A stretch of DNA of 64,000 bases from Solicola gregarius (lineage in GTDB: Bacteria; Actinomycetota; Actinomycetes; Propionibacteriales; Nocardioidaceae), in contig NZ_CP094970.1 in NCBI RefSeq assembly GCF_025790165.1, forward strand, positions 3,162,001 through 3,226,000, in the 5' to 3' direction. A program made the position numbers and the translations under genes. This document shows, in pieces, positions 1 to 64,000 of this stretch (the first letter of the stretch is position 1; the number at the start of each line of letters is the position of its first letter). The notes below the pieces were generated by a model that saw only the letters and a program-made list of their open reading frames with translations, ran no database searches and was not told the DNA's origin.

Positions 1-962
1 TTGTTCTTCTTGTCTTCGTACCAGCCGTCGGCCTCCTCGACCGAATCGGCGGTCTCGGCCTTGAAGAAGTCGGGGATGTAGTTGAACATGAAGCGCTCGC
101 CGTCGGAGTTCTTCAAGATGCCGCCGTCGCCGCGTACCGACTCGGTGACCAGCAACCCGCGTACCGACATCGGCCACACCATGCCGGTCGGGTGGAACTG
201 CACGAACTCCATGTTGATCAGCGACGCACCCGCACGCATCGCGAGCGCGTGCCCGTCGCCGGTGTACTCCCAGGAGTTGCTCGTCACCTGGAAGGAGCGG
301 CCGATGCCGCCCGTCGCGAGTACGACGCTCGGCGCGTTGAACACGACGAAGCGGCCCGTCTCGCGCCAGTAGCCGACCGCGCCCACGATGCGGTCGTCGG
401 CCTTGCACAGCTCGGTGACCGTGAACTCCATGAACACGTCGATGCCGAGCGCGACGGCGCGCTGCTGCAGCGTGCGGATCATCTCGAGGCCCGTACGGTC
501 ACCGACGTGCGCGAGCCGGGCGTACCGGTGGCCGCCGAAGTCGCGCTGCGAGATCAGTCCGTCGGGCGTGCGGTCGAACAGCGCGCCCCACTCCTCGAGC
601 TCGAGTACGCGGTCGGGGGCCTCCTGGGCATGTACCTGTGCCATGCGCCAGTTGTTCAGCATCTTGCCGCCGCGCATGGTGTCGCGGAAGTGCACCTTCC
701 AGTTGTCGTCGGGCCACAGGTTGCCCATCGCGGCAGCGGCGCCGCCCTCGGCCATGACGGTGTGCGCCTTGCCGAGCAGCGACTTGCACACGATCGCTAC
801 CCGTGCGCCCGCATCGTGCGCGGCGATGGCGGCGCGGAGTCCGGCTCCACCGGCGCCGATCACGACGACGTCGTAGTCATGGGTCTCGAACCCGGGTCCC
901 GACGCCTCCGCCTCGGCGTCGAGGCGGTTGCCGGTCATGGGATGTCTTGTTTCGTCGGCCAT
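1..962 (-). CDS. sdhA: Succinate dehydrogenase flavoprotein subunit, Sdh1-like, partial (3' end beyond window)
   Basis: FAD-binding subunit that oxidises succinate at the cytoplasmic face of the membrane. The start reads through an FAD dinucleotide motif (VVVIGAGGAGLRAA), then VMAEGGAAAAMGN and an active-site segment (FVQFHPTGMVWPMSV). About 320 residues are present; the C-terminal half lies off the left edge. I chose the ATG at 962, which has GGAG 12 nt upstream. In-frame ATGs at 980 and 938 are alternatives. The gene lies about 40 nt downstream of the membrane anchor gene on the same strand, matching the anchor-flavoprotein-FeS order known for mycobacterial Sdh1 (Rv0249c-Rv0248c-Rv0247c). 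It is only a distant relative of the second flavoprotein gene at 3719, which belongs to a different SDH type. Confidence 0.9.
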   Translation of the reverse strand, partial: MADETRHPMTGNRLDAEAEASGPGFETHDYDVVVIGAGGAGLRAAIAAHDAGARVAIVCKSLLGKAHTVMAEGGAAAAMGNLWPDDNWKVHFRDTMRGGKMLNNWRMAQVHAQEAPDRVLELEEWGALFDRTPDGLISQRDFGGHRYARLAHVGDRTGLEMIRTLQQRAVALGIDVFMEFTVTELCKADDRIVGAVGYWRETGRFVVFNAPSVVLATGGIGRSFQVTSNSWEYTGDGHALAMRAGASLINMEFVQFHPTGMVWPMSVRGLLVTESVRGDGGILKNSDGERFMFNYIPDFFKAETADSVEEADGWYEDKKN

Positions 963-1000
963 GCCTTGCGTCTGCTCCATCTCGTAAGGGGATGCGTGCG

Positions 1001-1801
1001 CTAGTTCAGGATCCGCGGGTCGGAGAACCAGTCGGCGGAGACCGCCATGATGTACGCGTCTGTTGCGATGACCGTGAACAGCGAGATCATCGCGAAGCGG
1101 CCGTGCCGGGTGTTGAGCTTCGACACGAACGTCCAGTAGCGGTAACGGATCGGATGCTTGGAGAAGCTTCGTAGGCGCCCGCCGACGATGTGGCGGCATG
1201 CGTGGCACGACAGCGTGTAGCAGCCGAGCATGGCCACGTTGACGATGATGATCAGCGTGCCGAGCCCGATCCCGAATCCTCCGTCGACACCGTGGAACGC
1301 GAGGACCATGTCGTAGACGTTGATCAGCAGTACGAGTGCGGCCAGGTAGAAGAAGTACCGGTGCGCGTTCATGATGATCAGCGGGAACCGTGTCTCGCCG
1401 GTGTACTTCGCGTGCGGCTCGGCGACCGCGCAGGCCGTCGGCGACTGCCACAGCGACCGGTAGCCCGCCTTGCGGTAGTAGTAGCAGGTGACCCGGAACC
1501 CGCCCACGATGAACAGCGTGATGATTCCGAGCGGGATGATCGACGGGAAGTCTCCGAACGGAGTGCCGAAGTGGCTCGATCCCTCGACGCAGGAGTTGCT
1601 CAGGCAGGGCGAGTACAGCGGCGTCAGGTAATGCGAGTCATCGACCCAGTACCACTGGTTCATGAAGACGCGCACCGTCGCGTACACGATGAAGAAGACC
1701 AGGATCGCGCCGATGCCGAGAGGCGGGAGCCACCATCGGTCCGGTCGTAGGGTCTTGGCGTTGATCCGAGCCCGGCCAGGACTTCCCACCCCAGTCGCCA
1801 T
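1001..1801 (-). CDS. Sdh1-type succinate dehydrogenase membrane anchor subunit
   Basis: A 266-residue membrane protein with about five hydrophobic segments (near residues 25-45, 90-110, 145-165, 180-200 and 235-255). It has the layout of the Rv0249c family, the quinone-reducing anchor of mycobacterial Sdh1. It contains a C-x4-C pair near residue 67 (CLSNSC) and the segment CYTLSCHACRH near residue 195. Published mycobacterial Sdh1 structures carry a membrane-embedded Rieske-type FeS cluster in this subunit. These Cys/His clusters could be its ligands here, which is inference. The ATG at 1801 is preceded by GAGGAG at 8 nt. It is the first gene of the operon that continues with the flavoprotein gene at 962. 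Confidence 0.87.
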   Translation of the reverse strand: MATGVGSPGRARINAKTLRPDRWWLPPLGIGAILVFFIVYATVRVFMNQWYWVDDSHYLTPLYSPCLSNSCVEGSSHFGTPFGDFPSIIPLGIITLFIVGGFRVTCYYYRKAGYRSLWQSPTACAVAEPHAKYTGETRFPLIIMNAHRYFFYLAALVLLINVYDMVLAFHGVDGGFGIGLGTLIIIVNVAMLGCYTLSCHACRHIVGGRLRSFSKHPIRYRYWTFVSKLNTRHGRFAMISLFTVIATDAYIMAVSADWFSDPRILN

Positions 1802-1911
1802 GCAGTCGACTCCTCGATTCTTGTGACGGTGTTGTCCCGAGTTCGCTGACCGCAGTCTGCACCTAATCGGCCGCGAGCGGAAGGGACATCGCGGCCACGT
1901 TTCGGATCCCT

Positions 1912-1943
1912 CGCGGGGGTACGCGCGTCTCAGAACCCCCGCG
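1912..1943. terminator. Hairpin downstream of the LysR gene
   Basis: A perfect 9-bp inverted repeat (CGCGGGGGT / ACCCCCGCG) with a 14-nt loop lies 25 nt past the stop of the minus-strand LysR gene and upstream of the Sdh1-type anchor gene. No T-run follows, so a terminator role is inferred only from position and GC-rich stem. The rest of the 166-nt gap shows nothing else I can name. Confidence 0.4.
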
Positions 1944-1967
1944 TACGTTCCAAGACGGGGACGCGGG

Positions 1968-2897
1968 TCAACGGACGGGGAGCAGCTCGAGATCGTCGCC
2001 CAGCTGCTGCGGCGGCAACCCGGCGAGGTGGTCGATCAGGTCGCGTTTGAAGGCGATCGCGGTCTGCGGAAGGATGTCGGCCCGCCGATGCGCGAGCGCG
2101 ATCGTACGCTCGAGCCGCGGCCGCTCGAGAAGGGTCGCGCGAAGCTTGGGCCGCGTCGCCAGCACCATGCTCGGCACGACTGCGACCCCGAGCCCGGCCT
2201 CGACGAACCGGAGTACGGCGTTCATCTCGCCGCCCTCGACCGAGAAGGTCGGCTCGAAGCCGGCAGCGTTGCACGCGCTCATCGTCGCCTCGCGCAGGTC
2301 GTAGCCCTCGCGGAACATCACCATCGGCCGATCTCGCAGCTCGGCGACCGACATCCGTGCCGGAGTTGCGCGCTCGTCTGCCGGGCTGGCGAGCACGAGG
2401 CTCTCGCGCAGGATCGGCGTCGTCTCGAGATCGCGCTCGTCATCTTGGAGAGGCACGATCACCATCGCGAGGTCGAGCTGCCCGCGGACGAGGGAACGGG
2501 TCAGGTCGCGCGAGCCTCCCTCCTCGACCGCGACGTCGATGCCGGGGTAACGGTCGCGGAACCGGCGGAGCGCGTCGGCGAGCAGCCCGTCGCACAGGGA
2601 CGGCGTCGCGCCGAGCCGGATCCGACCGCGCTGCATGCCGGCGACCTCCTGCACGGCGCGACCGGCGTTCTCGACGTCGATCACGATCCGGCGGGCGTGG
2701 GGGAGGAGGGCCTCGCCGGCCGCGGTCAGGGAGACGCCGCCGCGGTCGCGTACGAACAATGCGCTGCCGAGGGAGTTCTCGAGCACCCGGATCTGCTTCG
2801 ACAGGGTGGGTTGGGCGACGCCCATCGCGTCGGCGGCGCGAGTGAAGTTGCGCACACGCGCGACCGTCACGAAGTACGTGAGCTGCTGAATCTGCAT
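1968..2897 (-). CDS. LysR-family transcriptional regulator
   Basis: A 309-residue LysR protein. The N-terminal winged helix-turn-helix (residues 1-60: LTYFVTVARVRNFTRAADAMGVAQPTLSKQI in two overlapping motifs) is typical, and the periplasmic-binding-like effector domain fills residues 90-300. It sits between two oppositely oriented succinate dehydrogenase operons and is transcribed away from sdhC. Its start is 81 bp from the sdhC start, and a perfect palindrome lies in that gap. LysR proteins commonly autorepress and control the divergent operon. The likely inference is that it governs sdhCAB and possibly the choice between the two SDH isoforms. The effector is not predictable from sequence. 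Confidence 0.92.
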   Translation of the reverse strand: MQIQQLTYFVTVARVRNFTRAADAMGVAQPTLSKQIRVLENSLGSALFVRDRGGVSLTAAGEALLPHARRIVIDVENAGRAVQEVAGMQRGRIRLGATPSLCDGLLADALRRFRDRYPGIDVAVEEGGSRDLTRSLVRGQLDLAMVIVPLQDDERDLETTPILRESLVLASPADERATPARMSVAELRDRPMVMFREGYDLREATMSACNAAGFEPTFSVEGGEMNAVLRFVEAGLGVAVVPSMVLATRPKLRATLLERPRLERTIALAHRRADILPQTAIAFKRDLIDHLAGLPPQQLGDDLELLPVR

Positions 2898-2908
2898 GCC
2901 TCAGCGTA

Positions 2909-2933
2909 CTTTCATAGCCGTTGGCTATGAAAG
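2909..2933. promoter_or_regulatory. 25-bp perfect palindrome, LysR operator candidate
   Basis: Arms CTTTCATAGCC and GGCTATGAAAG are perfectly complementary over 11 bp with a 3-nt spacer (GTT). It is AT-rich against a very GC-rich background and lies 12 bp upstream of the LysR start within the LysR/sdhC divergent promoter. The inner ATAG-N7-CTAT fits the usual LysR T-N11-A dyad design. Binding by the adjacent LysR protein is inference. Confidence 0.75.
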
Positions 2934-2978
2934 CGGACCTAAGTTTGACTTGGCGCGCTCTGCGCGGCTGGGCATACG

Positions 2979-3719
2979 GTGGTTCTCGTGGTGACCAAGA
3001 CTCTGACTCCGACGCAACGTCGGTCGGCGGCGTGGCGCTCGACCGTCGCGCTGAAGGCATCGATGGCGGTCTCCGGCCTGATCATGCTGGTGTACCTGCT
3101 CGTCCACATGTACGGAAACCTGAAGTTCTTCCAGGGCAAGGACGCGTTCGACGGCTACCTGCACGGTCTCCGCGACATGTTCTACCCGTACCTGCCGCAT
3201 GACGGCGTGCTCTGGATCATGCGCGTCGTGCTGCTCGCGGCCGTCCTCGTGCACGTCTACGCCGCGGTCACGCTGTGGCGACGCGCTCGGATCTCGACCG
3301 TTCGTACGGCGAGCGGCCAGCGTTACCAGAGCACCCAGAACCGCCGCGGCGTGCAGCGTTCGTACGCGTCGTTCACCATGCGCTGGGGCGGCGTCGTGCT
3401 GGTGCTGTTCATCATCGCCCACGTCCTGCAGATGATGCCGAACTACATCTCGCCCGGTGGCGCGTCCGACAGCAAGTACGAGCGGGCCGTCAACGGCTTC
3501 GAGCTGTGGTGGGTCGTGCTGCCGTACACCATCGCGCTGCTCGCGGTCGGATTGCATCTGCGGCACGGGTTCTGGAGCGCGCTCGCGACGCTGGGCGCCA
3601 ACACCCACCCTGCCCGCCGGCGTCGGTTCAACATCTACGCCACCGTCCTGGCGGCCCTCATCACCGTCGGCTTCCTGACCGTTCCCTTCGCCGTCTTCTT
3701 CTTCGGAGCTGGTAGCTGA
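2979..3719 (+). CDS. sdhC: Succinate dehydrogenase cytochrome b subunit, type B
   Basis: A 246-residue membrane subunit with five hydrophobic helices. Histidines placed to ligate two b hemes are at about residues 43 (LVHMYGN), 92 (VLVHVYA), 148 (IIAHVLQ) and 193/196 (GLHLRHG). This single di-heme anchor is characteristic of type-B SQR/QFR enzymes (Bacillus/Wolinella-like), not of the Sdh1 anchor encoded at 1001. GTG at 2979 gives the longest frame; GTGs at 2988 and 2991 would shorten it by three or four residues. The stop overlaps the sdhA start (ATGA), implying translational coupling. Expression is probably set by the palindrome at 2909. Confidence 0.9.
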
Positions 3720-5662
3720 TGACCGACTACGACCTCTACGTCGAGGGCGAGCAGATCGCCGACATGACGGCGCCGTCGGGCCCGATCAGCGAACGTTGGG
3801 ACTTCCGCAAGTTCAATGCCCGGCTGGTCAACCCGGCCAACCGCCGCAAGCTCTCGGTCATTGTGGTGGGCACCGGCCTCGCCGGCGCATCCGCCGCGGC
3901 GACTCTCGGCGAGGCGGGCTACAACGTCAAGAGCTTCTGCTACCAGGACAGCCCGCGGCGCGCGCACTCGATCGCGGCGCAGGGTGGCATCAACGCGGCG
4001 AAGAACTACCGCAACGACGGCGACAGCATCTACCGGCTCTTCTACGACACGGTCAAGGGTGGCGACTTCCGCTCGCGCGAGTCGAACGTCTACCGGCTCG
4101 CCCAGGTGAGCGTCGAGATCATCGACCAGTGCGTCGCGCAGGGTGTTCCGTTCGCCCGCGAGTACGGCGGTCTGCTCGACAACCGCTCGTTCGGCGGCGT
4201 GCAGGTCTCGCGTACGTTCTACGCGCGCGGTCAGACCGGGCAGCAGCTGCTGATCGGCGCGTACCAGGCGTTGGAGCGTCAGATCGCTGCCGGCACGGTG
4301 GAGATGAACACCCGGCACGAGATGCTCGAGCTGATCGTCGTCGACGGCAAGGCGCGCGGCATCATCGTGCGCGACATGACGACCGGCGAGATCGAGACGC
4401 ATTTCGCCGACGCGGTCGTACTCGCATCGGGCGGCTACGGCAACGTGTTCTTCCTGTCCACCAACGCGATGGGCTGCAACGTCACGGCCACGTGGCGGGC
4501 GCATCGCAAGGGTGCGCTGTTCGCCAACCCCTGCTACACGCAGATCCACCCGACCTGCATCCCCGTCAGCGGTCACCATCAGAGCAAGCTCACGCTGATG
4601 AGCGAGTCGCTCCGCAACGACGGCCGGATCTGGGTGCCGACGAAGGGTGGCGACGAACGCAACCCTCGCGACATCCCCGAGGACGAGCGCGACTACTACC
4701 TCGAGCGGCAGTACCCGGCGTTCGGAAACCTCGTACCGCGCGACATCGCCTCCCGCGCCGCGAAGTACGTATGCGACGAGGGCCGCGGCGTCGGCCCGGG
4801 CGGTCTCGGCGTCTACCTCGACTTCGCCGACGCCATCAAGCGGCTGGGACGCGAGACCGTCGAAGCCAAGTACGGCAACCTCTTCGACATGTACCAGCAG
4901 ATCACCGGTGAGAACCCGTACGAGGTGCCGATGCGGATCTATCCCGCGGTGCATTACACGATGGGCGGGCTGTGGGTCGACTACGACCTGCAGAGCTCGA
5001 TCCCGGGTCTGTTCGTGACCGGTGAGGCCAACTTCTCCGACCACGGTGCGAACCGGCTCGGTGCGAGCGCACTGATGCAAGGGCTCGCCGACGGGTACTT
5101 CGTACTCCCCGCGACGATCAACGACTACCTCGCGAACGGCCCGTTCGACGACATCGACGAGTCGCATCCCGCCGCGCAGGAGGCCGCCGAGTCCGTTCGC
5201 AGCCGGATCGACACGCTGCTGTCGATCAACGGCGAGCGTACGGTCGACTCATTCCACCGCGACCTCGGCAACATCATGTGGGAGTACTGCGGGATGGAGC
5301 GTACGGAAGGTGGCCTCCTCAAGGCCATCGAGCTGATCCGTGAGCTCAAGGAGGAGTTCTGGAGCAACGTCAAGGTCACGGGCCAGAACGAGGAGCTGAA
5401 CCAGACCCTCGAGCGCGCCGGCCGCGTCGCCGACTTCTTCGAGCTGGGTGAGCTGATGTGCATCGACGCCCTCCACCGGGCGGAGTCGTGCGGCGGCCAC
5501 TTCCGTGCCGAGAGCCAGACCGAGGACGGCGAGGCGCTGCGCGACGACGACAACTTCGCGTACGTCGGCGCGTGGGAGTACGGCGACGGCGGCAAGCCCG
5601 TCCTCCGCAAAGAAGACCTGCACTACGAGTACGTCGAGATGAAGCAGCGGAGCTACAAGTGA
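3719..5662 (+). CDS. sdhA: Succinate dehydrogenase flavoprotein subunit, type B
   Basis: A 647-residue catalytic flavoprotein. It shows the FAD dinucleotide motif [20 protein letters not shown] near residue 46 and the covalent-FAD histidine region [11 protein letters not shown]. Substrate-site segments are [24 protein letters not shown] and [12 protein letters not shown], followed by [17 protein letters not shown] near the C-terminal third. Length and motif order match type-B SdhA/FrdA. It overlaps sdhC by ATGA upstream and sdhB by GTGA downstream, so all three subunits are co-translated. The enzyme couples succinate oxidation to quinone reduction. A fumarate reductase direction cannot be excluded from sequence. 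Confidence 0.97.
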
Positions 5663-6405
5663 AGATCACACTTCGCGTCTGGCGGCAGCAGAACGCCGAC
5701 GACAAGGGCACGATGGTCACGTACCACGTCGACGACGTGTCGCCGGACATGTCGTTCCTCGAGATGCTCGACGTGCTCAACGAGCAGCTCACCCTGGCCG
5801 GTGACGACCCGATCGCCTTCGATCACGACTGTCGTGAGGGCATCTGCGGGATGTGTGGCGTCGTCATCAACGGCATCGCGCACGGGCCTGAGAACACCAC
5901 CACGTGCCAGCTGCACATGCGCAGCTTCAACGACGGCGACGTGATCGACGTCGAGCCGTGGCGGGCGCAGCCGTTCACGGTGGTCAAGGACCTCGTCGTC
6001 GACCGCAGCGCGTTCGACCGCATCATCCAGGCGGGCGGTTACATCAGCGCTCCGACCGGCGCGGCGCCAGACGCACACGCGGTTCCCGTGCCGAAGAAGT
6101 CGGCCGACCACGCGTTCGACGCCGCCACCTGCATCGGCTGCGGCGCGTGCGTCGCCGCGTGCCCGAACGGCTCGGCGATGCTGTTCACGGCGGCGAAGGT
6201 CACGCATCTCGGCCTGCTGCCCCAGGGCCAGCCCGAGCGCGACTCCCGGGTGGTCGGCATGGTCGCCCAGCACGACGCCGAGGGCTTCGGCGGGTGTACG
6301 CAGATCGGCGAGTGCACCGCGGTGTGCCCGAAGGGCATCGACATCTCCGACATCTCGCGGCTCAACCGCGACCTTCTCGGCGCGCTCGCGAAGGGCGACC
6401 ACTGA
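5659..6405 (+). CDS. sdhB: Succinate dehydrogenase iron-sulfur subunit
   Basis: A 248-residue FeS protein. The N-terminal plant-ferredoxin-like domain carries the [2Fe-2S] motif [10 protein letters not shown] plus a later Cys (TTTCQLHM). The C-terminal domain has [13 protein letters not shown] and [15 protein letters not shown] for the [4Fe-4S] and [3Fe-4S] centres. The GTG start overlaps the sdhA stop by four bases, which decides the start. It transfers electrons from FADH2 in SdhA to the hemes and quinone site of SdhC. The gene ends 32 nt before a convergent gene, and no clear terminator is visible there. Confidence 0.96.
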
Positions 6406-6437
6406 CGCGACATCGCCGTGTCCTCGGGCACGCGCGG

Positions 6438-7019
6438 TCAGGCCGGCTCGCCGACGTGGAGGACCGTCAGGGTCTGCGCGTCCGGAGCCGCCGCGTCCTC
6501 GACCCGCACGTGCGTACTGAACTCGATGGTCTCCCAGCGTTGTGGGTCGATGCCCGCGCAGGCGAGATGGACGTCGCCGCCGGCGATCACCTTGTCGACG
6601 TGACTGTCCAGGTGGGTCGCGACCTCGATGAGGTCGGCGGTACGCGGAATCGGCTGCGTACGGATCCGCGCCGCGGTGACAGCCGACGCAGCCGTGTCAC
6701 CGGCAGCGAACGCCGCCGGTAGCCAGGTGCCGACCGTCGGACGTCCGAAGTCACGCACGATCCCGTCGAACCCGCCGCCGCGCCAGAGAAACTCGCTCGC
6801 GGCCTGGGCGTCGTGCCAGACGTAGAACGGTGCGTACTGATTGTGCTGTGATCCGTGCACGCCCGCCTCACGAATGCAGTAGGCCTTGCATGACAGGCCG
6901 GCGCGATCGTCGAGGAGACGACCGTTCGAGCTGACTCGACGGCGGACGATGCCCATGTCGTAGTCGGTCGGCAGGTCGATCGGGTAGCGCATCATCAACT
7001 GGGGTGCGTGTGTCGTCAA
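6438..7019 (-). CDS. DUF4865 family protein
   Basis: A 193-residue protein of the uncharacterised DUF4865 family, recognised by its start (DLPTDYDMGIVRRRV), the central SQHNQYAPFYVWHD and GRPTVGTWLP. The family looks like a ferredoxin-fold monooxygenase-type protein, but no function is established. The TTG at 7019 has GGAGGA 6 nt upstream and overlaps the cupin stop (TTGA). An ATG at 6995 without a ribosome site would give 185 residues. It is the last gene of a TetR-cupin-DUF4865 operon, so it probably acts with the cupin in detoxification or oxidation of a small molecule (inference). Confidence 0.8.
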   Translation of the reverse strand: MTTHAPQLMMRYPIDLPTDYDMGIVRRRVSSNGRLLDDRAGLSCKAYCIREAGVHGSQHNQYAPFYVWHDAQAASEFLWRGGGFDGIVRDFGRPTVGTWLPAAFAAGDTAASAVTAARIRTQPIPRTADLIEVATHLDSHVDKVIAGGDVHLACAGIDPQRWETIEFSTHVRVEDAAAPDAQTLTVLHVGEPA

Positions 7020-7420
7020 CTCGGTTCCTCCGGACTGTTGTGCAGTGCATTCTGTTCGACGTGTTCGTGCCATCGGACCGGTGCCTGGGGGGAGTACGGC
7101 TCGACGGCGAGGTGCTCCATCGGCGAGTGCGGCGCGGCGCCGTGCCAGTGTTCTTCGCCGGGTTCGGTCCAGACGGCGTCGCCCGGCCGGATCATCTCGA
7201 GGTCCCCGGCGCGCGTTGCGACGTAGCCCGTTCCGTCGGTGCACACGAGCAGTTGGCCGCCGGGGTGGGCATGCCAAGCCGTACGACTGCCAGTCTCGAA
7301 GCGCACGATGTAAGCGTTGAGGGCCGACCCGTCTCCCGGCCATAGGTGCCGGGCGAGCACCGGCCCGCTGAAGCGCTCGTCGGCGCCGTGCGCGGCGAAC
7401 GCTTCGTCGAGTCGTTTCAT
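7016..7420 (-). CDS. Cupin-domain protein
   Basis: A 134-residue single-domain cupin. The metal-site motifs are visible: HAHPGGQ followed by an acidic/aromatic stretch (motif 1) and PGEEHWHGA (motif 2). Such small cupins often follow the carboxymuconolactone-decarboxylase or mandelonitrile-lyase-like pattern; the reaction here is unknown. The ATG at 7420 has GGAG 8 nt upstream and overlaps the TetR stop (ATGA). Its own stop overlaps the DUF4865 start, so three genes are translationally coupled and probably derepressed together. Confidence 0.85.
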   Translation of the reverse strand: MKRLDEAFAAHGADERFSGPVLARHLWPGDGSALNAYIVRFETGSRTAWHAHPGGQLLVCTDGTGYVATRAGDLEMIRPGDAVWTEPGEEHWHGAAPHSPMEHLAVEPYSPQAPVRWHEHVEQNALHNSPEEPS

Positions 7421-7998
7421 CGGGACGTCTCCAGCCGCGCAGCGGCGAGCAGCGCCGCCGCGCCGTCGATCGCCCGACCGAACGGAGCGTCGGTGCCTGC
7501 CGCGCGCGCGAGGACGTACCCGCCCTGCACGATCGCGAGGATCGTGTCGGCCAGCGCGTCGGGATCGGTGTCCGGAGCGAACTCGCCGTCGTCGATCCCG
7601 GCGCGAACGACAGCGGACATCGTCGTACGTACGTGATCGAACGTCTCCCGAACGATGCGATGCAGCCGGTCGGAGTCGAGAACGTCCGGATCGCCGGTCA
7701 TGCGCCCCACGGGGCATCCGCGCATGACGTCGCGCTGGCGCGTGAGGTACGTGATGAGTCGGTCGGTGGCCGGTGCGCCTGTGTTGAGGATTCGATCCGC
7801 CGCGGCGACGAGCTGCGCCGCCGATTCGTCGAGCGCCTCGGCGGCCAGATCCTCCTTGCCGGCGAAGTGGTGGTACATGCTCCCCTGGCCGACGCCGGAC
7901 TCGGTCAGGATCGCCCCCGGGCTCGTCGCCGCGTAGCCGCGTTCCCACAACAGGGTGCGGGTCGTCTCGACCAGGCGGGCTCGTGTCGTTGGCGCCAT
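7417..7998 (-). CDS. TetR-family transcriptional regulator
   Basis: A 193-residue TetR regulator. The N-terminal helix-turn-helix covers residues 1-55 (GYAATSPGAILTESGVGQGSMYHHFAGKEDL), followed by a ligand-binding helical domain. ATG 7998 is preferred because the upstream in-frame ATG at 8007 lies inside an imperfect palindrome that is a likely operator. It heads an operon with the cupin and DUF4865 genes through ATGA and TTGA overlaps. It is therefore probably an autoregulated repressor of that pair, responding to an unknown small molecule. Confidence 0.9.
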   Translation of the reverse strand: MAPTTRARLVETTRTLLWERGYAATSPGAILTESGVGQGSMYHHFAGKEDLAAEALDESAAQLVAAADRILNTGAPATDRLITYLTRQRDVMRGCPVGRMTGDPDVLDSDRLHRIVRETFDHVRTTMSAVVRAGIDDGEFAPDTDPDALADTILAIVQGGYVLARAAGTDAPFGRAIDGAAALLAAARLETSR

Positions 7999-8001
7999 AT
8001 C

Positions 8002-8019
8002 GTACATACTAGTAGTTAC
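8002..8019. promoter_or_regulatory. TetR operator candidate
   Basis: An 18-bp dyad, GTA-N2-TACTAGTA-N2-TAC, with a perfect 8-bp core palindrome lies directly in front of the TetR start. The AT-rich symmetric site in a GC-rich gap fits an autorepression operator for the TetR-cupin-DUF4865 operon. The M20 gene starts 79 bp away on the other strand and might also be affected. Confidence 0.6.
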
Positions 8020-8097
8020 AGAACGTGGGTCAACCCTGATCGATCGCGATTGTGGACCTGCGGCCTGACACCGGGTCCTGGGGGATAGCCTCGGTAC

Positions 8098-9270
8098 GTG
8101 CCCACCCCCGACGCGATCGCGAAGGCGGTCGACGACCTGAGCGACGAGCTGCGTGACCTGCGGCGTGATCTGCACGCGCATCCGGAGCTCGCGTGGCACG
8201 AGGAGCGTACGACCGACGCCGTGGTGTCGATGCTCGAGAAGGGCGGCGTCGCGTACGAGCGGCTCAACGGCAGCGGCGTCGTCGCGGAGGTCGGATCACC
8301 GGGCCGCCCGATCGTCGCGTTGCGCGGCGACATGGACGGCCTGCCCCTCGAAGACACCACCACCGACCCGTGGCGGTCACGTACGCCGGGCGTGGCACAC
8401 GCGTGCGGCCACGACGTACACACCAGCGCCCTGGTGGGCGCTGCGCTGGCACTGAGCTCGGTGCACGCAGAGTCGCCGTTGCCGGTACGCGCGCGGCTAC
8501 TGTTCCAGCCCGCCGAGGAGATCATGCCCGGCGGCGCGCACAAGGTCATCGACGCCGACGCGCTCGAGGGTGTCGACCGGATCTTCGCCGTGCACTGCGA
8601 CCCCTCCGTCGACGTCGGCCAGGTCGGGTTGCGCGACGGCGCGATCACCGGCGCATGCGACTCGATCAGGGTTCGGCTGAGCGGACGCGGCGGGCACACG
8701 TCCCGCCCGCACCTGACCCAGGACCTCACGTACGCCTTGGCGGCGCTGCTGACCCAACTGCCGGCGGCTCTCTCGCGCCGGCTCGACCCGCGTGCCGGCG
8801 CCAGCATGGTGTGGGGAGTCATCCAGGCCGGTAACGCGCTGAACGTCATCCCGTCGAGCGGCGAGATCGCGGGCACGCTGCGGATGCTCGACGCCGCGGC
8901 GTGGCACGAGGCCGAACACCTCGTCCGCACGCTCATCCGCGACCTCATCGCACCGTACGGCGTGAGCGCCGACGTGACGTACGTTCGCGGGGTGCCGCCG
9001 GTGGTGAACGACACCGCCTGCACCTCTGCCCTACGCCGCGCGGTCGAGTCGACGCTCGGCGCCGGGGCCGTCGCGGCGGCGGGCCAGAGCCTCGGCGGCG
9101 AGGACTTCGCGTGGTACCTCGAGCGCGTTCCCGGTGCGATGGGCCGGCTCGGAACCCGTACGCCCGGCGGGCCGACGTACGACCTGCATCAAGGCAGCCT
9201 TCGGGTGGACGAGCGGGCGGTCGACATCGGTGCCAAGCTGCTGGCGACCGTCGCCGTCGACACCGCGTGA
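8098..9270 (+). CDS. M20 family amidohydrolase (aminoacylase/hippurate-hydrolase-like)
   Basis: A 390-residue metallopeptidase-fold hydrolase of the M20D group. Metal-binding and catalytic segments are visible: RGDMDGLP, HACGHDVHTSALVG, FQPAEEIMPGGA, the late GGEDFAWYLE, and a dimerisation insert (RLSGRGGHTSRPH). The family hydrolyses N-acyl or N-carbamoyl amino acids; the substrate is unknown here. The mycobacterial counterpart of this neighbourhood contains amiA1/amiB1 genes of the same family, so this placement next to nucleoside genes is conserved. It starts at GTG 8098 and is divergent from the TetR operon. Confidence 0.9.
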   Translation: MPTPDAIAKAVDDLSDELRDLRRDLHAHPELAWHEERTTDAVVSMLEKGGVAYERLNGSGVVAEVGSPGRPIVALRGDMDGLPLEDTTTDPWRSRTPGVAHACGHDVHTSALVGAALALSSVHAESPLPVRARLLFQPAEEIMPGGAHKVIDADALEGVDRIFAVHCDPSVDVGQVGLRDGAITGACDSIRVRLSGRGGHTSRPHLTQDLTYALAALLTQLPAALSRRLDPRAGASMVWGVIQAGNALNVIPSSGEIAGTLRMLDAAAWHEAEHLVRTLIRDLIAPYGVSADVTYVRGVPPVVNDTACTSALRRAVESTLGAGAVAAAGQSLGGEDFAWYLERVPGAMGRLGTRTPGGPTYDLHQGSLRVDERAVDIGAKLLATVAVDTA

Positions 9271-9432
9271 CACCCGGCAACCCCGGAGGGTGAGCCCGGC
9301 ACATTCCGGCGAGATCACGAGTCGGTATCGAGTTAGGCCAGAGTCGGCCGTTCCGGCATTCGAGACCGGCAGGATGACTAGACTGCGGTGCGCGCAGCGC
9401 TCGCTGCCCACGAAATCTCTCTAGGAGGCCCG

Positions 9433-10539
9433 GTGAAGACGACGGGACGAATCGCGGCTCTCGCCGCAATCTCGGTTCTTGTGCTCGCAGGATGCGGCGA
9501 CCGACCCGACGACGACAACGACAACGGGTCGAGCGACCAGGCGAGCGAGAGCAGCGAGCCGACCGAGAGCAACCCCGACTTCAAGGCGTGCATGGTCTCC
9601 GACTCCGGAGGGTTCGACGACAAGTCGTTCAACCAGACGTCGTACAAGGGTCTCACCGATGCGGTCGACCAGCTCGGCATCGAGAAGGCCGAGCTCGAGT
9701 CGCAGACCGACAGCGACTACCCCGACAACCTGAAGGCGATGGTCGGCGAGGACTGCAACGCCATCGTCACGGTCGGCTTCAAGCTCGCCGCGGCGACTGA
9801 TGCATCGGCGAAGCAGAACCCGAAGATCGACTACGCGATCGTCGACAGCGTGCCCGAGAAGCCGCTCCCGAACGTCCGCGGCCTCGCGTTCGACACCGCG
9901 CAGTCCAGCTTCCTGGCCGGCTACCTCGCGGCGGGCTCGACCGAGACCGGCAGCGTCGGTACGTTCGGCGGCATCGAGATTCCGACCGTCACGATCTTCA
10001 TGGACGGGTACTGGGAAGGCGTGCAGTACTACAACGAGCAGAACGACACCGACGTGAAGGTGCTCGGCTGGGACGAAGAGTCGCAGAAGGGCACGTTCAC
10101 CCAGGACTTCGAGAACAAGTCGAAGGGTCAGAACTCCGCGCAGTCGCTGATCGCGCAGGGCGCCGACGTGATCTTCCCGGTCGCGGGACCCGCTGGCCTC
10201 GGCGGACTCCAGGCCGCGAAGGACTCCGGCGGCGACGTCAAGGCGATCTGGGTCGACACCGATGGCTGCGTCAGCGCCGAGGAGTACTGCGACGTGCTGC
10301 TGGGTAGCGTCGTCAAGGGTATGGACGTTGCGGTGACGGACGCGATCGCCGACTCGGTCCACGACGAGTTCGACAACAAGACGTACGTCGGCACGCTGGA
10401 GAACGACGGCACCGATCTCACCCTCGGGTCCGACCTCGAGGGCGACATCGACCAGGACCTGAAGGACCAGCTCGAGCAGGTCAAGGAAGACATCATCAGC
10501 GGCAAGATCGAGATCACCTCTCCGTCGTCGCCGAAGTAG
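9433..10539 (+). CDS. bmpA: BMP-family nucleoside-binding lipoprotein
   Basis: A 368-residue substrate-binding protein of the Bmp/PnrA family, the receptor of an ABC nucleoside importer. The signal peptide ends in the lipobox VLAGC (Cys about 21), followed by an acidic Ser/Asp linker. Family motifs DSGGFDDKSFNQ, the TVGFKLA region and FPVAGPAGLGG follow. The GTG at 9433 is preceded by AGGAGG at 4 nt, and upstream in-frame starts lack a signal peptide. The gene is followed by a strong hairpin before the ATPase gene, as expected when the receptor must outnumber the transporter. Downstream cdd and deoA support nucleosides as substrate. Confidence 0.93.
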   Translation: MKTTGRIAALAAISVLVLAGCGDRPDDDNDNGSSDQASESSEPTESNPDFKACMVSDSGGFDDKSFNQTSYKGLTDAVDQLGIEKAELESQTDSDYPDNLKAMVGEDCNAIVTVGFKLAAATDASAKQNPKIDYAIVDSVPEKPLPNVRGLAFDTAQSSFLAGYLAAGSTETGSVGTFGGIEIPTVTIFMDGYWEGVQYYNEQNDTDVKVLGWDEESQKGTFTQDFENKSKGQNSAQSLIAQGADVIFPVAGPAGLGGLQAAKDSGGDVKAIWVDTDGCVSAEEYCDVLLGSVVKGMDVAVTDAIADSVHDEFDNKTYVGTLENDGTDLTLGSDLEGDIDQDLKDQLEQVKEDIISGKIEITSPSSPK

Positions 10540-10546
10540 TACCGTT

Positions 10547-10589
10547 CCGCCGCGGAAGGGGTAGCAGGGTGCTGCCTCTTCCGTGGCGG
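10547..10589 (+). terminator. 20-bp stem-loop between receptor and transporter genes
   Basis: A 43-nt hairpin with a 20-bp stem (three G-U pairs, no mismatch) and a GGG loop lies 8 nt past the bmpA stop. Only a short TTT follows, so it could act as an attenuating terminator or as an RNA-stabilising 3' end that raises bmpA mRNA relative to the ATPase and permease genes. The structure is read directly; the role is inferred. Confidence 0.7.
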
Positions 10590-10595
10590 TCGTTT

Positions 10596-10632
10596 AGTGT
10601 CCTAGCGGAGAACCTGACTCAGGACACTGAGT
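10596..10632 (+). promoter_or_regulatory. Two overlapping inverted repeats before the ABC ATPase
   Basis: AGTGTCCT (10596) is complementary to AGGACACT (10621). The latter overlaps a second dyad, ACTCAG-GACA-CTGAGT (10617-10632), just before the ribosome site GGAG. The two structures are mutually exclusive, so this could be an operator or a leader RNA switch. No known riboswitch class is recognised. Confidence 0.45.
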
Positions 10633-10644
10633 AGGAGCGCAAAG

Positions 10645-12165
10645 GTGCAACTCGAGATACGCGGCCTGACCAAGCGGTTCGGGTCGCTCACGGCGAACGA
10701 CCACATCGACCTGAGCGTCGAGCCCGGTGAGATCCACTGCCTGCTCGGCGAGAACGGCGCGGGCAAGTCGACGCTGATGAACATGCTCTACGGGCTGCTC
10801 GAACCCGACGAGGGCGAGATCCTCGCCGACGGGGAGCCGCTCACAATCCGCAGCCCCGGCGATGCCATCGACGCGGGCATCGGCATGGTGCACCAGCACT
10901 TCATGCTCGTCCCCGTGTTCACGGTCGCCGAGAACATCATGCTCGGCCACGAGCAGACCGGCCTGCCGGGCGTACTCAGCCGTCGCAAGGCCGCGGTGCT
11001 CGTCGGCGACCTGTCCGAGCGGTACGGGTTGAGCGTCGACCCCGATGCCAAGGTCGCGGACGTGTCGGTCGGCGTGCAGCAGCGGGTCGAGATCCTGAAG
11101 GCGCTGATCAAGGACGCCGAGGTGTTGATCCTCGACGAGCCGACCGCCGTACTCACTCCGCAGGAGACCGACGAGCTGTTCACGATCATGCGCCAGCTAC
11201 GCGACAGCGGCACGTCGATCGTGTTCATCACCCACAAGCTCAGGGAGGTCCGCGCGATCGCCGATCGCATCACGGTGATCCGGCGCGGCAAGGTCGTGGC
11301 GACCGCCGAGCCGTCGGCGTCGGAGTCCGAGCTCGCCGAGCTGATGGTCGGCCGCGAGGTGAGCCTGACCGTCGACCGGTCCGCCTCCGTCGACATCGGC
11401 GACCCGGTGCTCGAGGTGCGCGACCTGACCATCATCGACGAGCGCGGCCATACCGCCGTCGACCACGTCTCGCTCGACGTACGCGCGGGGGAGGTGCTCG
11501 GTCTCGCCGGCGTGCAGGGCAACGGGCAGACCGAGTTCGTCGCGGCGCTGCTCGGACTCACCGAGCCCGCGACGGGCACGGTCGCGCTGTCCGGCACCGA
11601 TATCGGCGGGTACGGCCCGGCGAGAAGCCTGCGCGCGGGCATCGGGTTCGTGCCCGAGGACCGCAAGCACGACGGGTTCGTCGAGTCGTTCACGGTCGCG
11701 GAGAACCTCGTTCTCGACCTCTACCGGCACGACGAGTTCTCGGCCGGTCTCCAGCTGCGATGGGACAAGATCTACGAGAACGCCGACCACCGGATCGCCG
11801 AGTTCGACATCCGTACCCAGGGTTCGACGGAGCACGTGGGCTCGCTGTCCGGCGGCAACCAGCAGAAGGTCGTGCTCGCCCGCGAGCTGTCCCGGCCGCT
11901 GCGGCTGCTCGTCGCGTCGCAGCCGACCCGGGGACTGGATGTCGGGTCCATCGAGTTCGTGCACAAGCGCATCATGGCCGAGCGGGAGAACGGCACGGCC
12001 GTGCTCATCGTCTCCACGGAGCTGGACGAGATCGTCGGCCTGTCCGACCGGGTCGCGGTGATGTACGGCGGCCGGGTCGCGGGGATCGTGCCGCCCGACA
12101 CGCCACGCGAGGAGCTCGGCCTGCTGATGGCCGGAGTGACACCGGAGGGTGCTCGACATGTCTGA
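10645..12165 (+). CDS. Nucleoside ABC importer ATP-binding protein
   Basis: A 506-residue ATPase with two fused nucleotide-binding domains, as in sugar and nucleoside importers. Domain 1 (about 1-245) has GENGAGKST, signature VSVGVQQRVEI and Walker B LILDEPTAVL. Domain 2 (about 255-500) has a degenerate Walker A (GVQGNGQTEF), signature LSGGNQQKV and VASQPTRGLD, where the usual catalytic Glu position is Q. Such asymmetry is normal in this family. It couples ATP hydrolysis to uptake through the two permeases that follow. The gene overlaps the first permease by 8 nt. Confidence 0.95.
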   Translation: MQLEIRGLTKRFGSLTANDHIDLSVEPGEIHCLLGENGAGKSTLMNMLYGLLEPDEGEILADGEPLTIRSPGDAIDAGIGMVHQHFMLVPVFTVAENIMLGHEQTGLPGVLSRRKAAVLVGDLSERYGLSVDPDAKVADVSVGVQQRVEILKALIKDAEVLILDEPTAVLTPQETDELFTIMRQLRDSGTSIVFITHKLREVRAIADRITVIRRGKVVATAEPSASESELAELMVGREVSLTVDRSASVDIGDPVLEVRDLTIIDERGHTAVDHVSLDVRAGEVLGLAGVQGNGQTEFVAALLGLTEPATGTVALSGTDIGGYGPARSLRAGIGFVPEDRKHDGFVESFTVAENLVLDLYRHDEFSAGLQLRWDKIYENADHRIAEFDIRTQGSTEHVGSLSGGNQQKVVLARELSRPLRLLVASQPTRGLDVGSIEFVHKRIMAERENGTAVLIVSTELDEIVGLSDRVAVMYGGRVAGIVPPDTPREELGLLMAGVTPEGARHV

Positions 12166-13342
12166 GCAAGAGACCGCCGAGCCGTCGCGGCCGAAGCAGC
12201 AAGCGCGGCCGTCCGTCGTCAGCGAGTGGATCCCCACGGTCTGGCTGACGTTCCTCTCGATCGTCCTCGCGCTCGTCGTCGGGGCCGTGCTCATCGTCGT
12301 CAGCAGCGACGAGGTCATCTCGTCGCTGGACTACTTCTTCTCGTACCCGTGGGACACGATCTCGGCGGCCGGCGAGGCCATCGTCGACTCCTACTGGGCG
12401 CTGCTGGACGGCTCGTTCGGCTCGGGCAATGCGATCGCGTCGACGCTCGAACGCGCGGCCCCGCTGGCGTGCGCGGGCCTCGGCGTCACGCTCGCGTTCC
12501 GGGTCGGCCTGTTCAACATCGGTGCCCAGGGCCAGATCATCTCCGGCTCGATCTGCGCCGCGTACGTCGGCTTCACCTGGGACCTCCCGCCCGTGCTGCA
12601 CCTGATCGTCGCGCTGTTCGCCGGTCTGCTCGGTGGCGCGATCTGGGGCGGCATCGTGGGTGTGCTCAAGTCGCAGACCGGTGCGCACGAGGTGATCGTC
12701 ACGATCATGCTCAACTACGTGGCCCTCGCGATCCTGCGCTGGCTGCTGACGCTGAACGACTTCCAGGTTCCCGGTTCGAACAACCCCAAGAGCCCGGTCG
12801 TCGACGGCTCCGCGTCCTTCCCCGACTTCCTCGGCGTGCACTCGGGCGTGTTCGTCGCGCTGCTCGCGGCCGTCGGTGTGTGGTGGCTGCTGTCGCGATC
12901 CACTCTCGGCTTCGAGATGCGCGCCGTCGGTGCCAACCCGGCCGCGTCGCGTACGGCCGGGATGAGCGTCGCGCGGGCGTACACGTTGGCCATGGTGATC
13001 GCCGGTCTGCTCGCCGGTCTGGCGGGCACGCAGCAGGTGCTCGGTCACGACGACCCGCTGACGGACGGCATCGCCGGCTCACTCGGCTTCGACGCGATCA
13101 CGGTGTCCCTGCTCGGGCGCGCGACTCCGAGCGGCACGGTATTGGCGGCGGTCCTGTTCGGGGCCCTCAGCACGGGCGGGCGGCAGATGCAGGCATCGAC
13201 GGGTACGCCACTCGACCTGACGACCGTCCTGCAGGCGATGATCGTGCTGTTCGTCGCGGCGCCCGCGCTCGTACGATCCGTGTTCCGCGTACGCGCCGCC
13301 GAGGGCGGCGGCGCCGTGCTGGCGAAGGGGTGGAACGCATGA
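12158..13342 (+). CDS. Nucleoside ABC importer permease 1
   Basis: A 394-residue integral membrane permease of the branched-chain/ribose type. It has about eight to ten hydrophobic segments and the EAA-like loop SRTAGMSVARAYTLAMVIAG characteristic of BMP-linked importers. ATG 12158 with GGAGG 9 nt upstream is preferred over GTG 12149. The stop overlaps the start of permease 2 (ATGA). It forms the heterodimeric channel with permease 2. Confidence 0.93.
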   Translation: MSEQETAEPSRPKQQARPSVVSEWIPTVWLTFLSIVLALVVGAVLIVVSSDEVISSLDYFFSYPWDTISAAGEAIVDSYWALLDGSFGSGNAIASTLERAAPLACAGLGVTLAFRVGLFNIGAQGQIISGSICAAYVGFTWDLPPVLHLIVALFAGLLGGAIWGGIVGVLKSQTGAHEVIVTIMLNYVALAILRWLLTLNDFQVPGSNNPKSPVVDGSASFPDFLGVHSGVFVALLAAVGVWWLLSRSTLGFEMRAVGANPAASRTAGMSVARAYTLAMVIAGLLAGLAGTQQVLGHDDPLTDGIAGSLGFDAITVSLLGRATPSGTVLAAVLFGALSTGGRQMQASTGTPLDLTTVLQAMIVLFVAAPALVRSVFRVRAAEGGGAVLAKGWNA

Positions 13343-14631
13343 GCGTCGATCAGACCGTCGCGGAGCCCGCCGAGGCGCCGGTGAGCCCGGCCGAACGAAG
13401 TCGTACCCGGCGCATCACGACGATCCTGGCGATCGCGACGGCGCTGTTGCTGTTGATGTGGTGGAAGACCGAGAGCGGAGACTTCACCTTCCTGCTGCAG
13501 CCGACATCGTCGGACACCGACGAGATCTCGGTGTCCACCGACGGCAAGCGGCTCGTGATGTACTGCACGATCATCGCGATCGTGGGTCTGGTGTTGTTCG
13601 CGGCGAAACTGGCGCGCCGGGGTGCCCTGTTCGGGGCACTGATGGCGCTGGTCGGCGTCGCGTTCATCGTCGGCTTCTGCGCCTGGGCGTACTCCGGCCA
13701 GGACACCCCGAGCCCGCTGCCGATGACGAACCCGCTCGAGGGCACGGTCCAGTACGCAACGCCGCTCGTGCTCGGCGCGCTGTGCGGCGCGATGTGCGAG
13801 CGCGCCGGTGTGATCAATGTCGGGATCGAGGCGCAGTTCCTCGCCGGCGCGTTCTTCGCGTCCGTCTCGGCCTCGCTCGCGTACAGCGCCTGGATGGGCC
13901 TGGTCGGCGGCATCGGTGCCGGGATCGCGATCGGGGCCCTGCTCGCGCTGTTCGCCATCCGCTACCTGGTGAACCAGGTCGTACTCGGAGTCGTGCTCGT
14001 CGTCTTCGCGACCGGCATCACCGGGTTCTTGCTCGACCAGATCCCCAGCGACCAGGTGGAGCTGCTGAACAGCCCGCCGATCCTTGCGACGTGGGAGATC
14101 CCCGGTCTGTCGGAGCTGCCGGTCGTCGGCGCGGCGCTGTTCGCCCAGAACTGGCTCGTCTACATCATGTACCTCAGCGTGCCGGTCGCCTGGTTCCTGC
14201 TGTTCCAGACCCGTTGGGGCCTGCGCGTACGCGCGGTCGGCGAGCACCCGACCGCGGCCGACACGGTCGGCATCAAGGTGCGCGGCAGGCGGTGGCAGGC
14301 GGTACTGGTCGGCGGCATCTTCGCCGGGTTGGGCGGTGCGTTCTACACCGTCGGCTCGACGGGTGCGTTCGACAAGGACGTGTCCGCTGGCACCGGCTTC
14401 ATCGCGCTCGCGGCGCTCATCATGGGCCGCTGGCATCCGGTCGGTGCGGCGCTCGCGGCGCTGTTCTTCGGCTTCGTCTCGCAGCTGCAGACCCAGCTGC
14501 AGATCCTCGCGAAGCTGCCGACCGAGCTGCTCGCGATGACGCCGTACCTCGCGACGATCATCGTCGTCGCCGGGTTCGTCGGCCGGGCCATTCCGCCCGC
14601 GGCCGACGGAGAACCGTACGTTAAGTCCTGA
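13339..14631 (+). CDS. Nucleoside ABC importer permease 2
   Basis: A 430-residue permease with a longer N-terminal region than permease 1, including two extra hydrophobic segments near residues 32-45 and 77-115. The conserved family core follows (CERAGVINVGIEAQFLAGAF; LRVRAVGEHPTAADTVGIKV). It overlaps permease 1 by ATGA and is followed after 1 nt by the cytidine deaminase start. Transport and first catabolic steps are therefore one transcription unit. Confidence 0.93.
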   Translation: MSVDQTVAEPAEAPVSPAERSRTRRITTILAIATALLLLMWWKTESGDFTFLLQPTSSDTDEISVSTDGKRLVMYCTIIAIVGLVLFAAKLARRGALFGALMALVGVAFIVGFCAWAYSGQDTPSPLPMTNPLEGTVQYATPLVLGALCGAMCERAGVINVGIEAQFLAGAFFASVSASLAYSAWMGLVGGIGAGIAIGALLALFAIRYLVNQVVLGVVLVVFATGITGFLLDQIPSDQVELLNSPPILATWEIPGLSELPVVGAALFAQNWLVYIMYLSVPVAWFLLFQTRWGLRVRAVGEHPTAADTVGIKVRGRRWQAVLVGGIFAGLGGAFYTVGSTGAFDKDVSAGTGFIALAALIMGRWHPVGAALAALFFGFVSQLQTQLQILAKLPTELLAMTPYLATIIVVAGFVGRAIPPAADGEPYVKS

Positions 14632-14632
14632 C

Positions 14633-15046
14633 ATGACCACTCGCGATGACATCGACTGGCCGGCCTTGCGGTCGGCCGCGGCGGAGGCGATGACGCGGGC
14701 GTACGCGCCGTACTCGCAGTTCCCCGTTGGAGCCGCCGCACTCGTCGACGACGGTCGCGTGGTCGTCGGCTGCAACGTCGAGAACGCCGCGTACGGTGTC
14801 ACGCTCTGCGCGGAGTGTGGGTTGGTCTCGGATCTGGCGGTCGGCGGCGGCGGGCGGCTCGTCGCGTTCACCTGCTGCGGCGGCGACGGCCGACGCCTGA
14901 TGCCGTGCGGCCGCTGCCGGCAGCTGCTGTGGGAGCATGGCGGGCCCGAGCTGCTCGTCGACACGCCGGCCGGCGTACTGACGATGGATGCCGTGCTGCC
15001 GCAGGCGTTCGGCGCGGACGATCTCGAGTCGAGGGAGGGCCGATGA
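14633..15046 (+). CDS. cdd: Cytidine deaminase
   Basis: A 137-residue tetrameric-type cytidine deaminase converting (deoxy)cytidine to (deoxy)uridine. The zinc and catalytic motifs are CAECG and PCGRC, with substrate motif VGCNVENAAYG. Its length is typical for the short bacterial form. It follows permease 2 by 1 nt and overlaps deoA (ATGA), so it belongs to the importer operon. The order cdd-deoA next to sdh and add is also found in Mycobacterium (Rv3315c-Rv3313c). Confidence 0.95.
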   Translation: MTTRDDIDWPALRSAAAEAMTRAYAPYSQFPVGAAALVDDGRVVVGCNVENAAYGVTLCAECGLVSDLAVGGGGRLVAFTCCGGDGRRLMPCGRCRQLLWEHGGPELLVDTPAGVLTMDAVLPQAFGADDLESREGR

Positions 15047-16332
15047 CCGAGCGGCACGATGCCGTCACGATCATCGCGGCGAAGCGCGACCGCGGTGAGC
15101 TGAGCGACGACCAGATCGACTGGGTCGTCGACGCGTACACCCGAAGCGTCGTCGCCGACGAACAGATGTCGGCGCTCGCGATGGCGATCCTGCTCAACGG
15201 CATGGGCCGGCGTGAGATCGCTCGCTGGACGGCCGCGATGATCGCGTCGGGCGAGCGGATGGACTTCGCAGGGCTCTCGCGACCGACCGCGGACAAGCAC
15301 TCCACCGGCGGCGTCGGCGACAAGATCACGCTGCCCCTCGCGCCCCTGGTCGCGTCCTACGGGGTTGCGGTGCCGCAGCTGTCGGGGCGCGGCCTCGGTC
15401 ACACCGGTGGCACGCTCGACAAGCTGGAGTCGATCCCCGGCTGGCGGGCCGACCTGTCCAACGACGCGATGCTGGCCCAGCTCGAGGACGTCGGTGCCGT
15501 GATCTGCGCGGCCGGCTCCGGCCTCGCACCGGCGGACAAGAAGCTGTACGCACTTCGCGACGTGACCGGCACGGTGGAGTCGATCCCGATGATCGCCAGC
15601 TCGATCATGAGCAAGAAGATCGCCGAGGGCACCGGCTCGCTCGTACTCGACGTCAAGGTGGGCTCGGGTGCGTTCATGAAGTCGTACGACGACGCGCGCG
15701 AGCTGGCCGAGACGATGGTCGCGCTCGGCACCGATGCGGGTGTACGTACGACCGCACTGCTCACCGACATGGCGACTCCGCTCGGCATGACCGCAGGCAA
15801 CGCCGTCGAGGTACGCGAGTCGGTCGAGGTGCTCGCCGGGGGAGGCCCCGGCGACGTCGTCGAGCTGACCGTCGCCCTCGCCCGAGAGATGCTCGCGGCG
15901 GTCGGCCGCGACGACGTCGACCCCGCCGACGCGCTGCGCGACGGGCGCGCCATGGACGTGTGGCGGCGGATGATCGCGGCGCAGGGCGGCGACCCGGACG
16001 CGGAACTGCCCCGTGCTCGGGAGACGCAGGTCGTTACGGCGCCGAGCGACGGTGTGCTCGCACGGCTCGACGCGTTCGACGTCGGCGTGTGTGCCTGGCG
16101 CCTCGGCGCAGGCCGGGCACGTGCAGGCGAATCCGTGCAGGCGGCCGCGGGCGTCGAGCTGCACGCCAAACCGGGTGATGCCGTGGCGGCCGGGCAGCCG
16201 CTGCTGACCCTGCACACCGACACCCCGGAACGGTTCGACCGCGCCCTGGAAGCGGTCGACGGCGCGTACGACATCGCCGAGCCGGGGGCGGACGTGCAGC
16301 GCGGAGACATCGTCCTCGACCACATACGGTGA
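15043..16332 (+). CDS. deoA: Thymidine phosphorylase
   Basis: A 429-residue pyrimidine nucleoside phosphorylase that cleaves thymidine or deoxyuridine to base and deoxyribose-1-phosphate. The signature is visible near residue 110 (SGRGLGHTGGTLDKLESIPG), with phosphate-site KHSTGGVGDK. The C-terminal domain holds the family Lys/His-rich face (GVELHAKPGDAV). The stop codon lies inside the left end of a 95-bp perfect palindrome. It is the last cistron of the bmpA-ABC-cdd-deoA unit. Confidence 0.95.
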   Translation: MTERHDAVTIIAAKRDRGELSDDQIDWVVDAYTRSVVADEQMSALAMAILLNGMGRREIARWTAAMIASGERMDFAGLSRPTADKHSTGGVGDKITLPLAPLVASYGVAVPQLSGRGLGHTGGTLDKLESIPGWRADLSNDAMLAQLEDVGAVICAAGSGLAPADKKLYALRDVTGTVESIPMIASSIMSKKIAEGTGSLVLDVKVGSGAFMKSYDDARELAETMVALGTDAGVRTTALLTDMATPLGMTAGNAVEVRESVEVLAGGGPGDVVELTVALAREMLAAVGRDDVDPADALRDGRAMDVWRRMIAAQGGDPDAELPRARETQVVTAPSDGVLARLDAFDVGVCAWRLGAGRARAGESVQAAAGVELHAKPGDAVAAGQPLLTLHTDTPERFDRALEAVDGAYDIAEPGADVQRGDIVLDHIR

Positions 16333-16422
16333 GGAGAGAGTTTTGGCCCTGCGAGGAGAGACTTCTGGCCGCGGACCGCGGCCAGAAGTCTCTCCTCGCA
16401 GGGCCAAAACTCTCTCCTCACC
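16328..16422. repeat. Perfect 95-bp palindrome built of 22-bp GAGGAGAG units
   Basis: Arms of 47 bp are exactly complementary around one central base (16375). Each arm contains two 22-bp units with consensus CGGTGAGGAGAG-N6-GGCC. The variable cores are AGTTTT and ACTTCT, mirrored exactly on the other arm. It begins at the deoA stop and ends just before the coding part of the next gene. It belongs to the same family as the arrays at 22729 and 46800. RNA from either strand would form a very stable hairpin. Confidence 0.95.
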
Positions 16423-17383
16423 GTGCAGTAGACGTACTGTCCTGCGCGGCCTCGCCGCTGCGGCCCTCCTCCCCCTCACCGGCTGCTTCGGTGACGACTG
16501 GGACTCCTTTCCTGACACGACCCTGACCCTTGCGACCGGCAACGCCGGTGGCGTGTTCGCGAGATACGGCGACGCGCTCGGCGCCGTACTCGCGAGCCGG
16601 CTCGGCGTCGAGGTCGAGATCTCGCAGACCGACGCGTCCGTCGAGAACCTCCGCCTCGTCGCGGATGCCCGCGCGGACATCGCGATGACCCTCGGTGACA
16701 CCGCGGCCGATGCGATCCGTGGCCGCGGCGTGTACGACGAACCGCTCGATGTCGTCGCCGTGGCGCGTACGTACGACAGCTTCGTGCACCTGGTCGTACG
16801 CGCCGAGTCCCCGATCCAGACGGTTGCCGACCTGCGCGGCAAACGGGTAGGCGTCGGCCGCCATGACTCCGGCACCCGGCTGGTCGCCGTTCGCATCCTG
16901 CGCGAGAACGCCGTCCCGCTCGACGCCGTCCAGATTTCGACCCGTCACCTGCAGGACGACGCCGAAGCCCTCGTCGACGACCGGCTGGACGCCTTCTTCT
17001 TCGTCAGCGGTCTGCCCAACGAGGCGATCGCGACGCTGAGCGAACGCATCCCGATCCGGCTCATCGGCCTGGAGAAGACGGTCGAGGCGATGATCCGCAG
17101 CTATGAGTCCGAGTACGTCGCGGGCCCGATACCGGCGTCGACGTACCGTCTGACGACGGCGACCGAGACGGTGAGCGTCAAGAACTACATCGTCGCCGAC
17201 CCTGCCATGCCCGACGACCTCGCGTACGCGGTGACGCGGGTGATGTTCGAGGCACAGGACGCGATCGATGCCCGCGCTGCCGGTGTGGGACAGCCGAACC
17301 TGGCGGCCGGCATCTTCACGAGTCCGCTCGACCTGCACCCGGGGGCGCTGCGGTACTTCCGGGAGCAGCGGCCCGACGTTTGA
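16343..17383 (+). CDS. TAXI-family TRAP transporter solute receptor, start uncertain
   Basis: Periplasmic-binding-type lipoprotein of the TAXI family (TLATGNAGGVFARYG, the family start; SGLPNEAIA; PASTYRL), which delivers solute to fused TRAP permeases. A twin-Arg-like signal peptide with lipobox LLPLTGC is present (mature Cys encoded near 16484). No ATG or GTG lies in frame before the signal sequence. The only early in-frame starts are TTG 16343 and CTG 16349, inside the 95-bp palindrome, whose GAGGAGAG could serve as ribosome site. A GTG two codons before SRRTVL is displaced by one base, suggesting disruption or a sequence error. The last 68 bp overlap the histidine kinase gene end to end. 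Confidence 0.8.
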   Translation: MALRGETSGRGPRPEVSPRRAKTLSSPCSRRTVLRGLAAAALLPLTGCFGDDWDSFPDTTLTLATGNAGGVFARYGDALGAVLASRLGVEVEISQTDASVENLRLVADARADIAMTLGDTAADAIRGRGVYDEPLDVVAVARTYDSFVHLVVRAESPIQTVADLRGKRVGVGRHDSGTRLVAVRILRENAVPLDAVQISTRHLQDDAEALVDDRLDAFFFVSGLPNEAIATLSERIPIRLIGLEKTVEAMIRSYESEYVAGPIPASTYRLTTATETVSVKNYIVADPAMPDDLAYAVTRVMFEAQDAIDARAAGVGQPNLAAGIFTSPLDLHPGALRYFREQRPDV

Positions 17384-18719
17384 ATGCCACCTGCACCTCG
17401 AGTCCACCTCCGTCCGGGCTCGAGACGTCGAAGCGTCCGCCGACATCCTCGACGCGGGCACGTACGATCGCGAGACCGAGCCCGGTGCCCGCGACGTTCT
17501 GGTGGGTGCGGCCGCGGAAGAACCTCGCACCGACCTTCCCCACGTCGTCGGGCATCAGCCCGGGGCCGCGATCGCGGACAGCGACGACGACCTCGTCGCC
17601 GATCGTGCGTACAGCGACGTCAACGGGGGAGTCCGGGGCGAACTTCGCCGCGTTGTCCAACAGCGCGTCGAGCACGAGGTCGACGGTGTCCGCGGTCGTG
17701 TACGCGAAGCACTCCCGCGGTGCGTCCAGAGCGAGACCGTCGATGGCCGGCGCCCACATCTCACAACGGTGGCGGGTACGCCCCGCGACGTCGACCGGCT
17801 CCGGCGTCACCTGCCTGGCGCCGACCTGGCTCAGGTCGAGTAGCGACTCGACGATCGAGTTCAGGCGGTCGGTCTCCTCGATCGCCATCTCCGCCTCGTC
17901 GCCGTCGCTCGGGTCCGCCCGCAGGTTCTCGACTCGCAGGCGGAGTGCGGTGAGCGGATTTCCCAGCTGGTGCGAGGCATCGGCGATCAGTTCCCGCTGC
18001 TGACGTTGCGATGTCTCGACGTTGTCGGCCATCTGGTTGAACGATCGGGCGAGGTGGCGCAGCTCCGGTGGACCGGTCGTGGACGGAACTCGGGTGCCGA
18101 GGTCGCCGTGTGCGAGTCTTCTCGCCGCGACGTCGAGATCGCCTACCGGACGCAGGATCCAGCGCACGAACGGGCCGACGAGCCCGCCGGCGGCGACCGC
18201 CAGTACCGCGAGTCCGGCGATCGCCAGCCACGCGAGTCGTGTCGAAACAGCGGATCGGATCGAGTCGGTCGGAGCGATCATCACCACGGCGCCGAGTACG
18301 TGCGCGTCGCGCCCGACGGGCGATCCGACGACGAACGACGGACCATGCCACGGCCACACCGTCTCGGGCTGCGGCGACCCGCTCCCGGACAGCGCTCGGT
18401 CCAGTACGTCGGCGACGCGTCCCTCGTCGACGTCGATGGTCACCTGTGACGCCGCGACGACCTGACGATTTGCGTCGGTGACGAGCACCTCGCCGCCGTA
18501 CACCTCGACGTAACGGCGCAGGTCGGCGGTCAGCCGTCCGAACCGGCCAGTCTCCAGGGACTCCTGGGCGAGCACGGCGAACCGTGTCACGTCGGTCAGC
18601 CGCGCCGTGAACGAGTCCTGCGTGCGGTCCTCCGCGTACGCGCTGACGAGCGGTGCCATCAGGGCGACCAGCAGCAGGCTGAGCAGTACGCCCGCAACCA
18701 CCACGAGACGCCGCCGCAT
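17316..18719 (-). CDS. Membrane sensor histidine kinase
   Basis: A 467-residue two-component sensor. A first transmembrane segment lies at about 5-27 and a second near 160-185, enclosing an extracytoplasmic sensor domain. HAMP (about 186-240), HisKA with the phospho-acceptor in SHQLGNPL, an N box (LDNAAKFAP) and G boxes (DRGPGLMP; GTGLGLAIV) follow. The dimerisation motif reads SHQLGNP, not the usual SHELRTP. ATG 18719 lies 11 nt after the response regulator stop. The pair faces a TAXI-TRAP transporter, so it probably senses or controls that solute. The 3' end overlaps the TAXI gene by 68 bp. Confidence 0.93.
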   Translation of the reverse strand: MRRRLVVVAGVLLSLLLVALMAPLVSAYAEDRTQDSFTARLTDVTRFAVLAQESLETGRFGRLTADLRRYVEVYGGEVLVTDANRQVVAASQVTIDVDEGRVADVLDRALSGSGSPQPETVWPWHGPSFVVGSPVGRDAHVLGAVVMIAPTDSIRSAVSTRLAWLAIAGLAVLAVAAGGLVGPFVRWILRPVGDLDVAARRLAHGDLGTRVPSTTGPPELRHLARSFNQMADNVETSQRQQRELIADASHQLGNPLTALRLRVENLRADPSDGDEAEMAIEETDRLNSIVESLLDLSQVGARQVTPEPVDVAGRTRHRCEMWAPAIDGLALDAPRECFAYTTADTVDLVLDALLDNAAKFAPDSPVDVAVRTIGDEVVVAVRDRGPGLMPDDVGKVGARFFRGRTHQNVAGTGLGLAIVRARVEDVGGRFDVSSPDGGGLEVQVAFKRRAAAPGSTAAPPGAGRADS

Positions 18720-18730
18720 CTCAGTGCCTG

Positions 18731-19396
18731 CTACGCGTCCAGTACGCCGGCGAGCCTGTAGCCCGCTCCGCGTACCGTCTCGATGAGGGTCGGCTCGCCC
18801 AGCTTGGCGCGAAGAGTGGCGACGTGGACGTCGATCGTGCGCGACGCTCCGACCCACGACGTCGCCCAGATCGTCTCCATGATCGCCTCGCGCGTCACCA
18901 GGTCACCATTACTTCGTACGAGCAGGTGCAGAAGATCGAACTCCTTACGTGCAAGGGAGATCGGCTGCTCGTCGACGTACGCCCGACGCGCACCCGCATC
19001 GATGCGGATGCGGCCGAACTCGTCGACGTCCGCCGCGGGATGCTTGTCGAAGCGGCGCATGACGGCGTCGATCCGCGCGACCAGCTCGGCGAGCCGGTAC
19101 GGCTTCGTCACATAGTCGTCGACACCGGAGCGCAGTGCCGCGACCACCATCGACTCCTCACGGCGGGCCGTGACCGCGATGATCGGGACCTCACTGGTCA
19201 TCCGGATCTGGCGGCAGAGCGCCAGGCCGTCCTGATCGGGCAGCCCCATGTCGAGCAGGATCAGGTCGATGCCCTCGAGTCGGCCCAGCGCCTCCGCGGC
19301 CGTGGCGGCGCGGTCGACTCGCAGGTTCGCCCGGTGCAGCGCGGGCCTCAGCGCCGCGACCACCCGGTCGTCGTCCTCGACCAGCAGGATGTGCAT
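18731..19396 (-). CDS. OmpR/PhoB-family response regulator
   Basis: A 221-residue regulator. Its receiver domain covers residues 1-115 with acidic pocket EDD, phospho-acceptor Asp in LLDMGLPDQDG and conserved Lys in YVTKPY. The C-terminal winged helix covers about 125-218 (RKEFDLLHLLV, TRTIDVHVATLRAKL-like segment, ETVRGAGYRL). It is co-transcribed with the kinase and diverges from the TRAP permease gene, whose promoter contains two dyads. It probably activates transporter expression. Confidence 0.94.
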   Translation of the reverse strand: MHILLVEDDDRVVAALRPALHRANLRVDRAATAAEALGRLEGIDLILLDMGLPDQDGLALCRQIRMTSEVPIIAVTARREESMVVAALRSGVDDYVTKPYRLAELVARIDAVMRRFDKHPAADVDEFGRIRIDAGARRAYVDEQPISLARKEFDLLHLLVRSNGDLVTREAIMETIWATSWVGASRTIDVHVATLRAKLGEPTLIETVRGAGYRLAGVLDA

Positions 19397-19437
19397 GACG
19401 CGCCAGCCTAACGGCTACGGTCTTGGCGGCGACGAAT

Positions 19438-19488
19438 GTCAAGCCTCTGTAAAGACTTGACCGCGGCCCGTTGTTATGACCCAGGTCA
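19438..19488. promoter_or_regulatory. Dyads in the response regulator/TRAP divergent promoter
   Basis: Two inverted repeats are visible: GTCAAG-N12-CTTGAC (19438-19461) and TGACC-CA-GGTCA (19477-19488). They lie between the response regulator start and the preferred TRAP permease start at 19508. They are candidate binding sites for the adjacent OmpR-type regulator or another protein; which one is unknown. Confidence 0.4.
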
Positions 19489-19507
19489 CGTCAATACGTT
19501 ACCCGGC

Positions 19508-21703
19508 ATGCCTGCACCAACAGCGACCGACGGCGATGCCGAGCGGCACCCGCAAGGAGTCGACGACGGGGCCGTCGACGCCAAGCCGGTTGACACGGCG
19601 GCGTTGGCCACCGAGTTCGACGAGGAGCGCCCGGCACGCCGTCTCTCGGTGCGCCTGGATCTGTTCGTCAACCTGTGGTGCTTTCTGGTCTCGATCTTCG
19701 TGCTGCGGCAGGTGTTCTCGCCACTCGACCTCGGCAACCAGTACTACCTGGTGTACTTCCTCGCGCTCACGCTGCCGCTGGTGTTCCTCTGCTACCGCGC
19801 GCGGGCGTCACGCAAGCCGAAGGACGGCGCCGAGGCCGTGGCACTCGCCGCGCGCAAGGACGATCCGGGCATCCTCGACTGGGTGCTGGCGATCGTCGCG
19901 CTCGTCGTCGGGCTCTATCCCGTGTTGCCCATCCCGGAGACGGCAAACGGTTTCGGCGGGTTCGAGGGATTCCTCGACCGGCAGGGTTCGTTGCTCACGT
20001 ACGACGTGGTCGCCGGCGTGATTCTGATGGTGCTGGTGTTGGAGGCGACCCGGCGTACGACCGGTCTCGTGCTGCCGATCGTATGTGTGGTGTTCTTCTG
20101 CTACGCGTACTACGGCGGGTATCTGCCGATCGAGTGGTCGATCTCCCATATCGGCCTCGACATCGAGCAGATCGTCAACGCCCTGTACAACGAGGCGAGC
20201 GGGTTCTTCGGCGTACCTCTGGACGTCGCCGCGACGTACATCGTGCTGTTCACGATCTACGGTGCCGTGCTCGACCGGATGGGCGCGGGCCGGTTCTTCG
20301 TGGAGTTCGCATTCTCGCTGTTTCGCAAGTCGGGTACGGCGCCCGGGCGTACGGTCGCGACGTCCGGCTTCCTGCTCGGTACGGTTTCGGGCTCGGGCAC
20401 GGCCACGGCGGTGACGCTCGGCTCGTTCGCGTGGCCGATCCTCAAGCGGGCGGGCTATCCACGCGAGTCCGCCGGTGGCATGCTCGCCGCGTCGGGCATC
20501 GGTGCGATCCTCTCGCCGCCGACCATGGGCGCCGCGGCGTTCATCATCGCGGAGTACCTCGGGGTCTCGTACTTCTCGGTGCTCGGCTGGGCGATCATTC
20601 CGACGCTGCTGTACTACCTCGGCATCTTCCTCGCCGTCGAGATCGACGCCAGGCGGTTCGGTGCGCGCCGGGTCGAGCTGGCGATCGGCAGCCCGCTGCG
20701 GCTGTTGCTCCGGTCCGGGTACCACTTCATCAGCCTCGGGGTGATCGTGTTCTTCCTCGCCAACGACATCCCGCCGTTCCGCGCCGTCGTGTACGCAACG
20801 GGCGTCGCGGCCCTGTTCGGGCTGGCGGAGGCCGTCCTGTCCCGCCGACCCGTCGTGAGCGGCATCGACGAGGACGAGGACCTGGATGCCGACCCACTGC
20901 CCCTGAAGCAGTCGTTGCTCTCGTACGTCTCGCGGCTCTACGCGGCGCTGTCCGCGGGAGTACGTACCAGCCTGCCTGTCGTCGCGGTGTGCGCCGCCGC
21001 CGGGATCATCACCTCCGTCATCGCCAAGACCGGGCTCGGCCAGACGCTGGCCGACATGCTGGTCGACGCGGCCGAGGTGCTCGCGCCGAACGACTCCGCG
21101 ATGATCGTGCTGACGGCATTGTTCTCGGCCATCGCGATCCTGATCCTCGGCCTCGCCGTACCGGTGACGGCATCCTTCATCCTGAGCTGGGTGATCATCG
21201 GGCCGGCGCTGATCGGCCTCGGCATCGGGTCGCCCGAGGTCGCGATGTTCATCTTCTACTACGCAGTGCTTTCGGAGGTGTCGCCGCCGACGGCACTCGC
21301 CGCGGTCGCGTCGTCGGCAATCACCGGCGGCCGGGTGATTCCGACCATGATGCAGGCGTGCAAGTACACATTGCCCGCATTCCTTGCCCCGCTGGCGTTC
21401 GTGGCAACAGACAACGGTCGGCTGCTCCTCGCTCGGGGTGACGCCGTTGACATCGGATGGGCGTTCGTTGCCTGTGGGTTGGCGGTCGGCGCACTCGCGG
21501 TGGCGACGAGTGGCTGGATGTTCGGACCGACCGGCCTCATCGAGCGAGTCCTGTGCCTGCCGGCCGCCCTGCTGCTGCTCTACCTCGAGCCGATCTCCAT
21601 CGCGATCGGTGTCGCCCTGCTCGTCGTCGCCGCGGCGTACCACCTTGCCGTACGCGGGCGGGGCGGCGGCGATCGTACGCAACCCGATCCAGCAACAACC
21701 TGA
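19508..21703 (+). CDS. TRAP transporter fused permease (4TM-12TM)
   Basis: A 731-residue permease with the small (DctQ-like) and large (DctM-like) subunits fused, as in TAXI systems. Many hydrophobic helices are present, with large-subunit signatures LLGTVSGSGTATAVTLGSF, ASGIGAILSPPTMGAAAF and SEVSPPTALAA. It imports a solute using an ion gradient, with TAXI receptors encoded at 16343 and 21736. ATG 19508 is preferred because residues upstream of it look non-coding; an in-frame ATG at 19436 would add 24 residues. It is followed 32 nt later by the second receptor gene. The solute is unknown, though the surrounding genes concern nucleosides. Confidence 0.92.
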   Translation: MPAPTATDGDAERHPQGVDDGAVDAKPVDTAALATEFDEERPARRLSVRLDLFVNLWCFLVSIFVLRQVFSPLDLGNQYYLVYFLALTLPLVFLCYRARASRKPKDGAEAVALAARKDDPGILDWVLAIVALVVGLYPVLPIPETANGFGGFEGFLDRQGSLLTYDVVAGVILMVLVLEATRRTTGLVLPIVCVVFFCYAYYGGYLPIEWSISHIGLDIEQIVNALYNEASGFFGVPLDVAATYIVLFTIYGAVLDRMGAGRFFVEFAFSLFRKSGTAPGRTVATSGFLLGTVSGSGTATAVTLGSFAWPILKRAGYPRESAGGMLAASGIGAILSPPTMGAAAFIIAEYLGVSYFSVLGWAIIPTLLYYLGIFLAVEIDARRFGARRVELAIGSPLRLLLRSGYHFISLGVIVFFLANDIPPFRAVVYATGVAALFGLAEAVLSRRPVVSGIDEDEDLDADPLPLKQSLLSYVSRLYAALSAGVRTSLPVVAVCAAAGIITSVIAKTGLGQTLADMLVDAAEVLAPNDSAMIVLTALFSAIAILILGLAVPVTASFILSWVIIGPALIGLGIGSPEVAMFIFYYAVLSEVSPPTALAAVASSAITGGRVIPTMMQACKYTLPAFLAPLAFVATDNGRLLLARGDAVDIGWAFVACGLAVGALAVATSGWMFGPTGLIERVLCLPAALLLLYLEPISIAIGVALLVVAAAYHLAVRGRGGGDRTQPDPATT

Positions 21704-21735
21704 AGCCGAAAACCCCCGCATAAGGAGACGCGACA

Positions 21736-22728
21736 ATGAAGCGAACGATTCGGATGACCGCGCTCGGTCTGGCAGCGGTCATGGCGCTGAGCGCATGTGG
21801 CGGTCAGCGCGATGACGACGACGCCGGGTCCGACGCCGACGAGGACAGCTGCGATCCCGGTTCCGGACGGGTCAATATCGCGACCGGGAACTCGACGGGC
21901 GTGTACTTCGTCATGGGCGGTGGTTTCGCCGAGCTGATCAATGACGAGACCGATCTGCAGGCAACCTCGGCCGAGACCGGCGCGTCCGTGCAGAACATCG
22001 AGCAGGTCGTCGCCGGCGACTACGACATCGGCTTCTCGCTCGCGGACTCGGCGGCCGATGCGATCAACGGGGACGGCGACTTCGGGAGCCCGCAGGACAT
22101 CTCGACGCTCGGCCGCATCTACCCGAACTACACCCAGGTCGTCGTACGCAAGGACGCCGGGATCGACTCGATCGCCGACTTCGAGGGCAAGGCGATCTCG
22201 ACCGGGTCACCGCAGTCGGGCACCGAGGTGATCGCGAACCGGTTGATCGAGGCGTCCGGCCTCGAGGTCGACGACGTGAAGGCGCAGCGGCTCGACCTCA
22301 CGCAGACGATCGACGGGATGAAGGACGGCAGCATCGACGGGTTCGTATGGTCCGGCGGGCTGCCGACGCCGGCACTCACCGACCTGTTCACGTCGATGGG
22401 CGACGAGATGGAGTTCGTGGATCCCACGCCGCTGCTGCCGAAGCTGAAGCAGGTCAACGAGGTGTACACGGAGGGCTCGGTGCCTGCTGCGACGTATGGG
22501 CTCGACAAGGACGTGCCCTCGATCGTGGTGCCGAACGTGCTGGTGGTCCGCAATGACATGCCCGACAACCTCGCGTGTGGTCTGACCGACCTGCTGTACA
22601 GCGAGACCGACGAGCTGGTCGACGTACACCCGTCGGCGAAGGACATCAAGGTCGAGACCGCGACCGACACGGGACCGATCCCGGTCCACCCGGGGTCGCA
22701 GCGCGCCCTCGACGAGCTCTCCCAGTAA
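21736..22728 (+). CDS. TAXI-family solute receptor lipoprotein
   Basis: A 330-residue lipoprotein. Its signal peptide ends in the lipobox MALSAC (Cys about 22), followed by an acidic linker, then the TAXI core (VNIATGNSTGVYFVMGGG; GSPQSGTEV; GSVPAATYGLDKD). AAGGAG lies 9 nt before the ATG. It is the receptor co-transcribed with the fused permease, paralogous to the product at 16343. The mature part has an unusual Asp-rich N-terminus. The TAA stop is followed immediately by a 22-bp repeat array. Confidence 0.93.
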   Translation: MKRTIRMTALGLAAVMALSACGGQRDDDDAGSDADEDSCDPGSGRVNIATGNSTGVYFVMGGGFAELINDETDLQATSAETGASVQNIEQVVAGDYDIGFSLADSAADAINGDGDFGSPQDISTLGRIYPNYTQVVVRKDAGIDSIADFEGKAISTGSPQSGTEVIANRLIEASGLEVDDVKAQRLDLTQTIDGMKDGSIDGFVWSGGLPTPALTDLFTSMGDEMEFVDPTPLLPKLKQVNEVYTEGSVPAATYGLDKDVPSIVVPNVLVVRNDMPDNLACGLTDLLYSETDELVDVHPSAKDIKVETATDTGPIPVHPGSQRALDELSQ

Positions 22729-22911
22729 CGCTGAGGAGAGGATCCCGACCCGCTGAGGAGAGGATCCGGGCCCGCCGAGGAGAGGATCCGTGCCCGCCGA
22801 GGAGAGGATCCGTGCCCGCCGAGGAGAGGATCCCGACCCGGGCGCCGGGCCGGAAGTCTCTCCTCGCCGGGCCGGAAGTCTCTCCTCACCGGGCCAGAAC
22901 CCTCTCCTCAC
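22729..22911. repeat. Head-to-head array of eight 22-bp GAGGAGAG units
   Basis: Five direct units (22729-22838, exact 22-bp period) are followed by a 7-bp centre (22839-22845) and three inverted units (22846-22911). Direct units carry cores GATCCC or GATCCG, inverted ones ACTTCC or GGTTCT when read in the same sense. The flanks of each unit (GAGGAGAG and GGCC/GACC) can pair across the centre, forming a long imperfect hairpin. It starts at the first base after a TAA stop and ends 20 bp before the next start. No spacers exist, so it is not CRISPR. Confidence 0.95.
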
Positions 22912-22931
22912 CGTTGAGATAGGTTCGGGGC

Positions 22932-23390
22932 ATGCGCGTACTCACTGGCAGGGAAGAGGTTGCGGCGGCCGCGGGCGAGGAGCTCGGCGTCAGTGACTGG
23001 CTGCGGATCACCCAGGAGCGCATCGACGCGTTCGCCGACGCGACGGGTGACCATCAATGGATCCACGTCGATCCCGAGCGGGCCGCATCGGGCCCGTTCG
23101 GGAAGACGATCGCGCATGGGTACCTGACCCTCTCGTTGGTGCCGTTCTTCGGGTCCGAGGTGTTCGCGTTCGGCGGCGACGGCGCGAAGCTGAACTACGG
23201 CACGAACAAGGTTCGTTTTCCGGCGCCGGTACCGGTCGGCTCCCGGATCCGCGCGCGGATCGAGCTCGCCCAGGTCAGCGAGATACCCGCCGGCCAGCAG
23301 TGCGTCGTGAAGTACACGGTGGAGCTCGAGGGCTCCGAGAAGCCGGCCTGCATCGCGGAGACCGTCGTCTTGTTGCTCGACCGGGCCTGA
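22932..23390 (+). CDS. MaoC-family (R)-hydratase-like protein
   Basis: A 152-residue hot-dog-fold protein with the MaoC/NodN hydratase motif [14 protein letters not shown], where Asp and His are catalytic, and AHGYLTLSL. Such proteins hydrate trans-2-enoyl-CoA, but many single-domain NodN-like members have no assigned substrate. It lies 5 nt upstream of the adenosine deaminase start and is probably co-transcribed. The repeat array lies 20 bp before its start and may contain or shape its promoter. Confidence 0.9.
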
Positions 23391-23395
23391 CGGAG

Positions 23396-24472
23396 ATGCC
23401 GATGGATGAGAAGCTCGTACGCGCGGCGCCGAAGGCGCTGTTGCACGACCACCTCGACGGCGGACTGCGCCCGCAGACCGTGCTCGAGCTCGCCACGGAG
23501 GTACGCCACCCGCTGCCCGCCGACGACGTGGAGTCCCTCGGGCAGTGGTTCCGCGACGCGGCCGACTCGGGATCGCTCGAACGCTACCTGGAGACGTTCG
23601 ACCACACGGTCGCCGTGATGCAGCGCGCCGACCAGCTCGAGCGCGTGGCGCGCGAGTGCGTCGAAGACCTCGCCGCCGACGGAGTCGTGTACGCGGAGGT
23701 GCGGTGGGCGCCGGAGCAGCATCTCGCCGAAGGGCTCACGGCACCCGAGGCAATCGATGCGGTGCAGGGCGGCTTCGACCGCGGCATGGCCGAGGCCGCC
23801 GAGAACGGTCACCCGATCGTCGTACGTCAGCTGTTGACGGCGATGCGGCATCAGGCCCGCTCGCGGGAGATCGCCGAGCTCGCCGTCGCGTACCGAGACG
23901 CCGGGGTCGCCGGCTTCGACATCGCCGGCGCCGAGGCGGGCTTCCCGCCGACCCGCCACCTCGACGCGTTCGAGTACCTGCAGCGGGAGAACGCGCACTT
24001 CACGATTCACGCGGGCGAGGCCTTCGGGCTGCCGTCGATCTGGGAGGCGATCCAGTGGTGCGGCGCCGACCGCTTGGGCCACGGCGTACGCATCATCGAC
24101 GACATCGCCCTCGCCGACCCCGCCGGTCCGCGGCTCGGTCGGCTCGCGGCGTACGTGCGTGACAACCGGATCCCACTCGAGATGTGCCCGACCTCGAACC
24201 TCCAGACCGGTGCGGCGTCCTCGATCGCAGACCATCCGATCGGACCGCTGACCGAGCTGCGGTTCCGGGTGACCGTCAACACCGACAACCGGCTGATGAG
24301 CGGCACGTCGATGACGCGGGAGATGCTGCTCCTCGGTGACGCCTTCGGGTACGGGCCGTCGGACCTGTTGTGGTTCACGGTCAACGCGATGAAGAGTGCG
24401 TTCCTGCCGTTCGACGAGCGACTGCGGATCATCAACGACGTGATCAAGCCCGGCTACGCTGCGTTGACCTAG
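23396..24472 (+). CDS. add: Adenosine deaminase
   Basis: A 358-residue zinc hydrolase converting (deoxy)adenosine to (deoxy)inosine. Zinc and catalytic segments are [10 protein letters not shown] (HxH), [14 protein letters not shown] and [11 protein letters not shown]. The last motif is the actinobacterial form, where NTDN replaces NTDD. ATG 23396 follows GGAG closely; ATG 23402 would shorten it by two residues. It completes the salvage set with cdd, deoA and punA in this window. Confidence 0.95.
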
Positions 24473-24629
24473 CCACCACGCTGCGCGAACGCGCCGACTA
24501 CGCAGGGCAGTTGGCCGACCGACCGCTTGTCGTACGTCTAAACTGTGGCGTCGGTCACACTGGTGCCGAGGCGTCGGCGACCGTGCTACCTTCCACCCCG
24601 ATCAGGTCAACGTAGGCGCGAGGTGCGGC

Positions 24630-26249
24630 ATGGAAGGACGCCATTCGGCGGCGGACCGTGGTACGTCGCGCCGTGTGGGGCCCGGTCCGCTGGTTCTGGG
24701 CGCTGCGGTGATCGCGTTCGTGGTGGCCGTCGGACTCGTCATCCGGTGGCAGACCGCAGGCGGAGGTGACGCGGCGGCGTCGGCCGACTCCTGTGGCGAG
24801 ACCGTCGCGATCGCCGCGAGTCCCGACATCGCCGATGTCGTCGACGAGGTCGTGGCGTCGAGCGACGACGGCTGTGGGACGTACGAGGTCGAGGCCAGCT
24901 CGGCGGCAGACGTCGCGAAGGCGCTGACGTCCGGTGAGGGCATGCCCGACGCCTGGATCCCGGACTCCACGGTCGAGGTCGACCGGGTTGCGGGGGTCGC
25001 GGCCACCGCGCCGGTCGTGCTCGAGGCGTCGCTCGCATCGTCACCTGTCGTTGTCGTGGGCTCGGAACCGGCCGAGTCGAGCTGGCGCGACGTACTGGCG
25101 GCCGATGACCTCTCGCTGGGAGATCCGACCTCGAGTACGCCCGCCGTCATGGCGTTGATCGCGGCGCGGGCGGAGGCCCAGGCGGCCGGGGCTAGCGACG
25201 ACGAGCTCAAACAGGACTTGGTGTCGGTCGCGCAGTCGGGTGCGAGCAGCTCCGACGGTTCAACGGCCGCCGACCAGGTCACCAAGCTGGCATCGGACGG
25301 AGGCACCGCAGTGGCCTCCGAGCAGTCGGTGCTCGCCAACCGGTCCGGCGCGGCGAAGAACCTGCGGATGTCCGTGCCGGACAGCGGCACCCTGTCGCTC
25401 GACTACCCGCTCGTACTGTCTGCGTCGTCCGAGCGTCGCGACTCCACGTCGGCGGGGGTCGACGCACTGTCCATCATGCTCACGTCGGCACAGGCACAGG
25501 ACGCGTTCGCGAAGGCCGGGTTCCGGTCACCGGAGGGTGCGCCGGTCGACGACGGCGTCGGCGACGTGAAGAGCTCACCGATGCCCCGGACCGACGAGGT
25601 CGCCTCGCTGCTCAGCGCCTGGACGCTGTTGTCGCGCCCGAGCCGTACGCTCGCCGTCATCGACGTCTCGGGTTCGATGCAGTACGCCGCCGGCGACAGC
25701 AGTCGGATGGCGCTCACGGTCGACGCCGCGAATGCCGGTCGAGAGCTCTTTCCCGACGGCAGTGCGATGGGGCTGTGGGCGTTCTCCGTTGGACTCGGCG
25801 AGAACGGTAAGGACTATCTGCCGCTCGTGCCTGTTCGTCGCCTCGACGCCGCGGTCGGAGGGAGCAGCCAGCGCGACGTTCTGGAGAAGGCGACCGCGGG
25901 CCTGATCGGGCGGACCGGCGGCGGCACCGGGCTCTACGACTCGATCCTGGCCGCGTACCGCGCCGCGCAGGAGGGGTACGACCCCAAGGCGGTCAACAGC
26001 GTCGTGCTGCTGACCGACGGCGAGAACGAGGACCCCGGCAGTATCGGCCTCGACAAGCTGCTCGACACGCTCGAGAGCGAAGCCGACCCCGACCGTCCGG
26101 TCGTCATCGTCACGATCGGGATCACCGAGGACGCCGACGTGTCGGCCCTCGAGGCGATCGCGCACGAGACGGGCGGCACGAGCCACGTCGCCGTCGACCC
26201 CGATGACATCGCCAACGTGTTCGTCGAGGCGCTCGCCAACCGCGGCTAG
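24630..26249 (+). CDS. Membrane-anchored substrate-binding-like plus von Willebrand A protein
   Basis: A 539-residue protein. Positively charged start, signal anchor at about 20-40, then an extracellular region (about 55-290) resembling a molybdate/sulfate-type solute-binding fold (ETVAIAASPDIADVVDEVV; MPDAWIPDS). A C-terminal vWA domain (about 338-535) has MIDAS motif DVSGSM (345-350) and LLTDGENED. Fusion of binding-protein-like and vWA modules is known in actinobacteria without assigned function. It is monocistronic, with its own 157-nt upstream gap, and overlaps the next convergent gene by 4 bp. Confidence 0.85.
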   Translation: MEGRHSAADRGTSRRVGPGPLVLGAAVIAFVVAVGLVIRWQTAGGGDAAASADSCGETVAIAASPDIADVVDEVVASSDDGCGTYEVEASSAADVAKALTSGEGMPDAWIPDSTVEVDRVAGVAATAPVVLEASLASSPVVVVGSEPAESSWRDVLAADDLSLGDPTSSTPAVMALIAARAEAQAAGASDDELKQDLVSVAQSGASSSDGSTAADQVTKLASDGGTAVASEQSVLANRSGAAKNLRMSVPDSGTLSLDYPLVLSASSERRDSTSAGVDALSIMLTSAQAQDAFAKAGFRSPEGAPVDDGVGDVKSSPMPRTDEVASLLSAWTLLSRPSRTLAVIDVSGSMQYAAGDSSRMALTVDAANAGRELFPDGSAMGLWAFSVGLGENGKDYLPLVPVRRLDAAVGGSSQRDVLEKATAGLIGRTGGGTGLYDSILAAYRAAQEGYDPKAVNSVVLLTDGENEDPGSIGLDKLLDTLESEADPDRPVVIVTIGITEDADVSALEAIAHETGGTSHVAVDPDDIANVFVEALANRG

Positions 26250-26842
26250 GACGGCAGGTCGCGCAGCCGGCGCTCCGCACGCAGTGGGGTCATCGGCGCG
26301 CAGCCCATCTGCTCGGCGGCGCGTACGACCGAGGGCTCCGCGCGCAGCAGCGCCCAACCGCGGCGAACGAGCACCCGAGGCGGCTTGCGCCGCTCGCGCA
26401 GATCTCGCGCGAGGCGCAGGACGAACGTCACGATGCGGTGGTGACGCACGCAGATCGCGTCGGCCAGCAGACCGCGAGAGCGACAGCCCTCGACGACGTA
26501 CGGAGCGAAGATCCCCTCGGCGATGAACACCTCGGCGCCGCCAACTCGTACCTCACGGTGTCCGACCCGCGCGTTGGCGGCGATCTCGTACACGGGAGCG
26601 TCGACGTGGCCCTCGCGGCACAGCCGCTCGATCGCGTCGCAGGCCTGCTCGACGTCCCAGGAGCGAGGGTCGTCCCAGTCGACGAGGCCGGGACCGACCA
26701 TCGGCAGGCCGGGTGCGTCGCCGTCGCGGTAGAAGTCGTCGAGCCGGAGCACGGGCCAGCCGAGCCGGTGCGCGAGCCGTGACTTGCCGGATCCGGACGG
26801 ACCGGCGAGGACGACGACCCGCGCTCGGGGGCGCGCCGTCAC
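26246..26842 (-). CDS. Uridine kinase-like P-loop protein
   Basis: A 198-residue P-loop kinase of the uridine kinase/phosphoribulokinase group. Walker A is GPSGSGKS (about 15-22), with LDDFYRDGDAPGLP matching the uridine-kinase substrate loop and EGIFAPYV a later conserved segment. Such proteins phosphorylate uridine or cytidine, but short actinobacterial members are not all verified. The GTG start overlaps the sigma factor stop (GTGA). Confidence 0.82.
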   Translation of the reverse strand: MTARPRARVVVLAGPSGSGKSRLAHRLGWPVLRLDDFYRDGDAPGLPMVGPGLVDWDDPRSWDVEQACDAIERLCREGHVDAPVYEIAANARVGHREVRVGGAEVFIAEGIFAPYVVEGCRSRGLLADAICVRHHRIVTFVLRLARDLRERRKPPRVLVRRGWALLRAEPSVVRAAEQMGCAPMTPLRAERRLRDLPS

Positions 26843-27393
26843 TCCCGTACGAGCAGCAGCGGCCGCATGGCCTGCCGCGCACGGTGGATGCGCGACTTGG
26901 CCGTGCCGACCGGGATGTCGAGGGCGCGTGCGATCTCGGCGTAGTCGATCTCTCCGATATCGCGCATCACGAGCGCCTCGACCAGATCGGGCTGGTTGCG
27001 TTCGAGGGTCTCGAGCGCCTCCAGCAGGTCGAGGCGGCTGCCGGCGATCACGCTGGTCGTACGCGGGTCGGCGTACGTCGGCATCTCGTCGACGGGGCGC
27101 TCCGCGGCGCGGCGCTTCAGCGAACGGTACGTCTGCCGCGCGGCGTTGCTCGCGACGACGTGCAGCCAGGTGGTGAACTTACTGCGTCCCTCGTAGCCCC
27201 CGATCTTCGTCGCGATCTTCATCAGCACGTCCTGGCAGGCCTCTTCGGCATCCTGCTGGACCGGGAGGATGCGCTGACACAGGCGCATGACCCGCGGCTG
27301 TACGGCCGCGAGTAGCTGGTTGAGCGCAACCTGGTCACCCGCCGACGCGCGGCGGGCGAGGTCGTCGAGATCGACGGTCTGCTCGGTCGTCAT
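26839..27393 (-). CDS. ECF-type RNA polymerase sigma factor
   Basis: A 184-residue sigma factor with region 2 (about 30-95: EEACQDVLMKIATKI, FTTWLHVVASN) and region 4 (about 125-180: ALVMRDIGEIDYAEIARALD, GTAKSRIHRAR). No anti-sigma gene is adjacent on this strand. Instead a Ser/Thr kinase with an extracellular domain diverges from it 81 bp away, suggesting phospho-regulation (inference). ATG 27393 is chosen; an ATG three codons upstream is possible. Confidence 0.9.
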   Translation of the reverse strand: MTTEQTVDLDDLARRASAGDQVALNQLLAAVQPRVMRLCQRILPVQQDAEEACQDVLMKIATKIGGYEGRSKFTTWLHVVASNAARQTYRSLKRRAAERPVDEMPTYADPRTTSVIAGSRLDLLEALETLERNQPDLVEALVMRDIGEIDYAEIARALDIPVGTAKSRIHRARQAMRPLLLVRE

Positions 27394-27474
27394 AGGGAGC
27401 ATTGTTGCCCACCGGCGGCGCCGGGTACAGACCACCCTGCACCCCGGCGACGGCCGTACCGACAGAATGGCCCC

Positions 27475-28989
27475 ATGTCCCTGCCTCATCGACTCGGTCG
27501 ACTGCGGCGAATCTCTCGCATCGGATCGGGCGGGTTCGCCACGGTCTGGCTGTACTCCGACCCCGACCTGCAGTCGTACGTCGCGGTCAAGGCGCTGGCC
27601 GACAACTGGGCCGCGCGTACCGACATCAGGGACCGGTTCCTCGAGGAGGCGCGCATCCTGCGCCGCGCCGACTCCGACCACATCGTGCGGGTGTACGACA
27701 TCGGCGAGACCGACGACGGTACGCCGTACTTCGTGATGAACTACGCCGATCGGGGGACCGTCGCCGGGCTGCTGAACTCACCGTCGCGTGACCTCGCGCT
27801 GATCGCCGACCTCGTCTCGCAGGCCGGCGCGGGGCTGCGCCGGCTGCACTCGATGGGCATTCTGCATCGCGACGTGAAGCCGCAGAACCTCCTCCTCGCC
27901 GGCGACCACACGGGCTCGTCCCGGCTGATGGTCGCCGACCTCGGCGTCGCGAAGGCGATGCTGCACGCGAGCGGCATCACCCAGGTCGTCGGTACGCCGG
28001 CGTACATGGCGCCGGAGCAGGCCGACCCCACCCGCGGCGTCGACAACCGCTGCGACGTCCACGCGCTCGGTGCGGTGGCGTACCACCTCGTGACCGGGCG
28101 GCCGGTGCGTACGGGCGGTGTCGAGGCGCTGTTCTCACCCGAGCCGATCCGGCCGCCGACCACCCTGGTGCGCGACCTGCCCGTGTCGCTCGACCAGGTC
28201 GTACTCCGGGCCGTCGCGCCCGATCCGGCCCACCGCTGGCCGGACGTCGACTCGTTCAGCACCGCGTTCGTCGAGGCTGCGTCGCGTACGCACACCCGGA
28301 TGTACGAACCGCCGCGGATCGAGTCGCAGGTGTGGCACCCGGACTTCCCGTCGCCGGTGAGCCCGCCACCGCTGACCCCGCAGAGTCCCGTCCCGCCGTC
28401 GCCGCAGAGTCCCGTGCCGCCGTCGTCCGGTCGGCCAACGCCTCCGCCACGGTCGTCCGTACGCCGCAGCCTCTTCGCCGTGCTCGCCGCCCTTGTCGTG
28501 GTCGCGGTCGTGGTCGGCGCGGTGCTCGTGCTGCAGGAGCTCAGCGACGACGATCCGGCAGCCGGGCCGGACATCGAGCTCGCCGGCGGCTGGAGCGATG
28601 CGAAGGAGGTCGGCGAGTCGACCTGGTCGTACACCAGCGACGAGGCCGACCTCGAGCTGGTCGTCAGCACCGCGGCCTCGGAGGAGTCGGTAGACGACGC
28701 GGCCAAGGAGTACATGAACAGCATCGAGTCCGACGGCTACACCCAGGAGGCGAGCAAGGAGCTCACCACCGAGGAGCAGCTCGGTGACTGGCAGGTCGGC
28801 TGGGACCTCGAGTACTCCAAGGGCGACCGCTATTACTGGCGTTGGTACTTCGGCAACACGAGCCCCGAAACGGCCGGCTGGGTCGAAATCAACGGCCCGG
28901 AGTCGAACATCACGAGCGCCGACCAGCGGGAGAACGCCGAGGCGCTGCTCAAGGCCGTGCGCGAAGAGGTCGTCGTCGGCACGGAATAG
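27475..28989 (+). CDS. Membrane Ser/Thr protein kinase, PknB-like
   Basis: A 504-residue Hanks-type kinase. Kinase domain about 8-270: P-loop GSGGFATV, Lys39, catalytic HRDVKPQN (131-138), GTPAYMAPEQ. The metal-binding motif reads DLG (155-157) instead of DFG. A Pro-rich juxtamembrane linker (about 290-330), one transmembrane helix (331-353) and a roughly 150-residue extracellular domain without PASTA repeats follow. It diverges from a sigma factor gene. DLG occurs in some active kinases, so activity is still expected. Confidence 0.92.
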   Translation: MSLPHRLGRLRRISRIGSGGFATVWLYSDPDLQSYVAVKALADNWAARTDIRDRFLEEARILRRADSDHIVRVYDIGETDDGTPYFVMNYADRGTVAGLLNSPSRDLALIADLVSQAGAGLRRLHSMGILHRDVKPQNLLLAGDHTGSSRLMVADLGVAKAMLHASGITQVVGTPAYMAPEQADPTRGVDNRCDVHALGAVAYHLVTGRPVRTGGVEALFSPEPIRPPTTLVRDLPVSLDQVVLRAVAPDPAHRWPDVDSFSTAFVEAASRTHTRMYEPPRIESQVWHPDFPSPVSPPPLTPQSPVPPSPQSPVPPSSGRPTPPPRSSVRRSLFAVLAALVVVAVVVGAVLVLQELSDDDPAAGPDIELAGGWSDAKEVGESTWSYTSDEADLELVVSTAASEESVDDAAKEYMNSIESDGYTQEASKELTTEEQLGDWQVGWDLEYSKGDRYYWRWYFGNTSPETAGWVEINGPESNITSADQRENAEALLKAVREEVVVGTE

Positions 28990-28990
28990 G

Positions 28991-30529
28991 TCAGCGCGAT
29001 GGTCGTCGAGACATCAAGGCCACGACCAGCACCATCGCGATACCCGCCGCGATCGCGCCCCACCAGAGGATGTCGCTCATCGCGGTGGCCGACGCGTCGC
29101 GTACCGCGGTCGCCACGCCGTCGCGGTATGCGGCCGGCACCTGGTCGAGCACGGAGACGCCGGCGCCGGAGCCGACGGCCTCGCCGAGCTCGCGTGCCGA
29201 GTCGGCCGGAACGCCCGACCCTGCCAGCGCGTCGGAGGTCGCGTCGACACCGCTGTTGTAGAAGAGCACGCCGAGTACGGCGACTCCGGCGGCCACGCCG
29301 ACCTGTCGCATGGTGCTCACCACGCCCGTCGCCATTCCGGCACGCGCCGGCTCGACGGCGTCGAGCGCCGCCTGGGTCAGGCACGCGCTCAGGACGCCCG
29401 CACCGGACCCGGCGATGATGAACCCGGGTACGAACACAGTCCATTCCGATGAACCGTCGACCTGCGCCATCCAGGCCATCCCGATCGTCACCAGCAGCAG
29501 TCCGCCCGAGACGGTCCACACGGCACGCACGCGGTCGACCAGTCGTGCGGCGAGCGGGGCTGCGACGAAGGACGCAACCGTGAAGGCCAGGAACCTCAGC
29601 CCGGCGTCGAACGGCTCGTACGCGAAGGTGTTCACGAAGTACAGCCCGAGGTACGTGGTCGATGCGATCACGGTGGCGCTGACGGCGAGCGCCGCGAGGC
29701 TGACGCCGGCGTACGAACGGCTGCGGAAGAGCGCGAGGTCGAGCATCGGCTCGGCCGTACGTACCTCGCAGACCAGGAACGCGATGCACGCGATCGCCGA
29801 ACCCACGAACAGCGCGAGGATCGGTGCAGACGTCCAGCCGTCGGCATGGCCCCTGATCAGTCCGAGCAGCAGGGTGAGCAGCGTGATCGTCAGCAGCGTG
29901 GTGCCGGGCCAGTCGGCGCGTCGCGGGTGCTCTGCGCGCGACTCGGGCAGGATTCGCGCGCCCGCGATCAGGGCGATCACGCCGACCGGGACGTTCACCA
30001 GGAAGATCCAGCGCCAGCCCGCGGCGTCGACCAGCAGGCCTCCGACCAGGGGGCCGATCGCGGTCGCGGCGCCGAGGGTCGCACCGAACACGCCGACGGC
30101 GGCCGCACGCGCCTTCGGCTCACGGAACGTGTCGCCGATGATCGGGATCGCGGTGCCGAACAGCATCGCGCCGCCGATGCCCTGCAGTGCCCGGGTGAGG
30201 TCGAGCGCGAGCGCGTTGCCCGCGAGCGCACAGGCGAGCGATCCGACCGTGAAGACCACCATTCCGGCGAGGAACACGCGGCGACGCCCGATCCGGTCGC
30301 CGATGGTGGCCGACGTCAGCAGCAGGCAGGCCAGCGAGAGCGCGTACGCGTCGACGACCCACTGCAGGTCGGCCAGGCTCGCGTCGAGGCTCTGCTGCAT
30401 GTCGCCGAGCGCGACGGCCACGACCGTCACGTCGAGCAGCAGCATGAAGATCGCCGTGCACACGATGGCAAGGGTCCAGCCGCGTCGGGTGCGCGGGCGC
30501 CCGGCCGTCACCGAGGTCGTGGTGGTCAT
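28991..30529 (-). CDS. MFS drug transporter, DHA2 family (14 TM)
   Basis: A 512-residue major facilitator with about 14 hydrophobic segments. It shows the DHA2 hallmarks: helix 1 LDVTVVAVALGDMQ, loop 2-3 GDRIGRRRVFL, and helix 5 motif C region (GATLGAATAIGPLVGG). It exports drugs or dyes by proton antiport. A TetR gene starts 85-100 bp away on the other strand, with a 24-bp palindrome between them adjacent to this gene's start. Substrate-induced derepression is therefore likely. It abuts the kinase gene tail to tail. Confidence 0.93.
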   Translation of the reverse strand: MTTTTSVTAGRPRTRRGWTLAIVCTAIFMLLLDVTVVAVALGDMQQSLDASLADLQWVVDAYALSLACLLLTSATIGDRIGRRRVFLAGMVVFTVGSLACALAGNALALDLTRALQGIGGAMLFGTAIPIIGDTFREPKARAAAVGVFGATLGAATAIGPLVGGLLVDAAGWRWIFLVNVPVGVIALIAGARILPESRAEHPRRADWPGTTLLTITLLTLLLGLIRGHADGWTSAPILALFVGSAIACIAFLVCEVRTAEPMLDLALFRSRSYAGVSLAALAVSATVIASTTYLGLYFVNTFAYEPFDAGLRFLAFTVASFVAAPLAARLVDRVRAVWTVSGGLLLVTIGMAWMAQVDGSSEWTVFVPGFIIAGSGAGVLSACLTQAALDAVEPARAGMATGVVSTMRQVGVAAGVAVLGVLFYNSGVDATSDALAGSGVPADSARELGEAVGSGAGVSVLDQVPAAYRDGVATAVRDASATAMSDILWWGAIAAGIAMVLVVALMSRRPSR

Positions 30530-30547
30530 GAGGTCCCCCAGGTTCGA

Positions 30548-30571
30548 ATTGGGCTACACTCGTAGCCCAAT
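30548..30571. promoter_or_regulatory. TetR operator between MFS pump and its regulator
   Basis: A 24-bp dyad with perfect 10-bp arms (ATTGGGCTAC / GTAGCCCAAT) and a 4-nt spacer lies 18 bp upstream of the MFS start. Degenerate half-sites (GTAGCGCAAC near 30590, AACCCAATT near 30608) lie closer to the regulator start. Binding by the adjacent TetR protein is inferred from position and symmetry. Confidence 0.75.
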
Positions 30572-30625
30572 AGAGATGAGTTAACACCTGTAGCGCAACA
30601 CCTGTCAACCCAATTGGACGGATCT

Positions 30626-31228
30626 GTGCCGAAACCCAGCCCCACCCGACGGCCCTCCGCTCGCAGGGGCGAAGGCGAGAAGCTCCGCAACGAGATCCTC
30701 GACGTGACGGCGCGGCTGCTCGAGGAGTCCGGCGACGCCCGTACGCTCTCGCTGCGGGCGATCGCCCGCGAGGTCGGTGTCGCGGCGACGTCGATCTACC
30801 TGCACTTCGACTCACTCGACGCTGCCACTGTCGCGGTGAAGGACCAGAAGTACGGCGAGCTGCGGGAGGCGCTGTTGGCTGCCGACGAAGGTGCGCGCGA
30901 CGACCCGCGGAGCCGGCTCCGCGCGGCGACCCGGGCGTACGTCGACTTCGCCCTCGAGCGTCCGGGGACCTACAGGGTGCTGTTCTCGACCAACCTCAAC
31001 CTTCCACCGGCAGGCGACGGCGGGTTCGTCGGCGAGAGCGCGTTCGGGGTTGCCGTCGAGGTGCTACGCGAGTCCGGCAAGACAGACGAGGAGGCGCACA
31101 TGGCGGCCACCCAGCTGTGGTGCCTGATGCACGGCATGGTCACCCTCCGCGCGGACCATCCGAACTTCCACTGGCCGTCCCTCGACGAGCAGATCGACGA
31201 CCTCCTCGACCGGATGCTGCTCGCGTAG
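30626..31228 (+). CDS. TetR-family regulator of the MFS pump
   Basis: A 200-residue TetR protein with helix-turn-helix SLRAIAREVGVAATSIYLHFDSLDA (in two parts, about 38-62) and a TetR_C-type ligand domain (RAYVDFALERPGTYRVLF). GTG 30626 is chosen; TTG 30614 would add four residues and overlap a half-site. Divergent orientation from the DHA2 transporter with a dyad between is the classic repressor-pump arrangement. Confidence 0.9.
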   Translation: MPKPSPTRRPSARRGEGEKLRNEILDVTARLLEESGDARTLSLRAIAREVGVAATSIYLHFDSLDAATVAVKDQKYGELREALLAADEGARDDPRSRLRAATRAYVDFALERPGTYRVLFSTNLNLPPAGDGGFVGESAFGVAVEVLRESGKTDEEAHMAATQLWCLMHGMVTLRADHPNFHWPSLDEQIDDLLDRMLLA

Positions 31229-31244
31229 CCCCCACCCAGCCACC

Positions 31245-31301
31245 GTGAGCATGACGTTTCGGCCCCGGAATCGGCTTTGAGGGCCGAAACGTCATGCTCA
31301 C
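31245..31301. terminator. 21-bp perfect hairpin between convergent genes
   Basis: Arms of 21 bp, GTGAGCATGACG...GGCCC and its complement, flank a 15-nt loop. It lies between the TetR stop and the convergent esterase stop, so it can act as a bidirectional terminator. The arm shares the frame GTGAG-N6-GTTT-N-GGCCC with the 22-bp units at 16328, suggesting common origin. No T-tract is present. Confidence 0.7.
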
Positions 31302-31328
31302 CGGGGGGCTGCAGGCGGGTGCGGGTGC

Positions 31329-32933
31329 TCAGTCCAGGTCCGCCCAGAAGTCGCACTGGTGCACTTCGGCGAACGCGGTCGGCGCGACGCGCTCGCCCGA
31401 CAGCCCTTGGACGGTCTCGCGGTGGTCGAAGGGCCGCCACCGCGGCAGGCCGTGGCCGTTCGGGTTTCCGCTCCGGGCGAATCGTCCCCAGTAGCCGAGC
31501 AGCACCGGCGTCAGGCGTTCGTCACCCGGCGTCGCCCAGCCGATGTCGAACAGGTACGGCAGCTCGGACCCGTGGTACGCCGCGAACGGGATCCCGCCGA
31601 ACTCCACTCCGGAGTCCTGTGTCACCTCGTACGCGTACACCGGTGTGGTCCTCGCGGCGGCGCGCGCTGTGTCCAGGGTTGGGCACGCACCGATCCGCTT
31701 GCCCCAGTCGGTGAGCACCGCTGCCAAGGCGAAGGCCGGGCGGTCGTAGTCGGCGGCCGGGTAGCGGTCGAGCACCGATGGCGCCCGCGCGCCGAACGTG
31801 TCGCGTACGAGGTCTTCGTACGCCCGGTCGGTCAGTACCTTGTCGCCGCCCTGGAGGTCGTACGCGGACGCGACGAACGACCTCATCTCGTCGCGGACGC
31901 TGCCGATCACCATCGGGGTGTCGGCGGCAGCGCCGTTGCGAAGGGCCGTGCCGGGCTGGATCGGCAGGAACCGGGTGCCCGCGACCGGACCCCAGGGATC
32001 GTCGGCCACCGTCCCGGTCACCGACCGCACCGGAGGCAGGCTGCGCACCATGCGCCGCACGGGTACGTCGCGCAGACATCGGCCGACGTCTTGCGCAGCG
32101 GCACAGTCGACGTTGCGGATCGCGCGTGCTCCCTTGTCGTCGGCGGCCCGTTTGGTCGTGACGGTGTTCGTACAAGCGCCGCTCATCACCACGGCGCGGT
32201 CGAACAGGCCGCGGGAGCGCCGCGACGCGAGGTGTGCGCACACGCTGCGGGCCCCGGCCGACTGGCCGATCAGGGTGACCGCACGCCGGTCTCCATCGAA
32301 CGCCTCGGCGTTGCGGCGCACCCATCGCAGCGCCGCGGCCTGGTCCTGCAGCCCGTAGTTGCCGGAGGTCGCCCCTCGCGCATCGAGCGACGGCGAGGAG
32401 AGGAAGCCGAGTGCGCCGAGCCGGTAGTTCGGCGTCACCACGACGGCGCCCGCGGCCTCTGCGAGGCGCGCCGCGTCGTACTCCGCGCTCGACCCAGAGG
32501 TGAGCCCGCCACCGTAGAGCCAGACGATCACGGGCATCCGCTCGTGGCGGCGTGCGTGAGAGGGCCGGGTGACATCGAGGTACAGGCAGTCCTCCCGTCC
32601 GACGAGGCGGGTATCGCCGTTCTGGTCGGTGTCCAGCTGTGCGCACGCGTCCGCGGGCTCGGTCGCATCTCGTACGCCGTGCCAGTGCTGTGGCCGGCGC
32701 GGCGCCGTCCAGCGTCGGTCGCCGACCGGAGGTGCTGCGAAGGGCACTCCCTTGAAGCGGACGACCCCGTCGGCGGCTTCACCGCGGAGCCAGCCCTGGT
32801 GTACGCGCGTCACGGTGTCGGGAGTTGCGGCACTCGGCGGGGAAGCCCCGGAGGTTCCTGCTGTCCATGGCAGGAAGGTGGCGATGACGGCGAGAGCGGC
32901 GGCTGTGGCAAGAGTTCGAATCGACATACGCAT
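31329..32933 (-). CDS. Secreted type-B carboxylesterase
   Basis: A 534-residue alpha/beta-hydrolase of the carboxylesterase/para-nitrobenzyl esterase family with an N-terminal signal peptide (about 1-30, LATAAALAVIATFLP...GASP). The conserved segments are FKGVPFAAPPVGDRRW, EDCLYLDV, oxyanion LYGGGL, nucleophile GQSAGA and C-terminal His region AAYHGSELPYLF. It hydrolyses an unknown ester outside the cell. Start ATG 32933 or 32927; no clear ribosome site. Upstream residues in frame look non-coding. Confidence 0.9.
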   Translation of the reverse strand: MRMSIRTLATAAALAVIATFLPWTAGTSGASPPSAATPDTVTRVHQGWLRGEAADGVVRFKGVPFAAPPVGDRRWTAPRRPQHWHGVRDATEPADACAQLDTDQNGDTRLVGREDCLYLDVTRPSHARRHERMPVIVWLYGGGLTSGSSAEYDAARLAEAAGAVVVTPNYRLGALGFLSSPSLDARGATSGNYGLQDQAAALRWVRRNAEAFDGDRRAVTLIGQSAGARSVCAHLASRRSRGLFDRAVVMSGACTNTVTTKRAADDKGARAIRNVDCAAAQDVGRCLRDVPVRRMVRSLPPVRSVTGTVADDPWGPVAGTRFLPIQPGTALRNGAAADTPMVIGSVRDEMRSFVASAYDLQGGDKVLTDRAYEDLVRDTFGARAPSVLDRYPAADYDRPAFALAAVLTDWGKRIGACPTLDTARAAARTTPVYAYEVTQDSGVEFGGIPFAAYHGSELPYLFDIGWATPGDERLTPVLLGYWGRFARSGNPNGHGLPRWRPFDHRETVQGLSGERVAPTAFAEVHQCDFWADLD

Positions 32934-33031
32934 ACGTTGGCGCGACAAGGAGGTGCGCGTCGTCCGCCGGTTGGCGGCATCTCCCGTACTGCGCTCGGCG
33001 TACGAGCCCACGCGTCGATCCGCGCGACCTC

Positions 33032-33481
33032 TCAGCCGGGAAGGTCGGCGATACGGGTCGACAGCTTCCGCAGCGTGGCCAGCTCGGATGGGCTGAGGTG
33101 GTCGAGGAAGCGGGAGCGTACCGATCCGACGTGGAGTGGGGCTGCGCCCTCGAGTACGGCGAACCCGGCGTCGGTCAGCGCCAGGATGCAGCCCCGCGCA
33201 TCATCGGGGTCGGGCTCCTTGGAGATGAGCCCGCGCCTCTCCATCCGGGTCGCGTGATGGGACAGGCGGCTACGCGACCACTCGGCCTTGGCGGCGAGAT
33301 CCTTCAGTCCCCAGCGGCGGTTCGGCTTCTCCGACAGGGTGCTCAGGACCTCGTAGTCGGCGGGCGAGAGTCCAGAGTCGCGCGTGAGATCTCGCCCGAT
33401 GCGTGCCGGTAGGACGGTCAGCAGCCGCCGGAACGCGCGCCACGCTGCTTCCTCGTCGTCGGTCAACCACGGTGTGTCCAC
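33032..33481 (-). CDS. MarR-family transcriptional regulator
   Basis: A 149-residue MarR protein with the winged-helix core LSTLSEKPNRRWGLKDLAAK and SRSRLSHHATRMERRGLI, then DPDDARGCILALTDAG. GTG 33481 is chosen because the upstream region carries operator-like dyads. It diverges from the FMN reductase-GNAT fusion gene, which it probably represses along with itself. MarR proteins often sense oxidants or phenolics, fitting a flavin reductase target. Confidence 0.9.
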   Translation of the reverse strand: MDTPWLTDDEEAAWRAFRRLLTVLPARIGRDLTRDSGLSPADYEVLSTLSEKPNRRWGLKDLAAKAEWSRSRLSHHATRMERRGLISKEPDPDDARGCILALTDAGFAVLEGAAPLHVGSVRSRFLDHLSPSELATLRKLSTRIADLPG

Positions 33482-33500
33482 GCGGTCAACCGTACAGCTT

Positions 33501-33544
33501 GTTGACGTGTCATAGAAACTCGGTAGGGTCAGTGACATGTCAAC
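33501..33544. promoter_or_regulatory. Paired MarR operator candidates
   Basis: Two near-identical dyads face each other: GTTGACGTGTCA (33501-33512) and TGACATGTCAAC (33533-33544, containing the perfect palindrome TTGACATGTCAA in complement). They differ at one base and are centred 32 bp apart, about three helical turns. They fill the gap between the MarR and fusion gene starts; the second site overlaps the ATG at 33537. Confidence 0.75.
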
Positions 33545-34616
33545 GACCTTCAGAGATCCCATGCGCGTCCTCGTCATCGTGGCCAGCACCAGGCCGGGCC
33601 GGCTCGGCACGGCGATCGCCGACTGGTTCGTACGCGTCACCAAGGCCGACGCGGAGCACGGCGGGATCGCCGTCGACGTCGCCCACCTCGCGGAGCTCGA
33701 CCTACCGCTGCTGGACGAACCCGAGCATCCGTCCGAAGGCGCGTACGTGCACGAGCACACCCGCCGCTGGAGTCAGCGGGTGGCCGCGGCCGACGCGTTC
33801 GTCATGATCACGCCCGAGTACAACTACGGAATGCCGGGGTCGCTGAAGAACGCGCTCGACTTCCTCTACCACGAGTGGGCATGGAAGCCTGTGGCATTCG
33901 TCAGCTACGGCAACACGTCGGCCGGCACGCGCTCGGTGCAGATGACCAAACAGGTCGTCACGACCCTGCGGATGATGCCCATTGGTGCGACCGTCGCATT
34001 GCGCATCGCCGACAGTACGAGCGACGGCCAGGTGGTCGAGTCCATGCAGATCGAGGAGACCGCACGAGGCGTGCTCGCCGAGCTGACCAGGGTGGCTGAC
34101 GCGATGCACCCGCTGCGAGCGGACGCCGAGTCAGTCGGCGGACCGATCGACGGGTTGACCGTCGACCTGGCTCGCCCGGGCGACCTCGCGGAGGTGCTCG
34201 TACTCCAGCGCTGTTGCTGGGTCGAGGAGGCGCTCGCGAACGACACCCTCGACCTGGCACCGCTGCACGAGACGCTCGACGAGCTCCGGGAGTCGAGCAA
34301 GCAGTGGCGCCTGTGGTGCGTACGTCGGCACGGCCGGCTCATCGCGGCAGTCCGGGCGCGTGCGCACGGAGCGACGTGGATGATCGGTCGGCTGATGGTC
34401 GCGCCCGACTATGTCGGCAAGGGGATCGGCTCGTGGCTGCTCGAGTACGCCGAGCAGATGGCACCCGCCGAGGCCACCCAGTTCGCACTGTTCACCGGCC
34501 AGCGCAGCGAGCGCAACATCGGGCTGTACGAGCGCGCCGGGTACGCACTCACGTCGGCCGAGTCGATGCCGCCGCACAGCGTGTACCTCACGAAGCAGCG
34601 GGCGCTCGTCGGCTGA
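33537..34616 (+). CDS. NAD(P)H-dependent FMN reductase fused to GNAT acetyltransferase
   Basis: A 359-residue two-domain protein. Residues about 8-185 are an NADPH-dependent FMN reductase (VIVASTRPGRLGTAIADWF; PEYNYGMPGSLKNALDF). Residues about 205-355 are a GNAT fold with acetyl-CoA loop VGKGIGSWLL and SERNIGLYERAGY. I see no stop or frameshift between the halves. It faces a MarR gene with paired dyads in the promoter. ATG 33561 would place the start clear of the second dyad and is equally possible. A role in quinone or drug detoxification is inference. Confidence 0.85.
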   Translation: MSTTFRDPMRVLVIVASTRPGRLGTAIADWFVRVTKADAEHGGIAVDVAHLAELDLPLLDEPEHPSEGAYVHEHTRRWSQRVAAADAFVMITPEYNYGMPGSLKNALDFLYHEWAWKPVAFVSYGNTSAGTRSVQMTKQVVTTLRMMPIGATVALRIADSTSDGQVVESMQIEETARGVLAELTRVADAMHPLRADAESVGGPIDGLTVDLARPGDLAEVLVLQRCCWVEEALANDTLDLAPLHETLDELRESSKQWRLWCVRRHGRLIAAVRARAHGATWMIGRLMVAPDYVGKGIGSWLLEYAEQMAPAEATQFALFTGQRSERNIGLYERAGYALTSAESMPPHSVYLTKQRALVG

Positions 34617-34635
34617 TCCGAGCGTCCTCTCGGAG

Positions 34636-35496
34636 TCAGACGCCGATGGGGTGCCAGACGGTCTTCGTCTCCAGGAACGCCGTCATGCGTGTGATTCCCG
34701 GCTCGGTGCTCCAGTCGGTCTCGGACGGGCGTACGACCCGCTTGAGGTTGTCGGCCGACGCCTCTTCGAGCTCGGCGGCGAGCGTCTCGTCGGTGACGCC
34801 CGCGAGGTCGATCGCGTTGACGTCCCGGTGGGAGGCGAGCCACGGTGCGATCTCGGTCGCGTCGCCGGTGAGCACGTTGACGACGCCGCCCGGCAGGTCG
34901 GAGGTCGCGAGCACTTCCGACAGCGTGATGGCGGGCAGCGGTCGCTCGTACGAGGACACGACCACGACGGTGTTGCCGGAGACGATCGCGGGGGCGATGA
35001 CACTGACCAGCCCGAGCAGTGACGAGTCCTGCGGTGCAACGACGGCCACGACACCGGTCGGCTCGGGGGTCGACAGGTTGAAGTGCGGCGTCGACACGGG
35101 GTTCGCATTGCCGACGACCTGGGTGAGCTTGTCCGACCACCCGGCGTACCAGACCCAGCGGTCGATTGCGGCGTCGACGGCGCGCGCGGCCTGGGCGGCG
35201 GTGAGGCCTTCGGATGCCTTGACCTCGCTGATGAACTGGTCGCGGCGGCCCTCGAGCATCTCGGCTGTGCGGTAGAGGATCTGCCCGCGGTTGTACGGGG
35301 TGCGCGTCGACCAGCCGCCGAACGCCTTGCGCGCCGCGCCGACCGCATCGCGGGCGTCCTTGCGCGATGCTTGCGCCGCGTTGGCGAGGAATCGTCCCTT
35401 GGCGTCGAGCGCTTCGTACGTACGCCCCGACTCCGAGCGCGGGAACGCGCCGCCGATGTAGAGCTTGTACGTCTTGCGTACGTCGAGCCTGGCCAT
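34636..35496 (-). CDS. Aldehyde dehydrogenase-like protein lacking the catalytic domain
   Basis: A 286-residue ALDH homologue. The N-terminal NAD-binding part (about 1-235) is recognisable (YIGGAFPRSESGRTYE; PTGVVAVVAPQ; LPGGVVNVLTGDA). The catalytic domain with ELGG and the active Cys is absent, and the chain ends with an ALDH-like tail (TAFLETKTVWHP). So an internal catalytic segment of roughly 200 residues is missing. It is not frameshifted and is coupled to the full ALDH by a TGATG overlap, suggesting a conserved partner subunit and not decay (inference). Confidence 0.85.
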   Translation of the reverse strand: MARLDVRKTYKLYIGGAFPRSESGRTYEALDAKGRFLANAAQASRKDARDAVGAARKAFGGWSTRTPYNRGQILYRTAEMLEGRRDQFISEVKASEGLTAAQAARAVDAAIDRWVWYAGWSDKLTQVVGNANPVSTPHFNLSTPEPTGVVAVVAPQDSSLLGLVSVIAPAIVSGNTVVVVSSYERPLPAITLSEVLATSDLPGGVVNVLTGDATEIAPWLASHRDVNAIDLAGVTDETLAAELEEASADNLKRVVRPSETDWSTEPGITRMTAFLETKTVWHPIGV

Positions 35497-36950
35497 CAGT
35501 TGCTCTCCTCGGTGAGGTACGCGGCGAGGCCGGGCTTGCCGCCCTCGCGGCCGTACCCGGACTCCTTGTAGCCGCCGAACGGGCTGGCCGGGTCGAACTT
35601 GTTGAACGTGTTGGCCCAGACCACGCCCGCGCGCAGCTGGTTGGCGATCGACAGGATCCGCGACCCCTTCTCGGTCCAGACGCCCGCGGACAGCCCGTAG
35701 GGCGTGTTGTTGGCCTTCTCGACCGCCTCGGCCGGCGTACGGAACGTCAGCACCGACAGCACGGGCCCGAAGATCTCCTCGCGCGCGATGCGGTGCGCCT
35801 GCGTCACGCCGGTGAAGATCGTCGGCGCGAACCAGAACCCGTTTGCCGGAAGCTCGCACGGCGGTGACCAGCGCTCGGCGCCCTCGGCATCGCCGATGGC
35901 GGACAGCTCGCGAATCCGGGCGAGCTGCTCAGCGGAGTTGATCGCGCCGATGTCTGTGTTCTTGTCGAGCGGGTCGCCGACCCGCAACGTGGTCATGCGT
36001 CGCTTCAGCCGGTCGAGCAGCTCGTCGTACACCGACTCCTGGACCAGCAGCCGCGAGCCCGCGCAGCACACGTGGCCCTGGTTGAAGAAGATGCCGTTGA
36101 CGATGCCGTCGACGGCCTGGTCTACGGGTGCGTCGTCGAAGACGATGTTCGCGGCCTTGCCGCCCAGCTCCAACGTCACCTTCTTACGCGTGCCCGCGAC
36201 CGAACGCGCGATGGCCTTGCCCACGTCGGTCGACCCGGTGAAGGCGACCTTGTCGACATCCGGATGCTCGACGATCGCCTGCCCGGTCGCCCCCGCCCCG
36301 GTCACGATGTTGACGACGCCGGGCGGCAGGTCGGCCTGCTGGCACACCTCGGCGAACAGCAACGCCGTCAGGGGAGTGGTTTCGGCCGGCTTGAGTACGA
36401 CGGTGTTGCCGGCGGCCAGCGCGGGCGCGATCTTCCACGCCAGCATCATCAGCGGGAAGTTCCACGGGATGATCTGTCCCGCCACGCCGTGCGCCTTCGG
36501 GTTGGTTCCGAGGCCCGCGTACGCGAGCTTGTCGGCCCACCCGGCGTAGTAGAAGAACCACTGCGCGACGAGCGGGATGTCGGCGTCGCGGGACTCCTTG
36601 ATCGGCTTGCCGTTGTCGAGCGACTCGAGCACCGCGAACTCGCGGGCACGCTCGGCGATGATGCGCGCGATCCGGTAGAGGTACTTCGCGCGTTCGGCGC
36701 CGGGCATCCGCGACCACACCCGGGTGTACGCGCGACGCGCTGCCGCGACGGCGCGGTCGACGTCCTCGGCGTTGGCCTCGGTGACCTCGGCGAGTACCTC
36801 CTCGGTCGCCGGGCTGATCGTCTTGAAGGACGCGGCCGAAGCGCCCTCGACGAACTCGCCGCCGATGAACAGCCCGTACGAGCTCCTGATGTCGACGACC
36901 GAGCGCGACTGCGGCGCCGGTGCGTACTCGAAGATCGGTTTGTCTGCCAT
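35496..36950 (-). CDS. NAD(P)-dependent aldehyde dehydrogenase
   Basis: A 484-residue complete ALDH. Motifs are WNFPLMMLAWKIAPALAAGN, GSTDVGKAIA, catalytic Glu in LELGGKAAN, nucleophilic Cys in FFNQGHVCCAGSR and EEIFGPVLSV. ATG 36950 has GGGGAG 8 nt upstream. It lies 21 nt downstream of deoC on the same strand, so oxidation of acetaldehyde released by DeoC is the likely role. It is followed by the catalytic-domain-less paralogue. Confidence 0.94.
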   Translation of the reverse strand: MADKPIFEYAPAPQSRSVVDIRSSYGLFIGGEFVEGASAASFKTISPATEEVLAEVTEANAEDVDRAVAAARRAYTRVWSRMPGAERAKYLYRIARIIAERAREFAVLESLDNGKPIKESRDADIPLVAQWFFYYAGWADKLAYAGLGTNPKAHGVAGQIIPWNFPLMMLAWKIAPALAAGNTVVLKPAETTPLTALLFAEVCQQADLPPGVVNIVTGAGATGQAIVEHPDVDKVAFTGSTDVGKAIARSVAGTRKKVTLELGGKAANIVFDDAPVDQAVDGIVNGIFFNQGHVCCAGSRLLVQESVYDELLDRLKRRMTTLRVGDPLDKNTDIGAINSAEQLARIRELSAIGDAEGAERWSPPCELPANGFWFAPTIFTGVTQAHRIAREEIFGPVLSVLTFRTPAEAVEKANNTPYGLSAGVWTEKGSRILSIANQLRAGVVWANTFNKFDPASPFGGYKESGYGREGGKPGLAAYLTEESN

Positions 36951-36971
36951 CACAATGCTCCCCAATTGCCC

Positions 36972-37925
36972 TCAGTCGAGCGTGACGTAGTCGGGGCCGG
37001 AGTAGTGGCCCGTGAGCATCCGCTGGCGCTGCATGAGCAGGTCGTTCAGCAGGCTGGACGCGCCGAACCTGAACCAGTCGGGCGTCAACCAGTCGGGCCC
37101 GGCGATCTCGTTGACCACGACGAGGTACTTGATCGCGTCCTTGGTCGTACGAATGCCGCCCGCCGGCTTCACGCCGACCTGTCGTCCGGTCGCGGACCGG
37201 AAGTCGCGTACCGCCTCCAGCATCACCAGCGTCACCGGCAGGGTCGCGGCCGGCTGCACCTTGCCGGTGCTGGTCTTGATGAAGTCCGCTCCCGCCATCA
37301 TGGCGAGCCACGACGCGCGCCGGACGTTGTCGTACGTCTGCAGCTCGCCGGTCTCGAAGATCACCTTCAAATGCGCGTGCGTGCCGTCGGCGCGCTCGCA
37401 CGCGGCCTTGACCGCGACGATGTCGTCGTACACCCGCTGGTAATCGCCCGCCAGGAAGGCGCCCCGGTCGATCACCATGTCGATCTCGTCTGCGCCCGCC
37501 TCGACGGCCGTACGCGTGTCGTCGAGGCGGATCGACAGCGCGGCGCGGCCCGACGGGAACGCGGTCGCGACGCTTGCGACGTTGACGCCCGAGTCGCCGA
37601 GCGTCTGCTTGGCGACCGGTACGAGATCGGGGTAGACGCACACCGCGGCGGCGCGCGGACAGCTGCCGTCGGTCGGATCGGGTCGCATCGCCTTGTTCGA
37701 CAGGGCGCGCACCTTGCCCGGGGTGTCCGCGCCCTCGAGCGTCGTCAGGTCGACCATCGAGATCGCCAGGTCGATCGCGTACTGCTTGGACGTCGTCTTG
37801 ATCGACCGCCGCGAGAGGTCCGCGACACGCTCTTCGGCGCCGACCTGGTCGACGCCCGGCAACCCGGCCAGGAAACGTCGCAGCGAGTCGGCCGACCTGG
37901 TCGCCTCGTCAATCGTGGTGCTCAC
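36972..37925 (-). CDS. deoC: Deoxyribose-phosphate aldolase
   Basis: A 317-residue class I aldolase splitting 2-deoxyribose-5-phosphate into glyceraldehyde-3-phosphate and acetaldehyde. Schiff-base and active-site motifs are LKVIFETGEL and GADFIKTSTGK, with phosphate-site KPAGGIRT. It is longer than E. coli DeoC, with an N-terminal extension typical of actinobacterial forms. GTG start at 37925. Together with the ALDHs it forms the lower end of nucleoside catabolism. Confidence 0.95.
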   Translation of the reverse strand: MSTTIDEATRSADSLRRFLAGLPGVDQVGAEERVADLSRRSIKTTSKQYAIDLAISMVDLTTLEGADTPGKVRALSNKAMRPDPTDGSCPRAAAVCVYPDLVPVAKQTLGDSGVNVASVATAFPSGRAALSIRLDDTRTAVEAGADEIDMVIDRGAFLAGDYQRVYDDIVAVKAACERADGTHAHLKVIFETGELQTYDNVRRASWLAMMAGADFIKTSTGKVQPAATLPVTLVMLEAVRDFRSATGRQVGVKPAGGIRTTKDAIKYLVVVNEIAGPDWLTPDWFRFGASSLLNDLLMQRQRMLTGHYSGPDYVTLD

Positions 37926-37964
37926 TCGGCAAGTCTAGGCCGTGGCCCGTTCCGTCACCGCCGC

Positions 37965-38031
37965 CACCGTGAGCCGCACGTTCCGGAGGCGACACGCGGG
38001 CGTTTCCCACCCGAACGTGCGGCTCACGGTG
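37965..38031. repeat. 19-bp perfect inverted repeat between divergent genes
   Basis: Arms CACCGTGAGCCGCACGTTC and complement surround a 29-nt loop. It lies between deoC (start 37925, minus) and the PH-domain gene (start 38065, plus), so it cannot be a terminator for either. The head CCACCGTGAGC and the GTT-Y-YGG tail are shared with the hairpin at 31245, suggesting a dispersed palindromic repeat family. Confidence 0.75.
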
Positions 38032-38064
38032 CGTTCGCTATCGTGCATCGGGCAGAATGGCCAG

Positions 38065-38688
38065 GTGGTTTCCGAGCAGTCGACCCTCGTCGAGCGATTC
38101 AAGCCAACCATCGGTCGGTGGTGGGGCATCATCGGGCTCGCCATGGTCGCGTTCGTCGTCGTGGCCGTGGTCTCGAGCGGGTCCGACGCGGCAACGCTTG
38201 CCGTCGCCCTCGGCATCGCGCTCCTCGGCTGGGCGACGTACGCCGCGCTCGTGCGACCGACGGTGCACGCGTACGAGGATCACCTGCTGCTGCGCAACGC
38301 GGTCACCGACCTGCGCCTCCCGTGGCGCCAGATCACCGACGTGGACGTACGCCAGACCCTGTGCGTGTACACCGGCATCGACAAGCACCACGGCATCGCG
38401 GTCGGCAAGAGCGCGCGCTACCTGATGCGTGGTGAGAAGCGGGCGCAGTCGCTGATGGCCACTCCGCAGGAGGAGAAGTTCGCGTCGAGGCCGACGATGA
38501 CCGGCTCCGATGTGACCGGCATGCACTACGCCGACTACGTCACGGTTCGCATCGAGGCGCTGGCCAGGCAGCAGACCGACAAGGGCGGACTCGAGCGGGT
38601 CGAGCGGCACTGGGCCTGGCCGACGGTTCTCGTCGGCGCGGCGATGGTGGTCGTGTTCGTGGTCCTGGTCGTCGCCGCCAACCTCTGA
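38065..38688 (+). CDS. PH-domain membrane protein
   Basis: A 207-residue protein with two N-terminal transmembrane segments (about 18-38 and 43-62), a small bacterial PH-like domain (about 65-165: HAYEDHLLLRNAVTDLRLPW) and a third helix at about 183-205. Proteins of this type are widespread in actinobacteria without defined function. GTG 38065 is the first start near a plausible ribosome site. It ends 7 nt before the convergent mutase gene. Confidence 0.8.
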   Translation: MVSEQSTLVERFKPTIGRWWGIIGLAMVAFVVVAVVSSGSDAATLAVALGIALLGWATYAALVRPTVHAYEDHLLLRNAVTDLRLPWRQITDVDVRQTLCVYTGIDKHHGIAVGKSARYLMRGEKRAQSLMATPQEEKFASRPTMTGSDVTGMHYADYVTVRIEALARQQTDKGGLERVERHWAWPTVLVGAAMVVVFVVLVVAANL

Positions 38689-38695
38689 CGGGCGA

Positions 38696-40348
38696 TCACA
38701 CCTCGAGCAGGGCCGCGACGTCGGCACGTATCGCGTCGAGCCGGCCCGCGGCGGCAATCCTGGCGGCGGCGACACCCTCGACCGCGCCGGCCTCCGGCTG
38801 CACCACCGCCTCCAGATAGCACTTCAGCTTGGGCTCCGTGCCGGACGGGCGTACGACGACCCGCGCGTCCGCGGCCAGGACGAACCGGAGGCCGTTCGTG
38901 GGAGGCAGGCCGCCGTCCGGCCGGCTCAGGTCGTCGATCCGCTCGACGGCGAGGCCACCCAGCACGGCCGGGGGATCGCCGCGCAGGCGCTCCATCGCCT
39001 TGGCGATCAGGCCAAGGTCCGAGACGCGTACGGAGACCTGCCCCGTTGCGTGTACGCCGTGCTCGGCGGCGATCTCGTCGAGCCGGTCGAGCAGCGTACG
39101 TCCGTCGGCCTTCAGCCCGGCAGCCAGCTCGAGCACGCGTACGAGGGCCGAGATGCCGTCCTTGTCTCGGGCGATCTGCGGTGCGACCGCGTACCCGAGC
39201 GCTTCCTCATAGCCGTACGCGAGGCCGGGCACCCGCCCGATCCACTTGAAACCGGTGAGCGTCTCGGCGTACGGCTGGTCGTGCGCCGCGGCGAGCCGAC
39301 GAAGCAGCGTCGACGACACGATCGTGGTGGCGTACGTGCCCGCGATGCCCTTGCGTAGCGCGGCATCGGCAAGCAGCGCGCCGGTCTCGTCGCCGCTGAG
39401 CATCCGCCACCCGTGCAGGTCGGGTACGCCGACGGCGCAGCGGTCTGCGTCGGGATCGTTCGCGATCACCACGTCGGCGTCGACCGCGCGGGCGAGCGCG
39501 AGTGCGAGGTCCATCGCGCCGGGCTCCTCGGGGTTGGGGAACGCCACGGTGGGGAACTCCGGGTCGGGCGCCGCCTGCTCGGCCACCGAGTGCAGCGCGG
39601 GGAAGCCCGCCGCGTCGACGACCTGGCGTACGACGGCGTCGCCGACGCCATGCATCGCGGTGTAGGCACAGGTGAGCTCGCGCGGGCTGTCGACCAGCGC
39701 CGCGACGGCTGCGACGTACGCGTCTCGGACGGCGTCGTCGAGGTGCGGGTAGCCGGTGTCGCGCGGCAACCGGTCGACGCGTCCGACGGCCGCGATCGCG
39801 GCGGCGATGTCGGAGTCGGACGGCGGCACGATCTGGCTGCCGTCACCGAGGTACACCTTGTAGCCGTTGTCTCGTGGCGGGTTGTGCGACGCCGTGACCA
39901 TGACACCGGCGGAACAGTCCAGGTGGCGGATCGCGAACGCGAGCACCGGAGTCGGCAGTGGCTCGGGCAGCAGGTACGCGCGTACCCCGGCCGCGTGCAT
40001 GATCTCCGCGGTGTCTCGGGCGAAGACCTCCGAGTTGTGCCGGGCGTCGTAGCCGACGACGACGCTCGGATCCGTCCCGCCGTCGCGGTTCAGGTACGCG
40101 GCGAGGCCGGACGCGGCTTGCGCGACGACGACGCGGTTCATGCGGTTCGGGCCGGCACCGAGCTCGCCGCGCAGTCCGGCGGTGCCGAACTCCAGGCGCC
40201 CGGCGAACCGGTCGGCGAGGTCGGCGAGAGCGGCGTCGTCGGACCGGGCGGCATCGACCAGCGCGGTGAGCTCGGCGCGAGTCGCCGGGTCGGGGTCCTG
40301 GTCGATCCAGGTGGCCGCGGCGTCGGACAGTGCATCGTAGGACGGCAT
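38696..40348 (-). CDS. pmmB: Phosphoglucomutase/phosphomannomutase family enzyme
   Basis: A 550-residue alpha-D-phosphohexomutase. Sites in order: phosphoserine loop TASHNPPRDNGYK, metal loop NDPDADRCA, sugar-binding GDETGALLAD, and phosphate-binding RPSGTEPKLK near the C-terminus. It is the homologue of Rv3308 (pmmB), next to the purine nucleoside phosphorylase gene as in Mycobacterium. In this context conversion of (deoxy)ribose-1-phosphate to the 5-phosphate is plausible (inference). It follows punA by 56 nt on the same strand. Confidence 0.93.
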   Translation of the reverse strand: MPSYDALSDAAATWIDQDPDPATRAELTALVDAARSDDAALADLADRFAGRLEFGTAGLRGELGAGPNRMNRVVVAQAASGLAAYLNRDGGTDPSVVVGYDARHNSEVFARDTAEIMHAAGVRAYLLPEPLPTPVLAFAIRHLDCSAGVMVTASHNPPRDNGYKVYLGDGSQIVPPSDSDIAAAIAAVGRVDRLPRDTGYPHLDDAVRDAYVAAVAALVDSPRELTCAYTAMHGVGDAVVRQVVDAAGFPALHSVAEQAAPDPEFPTVAFPNPEEPGAMDLALALARAVDADVVIANDPDADRCAVGVPDLHGWRMLSGDETGALLADAALRKGIAGTYATTIVSSTLLRRLAAAHDQPYAETLTGFKWIGRVPGLAYGYEEALGYAVAPQIARDKDGISALVRVLELAAGLKADGRTLLDRLDEIAAEHGVHATGQVSVRVSDLGLIAKAMERLRGDPPAVLGGLAVERIDDLSRPDGGLPPTNGLRFVLAADARVVVRPSGTEPKLKCYLEAVVQPEAGAVEGVAAARIAAAGRLDAIRADVAALLEV

Positions 40349-40404
40349 GGGTGAAACCCTAACGACCCGCGCGTGCACTCGCGGACGGATAGGAAGCGGA
40401 ACGC

Positions 40405-41214
40405 TCAGATACGCGGCAGAACGTCCGCCAGCAGCGCGCCCATACGCGCGGCGGCCGCATTGCCCGCCTCGAGGACCTCGGCGTGGTCGAGCGGTGCGCT
40501 GCCGACGCCCGCGGCGAGGTTGGTCACCAGCGACATGCCGAGCACCTCCATCCCGGCCTCGCGCGCCGCGATCGCCTCGAGAGTCGTCGACATGCCCACC
40601 AGGCTCGCACCGAGCCGGCCGGCCATCTCGACCTCGGCCGGAGTCTCGTAGTGCGGGCCGGGGAACTGCGCGTACACGCCTTCGGCAAGCGACGGGTCGG
40701 TCTCCCGGCACAGATCGCGCAGGCGCCGCGCGTACAGGTCGGTGAGGTCGACGAAGTTCGCGCCGACGATCGGAGACGTCGCGGTCAGGTTGATGTGGTC
40801 GCGGATGAGTACGGGTGTGCCCGGAGTCCAGCTCGGGTCGAGTCCGCCGCATCCGTTGGTGAGGACGATCGCCCGGCAACCGGCGGCCGCGGCGGTACGT
40901 ACGCCGTGCACGACCGAGGAGACGCCGCGCCCCTCGTACAGATGGGTGCGGCCGAGGAAGACGAGCACGCGTCGGTCGCCCATCGGGATGGATCGGACGG
41001 TACCGCCGTGACCCGCGACCGCGGGCGCGGCGAAGCCGGGGAGATCGGCGGTCGGCAGCTCGTGCTCCGCCGCACCGAGCGCATCGGCGGCGGGCAGCCA
41101 GCCCGATCCCATCACGAGGGCGACATCGTGCTCGGCGCCGGTGATCTCGCGTAGTCGGTCGGCAGCAGAGCGGGCGGTCGCGTACGGGTCGGCGGGGGTG
41201 TGTGGAACGGTCAC
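40405..41214 (-). CDS. punA: Purine nucleoside phosphorylase
   Basis: A 269-residue trimeric-type PNP cleaving (deoxy)inosine and (deoxy)guanosine. Phosphate-site and base-site motifs are [54 protein letters not shown] and [11 protein letters not shown] 41214 is chosen, giving a standard length. It is co-directional with the mutase gene and supplies its sugar-1-phosphate. Confidence 0.95.
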
Positions 41215-41258
41215 GGGCGGCAAGCCTAAACCCGCACGACGCGCGCCGCCCCACGCGG

Positions 41259-41429
41259 TCACCGACGGCGAATGCGAACGGTGCGGTGCACCTTCGACGC
41301 GTGTTGCCAACGCGTGAACGTCAGGCGGTGCTTCCGGACGGCCGGCCGCGGCAGCGTGATGGTCGCCCGGCCACCACCGAGCCGACGCCTCGCGAGAACC
41401 GTGCCATTCCCCCTCTGGACGCGCACCAC
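41259..41429 (-). pseudogene. Possible remnant of a secreted Ig-like repeat protein
   Basis: The gap of 342 bases between punA and the heme oxygenase holds a minus-strand frame. From 41429 to the TGA at 41259 it reads like the C-terminus of an actinobacterial secreted Ig-like protein ([19 protein letters not shown], then KHRLTFTRW and a basic end). It has no signal sequence or upstream domain; an in-frame stop lies near 41474. I judge it a decayed fragment, but chance resemblance in GC-rich DNA is possible. Confidence 0.3.
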
Positions 41430-41460
41430 TGTGGGCTGATGCGCGTTCCGACGTTCTGAT

Positions 41461-41479
41461 TTAGGCTTGGCTTACCTAA
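41461..41479. promoter_or_regulatory. DtxR/IdeR iron box upstream of heme oxygenase
   Basis: The 19-bp site TTAGGCTTGGCTTACCTAA matches the DtxR/IdeR consensus TTAGGTTAGGCTAACCTAA at 16 of 19 positions, keeping both TTAGG and CCTAA ends. It lies 78 bp before the heme oxygenase ATG, so iron-repressed expression is expected. Confidence 0.85.
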
Positions 41480-41556
41480 ATAGAACTGGGATGATCAGGT
41501 GTTGCCGTGCCTGGCCACGATCAGGGTGGACCACGGCCACGTCGAGGAGGAGAGCG

Positions 41557-42204
41557 ATGACCGCAGCGGTCGAGACGATGAAGCTGTCGCAGCTGGTGCG
41601 CGCCGGATCGCGCGCCGAGCACACGGCGGCGGAGTCGTCGGACTTCGTCGCGCGGCTGTTGGACGGACGAGCCGGGCGAGACGAGTACGCCGCGTACGTA
41701 CGTCGGCTCGCCGAGGTGTACGACGCGCTCGAGTCCGTCGGCCGTGCCCATGCCGACGATCCGATGGTCGGGGTGGTCGTCGATCCGCTCCTCGAGCGCG
41801 GTGATGCCCTGGCGGCGGATCTCGCTCACTGGGTCGGCCCGGATTGGCGCGCGACACCGCTGGACAGCCCGGCGACGGCTGCATACGTCGACCGGATCCG
41901 TACTGCGACGGCGGAATGGGGCGGGCTGTACATCGCGCACCACTACACGCGCTATCTCGGAGACCTGTCCGGAGGCCAGGCGATCGGGCGGGTCGTCGCC
42001 CGCACGTACGACCTGCCGAGCGGTGTCGGCACCGCGTTCTACGCGTTCTCGGGAATCCCGAAACCCAAGCCCTACAAGGATGCGTACCGCACTCGGCTCG
42101 ACGCACTGCGCCTCAGTGAGGTCGACAAGCAGCGGATCGTCGGCGAGGTCAAGCGCGCGTTCCGGCTGAACGAAGCGATCTTCGCCGAACTGGCAGCCCG
42201 CTGA
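41557..42204 (+). CDS. Biliverdin-producing heme oxygenase
   Basis: A 215-residue heme oxygenase of the HO-1/HmuO fold that opens heme to biliverdin, CO and Fe2+. The proximal histidine lies in RAEHTAAE (about His22), and the distal-helix glycine motif is YLGDLSGGQAIGR. The ATG at 41557 follows GAGGAGGAGAG. An iron box at 41461 indicates induction under iron limitation, matching a role in heme iron acquisition. No heme transporter is adjacent. Confidence 0.95.
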   Translation: MTAAVETMKLSQLVRAGSRAEHTAAESSDFVARLLDGRAGRDEYAAYVRRLAEVYDALESVGRAHADDPMVGVVVDPLLERGDALAADLAHWVGPDWRATPLDSPATAAYVDRIRTATAEWGGLYIAHHYTRYLGDLSGGQAIGRVVARTYDLPSGVGTAFYAFSGIPKPKPYKDAYRTRLDALRLSEVDKQRIVGEVKRAFRLNEAIFAELAAR

Positions 42205-42386
42205 GGGTCGGTCGCCAAGCCTTGCGGATCCGCACCTTTTGATCCGTTACGGCGCCGTCGGCTGAGGTACGTGGGTGGTGACGGACGCCGTGACGGACCA
42301 AGAGCTAGGCGCCGCGGTGATTGCCGTTCGCTCCTGCAACATTGGAGCCCGGGCCCTTCGGCAGAGGCTTTCGGTTCCGTGCACTT

Positions 42387-43772
42387 TCATCTGTGGAGCC
42401 GGCGGGCGGCCTCGGCGATCGAGCCGGTGATCGACGGGTAGACAGTGAACGACTGCGCGACCTGGTCGACCGTGAGGCGGCAGTTGACCGCAATCGAAAC
42501 GGCGTGGATCAGCTCGCTGGCCTGCCGTCCGACGACCACACCGCCGATCACGATGCCCGTGCCGGGAAGGCAGAACAGCTTCACGAAGCCGTCGCGTATG
42601 CCCTGCATCTTCGCTCGCGGGTTGCCGCCGAGCTGGATCGTCTGCGTACGCGCCTCGATGGTGCCGCCGTCGATGTCCTGCTGGGTGTAGCCGACGGTTG
42701 CGATCTCGGGCGAGGTGAACACGTTGCTCGCGACCTCACGCAGGTCGAGCGGGGAGACCGCGTCGCCGAGCGCATGCGACATCGCGATCCGGCCCTGCAT
42801 GGCTGCGACAGATGCGAGCATGAGGACGCCGGTGCAGTCGCCGGCCGCATACACCCCGCGGCCGGTCGTACGCGACACCTTGTCGACGGTGACGAAGCCG
42901 GCGTCGTCGACATCGACGCCGGCCGTGTCGAGGCCGATGTCGGACGAGTTGGGGATCGACCCGATCGCGAGCAAGCAATGCGATCCGTCGACGATTCGGC
43001 CATCGGTCAGCGTGACGCGTACGCCATCGCCGATCCGCTCGACCTGCTGCATCCGCGAGCGCGACATGACCTCCATGCCGCGCCGGGTGAAGACCTCTTC
43101 GAGCACGAGCGCCGCGTCGGCGTCCTCGCCGGGCAGTACCCGGTCGCGGCTCGAGACGAGTACGACCTCGCTGCCGAGCGCCTTGTACGCGCCCGCGAAC
43201 TCCGCGCCGGTGACGCCGGAGCCGACGACGATCAGTCGCTCGGGAAGGGCGTCGAGATCGTAGACCTGCTCCCAGGTGAGGATCCGCTCGCCGTCGGGCA
43301 ACGCGCTCGGGGATACCCGCGGATGCGCGCCGGTCGCCACCAGCACGACATCGGCAGCGAGCGTCTCGGTGCCTCCGTCGGCGAGCTCGGCCACGACCTT
43401 GTCGGGTCCGTCGAGCCGACCGGTGCCGTCGAGTACGCGGACGGACTCGCGTTCGAGCCGGCGCTCGATGTCGCCGGACTGTGCCTGCGCGAGGGCCTTG
43501 ACCCGGGTGTTGACGCGGCCGAGGTCGACAGTGACCGGACCGTCGTCGGACGCATCCACGCCGAGCTGTACGCCGAGCTCACCCGCGCCCTCGACCTCGG
43601 CCATCAGCTCGGAGGTCGCGATCAGGGTCTTGCTCGGAACGCAGTCGGTGAGAACCGTCGAGCCGCCGATGCCGTCACGGTCGACGATCGTGACCTCTGC
43701 CCCCAGCTGGGCGGCCACCAGAGCCGATTCGTAGCCGCCCGGTCCGCCTCCGATGATCACCACATGAGTCAC
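42387..43772 (-). CDS. lpdA: NAD(P)H-quinone reductase, LpdA-type flavoprotein
   Basis: A 461-residue disulfide-reductase-fold flavoprotein with FAD motif IGGGPGGYESALVAA, NAD(P) motif VVGSGVTGAEFAGAY and YAAGDCTG. The redox site reads GGSTVLTDCVPSKT, so the first Cys of the usual CxxxxC pair is missing. The C-terminal His-Glu pair is replaced as well (YPSITGSIAEAARR). This matches Mycobacterium LpdA (Rv3303c), a quinone reductase and not a lipoamide dehydrogenase. Its presence near punA-pmmB is also conserved there. The 182-nt gap to heme oxygenase shows only a weak 6-bp hairpin near 42225. Confidence 0.9.
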   Translation of the reverse strand: MTHVVIIGGGPGGYESALVAAQLGAEVTIVDRDGIGGSTVLTDCVPSKTLIATSELMAEVEGAGELGVQLGVDASDDGPVTVDLGRVNTRVKALAQAQSGDIERRLERESVRVLDGTGRLDGPDKVVAELADGGTETLAADVVLVATGAHPRVSPSALPDGERILTWEQVYDLDALPERLIVVGSGVTGAEFAGAYKALGSEVVLVSSRDRVLPGEDADAALVLEEVFTRRGMEVMSRSRMQQVERIGDGVRVTLTDGRIVDGSHCLLAIGSIPNSSDIGLDTAGVDVDDAGFVTVDKVSRTTGRGVYAAGDCTGVLMLASVAAMQGRIAMSHALGDAVSPLDLREVASNVFTSPEIATVGYTQQDIDGGTIEARTQTIQLGGNPRAKMQGIRDGFVKLFCLPGTGIVIGGVVVGRQASELIHAVSIAVNCRLTVDQVAQSFTVYPSITGSIAEAARRLHR

Positions 43773-43947
43773 CCGCCCATTCTCGCATCGAGGGCCTGCT
43801 GCAAGGCCCGGCCACCGTCCGTGACCGAACTACACGTCGGTTCTTCAGCGCAAGGGCTTCCCAATTCGCCTACAGCATGCACACAATCGACTGCAGGGAG
43901 TAGTCACATCAGTAACATCCGCCACATCTGGCGCAGGAGGGGATTCG

Positions 43948-45513
43948 ATGAGCCGTCTCGGGACGGTCATGCTGGGCGTGCTTGCCGCGATCGCGGCGAC
44001 ACTCGCACCGACGGGTACGAACGCGAGCCCGGCAGCACGCACCACCGACGGACAACACACGCAGGTCGACGCGCTCCACGTACCGCGGGCGGCCGGTGAC
44101 CGAAGCGCCGACGGGCAGGTCGCGCGGCTCGCACCGACGACGACCGACGACTACGCGATGGTCGCCGTGACCTGGGCGGCCGATGCCCGCGTGCGGGGCC
44201 TGCAGGTGCGCATACGTACGCGCGGATCCGACGGGTGGAGCGGCTGGCAGCACCTCGAGGTCGATAGCGACGCACCGACGGGCGGCGCAGTGGCGGGTAC
44301 CGTCCCGCTGTGGGTCGGCGATGCCGACGGCGTCGCCGTGCAGGTGAGTGCGGACGGCCGGCTGCCCGCCGACGTACGCGTCGTCACGATCGACCCCGCG
44401 GGCGTACCGGCCTCGCGCGCCGCCCGGCTGCCCTCGGCAGGTGGCCCCGTCGGCAAGCCGCGCTTCCCCCGACGCCCTCCGATCGTCACCCGAAAGGGCT
44501 GGAACGCAGACCCCGACCTCGGAGACAAGTGCTTCGCACCGATCTACGGGAAGACGACCAAAGCGGCGTTCGTCCACCACACAGTGGGTACGAACAACTA
44601 CTCGCCGGCCGACAGCGCCGCGATCGTGCAGGGCATCCAGGCGTACCACACGCAGGGACGCGGCTGGTGCGACATCGGCTACAACTTCCTCGTCGACCGG
44701 TTCGGTCGCATCTTCGAGGGTCGCAAGGGTGGCATGAACCGACCCGTCCGCGGGGCGCACTCGGGTGACTTCAACACCGACTCGATGGGCGTGTCGATGA
44801 TGGGCAACTTCGATACGGCACGGCTGTCGAAGCGGTTGAAGAATGCGGTCGTGCGGCTCGTCGGGTGGCGACTCGGCACCAACTACGTTTCGCCGCGCGG
44901 ACGAACGACGATGCAGGGCAAGCGCCTCAACCGGATCTCGGGTCACCGCGACGTGATGTCGACCGCGTGCCCCGGCAAGCACGGGTACGCCTGGCTGCCG
45001 CGACTCCGAAAGCGGGTGGGTACGTACCTGTCGCGCTTCGAGTCCGGGATCCGCGACTCGTTCGCCCGCCGGCGGACCGGCCCCGTGTTCATCGGTGAGC
45101 GGCGCCTCAAAGGCGGTCGGCAGACCGTCTTCACGCGCGGCCGGGGGTACTCGACCGCCAAGGCCGGTCCGCACTACGTACCGCGCAGCCCGCTGCTCGC
45201 CGGATACCGCGAGCGTGGCGGGCCGGGTGGAGCGCTCGGCTTCCCGGTGAGCAACTACCGGAAGACGAAGGTCAGCGGCCTCCATCGGGTCGCGACCGAG
45301 AAGGGCCGGCTGTTCGAGAACCGCGCCGACAAGGTGTACGCGCTCACCGGCGCGATCGAGCGCGCGTACCTGCGGCGCGGTGGTGTCTCGGGCAGGCTCG
45401 GCACACCGCGCTCCGACTCCGTGCCGACGCGCCGCGGCGCCAAGGCACGGTTCGCGAACGGCAGCATGCACTACGACAAGCGGACCAAGAAGGTCACCGT
45501 GAAGGTCTGGTGA
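43948..45513 (+). CDS. Secreted N-acetylmuramoyl-L-alanine amidase with LGFP repeats
   Basis: A 521-residue exported protein with a signal peptide (about 1-27). A beta-rich N-terminal region (about 60-150) precedes a PGRP/amidase_2 domain (about 175-365: AAFVHHTVGTNNY, GWCDIGYNFLVDRFGRIFEGR, ISGHRDVMSTACPG). The C-terminal region carries LGFP-type cell-wall repeats (GGALGFPVSN; SGRLGTPRSD). Zinc ligands His, His and Cys are in place. It cleaves the stem peptide from peptidoglycan. It overlaps the SpoIID-domain gene by GTGA, implying joint action in wall remodelling. Confidence 0.93.
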   Translation: MSRLGTVMLGVLAAIAATLAPTGTNASPAARTTDGQHTQVDALHVPRAAGDRSADGQVARLAPTTTDDYAMVAVTWAADARVRGLQVRIRTRGSDGWSGWQHLEVDSDAPTGGAVAGTVPLWVGDADGVAVQVSADGRLPADVRVVTIDPAGVPASRAARLPSAGGPVGKPRFPRRPPIVTRKGWNADPDLGDKCFAPIYGKTTKAAFVHHTVGTNNYSPADSAAIVQGIQAYHTQGRGWCDIGYNFLVDRFGRIFEGRKGGMNRPVRGAHSGDFNTDSMGVSMMGNFDTARLSKRLKNAVVRLVGWRLGTNYVSPRGRTTMQGKRLNRISGHRDVMSTACPGKHGYAWLPRLRKRVGTYLSRFESGIRDSFARRRTGPVFIGERRLKGGRQTVFTRGRGYSTAKAGPHYVPRSPLLAGYRERGGPGGALGFPVSNYRKTKVSGLHRVATEKGRLFENRADKVYALTGAIERAYLRRGGVSGRLGTPRSDSVPTRRGAKARFANGSMHYDKRTKKVTVKVW

Positions 45514-46805
45514 GGGGGTTGATCGACTTGCGGGCATCTGCTTCGCGTCTGCGTGCTCCCGTTGCCGTGGTGGTTCCGTTGCTGGTCACCGTGCCGTTGT
45601 TCGTGGCTGCCGGTCCCAGTGCCGCCGAAGCGGATGACGACAGTGGCGAGGGCTGGGCAGTGGCGGCCGATCCGCCGGCGGCCGTACGTACCTCCGAACG
45701 GGCCGCCGTCAGGATCGAGGGGCGCGGCTACGGGCACGGCATCGGCATGTCGCAGTACGGCGCGCAAGGCGCGGCCCGCAAGGGACTGTCGTACCGGCAG
45801 ATCGTGCGGTTCTACTACCCGAACACGAAGCTCGCGGTCAATCGCGGGTTCCTCCGGGTGCTGCTGACCGCAGACACCACCGACACGGTCATCGTGCGGC
45901 GGGCGCGTGGACTGACAGTGCGCGACTCCGCAGACAACAAGGCGTTCAAGCTGCCCGCACGCAAGGGCGTACGCGAGTGGCGGATCGTCCCTGCCGTCGG
46001 CAAACCGGCCAAGTCGGCGGTGCAGTACCGCGACTCCAACGGCTGGCACCGCTGGCGGGTGCCGGGTCGGCGGCTGCTGCGCGGAGACGGCACGTTCCGC
46101 CGGCCTGGTCCGCTGCGGCTCATCATGCCCGACGGGTCGACGCAGGCGTACCGAGGTGCATTGCGGTCGGCATCGCCGAGCCCGTCGAGCCACACGCGCG
46201 ACACCGTCAACGTGCTGCGCCTGCAGAACTATCTCAAGGGCGTCGTGCCGGTAGAGATGCCGTCGTACTGGTCGCAGCCGGCACTGCGCGCGCAGGCGGT
46301 CGCGGCGCGGTCGTACGCACTGAACCTCAAACGCCGTGACGGTCACGCTCACTACGACGTGTGCGACACGACGAGCTGCCAGGTATACGGCGGCTACCGG
46401 GTCGAGACCGACGCGACGAACGCGGCCGTGAAGGCGACGTCGGGAGAGACCGTCGAGTACAAGGGCAAGCCCGCGCTCACGATGTTCTCCTCGTCGTCCG
46501 GTGGCTGGACGGCATGGGGTGGGCTGCCCTACCTGCGCGCCCACCGCGACCGGTACGACCGCTGGGCCGGAAACCCTATGCGCAGCTGGAAGGCACGCGT
46601 GTCGAGATCGACGCTCGAGCGGGCGTACCCGGCGCTGGGTCGGCTGAAGGCGGTGCGAGTGGTCAAGCGGAACGGCCACGGTGCCTGGAACGGCCGCGCG
46701 CAGCGGGTGGCGCTCCGAGGCACCGGCACGACGGTGCGGCTCAGCGGCAGCGACTTCCGCTCGCTGCTCGGCCTGCGCTCCGACTGGGTCCGCATCAAGC
46801 GGTGA
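45510..46805 (+). CDS. Secreted SpoIID/LytB-domain protein
   Basis: A 431-residue exported protein: signal peptide about 1-40, then a conserved RIEGRGYGHGIGMSQYGA-type motif. The SpoIID/LytB core follows (VLRLQNYLKGVVPVEMPSYW; ALRAQAVAARSYAL; DTTSCQVYGGY; TMFSSSSGG). SpoIID proteins are lytic transglycosylases acting on denuded glycan; actinobacterial non-sporulating forms often pair with amidases, as here. The start overlaps the amidase stop. Its TGA stop is formed by the first unit of a 22-bp repeat array. Confidence 0.92.
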   Translation: MRGLIDLRASASRLRAPVAVVVPLLVTVPLFVAAGPSAAEADDDSGEGWAVAADPPAAVRTSERAAVRIEGRGYGHGIGMSQYGAQGAARKGLSYRQIVRFYYPNTKLAVNRGFLRVLLTADTTDTVIVRRARGLTVRDSADNKAFKLPARKGVREWRIVPAVGKPAKSAVQYRDSNGWHRWRVPGRRLLRGDGTFRRPGPLRLIMPDGSTQAYRGALRSASPSPSSHTRDTVNVLRLQNYLKGVVPVEMPSYWSQPALRAQAVAARSYALNLKRRDGHAHYDVCDTTSCQVYGGYRVETDATNAAVKATSGETVEYKGKPALTMFSSSSGGWTAWGGLPYLRAHRDRYDRWAGNPMRSWKARVSRSTLERAYPALGRLKAVRVVKRNGHGAWNGRAQRVALRGTGTTVRLSGSDFRSLLGLRSDWVRIKR

Positions 46806-46980
46806 GGAGAGGATCCCGGCCCGGTGAGGAGAGGAACCCGGCCCGGTGAGGAGAGGAACCCGGCCCGGTGAGGAGGGGAACCCGGCCCGGTGAGGAGAGG
46901 ATCCCGGCCCTGAGCCGGCCAGAATCCGCTCGCGAAGGGGCCGGAAGTCTCTCCTCACCGGGCCAGAACTCTCTCCTCAC
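46800..46980. repeat. Head-to-head array of eight 22-bp GAGGAGAG units
   Basis: Five direct units run from 46800 to 46909 at exact 22-bp period (cores GATCCC or GAACCC). A 5-bp centre and three inverted units follow (46915-46980), the first of them degenerate. The architecture, five plus three, equals the array at 22729. It fills the gap between the convergent SpoIID-domain and pyruvate carboxylase genes from stop codon to stop codon. Confidence 0.95.
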
Positions 46981-46985
46981 CGTTC

Positions 46986-49900
46986 TCAGGAAAGGACGAG
47001 GAGGAGGTCGCCGCCCTCGGCCTGCCTGCTGGAGTCGATGGCGAGGCGCTCGACCGTGCCCGCGGTCGACGCGGTGATCGTGGCCTCCATCTTCATCGCC
47101 TCGATCGTCGCGACGGCCTGACCGGCATCGACGGTGTCTCCGACGGCGACGGTGGGCGTCACCACGCCGGCGAACGGCACGGCCACCTGCTTCGGGTTCG
47201 ACCCGTCCGCCTTCTCGGCCGAGACGACGTCGACGGCGATCGCGCGATCGCGCACGGTAACCGGCCGGAGCTGGCCATTCAGCGTGCACATGACCGTACG
47301 CAGCCCGCGCTCGTCCGCGTCGCTGATCGCCTGCAGACCAAGGATGAGCGTCTTGCCCTCCTCGATCTCGACCTCCGAGTCATGGTCGGTGTCGAGCCCG
47401 TACCAGAAGGCGGTGCTCGGCACGACCGACAGGTCACCGTACTCGTCGCGGGCGCGCAGGCAGTCGTCCGTCGGTCCGGGGAAGAGCAGCCGGTTCAGCG
47501 TCCCCTGCCGGTCGGTCTTGAGGCCGCCGCGCTCGTCGGCCGAGAGCTCGGCGGCCGGGGCCTTATGGGTACGCCCCGCGAGCGCGCGCGTACGGAACGG
47601 CTCCGGCCAGCCGCCGGGAGGGACGCCGAGGTCGCCGGACAGGAAGCCGATCACGGAGTCGGGCACGTCGAAGCGACCGGGGTCGGCGGCGAACTCCTCG
47701 GGATCCGCGCCCACGGCCACGAGATGCAGCGCCAGGTCGCCGACGACCTTGCTCGACGGCGTCACCTTGACGATGTTGCCGAGGATGTCGTTCGCCGCGG
47801 CGTACATGTCCTCGATCTGCTCGAACTTCTCGCCGAGGCCGAGCGCGATCGCCTGCTGGCGCAGGTTCGACAGCTGCCCGCCCGGGATCTCATGCGTATA
47901 GACACGTCCGGTCGGCGCGGGCAGCGCCGACTCGAACGGCGCGTACAGGCGCCGGGTGGCTTCCCAGTACGGCTCGAGGTCGTTGATCGCGTCGAGGTCG
48001 AGGCCGGTCTCGCGGGGTGCGTGGTTGGTGCTCGCGACCAGCGCCGACAACGGGGGCTGGCTCGTCGTGCCCGACACTGCGGCGTTCGTGGCGTCCACGG
48101 CGTCGACGCCCGCATCGATGGCCGCGAGCAGGGTCGCGAGCTGTCCACCCGCGGTGTCATGCGTGTGCAGGTGAACGGGCAGGTCGAAACGGCTGCGCAG
48201 TGCCTCTACCAGCGTTCGGGCCGCGGGTGCGCGCAGCAGCCCCGCCATGTCCTTGATCGCGATGACATGGGCGCCCGCGTCCACGATGCGCTCGGCCAGC
48301 CCGAGGTAGTAGTCGAGCGTGTACAGCGACTCGCGCGGATCGCTCAGATCGCCCGTGTAGCAAAGCGCGACCTCGGCGACCGCAGTGTCGGTCGCGCGTA
48401 CGGCCTCGATCGCGGGTCGCATCTGCTCGACGTCGTTGAGCGCATCGAAGATGCGGAACACGTCGATGCCAGTCTGTGTCGCCTCGCTGACGAACGCATC
48501 CGTGACCTCGGTCGGGTAGGGCGTGTAGCCGACCGTGTTGCGGCCGCGCAGCAGCATCTGCAGGCAGATGTTCGGGACTGCCTCGCGTAGCTGGGCGAGT
48601 CGGTCCCACGGATCCTCGTGCAGGAACCGCAGCGCGACGTCGTACGTCGCGCCGCCCCACGCCTCGAGCGACCACAGCTGCGACGTCGTGCGGGCGACGT
48701 GGGGTGCGACGCCGAGCAGGTCGGCCGTGCGTACTCGGGTGGCAAGCAACGACTGGTGCGCATCTCGGAAGGTCGTATCCGTGACCGCGACATTCTCCTG
48801 TGTACGCAGGAGTCTCGCGAACTCGACAGGACCGACGTCGCGCAGCAGCTGGCGGGTGCCGGGCGGAGGCGCCGTCGACAGGTCGCACTCGGGAAGCTTG
48901 CTGACCGGGTCGATGCTAACCGGTCGCGCGCCGTGCGGCCGGTTGACCGTCACGTCGGCGAGGTACCGCAGGAGCCGGGTACCGCGGTCGGCCGAGTGCA
49001 CCTGCGTGAGCAGCTGCGGGTTGTTGTCGATGAACGACGTCGACAGCTTGCCGGCCTTGAAGTCGGGGTTGCCCAGCAGCGCGAGCAGGAACGAGATGTT
49101 CGTGGCGACGCCACGGATCCGGAACTCCGCGATCGCCCGCTCCGCGCGCTCGACGGCGGAAGGGAAGTCGCGCCCGCGGCACGTCAGCTTGGTCAGCATC
49201 GAGTCGAAATGCGCGCTGACCTCGGCCCCGGTGTACGTCGTGCCGCCGTCGAGTCGCACACCTGCGCCGCCGGGGGAGCGGTACGTCGTGATGCGTCCCG
49301 TGTCGGGGCGGAAACCGTTCGCGGGGTCCTCGGTGGTGATGCGGCACTGCAGCGCGGCGCCGCGTACTCGGATGGAGTCTTGGGTGAGCCCGAGATCGGC
49401 GAGCGTCTCGCCGGAGGCGATTCGCATCTGCGCCTGGACGAGGTCGACGTCGGTGACCTCCTCGGTGACGGTGTGCTCGACCTGGATGCGCGGGTTCATC
49501 TCGATGAACACGTACGAGCCGTCGGGAGCGACCAGGAACTCCACCGTGCCGGCGCAGGTGTAGCCGATCGCCGTCGCGAACCGCACCGCGTCGGCGCAGA
49601 TGTTCGCTCGCAGGTGGGGGTCGAGGTGCGGTGCGGGCGCGATCTCGACGACCTTCTGGTGCCGTCGCTGCACCGAGCAGTCGCGCTCGTACAGATGCAC
49701 GACCTCGCCGGTGCCGTCGGCGAGGATCTGCACCTCGATGTGGCGCGGGTCGACGACCGCCTGTTCGATGAAGACGGTCGAGTCGCCGAACGCGCCCTCG
49801 GCCTCGCGCATTGCGGCCTCGATCGAGGGTCGAAGCTCGGGTGCGGTGTCGACGCGTCGCATACCGCGTCCGCCGCCGCCCGCGACGGCCTTGACGAACA

Positions 49901-50363
49901 GCGGGTACGAAAGCGCGTCGGCGGCCGCGACGAGCTCGTCGACGTCGGTGCTCGGCGGCACGGAGCCGAGGGTGGGTACGCCGGCCTCCTTCGCGGCGGC
50001 GATCGCGCGCGCCTTGTTGCCGGTCAGCCGCAGCACGTCGACGCTCGGCCCGATGAACGTGATGCCGGCGTCTGCGCAGGCTTGCGCCAGGGCGGGGTTC
50101 TCGCTCAGGAAGCCGTAGCCCGGGTAGACCGCATCGGCGCCCGCCGCGACGGCGGTCGCGACGATGCCGTCGGGATCGAGGTACGCGCGTACGGCGTGTC
50201 CGCGCTCGCCGATCTGGTAGGCCTCGTCGGCCTTCAGCCGGTGCTCGGACCCACGGTCCTCGTACGGGAAGACGGCGACGGTGCGCGCGTCCAGCTCGTA
50301 CGCGGCCCGGAACGCGCGAATGGCGATCTCGCCGCGGTTGGCGACCAGCACCTTGGAGAACAT
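46986..50363 (-). CDS. pyc: Pyruvate carboxylase
   Basis: A 1125-residue single-chain pyruvate carboxylase producing oxaloacetate. Order: biotin carboxylase (about 1-455; GGGGRGMRRV, EMNPRIQVEH), carboxyltransferase (about 530-800; TDTTFRDAHQSLLATR, ALRFLHEDPW, HLHTHDTAGGQ), the PC-specific domain, and C-terminal biotinyl domain with biotin lysine in IEAMKMEA. Length is typical. It is downstream of, and co-directional with, the four-gene membrane operon, separated by 98 nt, so it probably has its own promoter. Confidence 0.97.
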   Translation of the reverse strand: MFSKVLVANRGEIAIRAFRAAYELDARTVAVFPYEDRGSEHRLKADEAYQIGERGHAVRAYLDPDGIVATAVAAGADAVYPGYGFLSENPALAQACADAGITFIGPSVDVLRLTGNKARAIAAAKEAGVPTLGSVPPSTDVDELVAAADALSYPLFVKAVAGGGGRGMRRVDTAPELRPSIEAAMREAEGAFGDSTVFIEQAVVDPRHIEVQILADGTGEVVHLYERDCSVQRRHQKVVEIAPAPHLDPHLRANICADAVRFATAIGYTCAGTVEFLVAPDGSYVFIEMNPRIQVEHTVTEEVTDVDLVQAQMRIASGETLADLGLTQDSIRVRGAALQCRITTEDPANGFRPDTGRITTYRSPGGAGVRLDGGTTYTGAEVSAHFDSMLTKLTCRGRDFPSAVERAERAIAEFRIRGVATNISFLLALLGNPDFKAGKLSTSFIDNNPQLLTQVHSADRGTRLLRYLADVTVNRPHGARPVSIDPVSKLPECDLSTAPPPGTRQLLRDVGPVEFARLLRTQENVAVTDTTFRDAHQSLLATRVRTADLLGVAPHVARTTSQLWSLEAWGGATYDVALRFLHEDPWDRLAQLREAVPNICLQMLLRGRNTVGYTPYPTEVTDAFVSEATQTGIDVFRIFDALNDVEQMRPAIEAVRATDTAVAEVALCYTGDLSDPRESLYTLDYYLGLAERIVDAGAHVIAIKDMAGLLRAPAARTLVEALRSRFDLPVHLHTHDTAGGQLATLLAAIDAGVDAVDATNAAVSGTTSQPPLSALVASTNHAPRETGLDLDAINDLEPYWEATRRLYAPFESALPAPTGRVYTHEIPGGQLSNLRQQAIALGLGEKFEQIEDMYAAANDILGNIVKVTPSSKVVGDLALHLVAVGADPEEFAADPGRFDVPDSVIGFLSGDLGVPPGGWPEPFRTRALAGRTHKAPAAELSADERGGLKTDRQGTLNRLLFPGPTDDCLRARDEYGDLSVVPSTAFWYGLDTDHDSEVEIEEGKTLILGLQAISDADERGLRTVMCTLNGQLRPVTVRDRAIAVDVVSAEKADGSNPKQVAVPFAGVVTPTVAVGDTVDAGQAVATIEAMKMEATITASTAGTVERLAIDSSRQAEGGDLLLVLS

Positions 50364-50461
50364 GCGCCGAGGCTATCTCGGAAGGTCCGGTACCCGGGAT
50401 GATCGGTCTCGCTCACCGGGATGCCCCTTCGCTGACGGCTCGGTGGTGCGGGAGCGACGGC

Positions 50462-51703
50462 TCAGCCGCGGCGGCTCTTCAGCCGGCCGAGCAGGTCCGG
50501 CTCGAGCGCGCCGTACCCGGTGCTCGCCCACGGCTCGATCTCGAGTGCGAAGTAGTGCCGCGGTCGCCCGTCGTACGGGAAGTCGAGCACGTCATCGGGC
50601 ATCCGCCCCGCGTCGATGGTGTCGGCGCACGTCGCGCACGCCGGTACGTCGACGCCTGCGGCCGCCCCGCGCCAGCTCACGGTGCGGGTCGAGTCGCCGT
50701 GCAGTGGGTTGAGATAGCAGGGGCGCGTGGGCTCCCACTCCCGGCCGGCGACGGCGGCGTCGAGTGCCGAGTCGCCCCGGGCCGCGAGCACGATGACGCC
50801 GACGGTGTCGGCAGAGGAGTGCGGGCCGTCGAGCATGCGCCGGGCGATCGTGTGGTGCTCGACGGCCTGCTGCCACGCGTCGTCGGCTCGCAGCGACGTG
50901 GACTCCTCGATGCGTGCTCCGAGTGCCGTCAGGGCACGCCGCGCCCTCTTCTCCCGACGCCGACGTTCGGTGGCAAGGGTCGCACCGAGGTTCGGCACCG
51001 GGACCTCGAACCGGCTCGCCGAGCCGCTCGAACCACTCGGATCACCCGACCTGCGCCGGCGTGCCAGCAGTGCGACGCCGGCGGCGACCAGTGCGAGCAC
51101 GACCACGACGCCGATGCCCATCGTGATGCCGGCGCCGGAGTCCTCGGTCGTCGAGTCGGTGCCCTGGCCTGACGTCGTCGTACCGGTGTCGGGCGCCGGC
51201 GTATTCTCCCCGGCCGCCTCGGTTCCTTGCTCACGGTTGCCGTTGTGCTGGCCGTCGCGGTCAGGCTTGTTGAGCCGCTTGTACACAGTGCGCGCATCGC
51301 CCCCGGCGACGAGCCGGGCGGTGTCGACGACCTGGTCGGCCACGCCGTTCGGGTGGCGGAGCTTCGCCGACTCCGTTGCATAGAAGGGATCCGGTGCACG
51401 GCCGAAGGCGTACGCGGCGACCTGGAGGTTTCCGGTGCCCTCGATGCCGATGTACGTGCCATGCGGGTCGACGTGCTTGCGCATCGAGGCGAACAGCTGC
51501 TCGACGTTCCCGTGGAATCGAGGATGGTCGGCGGGGACCTTGATCAGGGCGACATGGATCGGTGGCCGGTGCTCGGCGACGGCCTTCTCGATGAGTCGCT
51601 CGACCCGCGGCGAGAACTTCGAGCGAAGCCCCGGCGAGATCCAGACGCCGTCGCGTCCGAGCTCACGCTCGATCTTGTGCAGGCTCTTGTCATTGATCCT
51701 CAA
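50462..51703 (-). CDS. Membrane protein, paralogue 4 of the CYxNPLHG family
   Basis: A 413-residue protein I cannot assign to a named family. An N-terminal globular domain (about 1-145; GVWISPGLRSKFSP, HVALIKVPADHPRFHG) is TPM-like in pattern and has no signal peptide. A Ser/Thr/Gly-rich linker, one transmembrane helix (191-214) and a basic stretch follow. The cytoplasmic domain has CYLNPLHG (329-336), CATC (356-359) and WASTGYG (392-398). The last domain and the overall order repeat in the two larger upstream genes. TTG 51703 with GGCGAGG upstream is the likely start. Confidence 0.75.
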   Translation of the reverse strand: MRINDKSLHKIERELGRDGVWISPGLRSKFSPRVERLIEKAVAEHRPPIHVALIKVPADHPRFHGNVEQLFASMRKHVDPHGTYIGIEGTGNLQVAAYAFGRAPDPFYATESAKLRHPNGVADQVVDTARLVAGGDARTVYKRLNKPDRDGQHNGNREQGTEAAGENTPAPDTGTTTSGQGTDSTTEDSGAGITMGIGVVVVLALVAAGVALLARRRRSGDPSGSSGSASRFEVPVPNLGATLATERRRREKRARRALTALGARIEESTSLRADDAWQQAVEHHTIARRMLDGPHSSADTVGVIVLAARGDSALDAAVAGREWEPTRPCYLNPLHGDSTRTVSWRGAAAGVDVPACATCADTIDAGRMPDDVLDFPYDGRPRHYFALEIEPWASTGYGALEPDLLGRLKSRRG

Positions 51704-51881
51704 CGATGCCTCGCCGATGGGCTCTGGGCGTTGGGACCTACGTTGCTGATCTGTTTGGACGACATCGAAGCGTTTCGTTCAATCCTTGATCTCATGTGTG
51801 CGCGGCCACGAGACCGATGCGCTGGGACGAGTGCGGTGATCGTATCGGATCGCTGCCGACGCGCCCCTCGTCCCTCACTCC

Positions 51882-53006
51882 TCACGACTCCCGCAGCCGG
51901 CCGAGCAGATCGGCGTCGAGCGATCCATAGCCCGTGTCGCTCCAGGGCGGCAGGTCGAGCGAGAAGTAGTGCTGGGGTACACCCTCGCTGACGAAGTCGA
52001 GGATGTCGTCGGGTGTGCGCCCTCCGTCAAGGGAGTCCGCGCACGCCGCGCACGCGGGTACGTCGACGCCGTTGTCGCCTCCCCACTGGGCGGTACGCAC
52101 CGCGGCGCCGTGGAGGGGATTGAAATAGCACGGGGTGACCGCGGTCCATTCGTCGCCGTCGAGTGCGGCATCGAGTGCGGAAGCGCCGCGCTCGGCGAGC
52201 ACGATCGCTCCGACGATGTCGGCCGGAGCCGACGATCGGTCGAGGATCCGCCGCGCCTGCCCGTAATGGTCGAGTGCCGCCTGCCAGGCGTGGCTGGCGC
52301 CACTCATCGGTGCGTCGTCGATCCGCTCGCCTAGATGCAGTACGTCGTCGTTCGCACGTTTGTGCAGACGCTGTTCTTCGGCCGCACGGATGGTCGACAT
52401 GACATTCGTCGGAAGGGCGAAGCCGTCCTTCGCGCGGCGCTGCTTTCGTACGAGCAGCCCGATACCGATCGCCACGACGACTGCGGCGACCACGAGCCCG
52501 GCGACGAGGCCGACGCCCAGTCCGGAGTCGTCGGACGACTGCGTGCCTCCGGGGACCGATCCCGACTCCTCCAACCGGTTGTACACCTCGAGGGCAGTGC
52601 CGTTCTCGATCAGGCCGATGGTGTCGACGACCTGGTCGGTCAGATCGTCGGGATGTCTCGCCTCGGCCGCCCACGCGGCGTACATGGCGTCGTCGTCGCC
52701 TCCGATCGAAGTCGCTGTGACGGCCGGCTTCTCGTAGTTCTCCAACCCCAGGAACGTGCCCTGAATGCCCGTGTCGTTGCTGACGATGGTGAACATCGCC
52801 TCGACATCGCCATGCAGCATCGGGTCGTCGTACGGGACCTCCACGAGGGCGACGTACACGTCTTCCTTCGCGTCGTCGACGGCGTGCTCGATCCGGTCCT
52901 CGTCGGCTCGGGAGACGCTCGAGCGAAGGTCGGGCGAGACCCACACCCCGTCGTCCTGCAGCGCGTTCTCGATGCGCTTCAGCGGTACGTCGTCGTCGGC
53001 AGTCAT
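51882..53006 (-). CDS. Membrane protein, paralogue 3 of the CYxNPLHG family
   Basis: A 374-residue paralogue of the 50462 product. The N-terminal domain (about 1-145) has GVWVSPDLRSSVSR and YVALVEVPYDDPMLHG. The transmembrane helix is at 162-186, and the C-terminal domain has CYFNPLHG (293-300), CAAC (319-322) and WSDTGYG. Conserved Cys/His positions suggest metal binding in the cytoplasmic domain (inference). Its ATG overlaps the previous stop (ATGA); a 178-nt gap without recognisable features separates it from the 51703 gene. Confidence 0.78.
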   Translation of the reverse strand: MTADDDVPLKRIENALQDDGVWVSPDLRSSVSRADEDRIEHAVDDAKEDVYVALVEVPYDDPMLHGDVEAMFTIVSNDTGIQGTFLGLENYEKPAVTATSIGGDDDAMYAAWAAEARHPDDLTDQVVDTIGLIENGTALEVYNRLEESGSVPGGTQSSDDSGLGVGLVAGLVVAAVVVAIGIGLLVRKQRRAKDGFALPTNVMSTIRAAEEQRLHKRANDDVLHLGERIDDAPMSGASHAWQAALDHYGQARRILDRSSAPADIVGAIVLAERGASALDAALDGDEWTAVTPCYFNPLHGAAVRTAQWGGDNGVDVPACAACADSLDGGRTPDDILDFVSEGVPQHYFSLDLPPWSDTGYGSLDADLLGRLRES

Positions 53007-53638
53007 GCCGGTCTCCGCAACGGGATCGCGATCCAGACGATGAACAACAAGGCGAGGTACGCACCGGCAGCGAACAGCACGCCGGCGGCGAACCCGCCGC
53101 CGGGTCCACCCCAGAAGTCGGAGCCTTCCACGAGCGGTTCCTCCGGTTGCTGTGCGACCGCCGAGGCATAGCGTTCGAGCGCGACGTGATCACGGCCGAG
53201 CAGCGTGTCGGTGTCGATGTAGGCGAATCCGACACCGCGGCTCGTCTCGCTCGCGCTCAGGCGTTCGTCGACGATGGCGTACAGGCCGTCCTCGCCGATG
53301 TGGTCGGCGATGATGTCGACGGCGTTGTAGTTCTGGTAGTAGCCGGCGCTGGTCGTGTCCGTCATGTACGCCAGGTAGAACGGCTGGTCGGCCGACTCGA
53401 CCGCCTGCTGGATGTCGGCGAACTGGCGATCGGTGAGCCGGTGACGGAGCTCGGGTGCGACGTAGAACGAGTCCTGTTCGAGCCCTTCCATCGCGGCCGC
53501 GAGCCGGTCACCGGGCTCGATGTCGGCGGCGGACGCCTTGTCAGTCGGGCGGTTCGTCAGGACGACGGCGGCGATCGCGGCAGCGACGAGCCCGGCAATG
53601 GCGGCGATTCCCCACGCCAGTGGCCACGACAGCTTCAT
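53003..53638 (-). CDS. Short membrane paralogue lacking the CYxNPLHG domain
   Basis: A 211-residue protein with an N-terminal signal anchor (about 5-27). Its external domain resembles the N-terminal domains of its neighbours (SFYVAPELRHRLTDRQ, FYLAYMTDTT). A second transmembrane helix lies at about 178-203. The cytoplasmic Cys-containing domain is absent. It overlaps both neighbours by ATGA, so stoichiometric co-expression with the larger paralogues is likely. Confidence 0.78.
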   Translation of the reverse strand: MKLSWPLAWGIAAIAGLVAAAIAAVVLTNRPTDKASAADIEPGDRLAAAMEGLEQDSFYVAPELRHRLTDRQFADIQQAVESADQPFYLAYMTDTTSAGYYQNYNAVDIIADHIGEDGLYAIVDERLSASETSRGVGFAYIDTDTLLGRDHVALERYASAVAQQPEEPLVEGSDFWGGPGGGFAAGVLFAAGAYLALLFIVWIAIPLRRPA

Positions 53639-54912
53639 CGCATCGACTCCAACACGAGGTCGCCGAGGTCGTCGGCAACGCTTCCGAATCCAGTCCGGGC
53701 CCACACGTCGTCGCGCTCGTAGTACGGACGTTTGCGGCGCCCGTCGGGTACGACCAGCACGTCCGGCGTGCGCCCCGACTCCTGCTTTTGCTCGCACGCG
53801 ACGCACACCGGGACGCGCAGCTCCGCGTCGCCGAACTGCCAGCCGACTTGCGTCGCGCTCTCGCCGTGCAGAGGGTTGAAGTAGCAGCATCGGTACGCTT
53901 CGGAGTCCGCCGACTCGCACGCGCGGACGACGTCACGGCGCCCAGACCGCGCGAGAACCAGGGCGCCGACGACGTCGGCGAGGTCGTCGCTGTCGCGGAC
54001 ATGTTCGGAGGCGTCGCGTGCCAACATCGCCTGCTGGGCGTACTCGGGATGAGGTACGTCGGCGGGGGCGCGCGCCAGGTCCTGGACGAGCTCGGTGAGC
54101 TCGTGTCCGGCGCGGGTGCGTACGTCGTCGATGCTGATCTCGACGGCCTGCGCGCGCGGCTTCGACTGCTTCGGGTCGCGTCGCCGTCGTGGCCACGCGT
54201 TCCGCAACGTCTGTTGCCCGACGAGCAGGACGAGCAGGCCGATCGTCGTCGCCGCCATCCACACGAAACCCGTGCGTGAGTCCGGCGCAGGGCCCACGAG
54301 CTCGGCCGTGGAAACGTACGCGTGCGGGATCTGTGCGAGCTCCTCGACCTCGTCACCGGACATCGTGGCGTACGAGTCGGCCCCCGACTCCGGGGGCGGA
54401 TCGTCGGCCGAGCGCAGTGCGATCTCCGCGGCGACGGGCGGCGAGAGAGCCCGGATTCTGTCGCCATGTGTGTCGGTCAGGCGCTCGTTCACGAGCCGTG
54501 AGTTGTCCGACGACATCAGCGACAACGTCGTGCCGTCGACGTCGACGCCCCACGCCTCCACCTCCAAGGTTCCGTCCGAGGTCTGCACGACGTACAGACC
54601 CGGTCGACGGAGTTGGTTGTGCAACACCTGAATGAGATAGCCCGACGGATCGTCCGTCTGCTCCTTGACTTCTTGCGGTACGTTCACGAGCGCGACGTAA
54701 GTGTCGAACGGTAGGCCTGCCGCCAGCTCGGCGAGTCGCCGCTTCGCGCCCGCGGTATCGCCGGCGCCCATCCTCTCGTGGACGAGGATCGGATCGTCCT
54801 CGAGCGTGTCGACGATCTCGCCGACGGTACCGGCGTAGTCGTCCGCGCCGGCGGGTGCGGCCATGGCGAGACAGCCGACCGCGCACAACGCGGCCACTAG
54901 GGCGCGTCCCAC
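53635..54912 (-). CDS. Secreted-domain membrane protein, paralogue 1 of the CYxNPLHG family
   Basis: A 425-residue protein: signal peptide about 1-23 (GRALVAALCAVGCLAMAAPAGA), extracellular TPM-like domain (about 28-170; TYVALVNVPQEV, RLVNERLTD), transmembrane helix 215-232, then a basic cytoplasmic domain. That domain has CYFNPLHG (343-350), VPVCVAC (Cys 370 and 373) and WARTGFG (404-410). It is the first gene of the operon and the only member with a cleavable signal. GTG 54912 is chosen for the signal peptide; longer frames exist upstream. The 181-nt gap to the carboxylase gene shows nothing I can name. Confidence 0.78.
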   Translation of the reverse strand: MGRALVAALCAVGCLAMAAPAGADDYAGTVGEIVDTLEDDPILVHERMGAGDTAGAKRRLAELAAGLPFDTYVALVNVPQEVKEQTDDPSGYLIQVLHNQLRRPGLYVVQTSDGTLEVEAWGVDVDGTTLSLMSSDNSRLVNERLTDTHGDRIRALSPPVAAEIALRSADDPPPESGADSYATMSGDEVEELAQIPHAYVSTAELVGPAPDSRTGFVWMAATTIGLLVLLVGQQTLRNAWPRRRRDPKQSKPRAQAVEISIDDVRTRAGHELTELVQDLARAPADVPHPEYAQQAMLARDASEHVRDSDDLADVVGALVLARSGRRDVVRACESADSEAYRCCYFNPLHGESATQVGWQFGDAELRVPVCVACEQKQESGRTPDVLVVPDGRRKRPYYERDDVWARTGFGSVADDLGDLVLESMR

Positions 54913-55093
54913 AAACCTGCGTCGATCAGGGAGCGGGTCTCCGCGCCCGATCCGGCAAGGCGCGGGAGCGCTGGCGTAGCCCGTCCCTACTTCGAGCGAC
55001 CGCAACGAAGCTGGGCGGGATGCGGAGGCACGCGAGCCGGCGGGGGTTTGCGGGACACGCCCTAGGGCCCGAGACAACGAATGCAAGCCCGCG

Positions 55094-56870
55094 TCAGCCC
55101 TTGATCTCGCAGATCGCGCTTCCCGCCGTGACCGTCGCGCCCGGGTCCGCGTCGAGCCCGGTGATCGTGCCCGACTTGTGGGCGTTCAGCGGCTGCTCCA
55201 TCTTCATTGCCTCGAGCACGATCACGAGATCGCCCTCGGCGACCTGCTGGCCCTCCTCGACCGCGACCTTGACGATCGTGCCCTGCATGGGGGACGTGAG
55301 CGCATCCCCACTGGCGGCCGCGCCGGCCTTCTTCGAGCCTCCGCGTTTCGGCTTCCGCGTCGCACCTGCACTCGACGCGACCGCGCCGAGCCCGCCGGGG
55401 AGAACGACCTCGAAGTCGCTTCCCGCCGACCTCGACGGTGATCCGCTCGCGCTCCTGCTCCTCGACCGGCTCGGTCGCGCCGTCGTACGGCGGGATCTGG
55501 TTGTCGAAGTCGGTCTCGATCCAGCTCGTGTACACGCCGAACGACGTCCCGTCGCCGACGTACGCGGGATCGTCGACCACCGTGCGGTGGAACGGCACGA
55601 CGGTGGGCATCCCGTCGACGACGAACTCGTCGAGCGCGCGTCGCGAGCGGGCGAGAGCGTCGTCGCGACTGCGTCCGGTGACGATCAGCTTCGCGACCAG
55701 CGAGTCGAACGACCCGGGGATCGTCTCGCCCTCGACGTACCCGGCGTCGACGCGTACGCCCGGGCCGGACGGCGGGCGCCAGGCCGTGAGGGTGCCGGGT
55801 GCGGGCAGGAAGCCCCGGCCGGCGTCCTCGGCGTTGATGCGGAACTCGATCGAGTGTCCGACGATCTCGGGATCGTCGTACCCGAGCTCCTCGCCGGCGG
55901 CGATGCGGAACATCTCGCGGACGAGATCGAGGCCGGTGACCTCCTCGCTGACCGGATGCTCGACCTGCAGCCGGGTATTGACCTCGAGGAACGAGATGGT
56001 GCCGTCCTGGCCGACCAGGAACTCGCACGTACCCGCACCGACGTACCCCGCCTCGCGCAGGATCGCCTTGCTGGACTCGTAAAGCGTGGCCAGCTGGTCG
56101 TCGGTCAGGAACGGCGCGGGCGCCTCCTCGACGAGCTTCTGGTGGCGGCGCTGCAGCGAGCAGTCGCGGGTCGACACGACGACGACGTTGCCGTGCTTGT
56201 CGGCCAGGCACTGTGTCTCCACGTGTCGTGGACGGTCGAGGTAGCGCTCGACGAAGCACTCGCCGCGCCCGAAGGCCGAGACGGCCTCGCGTACGGCCGA
56301 CTCGTACAGCTCGGCGACCTCCTCACGGTTGCGGGCGACCTTGAGCCCGCGTCCGCCGCCGCCGAACGCGGCCTTGATCGCGATGGGCAGCCCGTGCTCG
56401 TCGGCGAACGCGACCACCTCGTCGGCGCTCTCGACCGGATCCTTGGTGCCGGGTACGAGCGGCGCTCCGACCCGTTGCGCGATGTGTCGTGCCTGCACCT
56501 TGTCGCCGAGCGCCGTGATCGCCTCGGGCGGCGGGCCGATCCAGGTGAGTCCGGCCTCGCCGACGGCCGTGGCGAAGTCGGCGTTCTCGGCCAGGAAGCC
56601 ATAGCCGGGGTGCACGCTGTCGGCGCCGCTGCGGGTGGCGACCGCGATGATCTTGTCGATCGACAGGTACGAGTCGCCGGGCGTCGCGCCGTCCAGGGAG
56701 TATGCCTCGTCGGCCATCCGTACGAAGACCGCGTCGCGGTCGGGCTCGGCGTAGACGGCGACGCTCGCGATGCCGGCGTCTTTGCACGCGCGGATGACCC
56801 GGACGGCGATCTCGCCGCGGTTCGCGACCAGAACCTTGGTCAGCGGGCGGTCACCTTGGTGCTTGCTCAC
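55094..56870 (-). pseudogene. Acyl-CoA carboxylase alpha chain (biotin carboxylase-BCCP), frameshifted
   Basis: Biotin carboxylase (about 1-460; [40 protein letters not shown]) is intact to VEVGGKR. One extra base around 55415-55418 then shifts the frame. The correct continuation ([15 protein letters not shown]... then [16 protein letters not shown] and biotin site LEAMKMEQP) lies in another frame ending at 55094. Read literally, the shifted product ends at 55062 without a biotin site. This could be a sequencing error or a true mutation. Intact, it would carboxylate acetyl- or propionyl-CoA with a separate beta subunit not in this window. Confidence 0.85.
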
Positions 56871-56957
56871 GGCGCGACTCTCCTAGCGCTTCGAGGGTTT
56901 GCGACCAGCTGAGTCTATGGCGCGCGGCCGGATCCGTGGTGTGAGGCTTCTCGCATG

Positions 56958-57019
56958 CGTCGAGGTACGGATGCCGGCCCATGGGACGCTCGCCATGGGC
57001 GCGAATCCGTACCTCGACG
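56958..57019. terminator. Nested hairpin after the flavin oxidase gene
   Basis: Outer arms of 15 bp (CGTCGAGGTACGGAT and complement) enclose an inner perfect 8-bp dyad (GCCCATGG / CCATGGGC). It begins 1 nt after the minus-strand stop at 57021 and lies upstream of the carboxylase start. A terminator or dispersed palindrome role is inferred. Confidence 0.6.
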
Positions 57020-57020
57020 A

Positions 57021-58352
57021 CTACTGCCGGGCCGGCACGGTCGAAGGGCGGATGTTGTGGTTCAGATGGAAGACGTTGTCGGGGTCGTACGCGTCCTTGA
57101 CCGCGACCAGCTGCGCCCACTGCCCGTCGGAGTAGGCGCGATGGACCGAGTCGGCGGTGTCCTCGCTCAGCGCGTTGACGTACGCGCCGCTCGCATACGG
57201 CTCGAGTGCTGCGGCGAACGTCCGTGCACCGGCGATCTCGGTGGCGTCGTCGGCGGCATCCATCCACCGCGCGGCGGTCACCAGCTCGTACGCCGTGTCG
57301 CGGTAGCTGAATGCGGTGGCGTCCGACGGTACGTCGGCGATCGCGCCGCCGTACGCCTGCAGCGAGGCACTGGCCCGGAATCCGTCTGCTGCCGCCGCGT
57401 CGAGCAGCGCATCGATCGCGTCGTCGCCGAGCTCGCGGAAGTAGTGACCCTTCCAGTAACGCCGCAGCGTATGGCGGCCCACCGTGTCATCGCGGGTCTG
57501 CAGCTCGACGTACGACTGGTGCTCGACCCGTTCGTCGACCGCGCTGCCCAGCGCACGTAGCTGCGGCAGGAGCCGCTCGCCCTCGTCCGCATCGCCGACC
57601 CAGACGTACCCGATGCAGATGGTGTCGTGGGAGATCGCGGCCTTGAACGTCGCCGCTCTCGGCGCGGTCGCGTTGAGGTCGCGCCAGCCGCGGAGCGCAT
57701 CGCGGGCACTCGCGAGGGGGTAGTCGAGCTCGACGGTCATCGCACTGGTGCCGGTGTCGTGCAGCTCGAACTCGAAGTCGGTGACCACACCGAAGTTGCC
57801 GCCTCCTCCCCGCAGTGCCCAGTACAGGTCCGGGTGGCTGTCGGCACTCGCGACGACCACCTCCGCGTCGGCGGTGACGACCTCGAACGAGCGCACGTTG
57901 TCGCACGAGAGTCCGTACGTGCGGGCGAGCCATCCCATGCCGCCGCCGAGTGTCAGCCCGCCCACCCCGGTGTGCGACACGTTGCCCGCGGTCGTCGCCA
58001 GCCCGTACGGCTGGGTGGCGCGGTCGAGTGCGCCGAGCAGCGCGCCGCCTCGTACGCGAGCGAGCCGGGCGTCCGGGTCCACGCGAACCTCGGCGAGCGG
58101 GGTCAGGTCGATCATCAGACCGCCCTCGGGCACGGCGTGGCCGACGATGCCGTGGCCGCCGCAGCGTACGCCCACGTCGAGGTCGTGCTCTCTCGCCGTA
58201 CGCATCGCGGCCACGACGTCACGTACGCTCGCGCACCTCGCGATCATCGCGGGCCGCTTGTCGACCATGGCGTTCCACACGGTGCGTGCGTCGTCGTAGT
58301 CCTTGTCACCCGGGCGTACCACCTGGCCGTCGAGGTCGTCAGTTCTCAGCAT
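57021..58352 (-). CDS. FAD-linked oxidase, berberine-bridge-enzyme type
   Basis: A 443-residue flavoprotein of the FAD_binding_4/BBE family. FAD site: RCGGHGIVGHAV (covalent His likely), GNVSHTGVGGLTLGGGMGWL, RGGGGNFGVVTDF. The C-terminal BBE motif is YDPDNVFHLNHNI. Enzymes of this kind oxidise alcohols, sugars or alkaloid-like substrates with O2; the substrate is unknown. ATG 58352 is preceded by GGGGAGC at 4 nt. An in-frame start at 58406 lacks a ribosome site. Confidence 0.92.
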   Translation of the reverse strand: MLRTDDLDGQVVRPGDKDYDDARTVWNAMVDKRPAMIARCASVRDVVAAMRTAREHDLDVGVRCGGHGIVGHAVPEGGLMIDLTPLAEVRVDPDARLARVRGGALLGALDRATQPYGLATTAGNVSHTGVGGLTLGGGMGWLARTYGLSCDNVRSFEVVTADAEVVVASADSHPDLYWALRGGGGNFGVVTDFEFELHDTGTSAMTVELDYPLASARDALRGWRDLNATAPRAATFKAAISHDTICIGYVWVGDADEGERLLPQLRALGSAVDERVEHQSYVELQTRDDTVGRHTLRRYWKGHYFRELGDDAIDALLDAAAADGFRASASLQAYGGAIADVPSDATAFSYRDTAYELVTAARWMDAADDATEIAGARTFAAALEPYASGAYVNALSEDTADSVHRAYSDGQWAQLVAVKDAYDPDNVFHLNHNIRPSTVPARQ

Positions 58353-58415
58353 CGTTGCTCCCCATAACTGTTCGATCCATGAACTGTAGTGGACGGCGGC
58401 AGCCACGGCGAGAGA

Positions 58416-58509
58416 TTACGCCGTCGCGAGGGCGGCAGTCGGTGCCAGCCGTGCCGCACGGGAGGCCGGGAACGCACCCGCGAGTGCGCCGACGAGCACC
58501 GGACCGCCG
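58416..58509 (-). pseudogene. C-terminal remnant of an FtsX/MacB-type ABC permease
   Basis: In the 183-nt gap between two genes, a minus-strand frame ends at TAA 58416. It encodes about 27 residues reading VLVGALAGAFPASRAARL and then APTAALATA, the characteristic terminus of FtsX-like permeases. Upstream sequence no longer resembles a permease. This is a deletion scar of a lost ABC exporter gene. Confidence 0.7.
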
Positions 58510-58535
58510 TTCCCACTTCGGCCCGACCGGTCTGG

Positions 58536-60431
58536 TCAGCGCCTGGCCACGCGGACCATCGCGGCGCCGAGGCCGAGCAGCACGATCCCGCCGACGCCGA
58601 GGGCGACCGCCAGCCACGGACCGTCGGTGTCATCGGTGCCGGCCGCCGTCTGCTCGATGTCGTCGGACGACCCGGTGGGGTCGTCCGTTGTGCTGTCGTC
58701 CGACTCGGACTCGCCGATCTGGGGCTCTCCGCCGTCGTACTCCGGCACGTTCGACGTCTTGCCCTCGACGTCGACACCGAGCGTGAACGGGATCTCGTAG
58801 CTGGCCTTGGAGTCCTCGTCTCGGGCGACGCTCACGGAGATGTAGTACTTGCCGGCGATCGACGCTGCCGACTGTGCGTCGACGAACGACTGCCGGTTGT
58901 TGTAGCCGATGGGGTACGAGTGGCCGTAGAGGTCGGTGGTGCTCGAGGACGAGAGGATGGACTGCTGGGCACTGTGGAAGGCCGAGCTCGCGGTAGCACG
59001 AGACGGCGAGTAGATCCACAACGTGGGCGCCGGGCCGTACGAGCCGATCGCATCCGCCAATGCCTTGTCCGGCTTCGGGAAGTCGACCGCCGCGTTGACC
59101 CGCTGACCCCAGTCCGCGTCGATCTCGAACAGCTGCGCCTCACCGGGCACGAGAGTGCCGGAGTAAGCGCCCGGTTCGACCTCGACGGCATTGCCGAAAG
59201 TGTTGCCGCCGACGATGTCGGTGGGGTTGCTCATCGACGGCTTCTTCTCCGCGCGTTCCTCGAGGCGGCCCGGGAGGGCCTTGGCGTTCGTCGCCGGCGC
59301 CTCCTCGATCGCGCGGATCTCGACCGGAACGTCGGAGTTCTTCGCGAACCCACCGTTGGGCGCCCCGCGCTGCACCATGATCGTGAGCTCGCCGGCGTTG
59401 ACGCACTCGTCCTCGAACTCGTTGAACCCCGGCGCAGCCACGGCGGCGACGACGAACGGTCGGTACGTCGCCGGCCCTTGGCCCTGTGCGAACCCGCATT
59501 CGGTCTGACCGGCGTACACCCGCAGGTGGAGGGCGTCCTCGCCGGTGGGGTTGGCGATCGTTGCCGAGACGTGGATCGTCGACTTCGGCACGGTGCGCTT
59601 GAACCGGTACCAGCGCTGACCGGTGTCGCTCTTCGGACCTCCGAGCGTGTCGAGCCAGTCGCCCGCGGTGATTTCGGCCGCCTGGTCTCGGCCCGGTCCA
59701 CCGGTGACCGGCGTGCCGATCGCCTCGTACGGCTTCGCCGCGCGCTCGGAGACCGTCGAGAGCGCATCGGTGAGACCGTCGGCGTCGTCGGCGTCGTAGT
59801 AGGTGCCGTTGCCCTTGGCGGCGATACAGGAGAGCGCCTTCCGCGCCTTGCCGGACACGTCCAGGCCGACGACGTCGATGCGCATGTCGATGCCGTCCTC
59901 GGCGAGCTCGGCCGCGACCTTGCACGGGTTCGGTTTGCAGGTGGGCTCGCCGTCCGAGACGAGGACGATCGTCCGCTTGCCCTCGGAGCCGAGGTCCTTC
60001 GCGGCCTGCTCGAGCGCGTACCCGATCGGAGTCTCGCCGAACGGGCGGTACGAGGCGACGGCGTCGTGGAGCTCGTCGCGGTTGTCCGTGCCGATGTCGA
60101 CGACGCGCTGGGAGTCGGTGCAGGCACCGGCCTGGTTGCGGAACTCCACCTCGGCCCCGTACACGCGGAGTCCGACCGGCGCGTCGCTCGGCAGGTCGTC
60201 GACGACGGTGTTCAGCGAGTCCTTGGCGGCGTCGATCTTGGTCGTACCGCCGCTGGCCGGCTCGGCCATCGATCCGGAGGAGTCGAGGACGAGCATCATC
60301 TCGCCGCGGTCGCTCTCGGGTGCCGTCGCCGTCGCGGCCGGCGCCGATGCGGCCCACAGGCAGGGCACCATTGCGACCAGAACGGCCGCCATCATGATCA
60401 CTACCCGACGTACGTGGCGTGAGACGCCCAT
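58536..60431 (-). CDS. Secreted von Willebrand A protein with C-terminal membrane anchor
   Basis: A 631-residue protein: signal peptide about 1-33, vWA domain (about 42-225) with MIDAS DSSGSM (50-55) and LVSDGEPTC. A long extracellular beta-rich region follows (residues about 230-560, with LFEIDADWGQRVNAAVDF), then an Asp/Ser/Thr-rich stalk and a C-terminal transmembrane helix with basic tail (about 606-631). The distal region is homologous to the product at 63341. ATG 60431 has GGAG 7 nt upstream. Its role is unknown; the layout suggests a surface sensor or adhesion protein. Confidence 0.87.
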   Translation of the reverse strand: MGVSRHVRRVVIMMAAVLVAMVPCLWAASAPAATATAPESDRGEMMLVLDSSGSMAEPASGGTTKIDAAKDSLNTVVDDLPSDAPVGLRVYGAEVEFRNQAGACTDSQRVVDIGTDNRDELHDAVASYRPFGETPIGYALEQAAKDLGSEGKRTIVLVSDGEPTCKPNPCKVAAELAEDGIDMRIDVVGLDVSGKARKALSCIAAKGNGTYYDADDADGLTDALSTVSERAAKPYEAIGTPVTGGPGRDQAAEITAGDWLDTLGGPKSDTGQRWYRFKRTVPKSTIHVSATIANPTGEDALHLRVYAGQTECGFAQGQGPATYRPFVVAAVAAPGFNEFEDECVNAGELTIMVQRGAPNGGFAKNSDVPVEIRAIEEAPATNAKALPGRLEERAEKKPSMSNPTDIVGGNTFGNAVEVEPGAYSGTLVPGEAQLFEIDADWGQRVNAAVDFPKPDKALADAIGSYGPAPTLWIYSPSRATASSAFHSAQQSILSSSSTTDLYGHSYPIGYNNRQSFVDAQSAASIAGKYYISVSVARDEDSKASYEIPFTLGVDVEGKTSNVPEYDGGEPQIGESESDDSTTDDPTGSSDDIEQTAAGTDDTDGPWLAVALGVGGIVLLGLGAAMVRVARR

Positions 60432-60544
60432 CCCGACTCCAATGTTTGCGATTGCAAAGACGCGCACCATCGTGTCCGCGGCGACCCCCATTGTCAAGTC
60501 GCCCGCGAACCCGTGCGCAGTGACTCCGCTGCGCGTGGATTAGC

Positions 60545-60563
60545 ATTGGCGAGCCTTGCCTAA
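60545..60563. promoter_or_regulatory. Probable iron box upstream of the siderophore receptor
   Basis: The site ATTGGCGAGCCTTGCCTAA matches the DtxR/IdeR consensus at 12 of 19 positions, with the CCTAA half intact. It lies 18 bp before the receptor start. Weaker than the box at 41461, but its position before an iron-uptake gene supports it. Confidence 0.6.
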
Positions 60564-60580
60564 CTAACCCGAGGTGACCC

Positions 60581-61612
60581 ATGTCCATGATGAAGCGATT
60601 CCGTCCGGTCGCGGCGGTTGCCGCTCTCGCCGGCCTGTTGGTGCTGAGCGCCTGCGGGAGCTCCGACGACGGTGACTCCGACTCCGCGCCGCCCGACGGC
60701 TCGGCGGCGTACCCGGTCACCATCGAGCACGCGCTCGGCACGACCACGATCGACAGCGAGCCGACCCGGGTGGTCACGTGGGGCTTCGGCAGCACCGACG
60801 CGGCGCTTGCCCTCGGGGTCGTCCCCGTCGCGATTCCGCAGCAGACGTACGGCGGCGACGACGACGGCGTACTGCCGTGGATCAAGGAGAAGCTCGCCGA
60901 CATGGACGCCGAGACGCCGACGATGCTGACGAACCAGCAGGGTTCCGACGAGATCCCGCTCGAGGAGATCGCCGCCGCGAACCCGGACGTGATCCTCGCG
61001 AACTACTCCGGCCTCACCCAGGCCGACTACGACACGCTGAGCGACCTCGCGCCCACCGTTGCGTACCCGGACCAGCCGTGGGCGACACCATGGCGCGACG
61101 TCGTACGCACGGTGGGCACGGCGCTCGGTAAGAAGCCCGAAGCCGAGAAGCTGATCACCGACACCGAGCGGGTCGTCGCAGACAAGGCGGCCGAGCATCC
61201 CGAGCTGAAGGGCAAGACGGTCGCTGCGGTATGGGACACAGGCGATGCGTTCTACGTCTACAAGCCCGCCGACCCGCGCGTGGAGTTCCTGACCGACCTC
61301 GGTCTGAAGAGCGCGCCGAGCGTCGACGAGCTGAGTACCGACGAGTCGACGTTCTACTACACGATGAGCTACGAGGAGCTCGACAAGCTGACCAGCGACA
61401 TCCTGCTTTCGTACGCCGACTCCGACGACGCCGCGCAGACGTTCCTCGACGCGCCGTACGCGCAAGGAATGGAGCAGGTGAAGAGCGGGCACGTTGCCTC
61501 GATGACCGGCCCCGAACCAGTCGCGGCCGTGTCGCCGCCGACCGTGCTGTCGCTCACCTGGGGCATCGACGACTACCTCACGGAGCTGTCGAAGGCCGCC
61601 GCCGGCAATTGA
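60581..61612 (+). CDS. Iron-siderophore-binding lipoprotein
   Basis: A 343-residue receptor of the FepB/FecB (periplasmic-binding class III) type. The lipobox is VLSAC (Cys about 25), followed by an Asp/Ser linker. Domain motifs are TRVVTWGFGSTDAALALGVVPVA and EEIAAANPDVILANYSG, with long connecting helix VGTALGKKPEAEKLI. No permease or ATPase gene is adjacent, so it must serve a transporter encoded elsewhere. The iron box at 60545 indicates iron-repressed expression, shared with the heme oxygenase gene. Confidence 0.92.
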   Translation: MSMMKRFRPVAAVAALAGLLVLSACGSSDDGDSDSAPPDGSAAYPVTIEHALGTTTIDSEPTRVVTWGFGSTDAALALGVVPVAIPQQTYGGDDDGVLPWIKEKLADMDAETPTMLTNQQGSDEIPLEEIAAANPDVILANYSGLTQADYDTLSDLAPTVAYPDQPWATPWRDVVRTVGTALGKKPEAEKLITDTERVVADKAAEHPELKGKTVAAVWDTGDAFYVYKPADPRVEFLTDLGLKSAPSVDELSTDESTFYYTMSYEELDKLTSDILLSYADSDDAAQTFLDAPYAQGMEQVKSGHVASMTGPEPVAAVSPPTVLSLTWGIDDYLTELSKAAAGN

Positions 61613-61664
61613 GCCGACCCGGCGCGGTCGGGCGTCGCGCCGCGGCGCACTAGGGTGTGATCCC

Positions 61665-62138
61665 ATGACCGCTGCGAACGCGGAGTCGAACCGCCGCGCC
61701 CAAGCCGAGATGTACGGGGAGCCTCTCGGCGACCTCATCGGCCGGTGCGCGACCGTACTCGGGCTCACCCAGGCCAAGGTCGCGAAGCTGCTGGGCATCT
61801 CGGCGCCGATGCTGTCGCAGTTGATCAACGCGCACCGGATCAAGATCGGCAATCCGGCCGCCGTGCATCGGCTGCAGGCGATGTACGCGGTCGCTCAGCG
61901 GGTCGTCGACGGTGAGGTCGCCGTCGACGACGCCGTTCGCGAGCTCGAGGCCGACCACGGCGCCGAGGGTGTCGTCACCCAGACGACGACCGTGACCGAC
62001 GCCGCGGTCGCGGTGCGCGCCGTGTTCCGTACGGCCGGCTCCGCCGACGACTTCGTCGCGGCAGCCGACCTCCTGCGCGCCTCCCATCCGGCCATCGCCT
62101 CGCTGCTCGAGACGTACGGCGGGGCCCGGCATGGGTGA
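61665..62138 (+). CDS. Helix-turn-helix DNA-binding protein
   Basis: A 157-residue protein with an XRE-like helix-turn-helix at about 30-65 (LGLTQAKVAKLLGISAPMLS) and a C-terminal alpha-helical region of unknown function (AAVAVRAVFRTAGSADDF). It overlaps the Ser/Thr kinase gene by 8 nt. A plausible inference is that it is the kinase substrate or controls the same locus. I know no functional assignment for this pair. Confidence 0.85.
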   Translation: MTAANAESNRRAQAEMYGEPLGDLIGRCATVLGLTQAKVAKLLGISAPMLSQLINAHRIKIGNPAAVHRLQAMYAVAQRVVDGEVAVDDAVRELEADHGAEGVVTQTTTVTDAAVAVRAVFRTAGSADDFVAAADLLRASHPAIASLLETYGGARHG

Positions 62139-63258
62139 GGTGTTCGCCGGTCGGTACGAGTTCGTCGAGCCGATCGCCCACGGTGGCATGGGCACCGTGT
62201 GGATCGTCTGGGATATCCGCGACCGTGTCCATCGCGCCGCGAAGCTGCTGCGGCAGGCCGATGCCGGATCGCTGATCCGGTTCGTACGCGAGCAGTCGGT
62301 ACGCATCGACCACGACCATCTCGTGACCCCGCGCGGCTGGTCCGCGGAGGACGACCGGGTGCTGTTCACGATGGACCTCGTACGCGGTGGCTCCGTGCAC
62401 GACCTGCTCGGCGACTACGGCGCGCTCCCTGCGGCGTGGTCTGCGACGTTGTTCGACCAGCTGTTGCTGGCGCTCGAGGCGGTGCACGGTGCGGGGCTCG
62501 TCCATCGCGACGTCAAACCGGCGAACCTGCTGCTCGAGCCCACCGGCGCCGGACGCCCGCATCTGCGGCTCGGTGACTTCGGCGTCGCCGTCGCGTTGAA
62601 CGAGCCGCGGCTCACCCAGGCGGCGACCGTGCTGGGTACGCCGGGCTATCGGGCACCCGAGCAGATGGCGGGCGCCGACCCGCATCCGACGCAAGACATC
62701 TGGGCGGCGGGCATCGTGCTGGCCGAGATGCTGACGGGGCGTCGCCCGCCGCTCGATGCCGCGGCGTTGCCGCCCACCCCGCCGCCGGGCGTCGACCGGA
62801 CGCTGTGGCAGCTGGCGTGTGTGATGGCCGAGCCGGATCCCGAGCGTCGGCCGCCATCGGCGGCAGAAGTACGTGGCGTACTCGCGACGACGGGCCTCGT
62901 TGCCGCGCCCGACGGCGCTCCGGACAGTGCCGATGCGGAGATCGAGGTGCTCGAACAGGTCGAGGTCCCCGGCGCGGTCGCATCGCCCGACGTACGCTCG
63001 ACGCCGACGGCCGAGCCGAGCGCGGCGGCGGGCGCGCCCGAGGACATGCCGGGATGGGCGGCGGGCCGGAGCACCCCGGAGCCCGCGAAATCGGAGAGCC
63101 CGCCACCGAAGGCGCGGCCGGAACCGAGCGAACCCGGCGCCGCACCGCGCTCCGATCCCGTGCGCCGGCCGCGATCGCGGGCGGCGGTACTCGGCTGGAT
63201 CGCGATCGTGATCGGCATTGCCCTGGTCGCGGCGGCCGGGTGGTTGCTGATCCGGTGA
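62131..63258 (+). CDS. Ser/Thr protein kinase with C-terminal membrane anchor
   Basis: A 375-residue kinase. Kinase domain about 8-260: HGGMGTVW, Lys38, HRDVKPAN (125-132), DFG (149-151), GTPGYRAPEQ. A Pro/Ala/Glu-rich tail (about 270-350) and a terminal transmembrane helix (about 354-374) follow, with nothing outside the membrane. The invariant Lys lies in AAKLL. It cannot sense extracellular ligand directly, unlike the kinase at 27475. It is co-translated with the HTH protein and flanked by vWA-family genes. Confidence 0.92.
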   Translation: MGEVFAGRYEFVEPIAHGGMGTVWIVWDIRDRVHRAAKLLRQADAGSLIRFVREQSVRIDHDHLVTPRGWSAEDDRVLFTMDLVRGGSVHDLLGDYGALPAAWSATLFDQLLLALEAVHGAGLVHRDVKPANLLLEPTGAGRPHLRLGDFGVAVALNEPRLTQAATVLGTPGYRAPEQMAGADPHPTQDIWAAGIVLAEMLTGRRPPLDAAALPPTPPPGVDRTLWQLACVMAEPDPERRPPSAAEVRGVLATTGLVAAPDGAPDSADAEIEVLEQVEVPGAVASPDVRSTPTAEPSAAAGAPEDMPGWAAGRSTPEPAKSESPPPKARPEPSEPGAAPRSDPVRRPRSRAAVLGWIAIVIGIALVAAAGWLLIR

Positions 63259-63278
63259 TCCGAGCGCGCCGCTGCGGA

Positions 63279-63325
63279 GTCGGTGTGGGATCGATGGACT
63301 AGGTATCCACCGATCCCACACCGAC
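63279..63325. terminator. Hairpin between convergent genes
   Basis: A 19-bp stem with one mismatch (arms starting GTCGGTGTGGGATCG) and a 9-nt loop lies 20 nt after the kinase stop and 15 nt before the convergent stop at 63341. It is a bidirectional terminator candidate without a T-run. Confidence 0.65.
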
Positions 63326-63340
63326 GCCGCCGAGCGGGCC

Positions 63341-64000
63341 TCAGCGCAGACGGGGCCGTCGCGCCAGCGCGACCGCGGTGACGCCGCCGGCGATGACCAC
63401 CAGGCCGACGCCGCCGAGCAGCAGGGCGAGCATCGGAACCTCGCCGCTGGAGTCGGAGCTCGACGCGAGGTCGGTGTCGTCGCCACTGACACCCGCGCCC
63501 GCGACGTCGTCGTCACCGGCGACGGCCTCCTCGAACGATGTGTACGTGGTGTCGGCGGCCGGTGTGTTGAGGCCGTCGGACACCTCGTACTCCGGGGCGC
63601 CGTTGCCTGCCTCACCGAAGCGCTTGACCGTCAGCTCGTAGGGGATCAGGACGCCGTCCTTCATCAGGCTGAGATTGACCTCGACATACCGGTATCCGGG
63701 GAGGTCGGAGCCTGAGATGTCGGAGTCCGAGGAGTCGCGGTTCAGATACCGGACGTCTGGCGTCATCGCGCCCGTACGCCACGCGTTGTCGTCCTCGAGC
63801 CACATGTTGCCGAGCGGCGTGGTCGTCCAGTCCGACGGCTCGTCGAGCGACGTGGTGACCGAGGCCTTCGAGCGCATGGCCGTGTAGATCTCGGGCGCGA
63901 AGCCGCTGAACGCTCCGGAGTTCTCCAGCGCCGCCTTCGGCAGCTTCGCGTCGATCTGCACCTGGAGCCGCTGACCCCAGTCGACCGGGATCGCGAACAC
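63341..64000 (-). CDS. Membrane-anchored paralogue of the vWA protein, partial (5' end beyond window)
   Basis: The C-terminal 219 residues of a protein homologous to the distal region of the 58536 product (FAIPVDWGQRLQVQIDAKLP against FEIDADWGQRVNAAVDFPKP). Then an acidic stalk and a transmembrane helix with arginine tail (MLALLLGGVGLVVIAGGVTAVALARRPRLR in two parts). The N-terminus lies beyond the right edge, so whether a vWA domain precedes it is not visible. The paralogues bracket the siderophore receptor, HTH and kinase genes. Confidence 0.8.
   Translation of the reverse strand: MFAIPVDWGQRLQVQIDAKLPKAALENSGAFSGFAPEIYTAMRSKASVTTSLDEPSDWTTTPLGNMWLEDDNAWRTGAMTPDVRYLNRDSSDSDISGSDLPGYRYVEVNLSLMKDGVLIPYELTVKRFGEAGNGAPEYEVSDGLNTPAADTTYTSFEEAVAGDDDVAGAGVSGDDTDLASSSDSSGEVPMLALLLGGVGLVVIAGGVTAVALARRPRLR

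What the first reader, a model, noticed from the sequence alone, without database searches (positions are those of the whole stretch)
50462..54912. Uncharacterised operon of four paralogous membrane proteins with TPM-like outer domains and a CYxNPLHG/CxxC cytoplasmic domain
Four tandem genes, three of them joined by ATGA overlaps, derive from one ancestor: an external domain with the [YH]xA[LY] pattern, one helix, and in three members a cytoplasmic domain. That domain shows CY[FL]NPLHG, a CxxC pair, RxPDxxL and W-x2-TG[YF]G. One member has a cleavable signal and one lacks the cytoplasmic domain. Retained divergence suggests a hetero-oligomeric complex. Conserved Cys and His residues suggest a metal site. 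I know no described system like this.
Basis: partly seen in the sequence, partly recalled or inferred. Interest (0 to 1): 0.68.

Follow-up and report, generated by a model that had tools for sequence, protein, structure and literature searches.

The report
Zinc-finger TPM-like membrane protein operon
Four neighbouring bacterial genes encode related membrane-spanning proteins with an outer domain predicted to be shaped like known membrane-complex assembly factors and, in three of them, an inner domain with a strictly conserved metal-type site; the family has no name in the two general libraries searched, and in some relatives it sits beside the membrane-repair gene pspA.

Summary
Confirmed: four paralogues (A, B, C, C') on the minus strand at 50462-54912, A-B and B-C joined by ATGA. 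No Pfam or NCBIfam model is met. Among 42 loci gathered by likeness to gene C, 40 have the order A-B-C (at most 38 distinct genomes: Nocardioides, Mumia, Kribbella, Phytoactinopolyspora, Solirubrobacter and others); the two others, Streptomyces, have fusions. C' is a genus-level copy of C. A single-gene form is more widespread in Actinomycetota. AlphaFold2 models C with pLDDT 87; its outer domain matches TPM-fold structures (best Z 10.8), among them respiratory-supercomplex subunit MSMEG_4692, though sequence comparison does not detect this. The inner domain has the knuckle-hairpin-helix order of a treble clef; its ligands Cys, His, Cys hold in 128 of 128 sequences, the fourth is Cys (89) or Asp (39). 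pspA lies within 5 kb of the family gene in 9 of 35 genomes examined, but in 0 of 11 of the window's own class, and not beside the window operon. Best reading: a trans-membrane adaptor for envelope stress or membrane-complex assembly, probably hetero-oligomeric. Anatomy is well supported; function is inferred.

The parts
53635..54912 (-). Gene A: signal peptide, outer domain, one transmembrane helix, helical part, treble-clef-like domain (motif CYFNPLHG at about 53863-53886)
   Evidence: start GTG is a choice; signal peptide by eye
53003..53638 (-). Gene B: N-terminal hydrophobic segment, outer domain, C-terminal transmembrane helix, no cytoplasmic domain; ATGA overlap with A
   Evidence: found with A and C in 40 of 42 loci
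51882..53006 (-). Gene C: outer domain, one helix, helical hairpin, treble-clef-like domain; no signal peptide seen; ATGA overlap with B
52554..52991 (-). Outer TPM-fold domain of gene C (residues about 6-151)
   Evidence: AlphaFold2 model; structural matches
52443..52511 (-). Transmembrane helix of gene C (residues 166-188), followed by a basic stretch (RKQRR), so the C-terminal side is probably cytoplasmic
   Evidence: orientation inferred from charge
52026..52130 (-). Treble-clef-like core of gene C, ligands C293, H299, C319, C322
50462..51703 (-). Gene C': genus-level duplicate of C, TTG start, 178-base gap after C
   Evidence: four-row clade of C and C' of the window and its sister species G001, support 100/99

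Best explanation
The operon encodes single-pass membrane proteins whose outer domains have the TPM fold and whose inner domains (A, C, C') end in a zinc-type treble clef. Most likely A, B and C assemble into a hetero-oligomer that joins the two faces of the membrane: the outer domains hold or check an extracytoplasmic part of a membrane protein complex, and the inner treble clefs bind a cytoplasmic partner of the envelope-stress or repair machinery (PspA-type or another). It would work as a non-enzymatic assembly or quality-control adaptor. Shown: gene order, common ancestry, invariant ligand set. Predicted: TPM fold, treble clef, orientation. Inferred: hetero-oligomer, zinc, partner, function.
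For: A-B-C order in 40 of 42 loci. Fusions in the two others: the A protein of L064 holds two outer domains, the second scoring best with the profile of B (57 bits, against 50 and 49 for C and A), and L081 holds two inner domains in one protein. A and C separate almost fully on a 54-row tree (2 and 3 label changes, shuffled means 16.8 and 17.7). Fold of the outer domain: 5anp Z 10.8 (2.8 A over 123), 2kpt 10.2, 3ptj TLP18.3 9.7, 7tbr 9.2, 8c7i Psb32 8.4, 6adq_J 8.0; 6adq_J is MSMEG_4692/DUF5130 of the CIII2CIV2 supercomplex. Proteins of this fold are linked to complex assembly: CcoZ of C. jejuni, whose loss lowers cbb3 oxidase activity (PMC8267372, passages); TPM partner of PspA, proposed chaperone-like (PMC11237479, passages); TLP18.3 at photosystem II (PMC13089150, passages). 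Ligands C, H, C in 128 of 128, fourth C in 89 and D in 39 (sequences were collected with a profile that contains these residues). Knuckle, hairpin, helix order in the model. pspA within 1.1 kb of the inner-domain match in 8 and at 4.3 kb in 1 of 35 genomes, in five families (positions); PspA and PspAA confirmed by Pfam in one, L126. No outer-domain column filled in 80% or more of 45 rows is acidic in more than 67%, against an enzyme.
Against: The window operon is 1.6 Mb from the genome's only PF04012 match, and 0 of 11 genomes of the window's class examined have the family gene near pspA. The 9 positive genomes are related in part (three of one genus, three of one family). Neighbours of the operon differ between genera, so no constant partner is seen (recognised by eye). 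Sequence comparison does not detect TPM homology (probabilities 0.3-8.8%, with only 9 TPM rows) and no Foldseek match reaches E 0.001 (best 0.07). Neither A nor C is one clade: starred branches force at least 2 changes each, because the Streptomyces A proteins (long branches) fall beside Solirubrobacter C. L081 has no recognisable outer domain. In Nocardioidaceae gene C has no signal peptide, so an outer N-domain of about 150 residues would need an unusual insertion. No complex was modelled and no metal tested.
Confidence: 0.42

Rival explanations
1. A dedicated assembly or stability factor (or extra subunit) of respiratory-chain complexes, like MSMEG_4692 or CcoZ, rather than a stress adaptor.
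For: TPM-fold match to supercomplex subunit MSMEG_4692; loss of CcoZ lowers cbb3 oxidase activity (PMC8267372 passages).
Against: I recognised no respiratory-chain gene beside the operon, by eye and without systematic annotation. The DUF5130 homologues read are about 160 residues long and lack the inner domain.
Confidence: 0.22
2. A transmembrane signalling device: outer domains sense an envelope ligand and the Cys/His site is a metal or thiol redox sensor that changes state and passes a signal inside.
For: Two-faced architecture; exchange of the fourth ligand between Cys and Asp.
Against: Among the neighbour families shared by three or more loci I recognised no kinase, regulator or sigma factor (by eye); the Asp version suits a structural zinc site better than a redox switch.
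Confidence: 0.2
3. A TPM acid phosphatase or nucleotidase with an accessory zinc finger.
For: [quoted passage not shown] PMC12419801 calls it unlikely (passage).
Against: No well-filled outer-domain column is acidic in more than 67% of 45 rows.
Confidence: 0.05

Closest known systems
TPM domain proteins (PF04536; YdjH, Psb32, TLP18.3, cg2496; the filing of cg2496 and BA41 is recalled)
   Same: Outer alpha/beta domain of the same predicted fold; single-gene form with one helix and a Gly-rich tail, as in the PF04536 proteins L118 and L119
   Different: No PF04536 match in the proteins scanned; a treble-clef-like domain; three different paralogues in one operon
DUF5130 subunit MSMEG_4692 of the mycobacterial bcc:aa3 supercomplex
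   Same: TPM-like fold, Z 8.0, 3.7 A over 109 residues
   Different: Not detected by sequence; about 160 residues, without the inner domain
PF20381, membrane protein Rv1476
   Different: Gene C itself scores E 0.051, below cut-off; the other PF20381 proteins read (L082-L085, L087) have no Cys/His domain
PSP system with TPM partner (B. subtilis ydj operon: PspA, TPM, zinc ribbons, band-7; PMC11237479 passages)
   Same: Some relatives sit beside PspA, three of the loci read also beside the PspAA-like family; TPM-like fold and zinc-type module combined
   Different: Here both modules are in one protein; the window operon is not beside pspA

Membership tests
TPM domain family (PF04536) | Sequence match to the curated model above cut-off | tested here: not met
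   No match in A, B, C, C', and PF04536 not among the families matched by 45 aligned members
TPM domain family (PF04536) | TPM fold | tested here: met
   Predicted fold only: of the outer-domain matches the best seven are TPM-type entries, Z 8.4-10.8; Foldseek ranks 1-5, E 0.07-0.15
TPM domain family (PF04536) | Conserved acidic metal or catalytic residues (recalled) | tested here: inconclusive
   No well-filled column acidic in more than 67% of 45 rows; the defining residues were not mapped
PF20381 (Rv1476) | Match above curated cut-off | tested here: not met
   Gene C E 0.051, 13.8 bits against 26; relative L086 28 bits; no match in 11 genomes, own included
PF17174 (DUF5130) | Match to the Pfam model | tested here: not met
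   Not among the hits; L121 as positive case, E 7.5e-65
Treble-clef zinc finger | Four conserved ligands, two before a beta-hairpin and two at the start of the following helix | tested here: met
   C-x5-H, hairpin 25-29/35-39, C-x2-C/D at helix 41-48; definition recalled
Treble-clef zinc finger | Structural match to a solved treble clef | tested here: inconclusive
   Only weak rows: GATA-4 Z 2.2; ribosomal, GATA and LIM rows at E 5-10; best row Lsr2, Z 3.5
Treble-clef zinc finger | Zinc bound | not testable with these tools
   Needs purified protein
PSP (PspA) system | Gene beside pspA in the window's genome | tested here: not met
   pspA at 4822654, operon at about 3212-3217 kb, single-gene relative at 1856 kb
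PSP (PspA) system | Relatives linked to pspA | tested here: met
   9 of 35 genomes within 5 kb, 5 families; 0 of 11 in the window's class

The most novel reading that the evidence does not exclude
An undescribed, widespread Actinomycetota family that joins a TPM-fold outer domain to a cytoplasmic Cys-His-Cys-Cys/Asp treble clef across one helix and acts with the PspA (ESCRT-III-like) machinery; in several orders it has split into a three-protein A-B-C hetero-complex that spans the membrane and links envelope damage outside to repair inside.
Probability: 0.3. Interest if true: 0.75.

Novelty: new variant of a known kind. Interest (0 to 1): 0.55.

Why it matters
The family occurs in at least two classes of Actinomycetota by name (Actinomycetes and, with Solirubrobacter, Thermoleophilia) and in further unnamed families, yet met no Pfam or NCBIfam model here. 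If it is a PspA or complex-assembly partner, it gives a defined, testable trans-membrane component for envelope maintenance in that phylum, and would show how TPM-fold proteins, suspected assembly factors, talk to the cytoplasm.

Tried and rejected
Family searches. Pfam and NCBIfam on the window proteins and relatives gave nothing over cut-off; (no cut-offs shown) gave five unrelated names, each in 1 of 45 members, best E 0.0034. PDB profile searches gave nothing significant. PF20381 was met only by L085, L086 and L087, of which only L086 has the Cys/His domain. Direct TPM homology by hhalign was not significant; the TPM alignment had 9 rows, seven DUF5130-like by eye, so this is a weak test. 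I first thought the Rv1476 family was the supercomplex subunit; one search did not support that, and searches showed it is DUF5130. For the inner domain the best PDB row, the Lsr2 dimerisation domain (Z 3.5, 44 residues), was set aside as a hairpin-plus-helix resemblance. A functional link to the flanking carboxylase genes was set aside, since other genera have other neighbours; a carboxylase gene also precedes a single-gene relative in L032, perhaps old synteny. Plasmid search: one Streptomyces record, no annotation there. Literature: searches found no description of the family; one search was swamped by the word Streptomyces and says nothing. PMC8361435 was looked into for MSMEG_4692 without a hit; PMC10888442 (Rv1476) was seen as abstract and outline only. 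Occurrence outside Actinomycetota was not tested, beyond the pattern-limited scan of genome contigs, whose 32 loci all bear titles of Actinomycetota organisms.

Selections and dropped rows. The 42 loci were gathered by likeness to gene C (9 regions chosen, 32 loci, the window), so they are not a random sample; L023/L052, L024/L053, L025/L058 and L062/L063 appear to be the same organisms. The profile labels A of L062 and L063 as C; I call it A by position. The tree used 20 of the 32 loci L050-L081, without A of L061 (frame broken), plus the window, G001 and 8 single-gene relatives. One search set aside 2 of 130 rows that do not cover the ligands and removed duplicates only by identical last 150 residues, so near-copies remain. 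In one search only up to 17 candidates a genome were scored, so 33 of 296 is a lower bound; in the class rescanned without that limit the same hits came back (8 of 24). Of the 33 genomes with a hit, 30 went into with 5 others; three genomes of one genus were left out. Several genomes are in many contigs, which can hide a pspA neighbour (in G238 the gene lies at a contig end). The binomial chance treats genomes as independent, which they are not.
Full report
What is there. On the minus strand lie four genes in the order A (53635-54912), B (53003-53638), C (51882-53006) and C' (50462-51703). A/B and B/C overlap as ATGA; C' follows C after 178 bases with a TTG start. A has a signal peptide, an outer domain, a helix and an inner domain; B has an N-terminal hydrophobic segment, an outer domain and a C-terminal helix; C and C' have an outer domain, a helix and an inner domain, without a recognisable signal peptide (by eye).

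One family, old paralogues. Profile-profile comparison of the outer domains gives probabilities of 99.4 (C-A), 99.4 (C-B) and 98.3 (A-B). The order A-B-C is found in 40 of 42 loci gathered by likeness to gene C (at most about 38 distinct genomes). Named organisms among them are Mumia, Nocardioides, Phytoactinopolyspora, Kribbella and Solirubrobacter. The two exceptions are Streptomyces: in L064 the A protein (689 residues) has two outer domains, the second fitting the B profile best, followed by a C gene; L081 is one protein with two inner domains and no recognisable outer domain. ATGA-type overlaps recur, for example in L021 and L023. On a tree of 54 rows A and C separate almost fully (2 and 3 changes; shuffled means 16.8 and 17.7), but neither is one clade: the long-branched Streptomyces A proteins fall beside Solirubrobacter C. 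The nine single-gene relatives form one group (100/100). C' of the window and of its sister species G001 arose from C within the genus (four-row clade 100/99). So the conserved core is three genes.

The wider family. In one search, 32 of 39 genomes (own included) have some match to gene C, 33 of 296 genomes drawn across the phylum match the inner domain, a lower bound. Of 13 proteins printed, nine have a Gly-rich tail, L110 has no outer domain and L089 is of the operon type; the common form, read by eye, is signal peptide, outer domain, helix, helical part, Cys/His domain, Gly-rich tail. A similar tail is seen in the PF04536 proteins L118 and L119. The five single-gene relatives of the window's order printed lack the outer domain. 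Nothing reached a Pfam or NCBIfam cut-off, except PF20381 (Rv1476) in L085, L086 and L087. L086 also carries the Cys/His domain, and its outer part matches the outer-domain profile weakly (15 bits), which ties PF20381 to this family by architecture in one protein.

Outer domain. AlphaFold2 on 45 aligned sequences gives a confident model of C (mean pLDDT 86.7, pTM 0.63). Foldseek ranks TPM-type structures 1 to 5, at E 0.07-0.15; no match reaches 0.001. The VIA second look gives seven TPM-type entries at Z 8.4-10.8 and two more at 7.3-7.6, and the mycobacterial supercomplex chain 6adq_J at Z 8.0 (3.7 A over 109 residues); the filing of some of these entries as TPM is recalled. A sequence search identified that chain as MSMEG_4692, DUF5130. 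Sequence comparison with PF04536 is negative, so membership of that family is not claimed; the shared fold is.

Inner domain. Predicted alone it keeps its shape (pLDDT 86.2, pTM 0.76): a C-x5-H knuckle, a beta-hairpin, and a helix that starts with C-x2-C, the order of a treble clef. Across 128 sequences that cover the site, C, H and C never vary, and the fourth position is C in 89 and D in 39. The sequences were collected with a profile containing these residues, so a form without them could be missed. Such conservation with a Cys/Asp exchange is what a structural metal site would show. No solved structure matched well.

Context. Around the operon the neighbours differ by genus, so they say little. 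For the single-gene form outside the window's class the context is informative: pspA lies within 1.1 kb of the inner-domain match in eight genomes (G083, G116, G119, G152, G162, G205, G268, G290) and 4.3 kb away in G221, of 35 examined (31 with pspA). The neighbours in L126 were confirmed as PspA (E 1.3e-26) and PspAA (E 3.3e-34). Under independence this would be extremely unlikely, though related genomes are not independent; five families are involved. Against this, none of the 11 genomes of the window's own class shows it, and the window operon is far from its pspA.

How it most likely works. TPM-fold proteins are tied to membrane-complex assembly: loss of CcoZ lowers cbb3 oxidase activity in C. 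jejuni, and CcoZ resembles MSMEG_4692 (PMC8267372, passages); TPM proteins accompany PspA and were proposed to be chaperone-like (PMC11237479, passages; PMC12419801, one passage); TLP18.3 was cross-linked to Psb27-H1 of photosystem II (PMC13089150, passages). I therefore favour a non-enzymatic trans-membrane adaptor: outer domains bind a membrane protein complex, inner zinc-type domains bind a cytoplasmic partner. Lack of conserved acidic residues in the outer domain argues against a phosphatase. A hetero-oligomer of A, B and C is inferred from linkage, old divergence and fusions.

Verdict. A real, conserved and unnamed family, and a split, duplicated version of it in the window. The parts are recognisable (TPM fold, treble-clef-like site); the combination and the three-gene set are not, as far as the libraries (Pfam, NCBIfam) and papers searched show. 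I rate it a new variant of a known kind, interest 0.55.

Noticed in passing
window 54896-55065: Dispersed repeat of about 170 bases directly upstream of gene A, with near-palindromic ends (by eye); at least 44 matching stretches in the genome, itself included. The GTG start chosen for A lies inside it.
   Followed up: partly
window 55062-56870 and 55094-55288: The acyl-CoA carboxylase alpha gene upstream seems frameshifted: the carboxylase part and the biotin domain are in different frames, whereas the sister species has one 591-residue ORF. Could be an assembly error.
   Followed up: no
L030:7036-7830 (same genome, 1856 kb): A single-gene relative directly follows a large multi-helix ORF that looks like an MMPL transporter (by eye), in the window's genome and in its sister species (L031).
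   Followed up: no
L062:9072-10067: In Solirubrobacter an SPFH/band-7-like ORF (by eye) lies near A-B-C on the other strand, recalling the TPM, PspA and band-7 neighbourhoods in print.
   Followed up: no
L086:781-2544: One protein carries both a PF20381 (Rv1476) match and the Cys/His domain, with pspA next to it; this could help to place the little-understood protein Rv1476.
   Followed up: partly
window 52950-53006 and homologues: Gene C has no recognisable signal peptide in Nocardioidaceae and Phytoactinopolyspora, while Kribbella, Solirubrobacter and Streptomyces versions have one (by eye); how the N-domain crosses the membrane is unclear.
   Followed up: no
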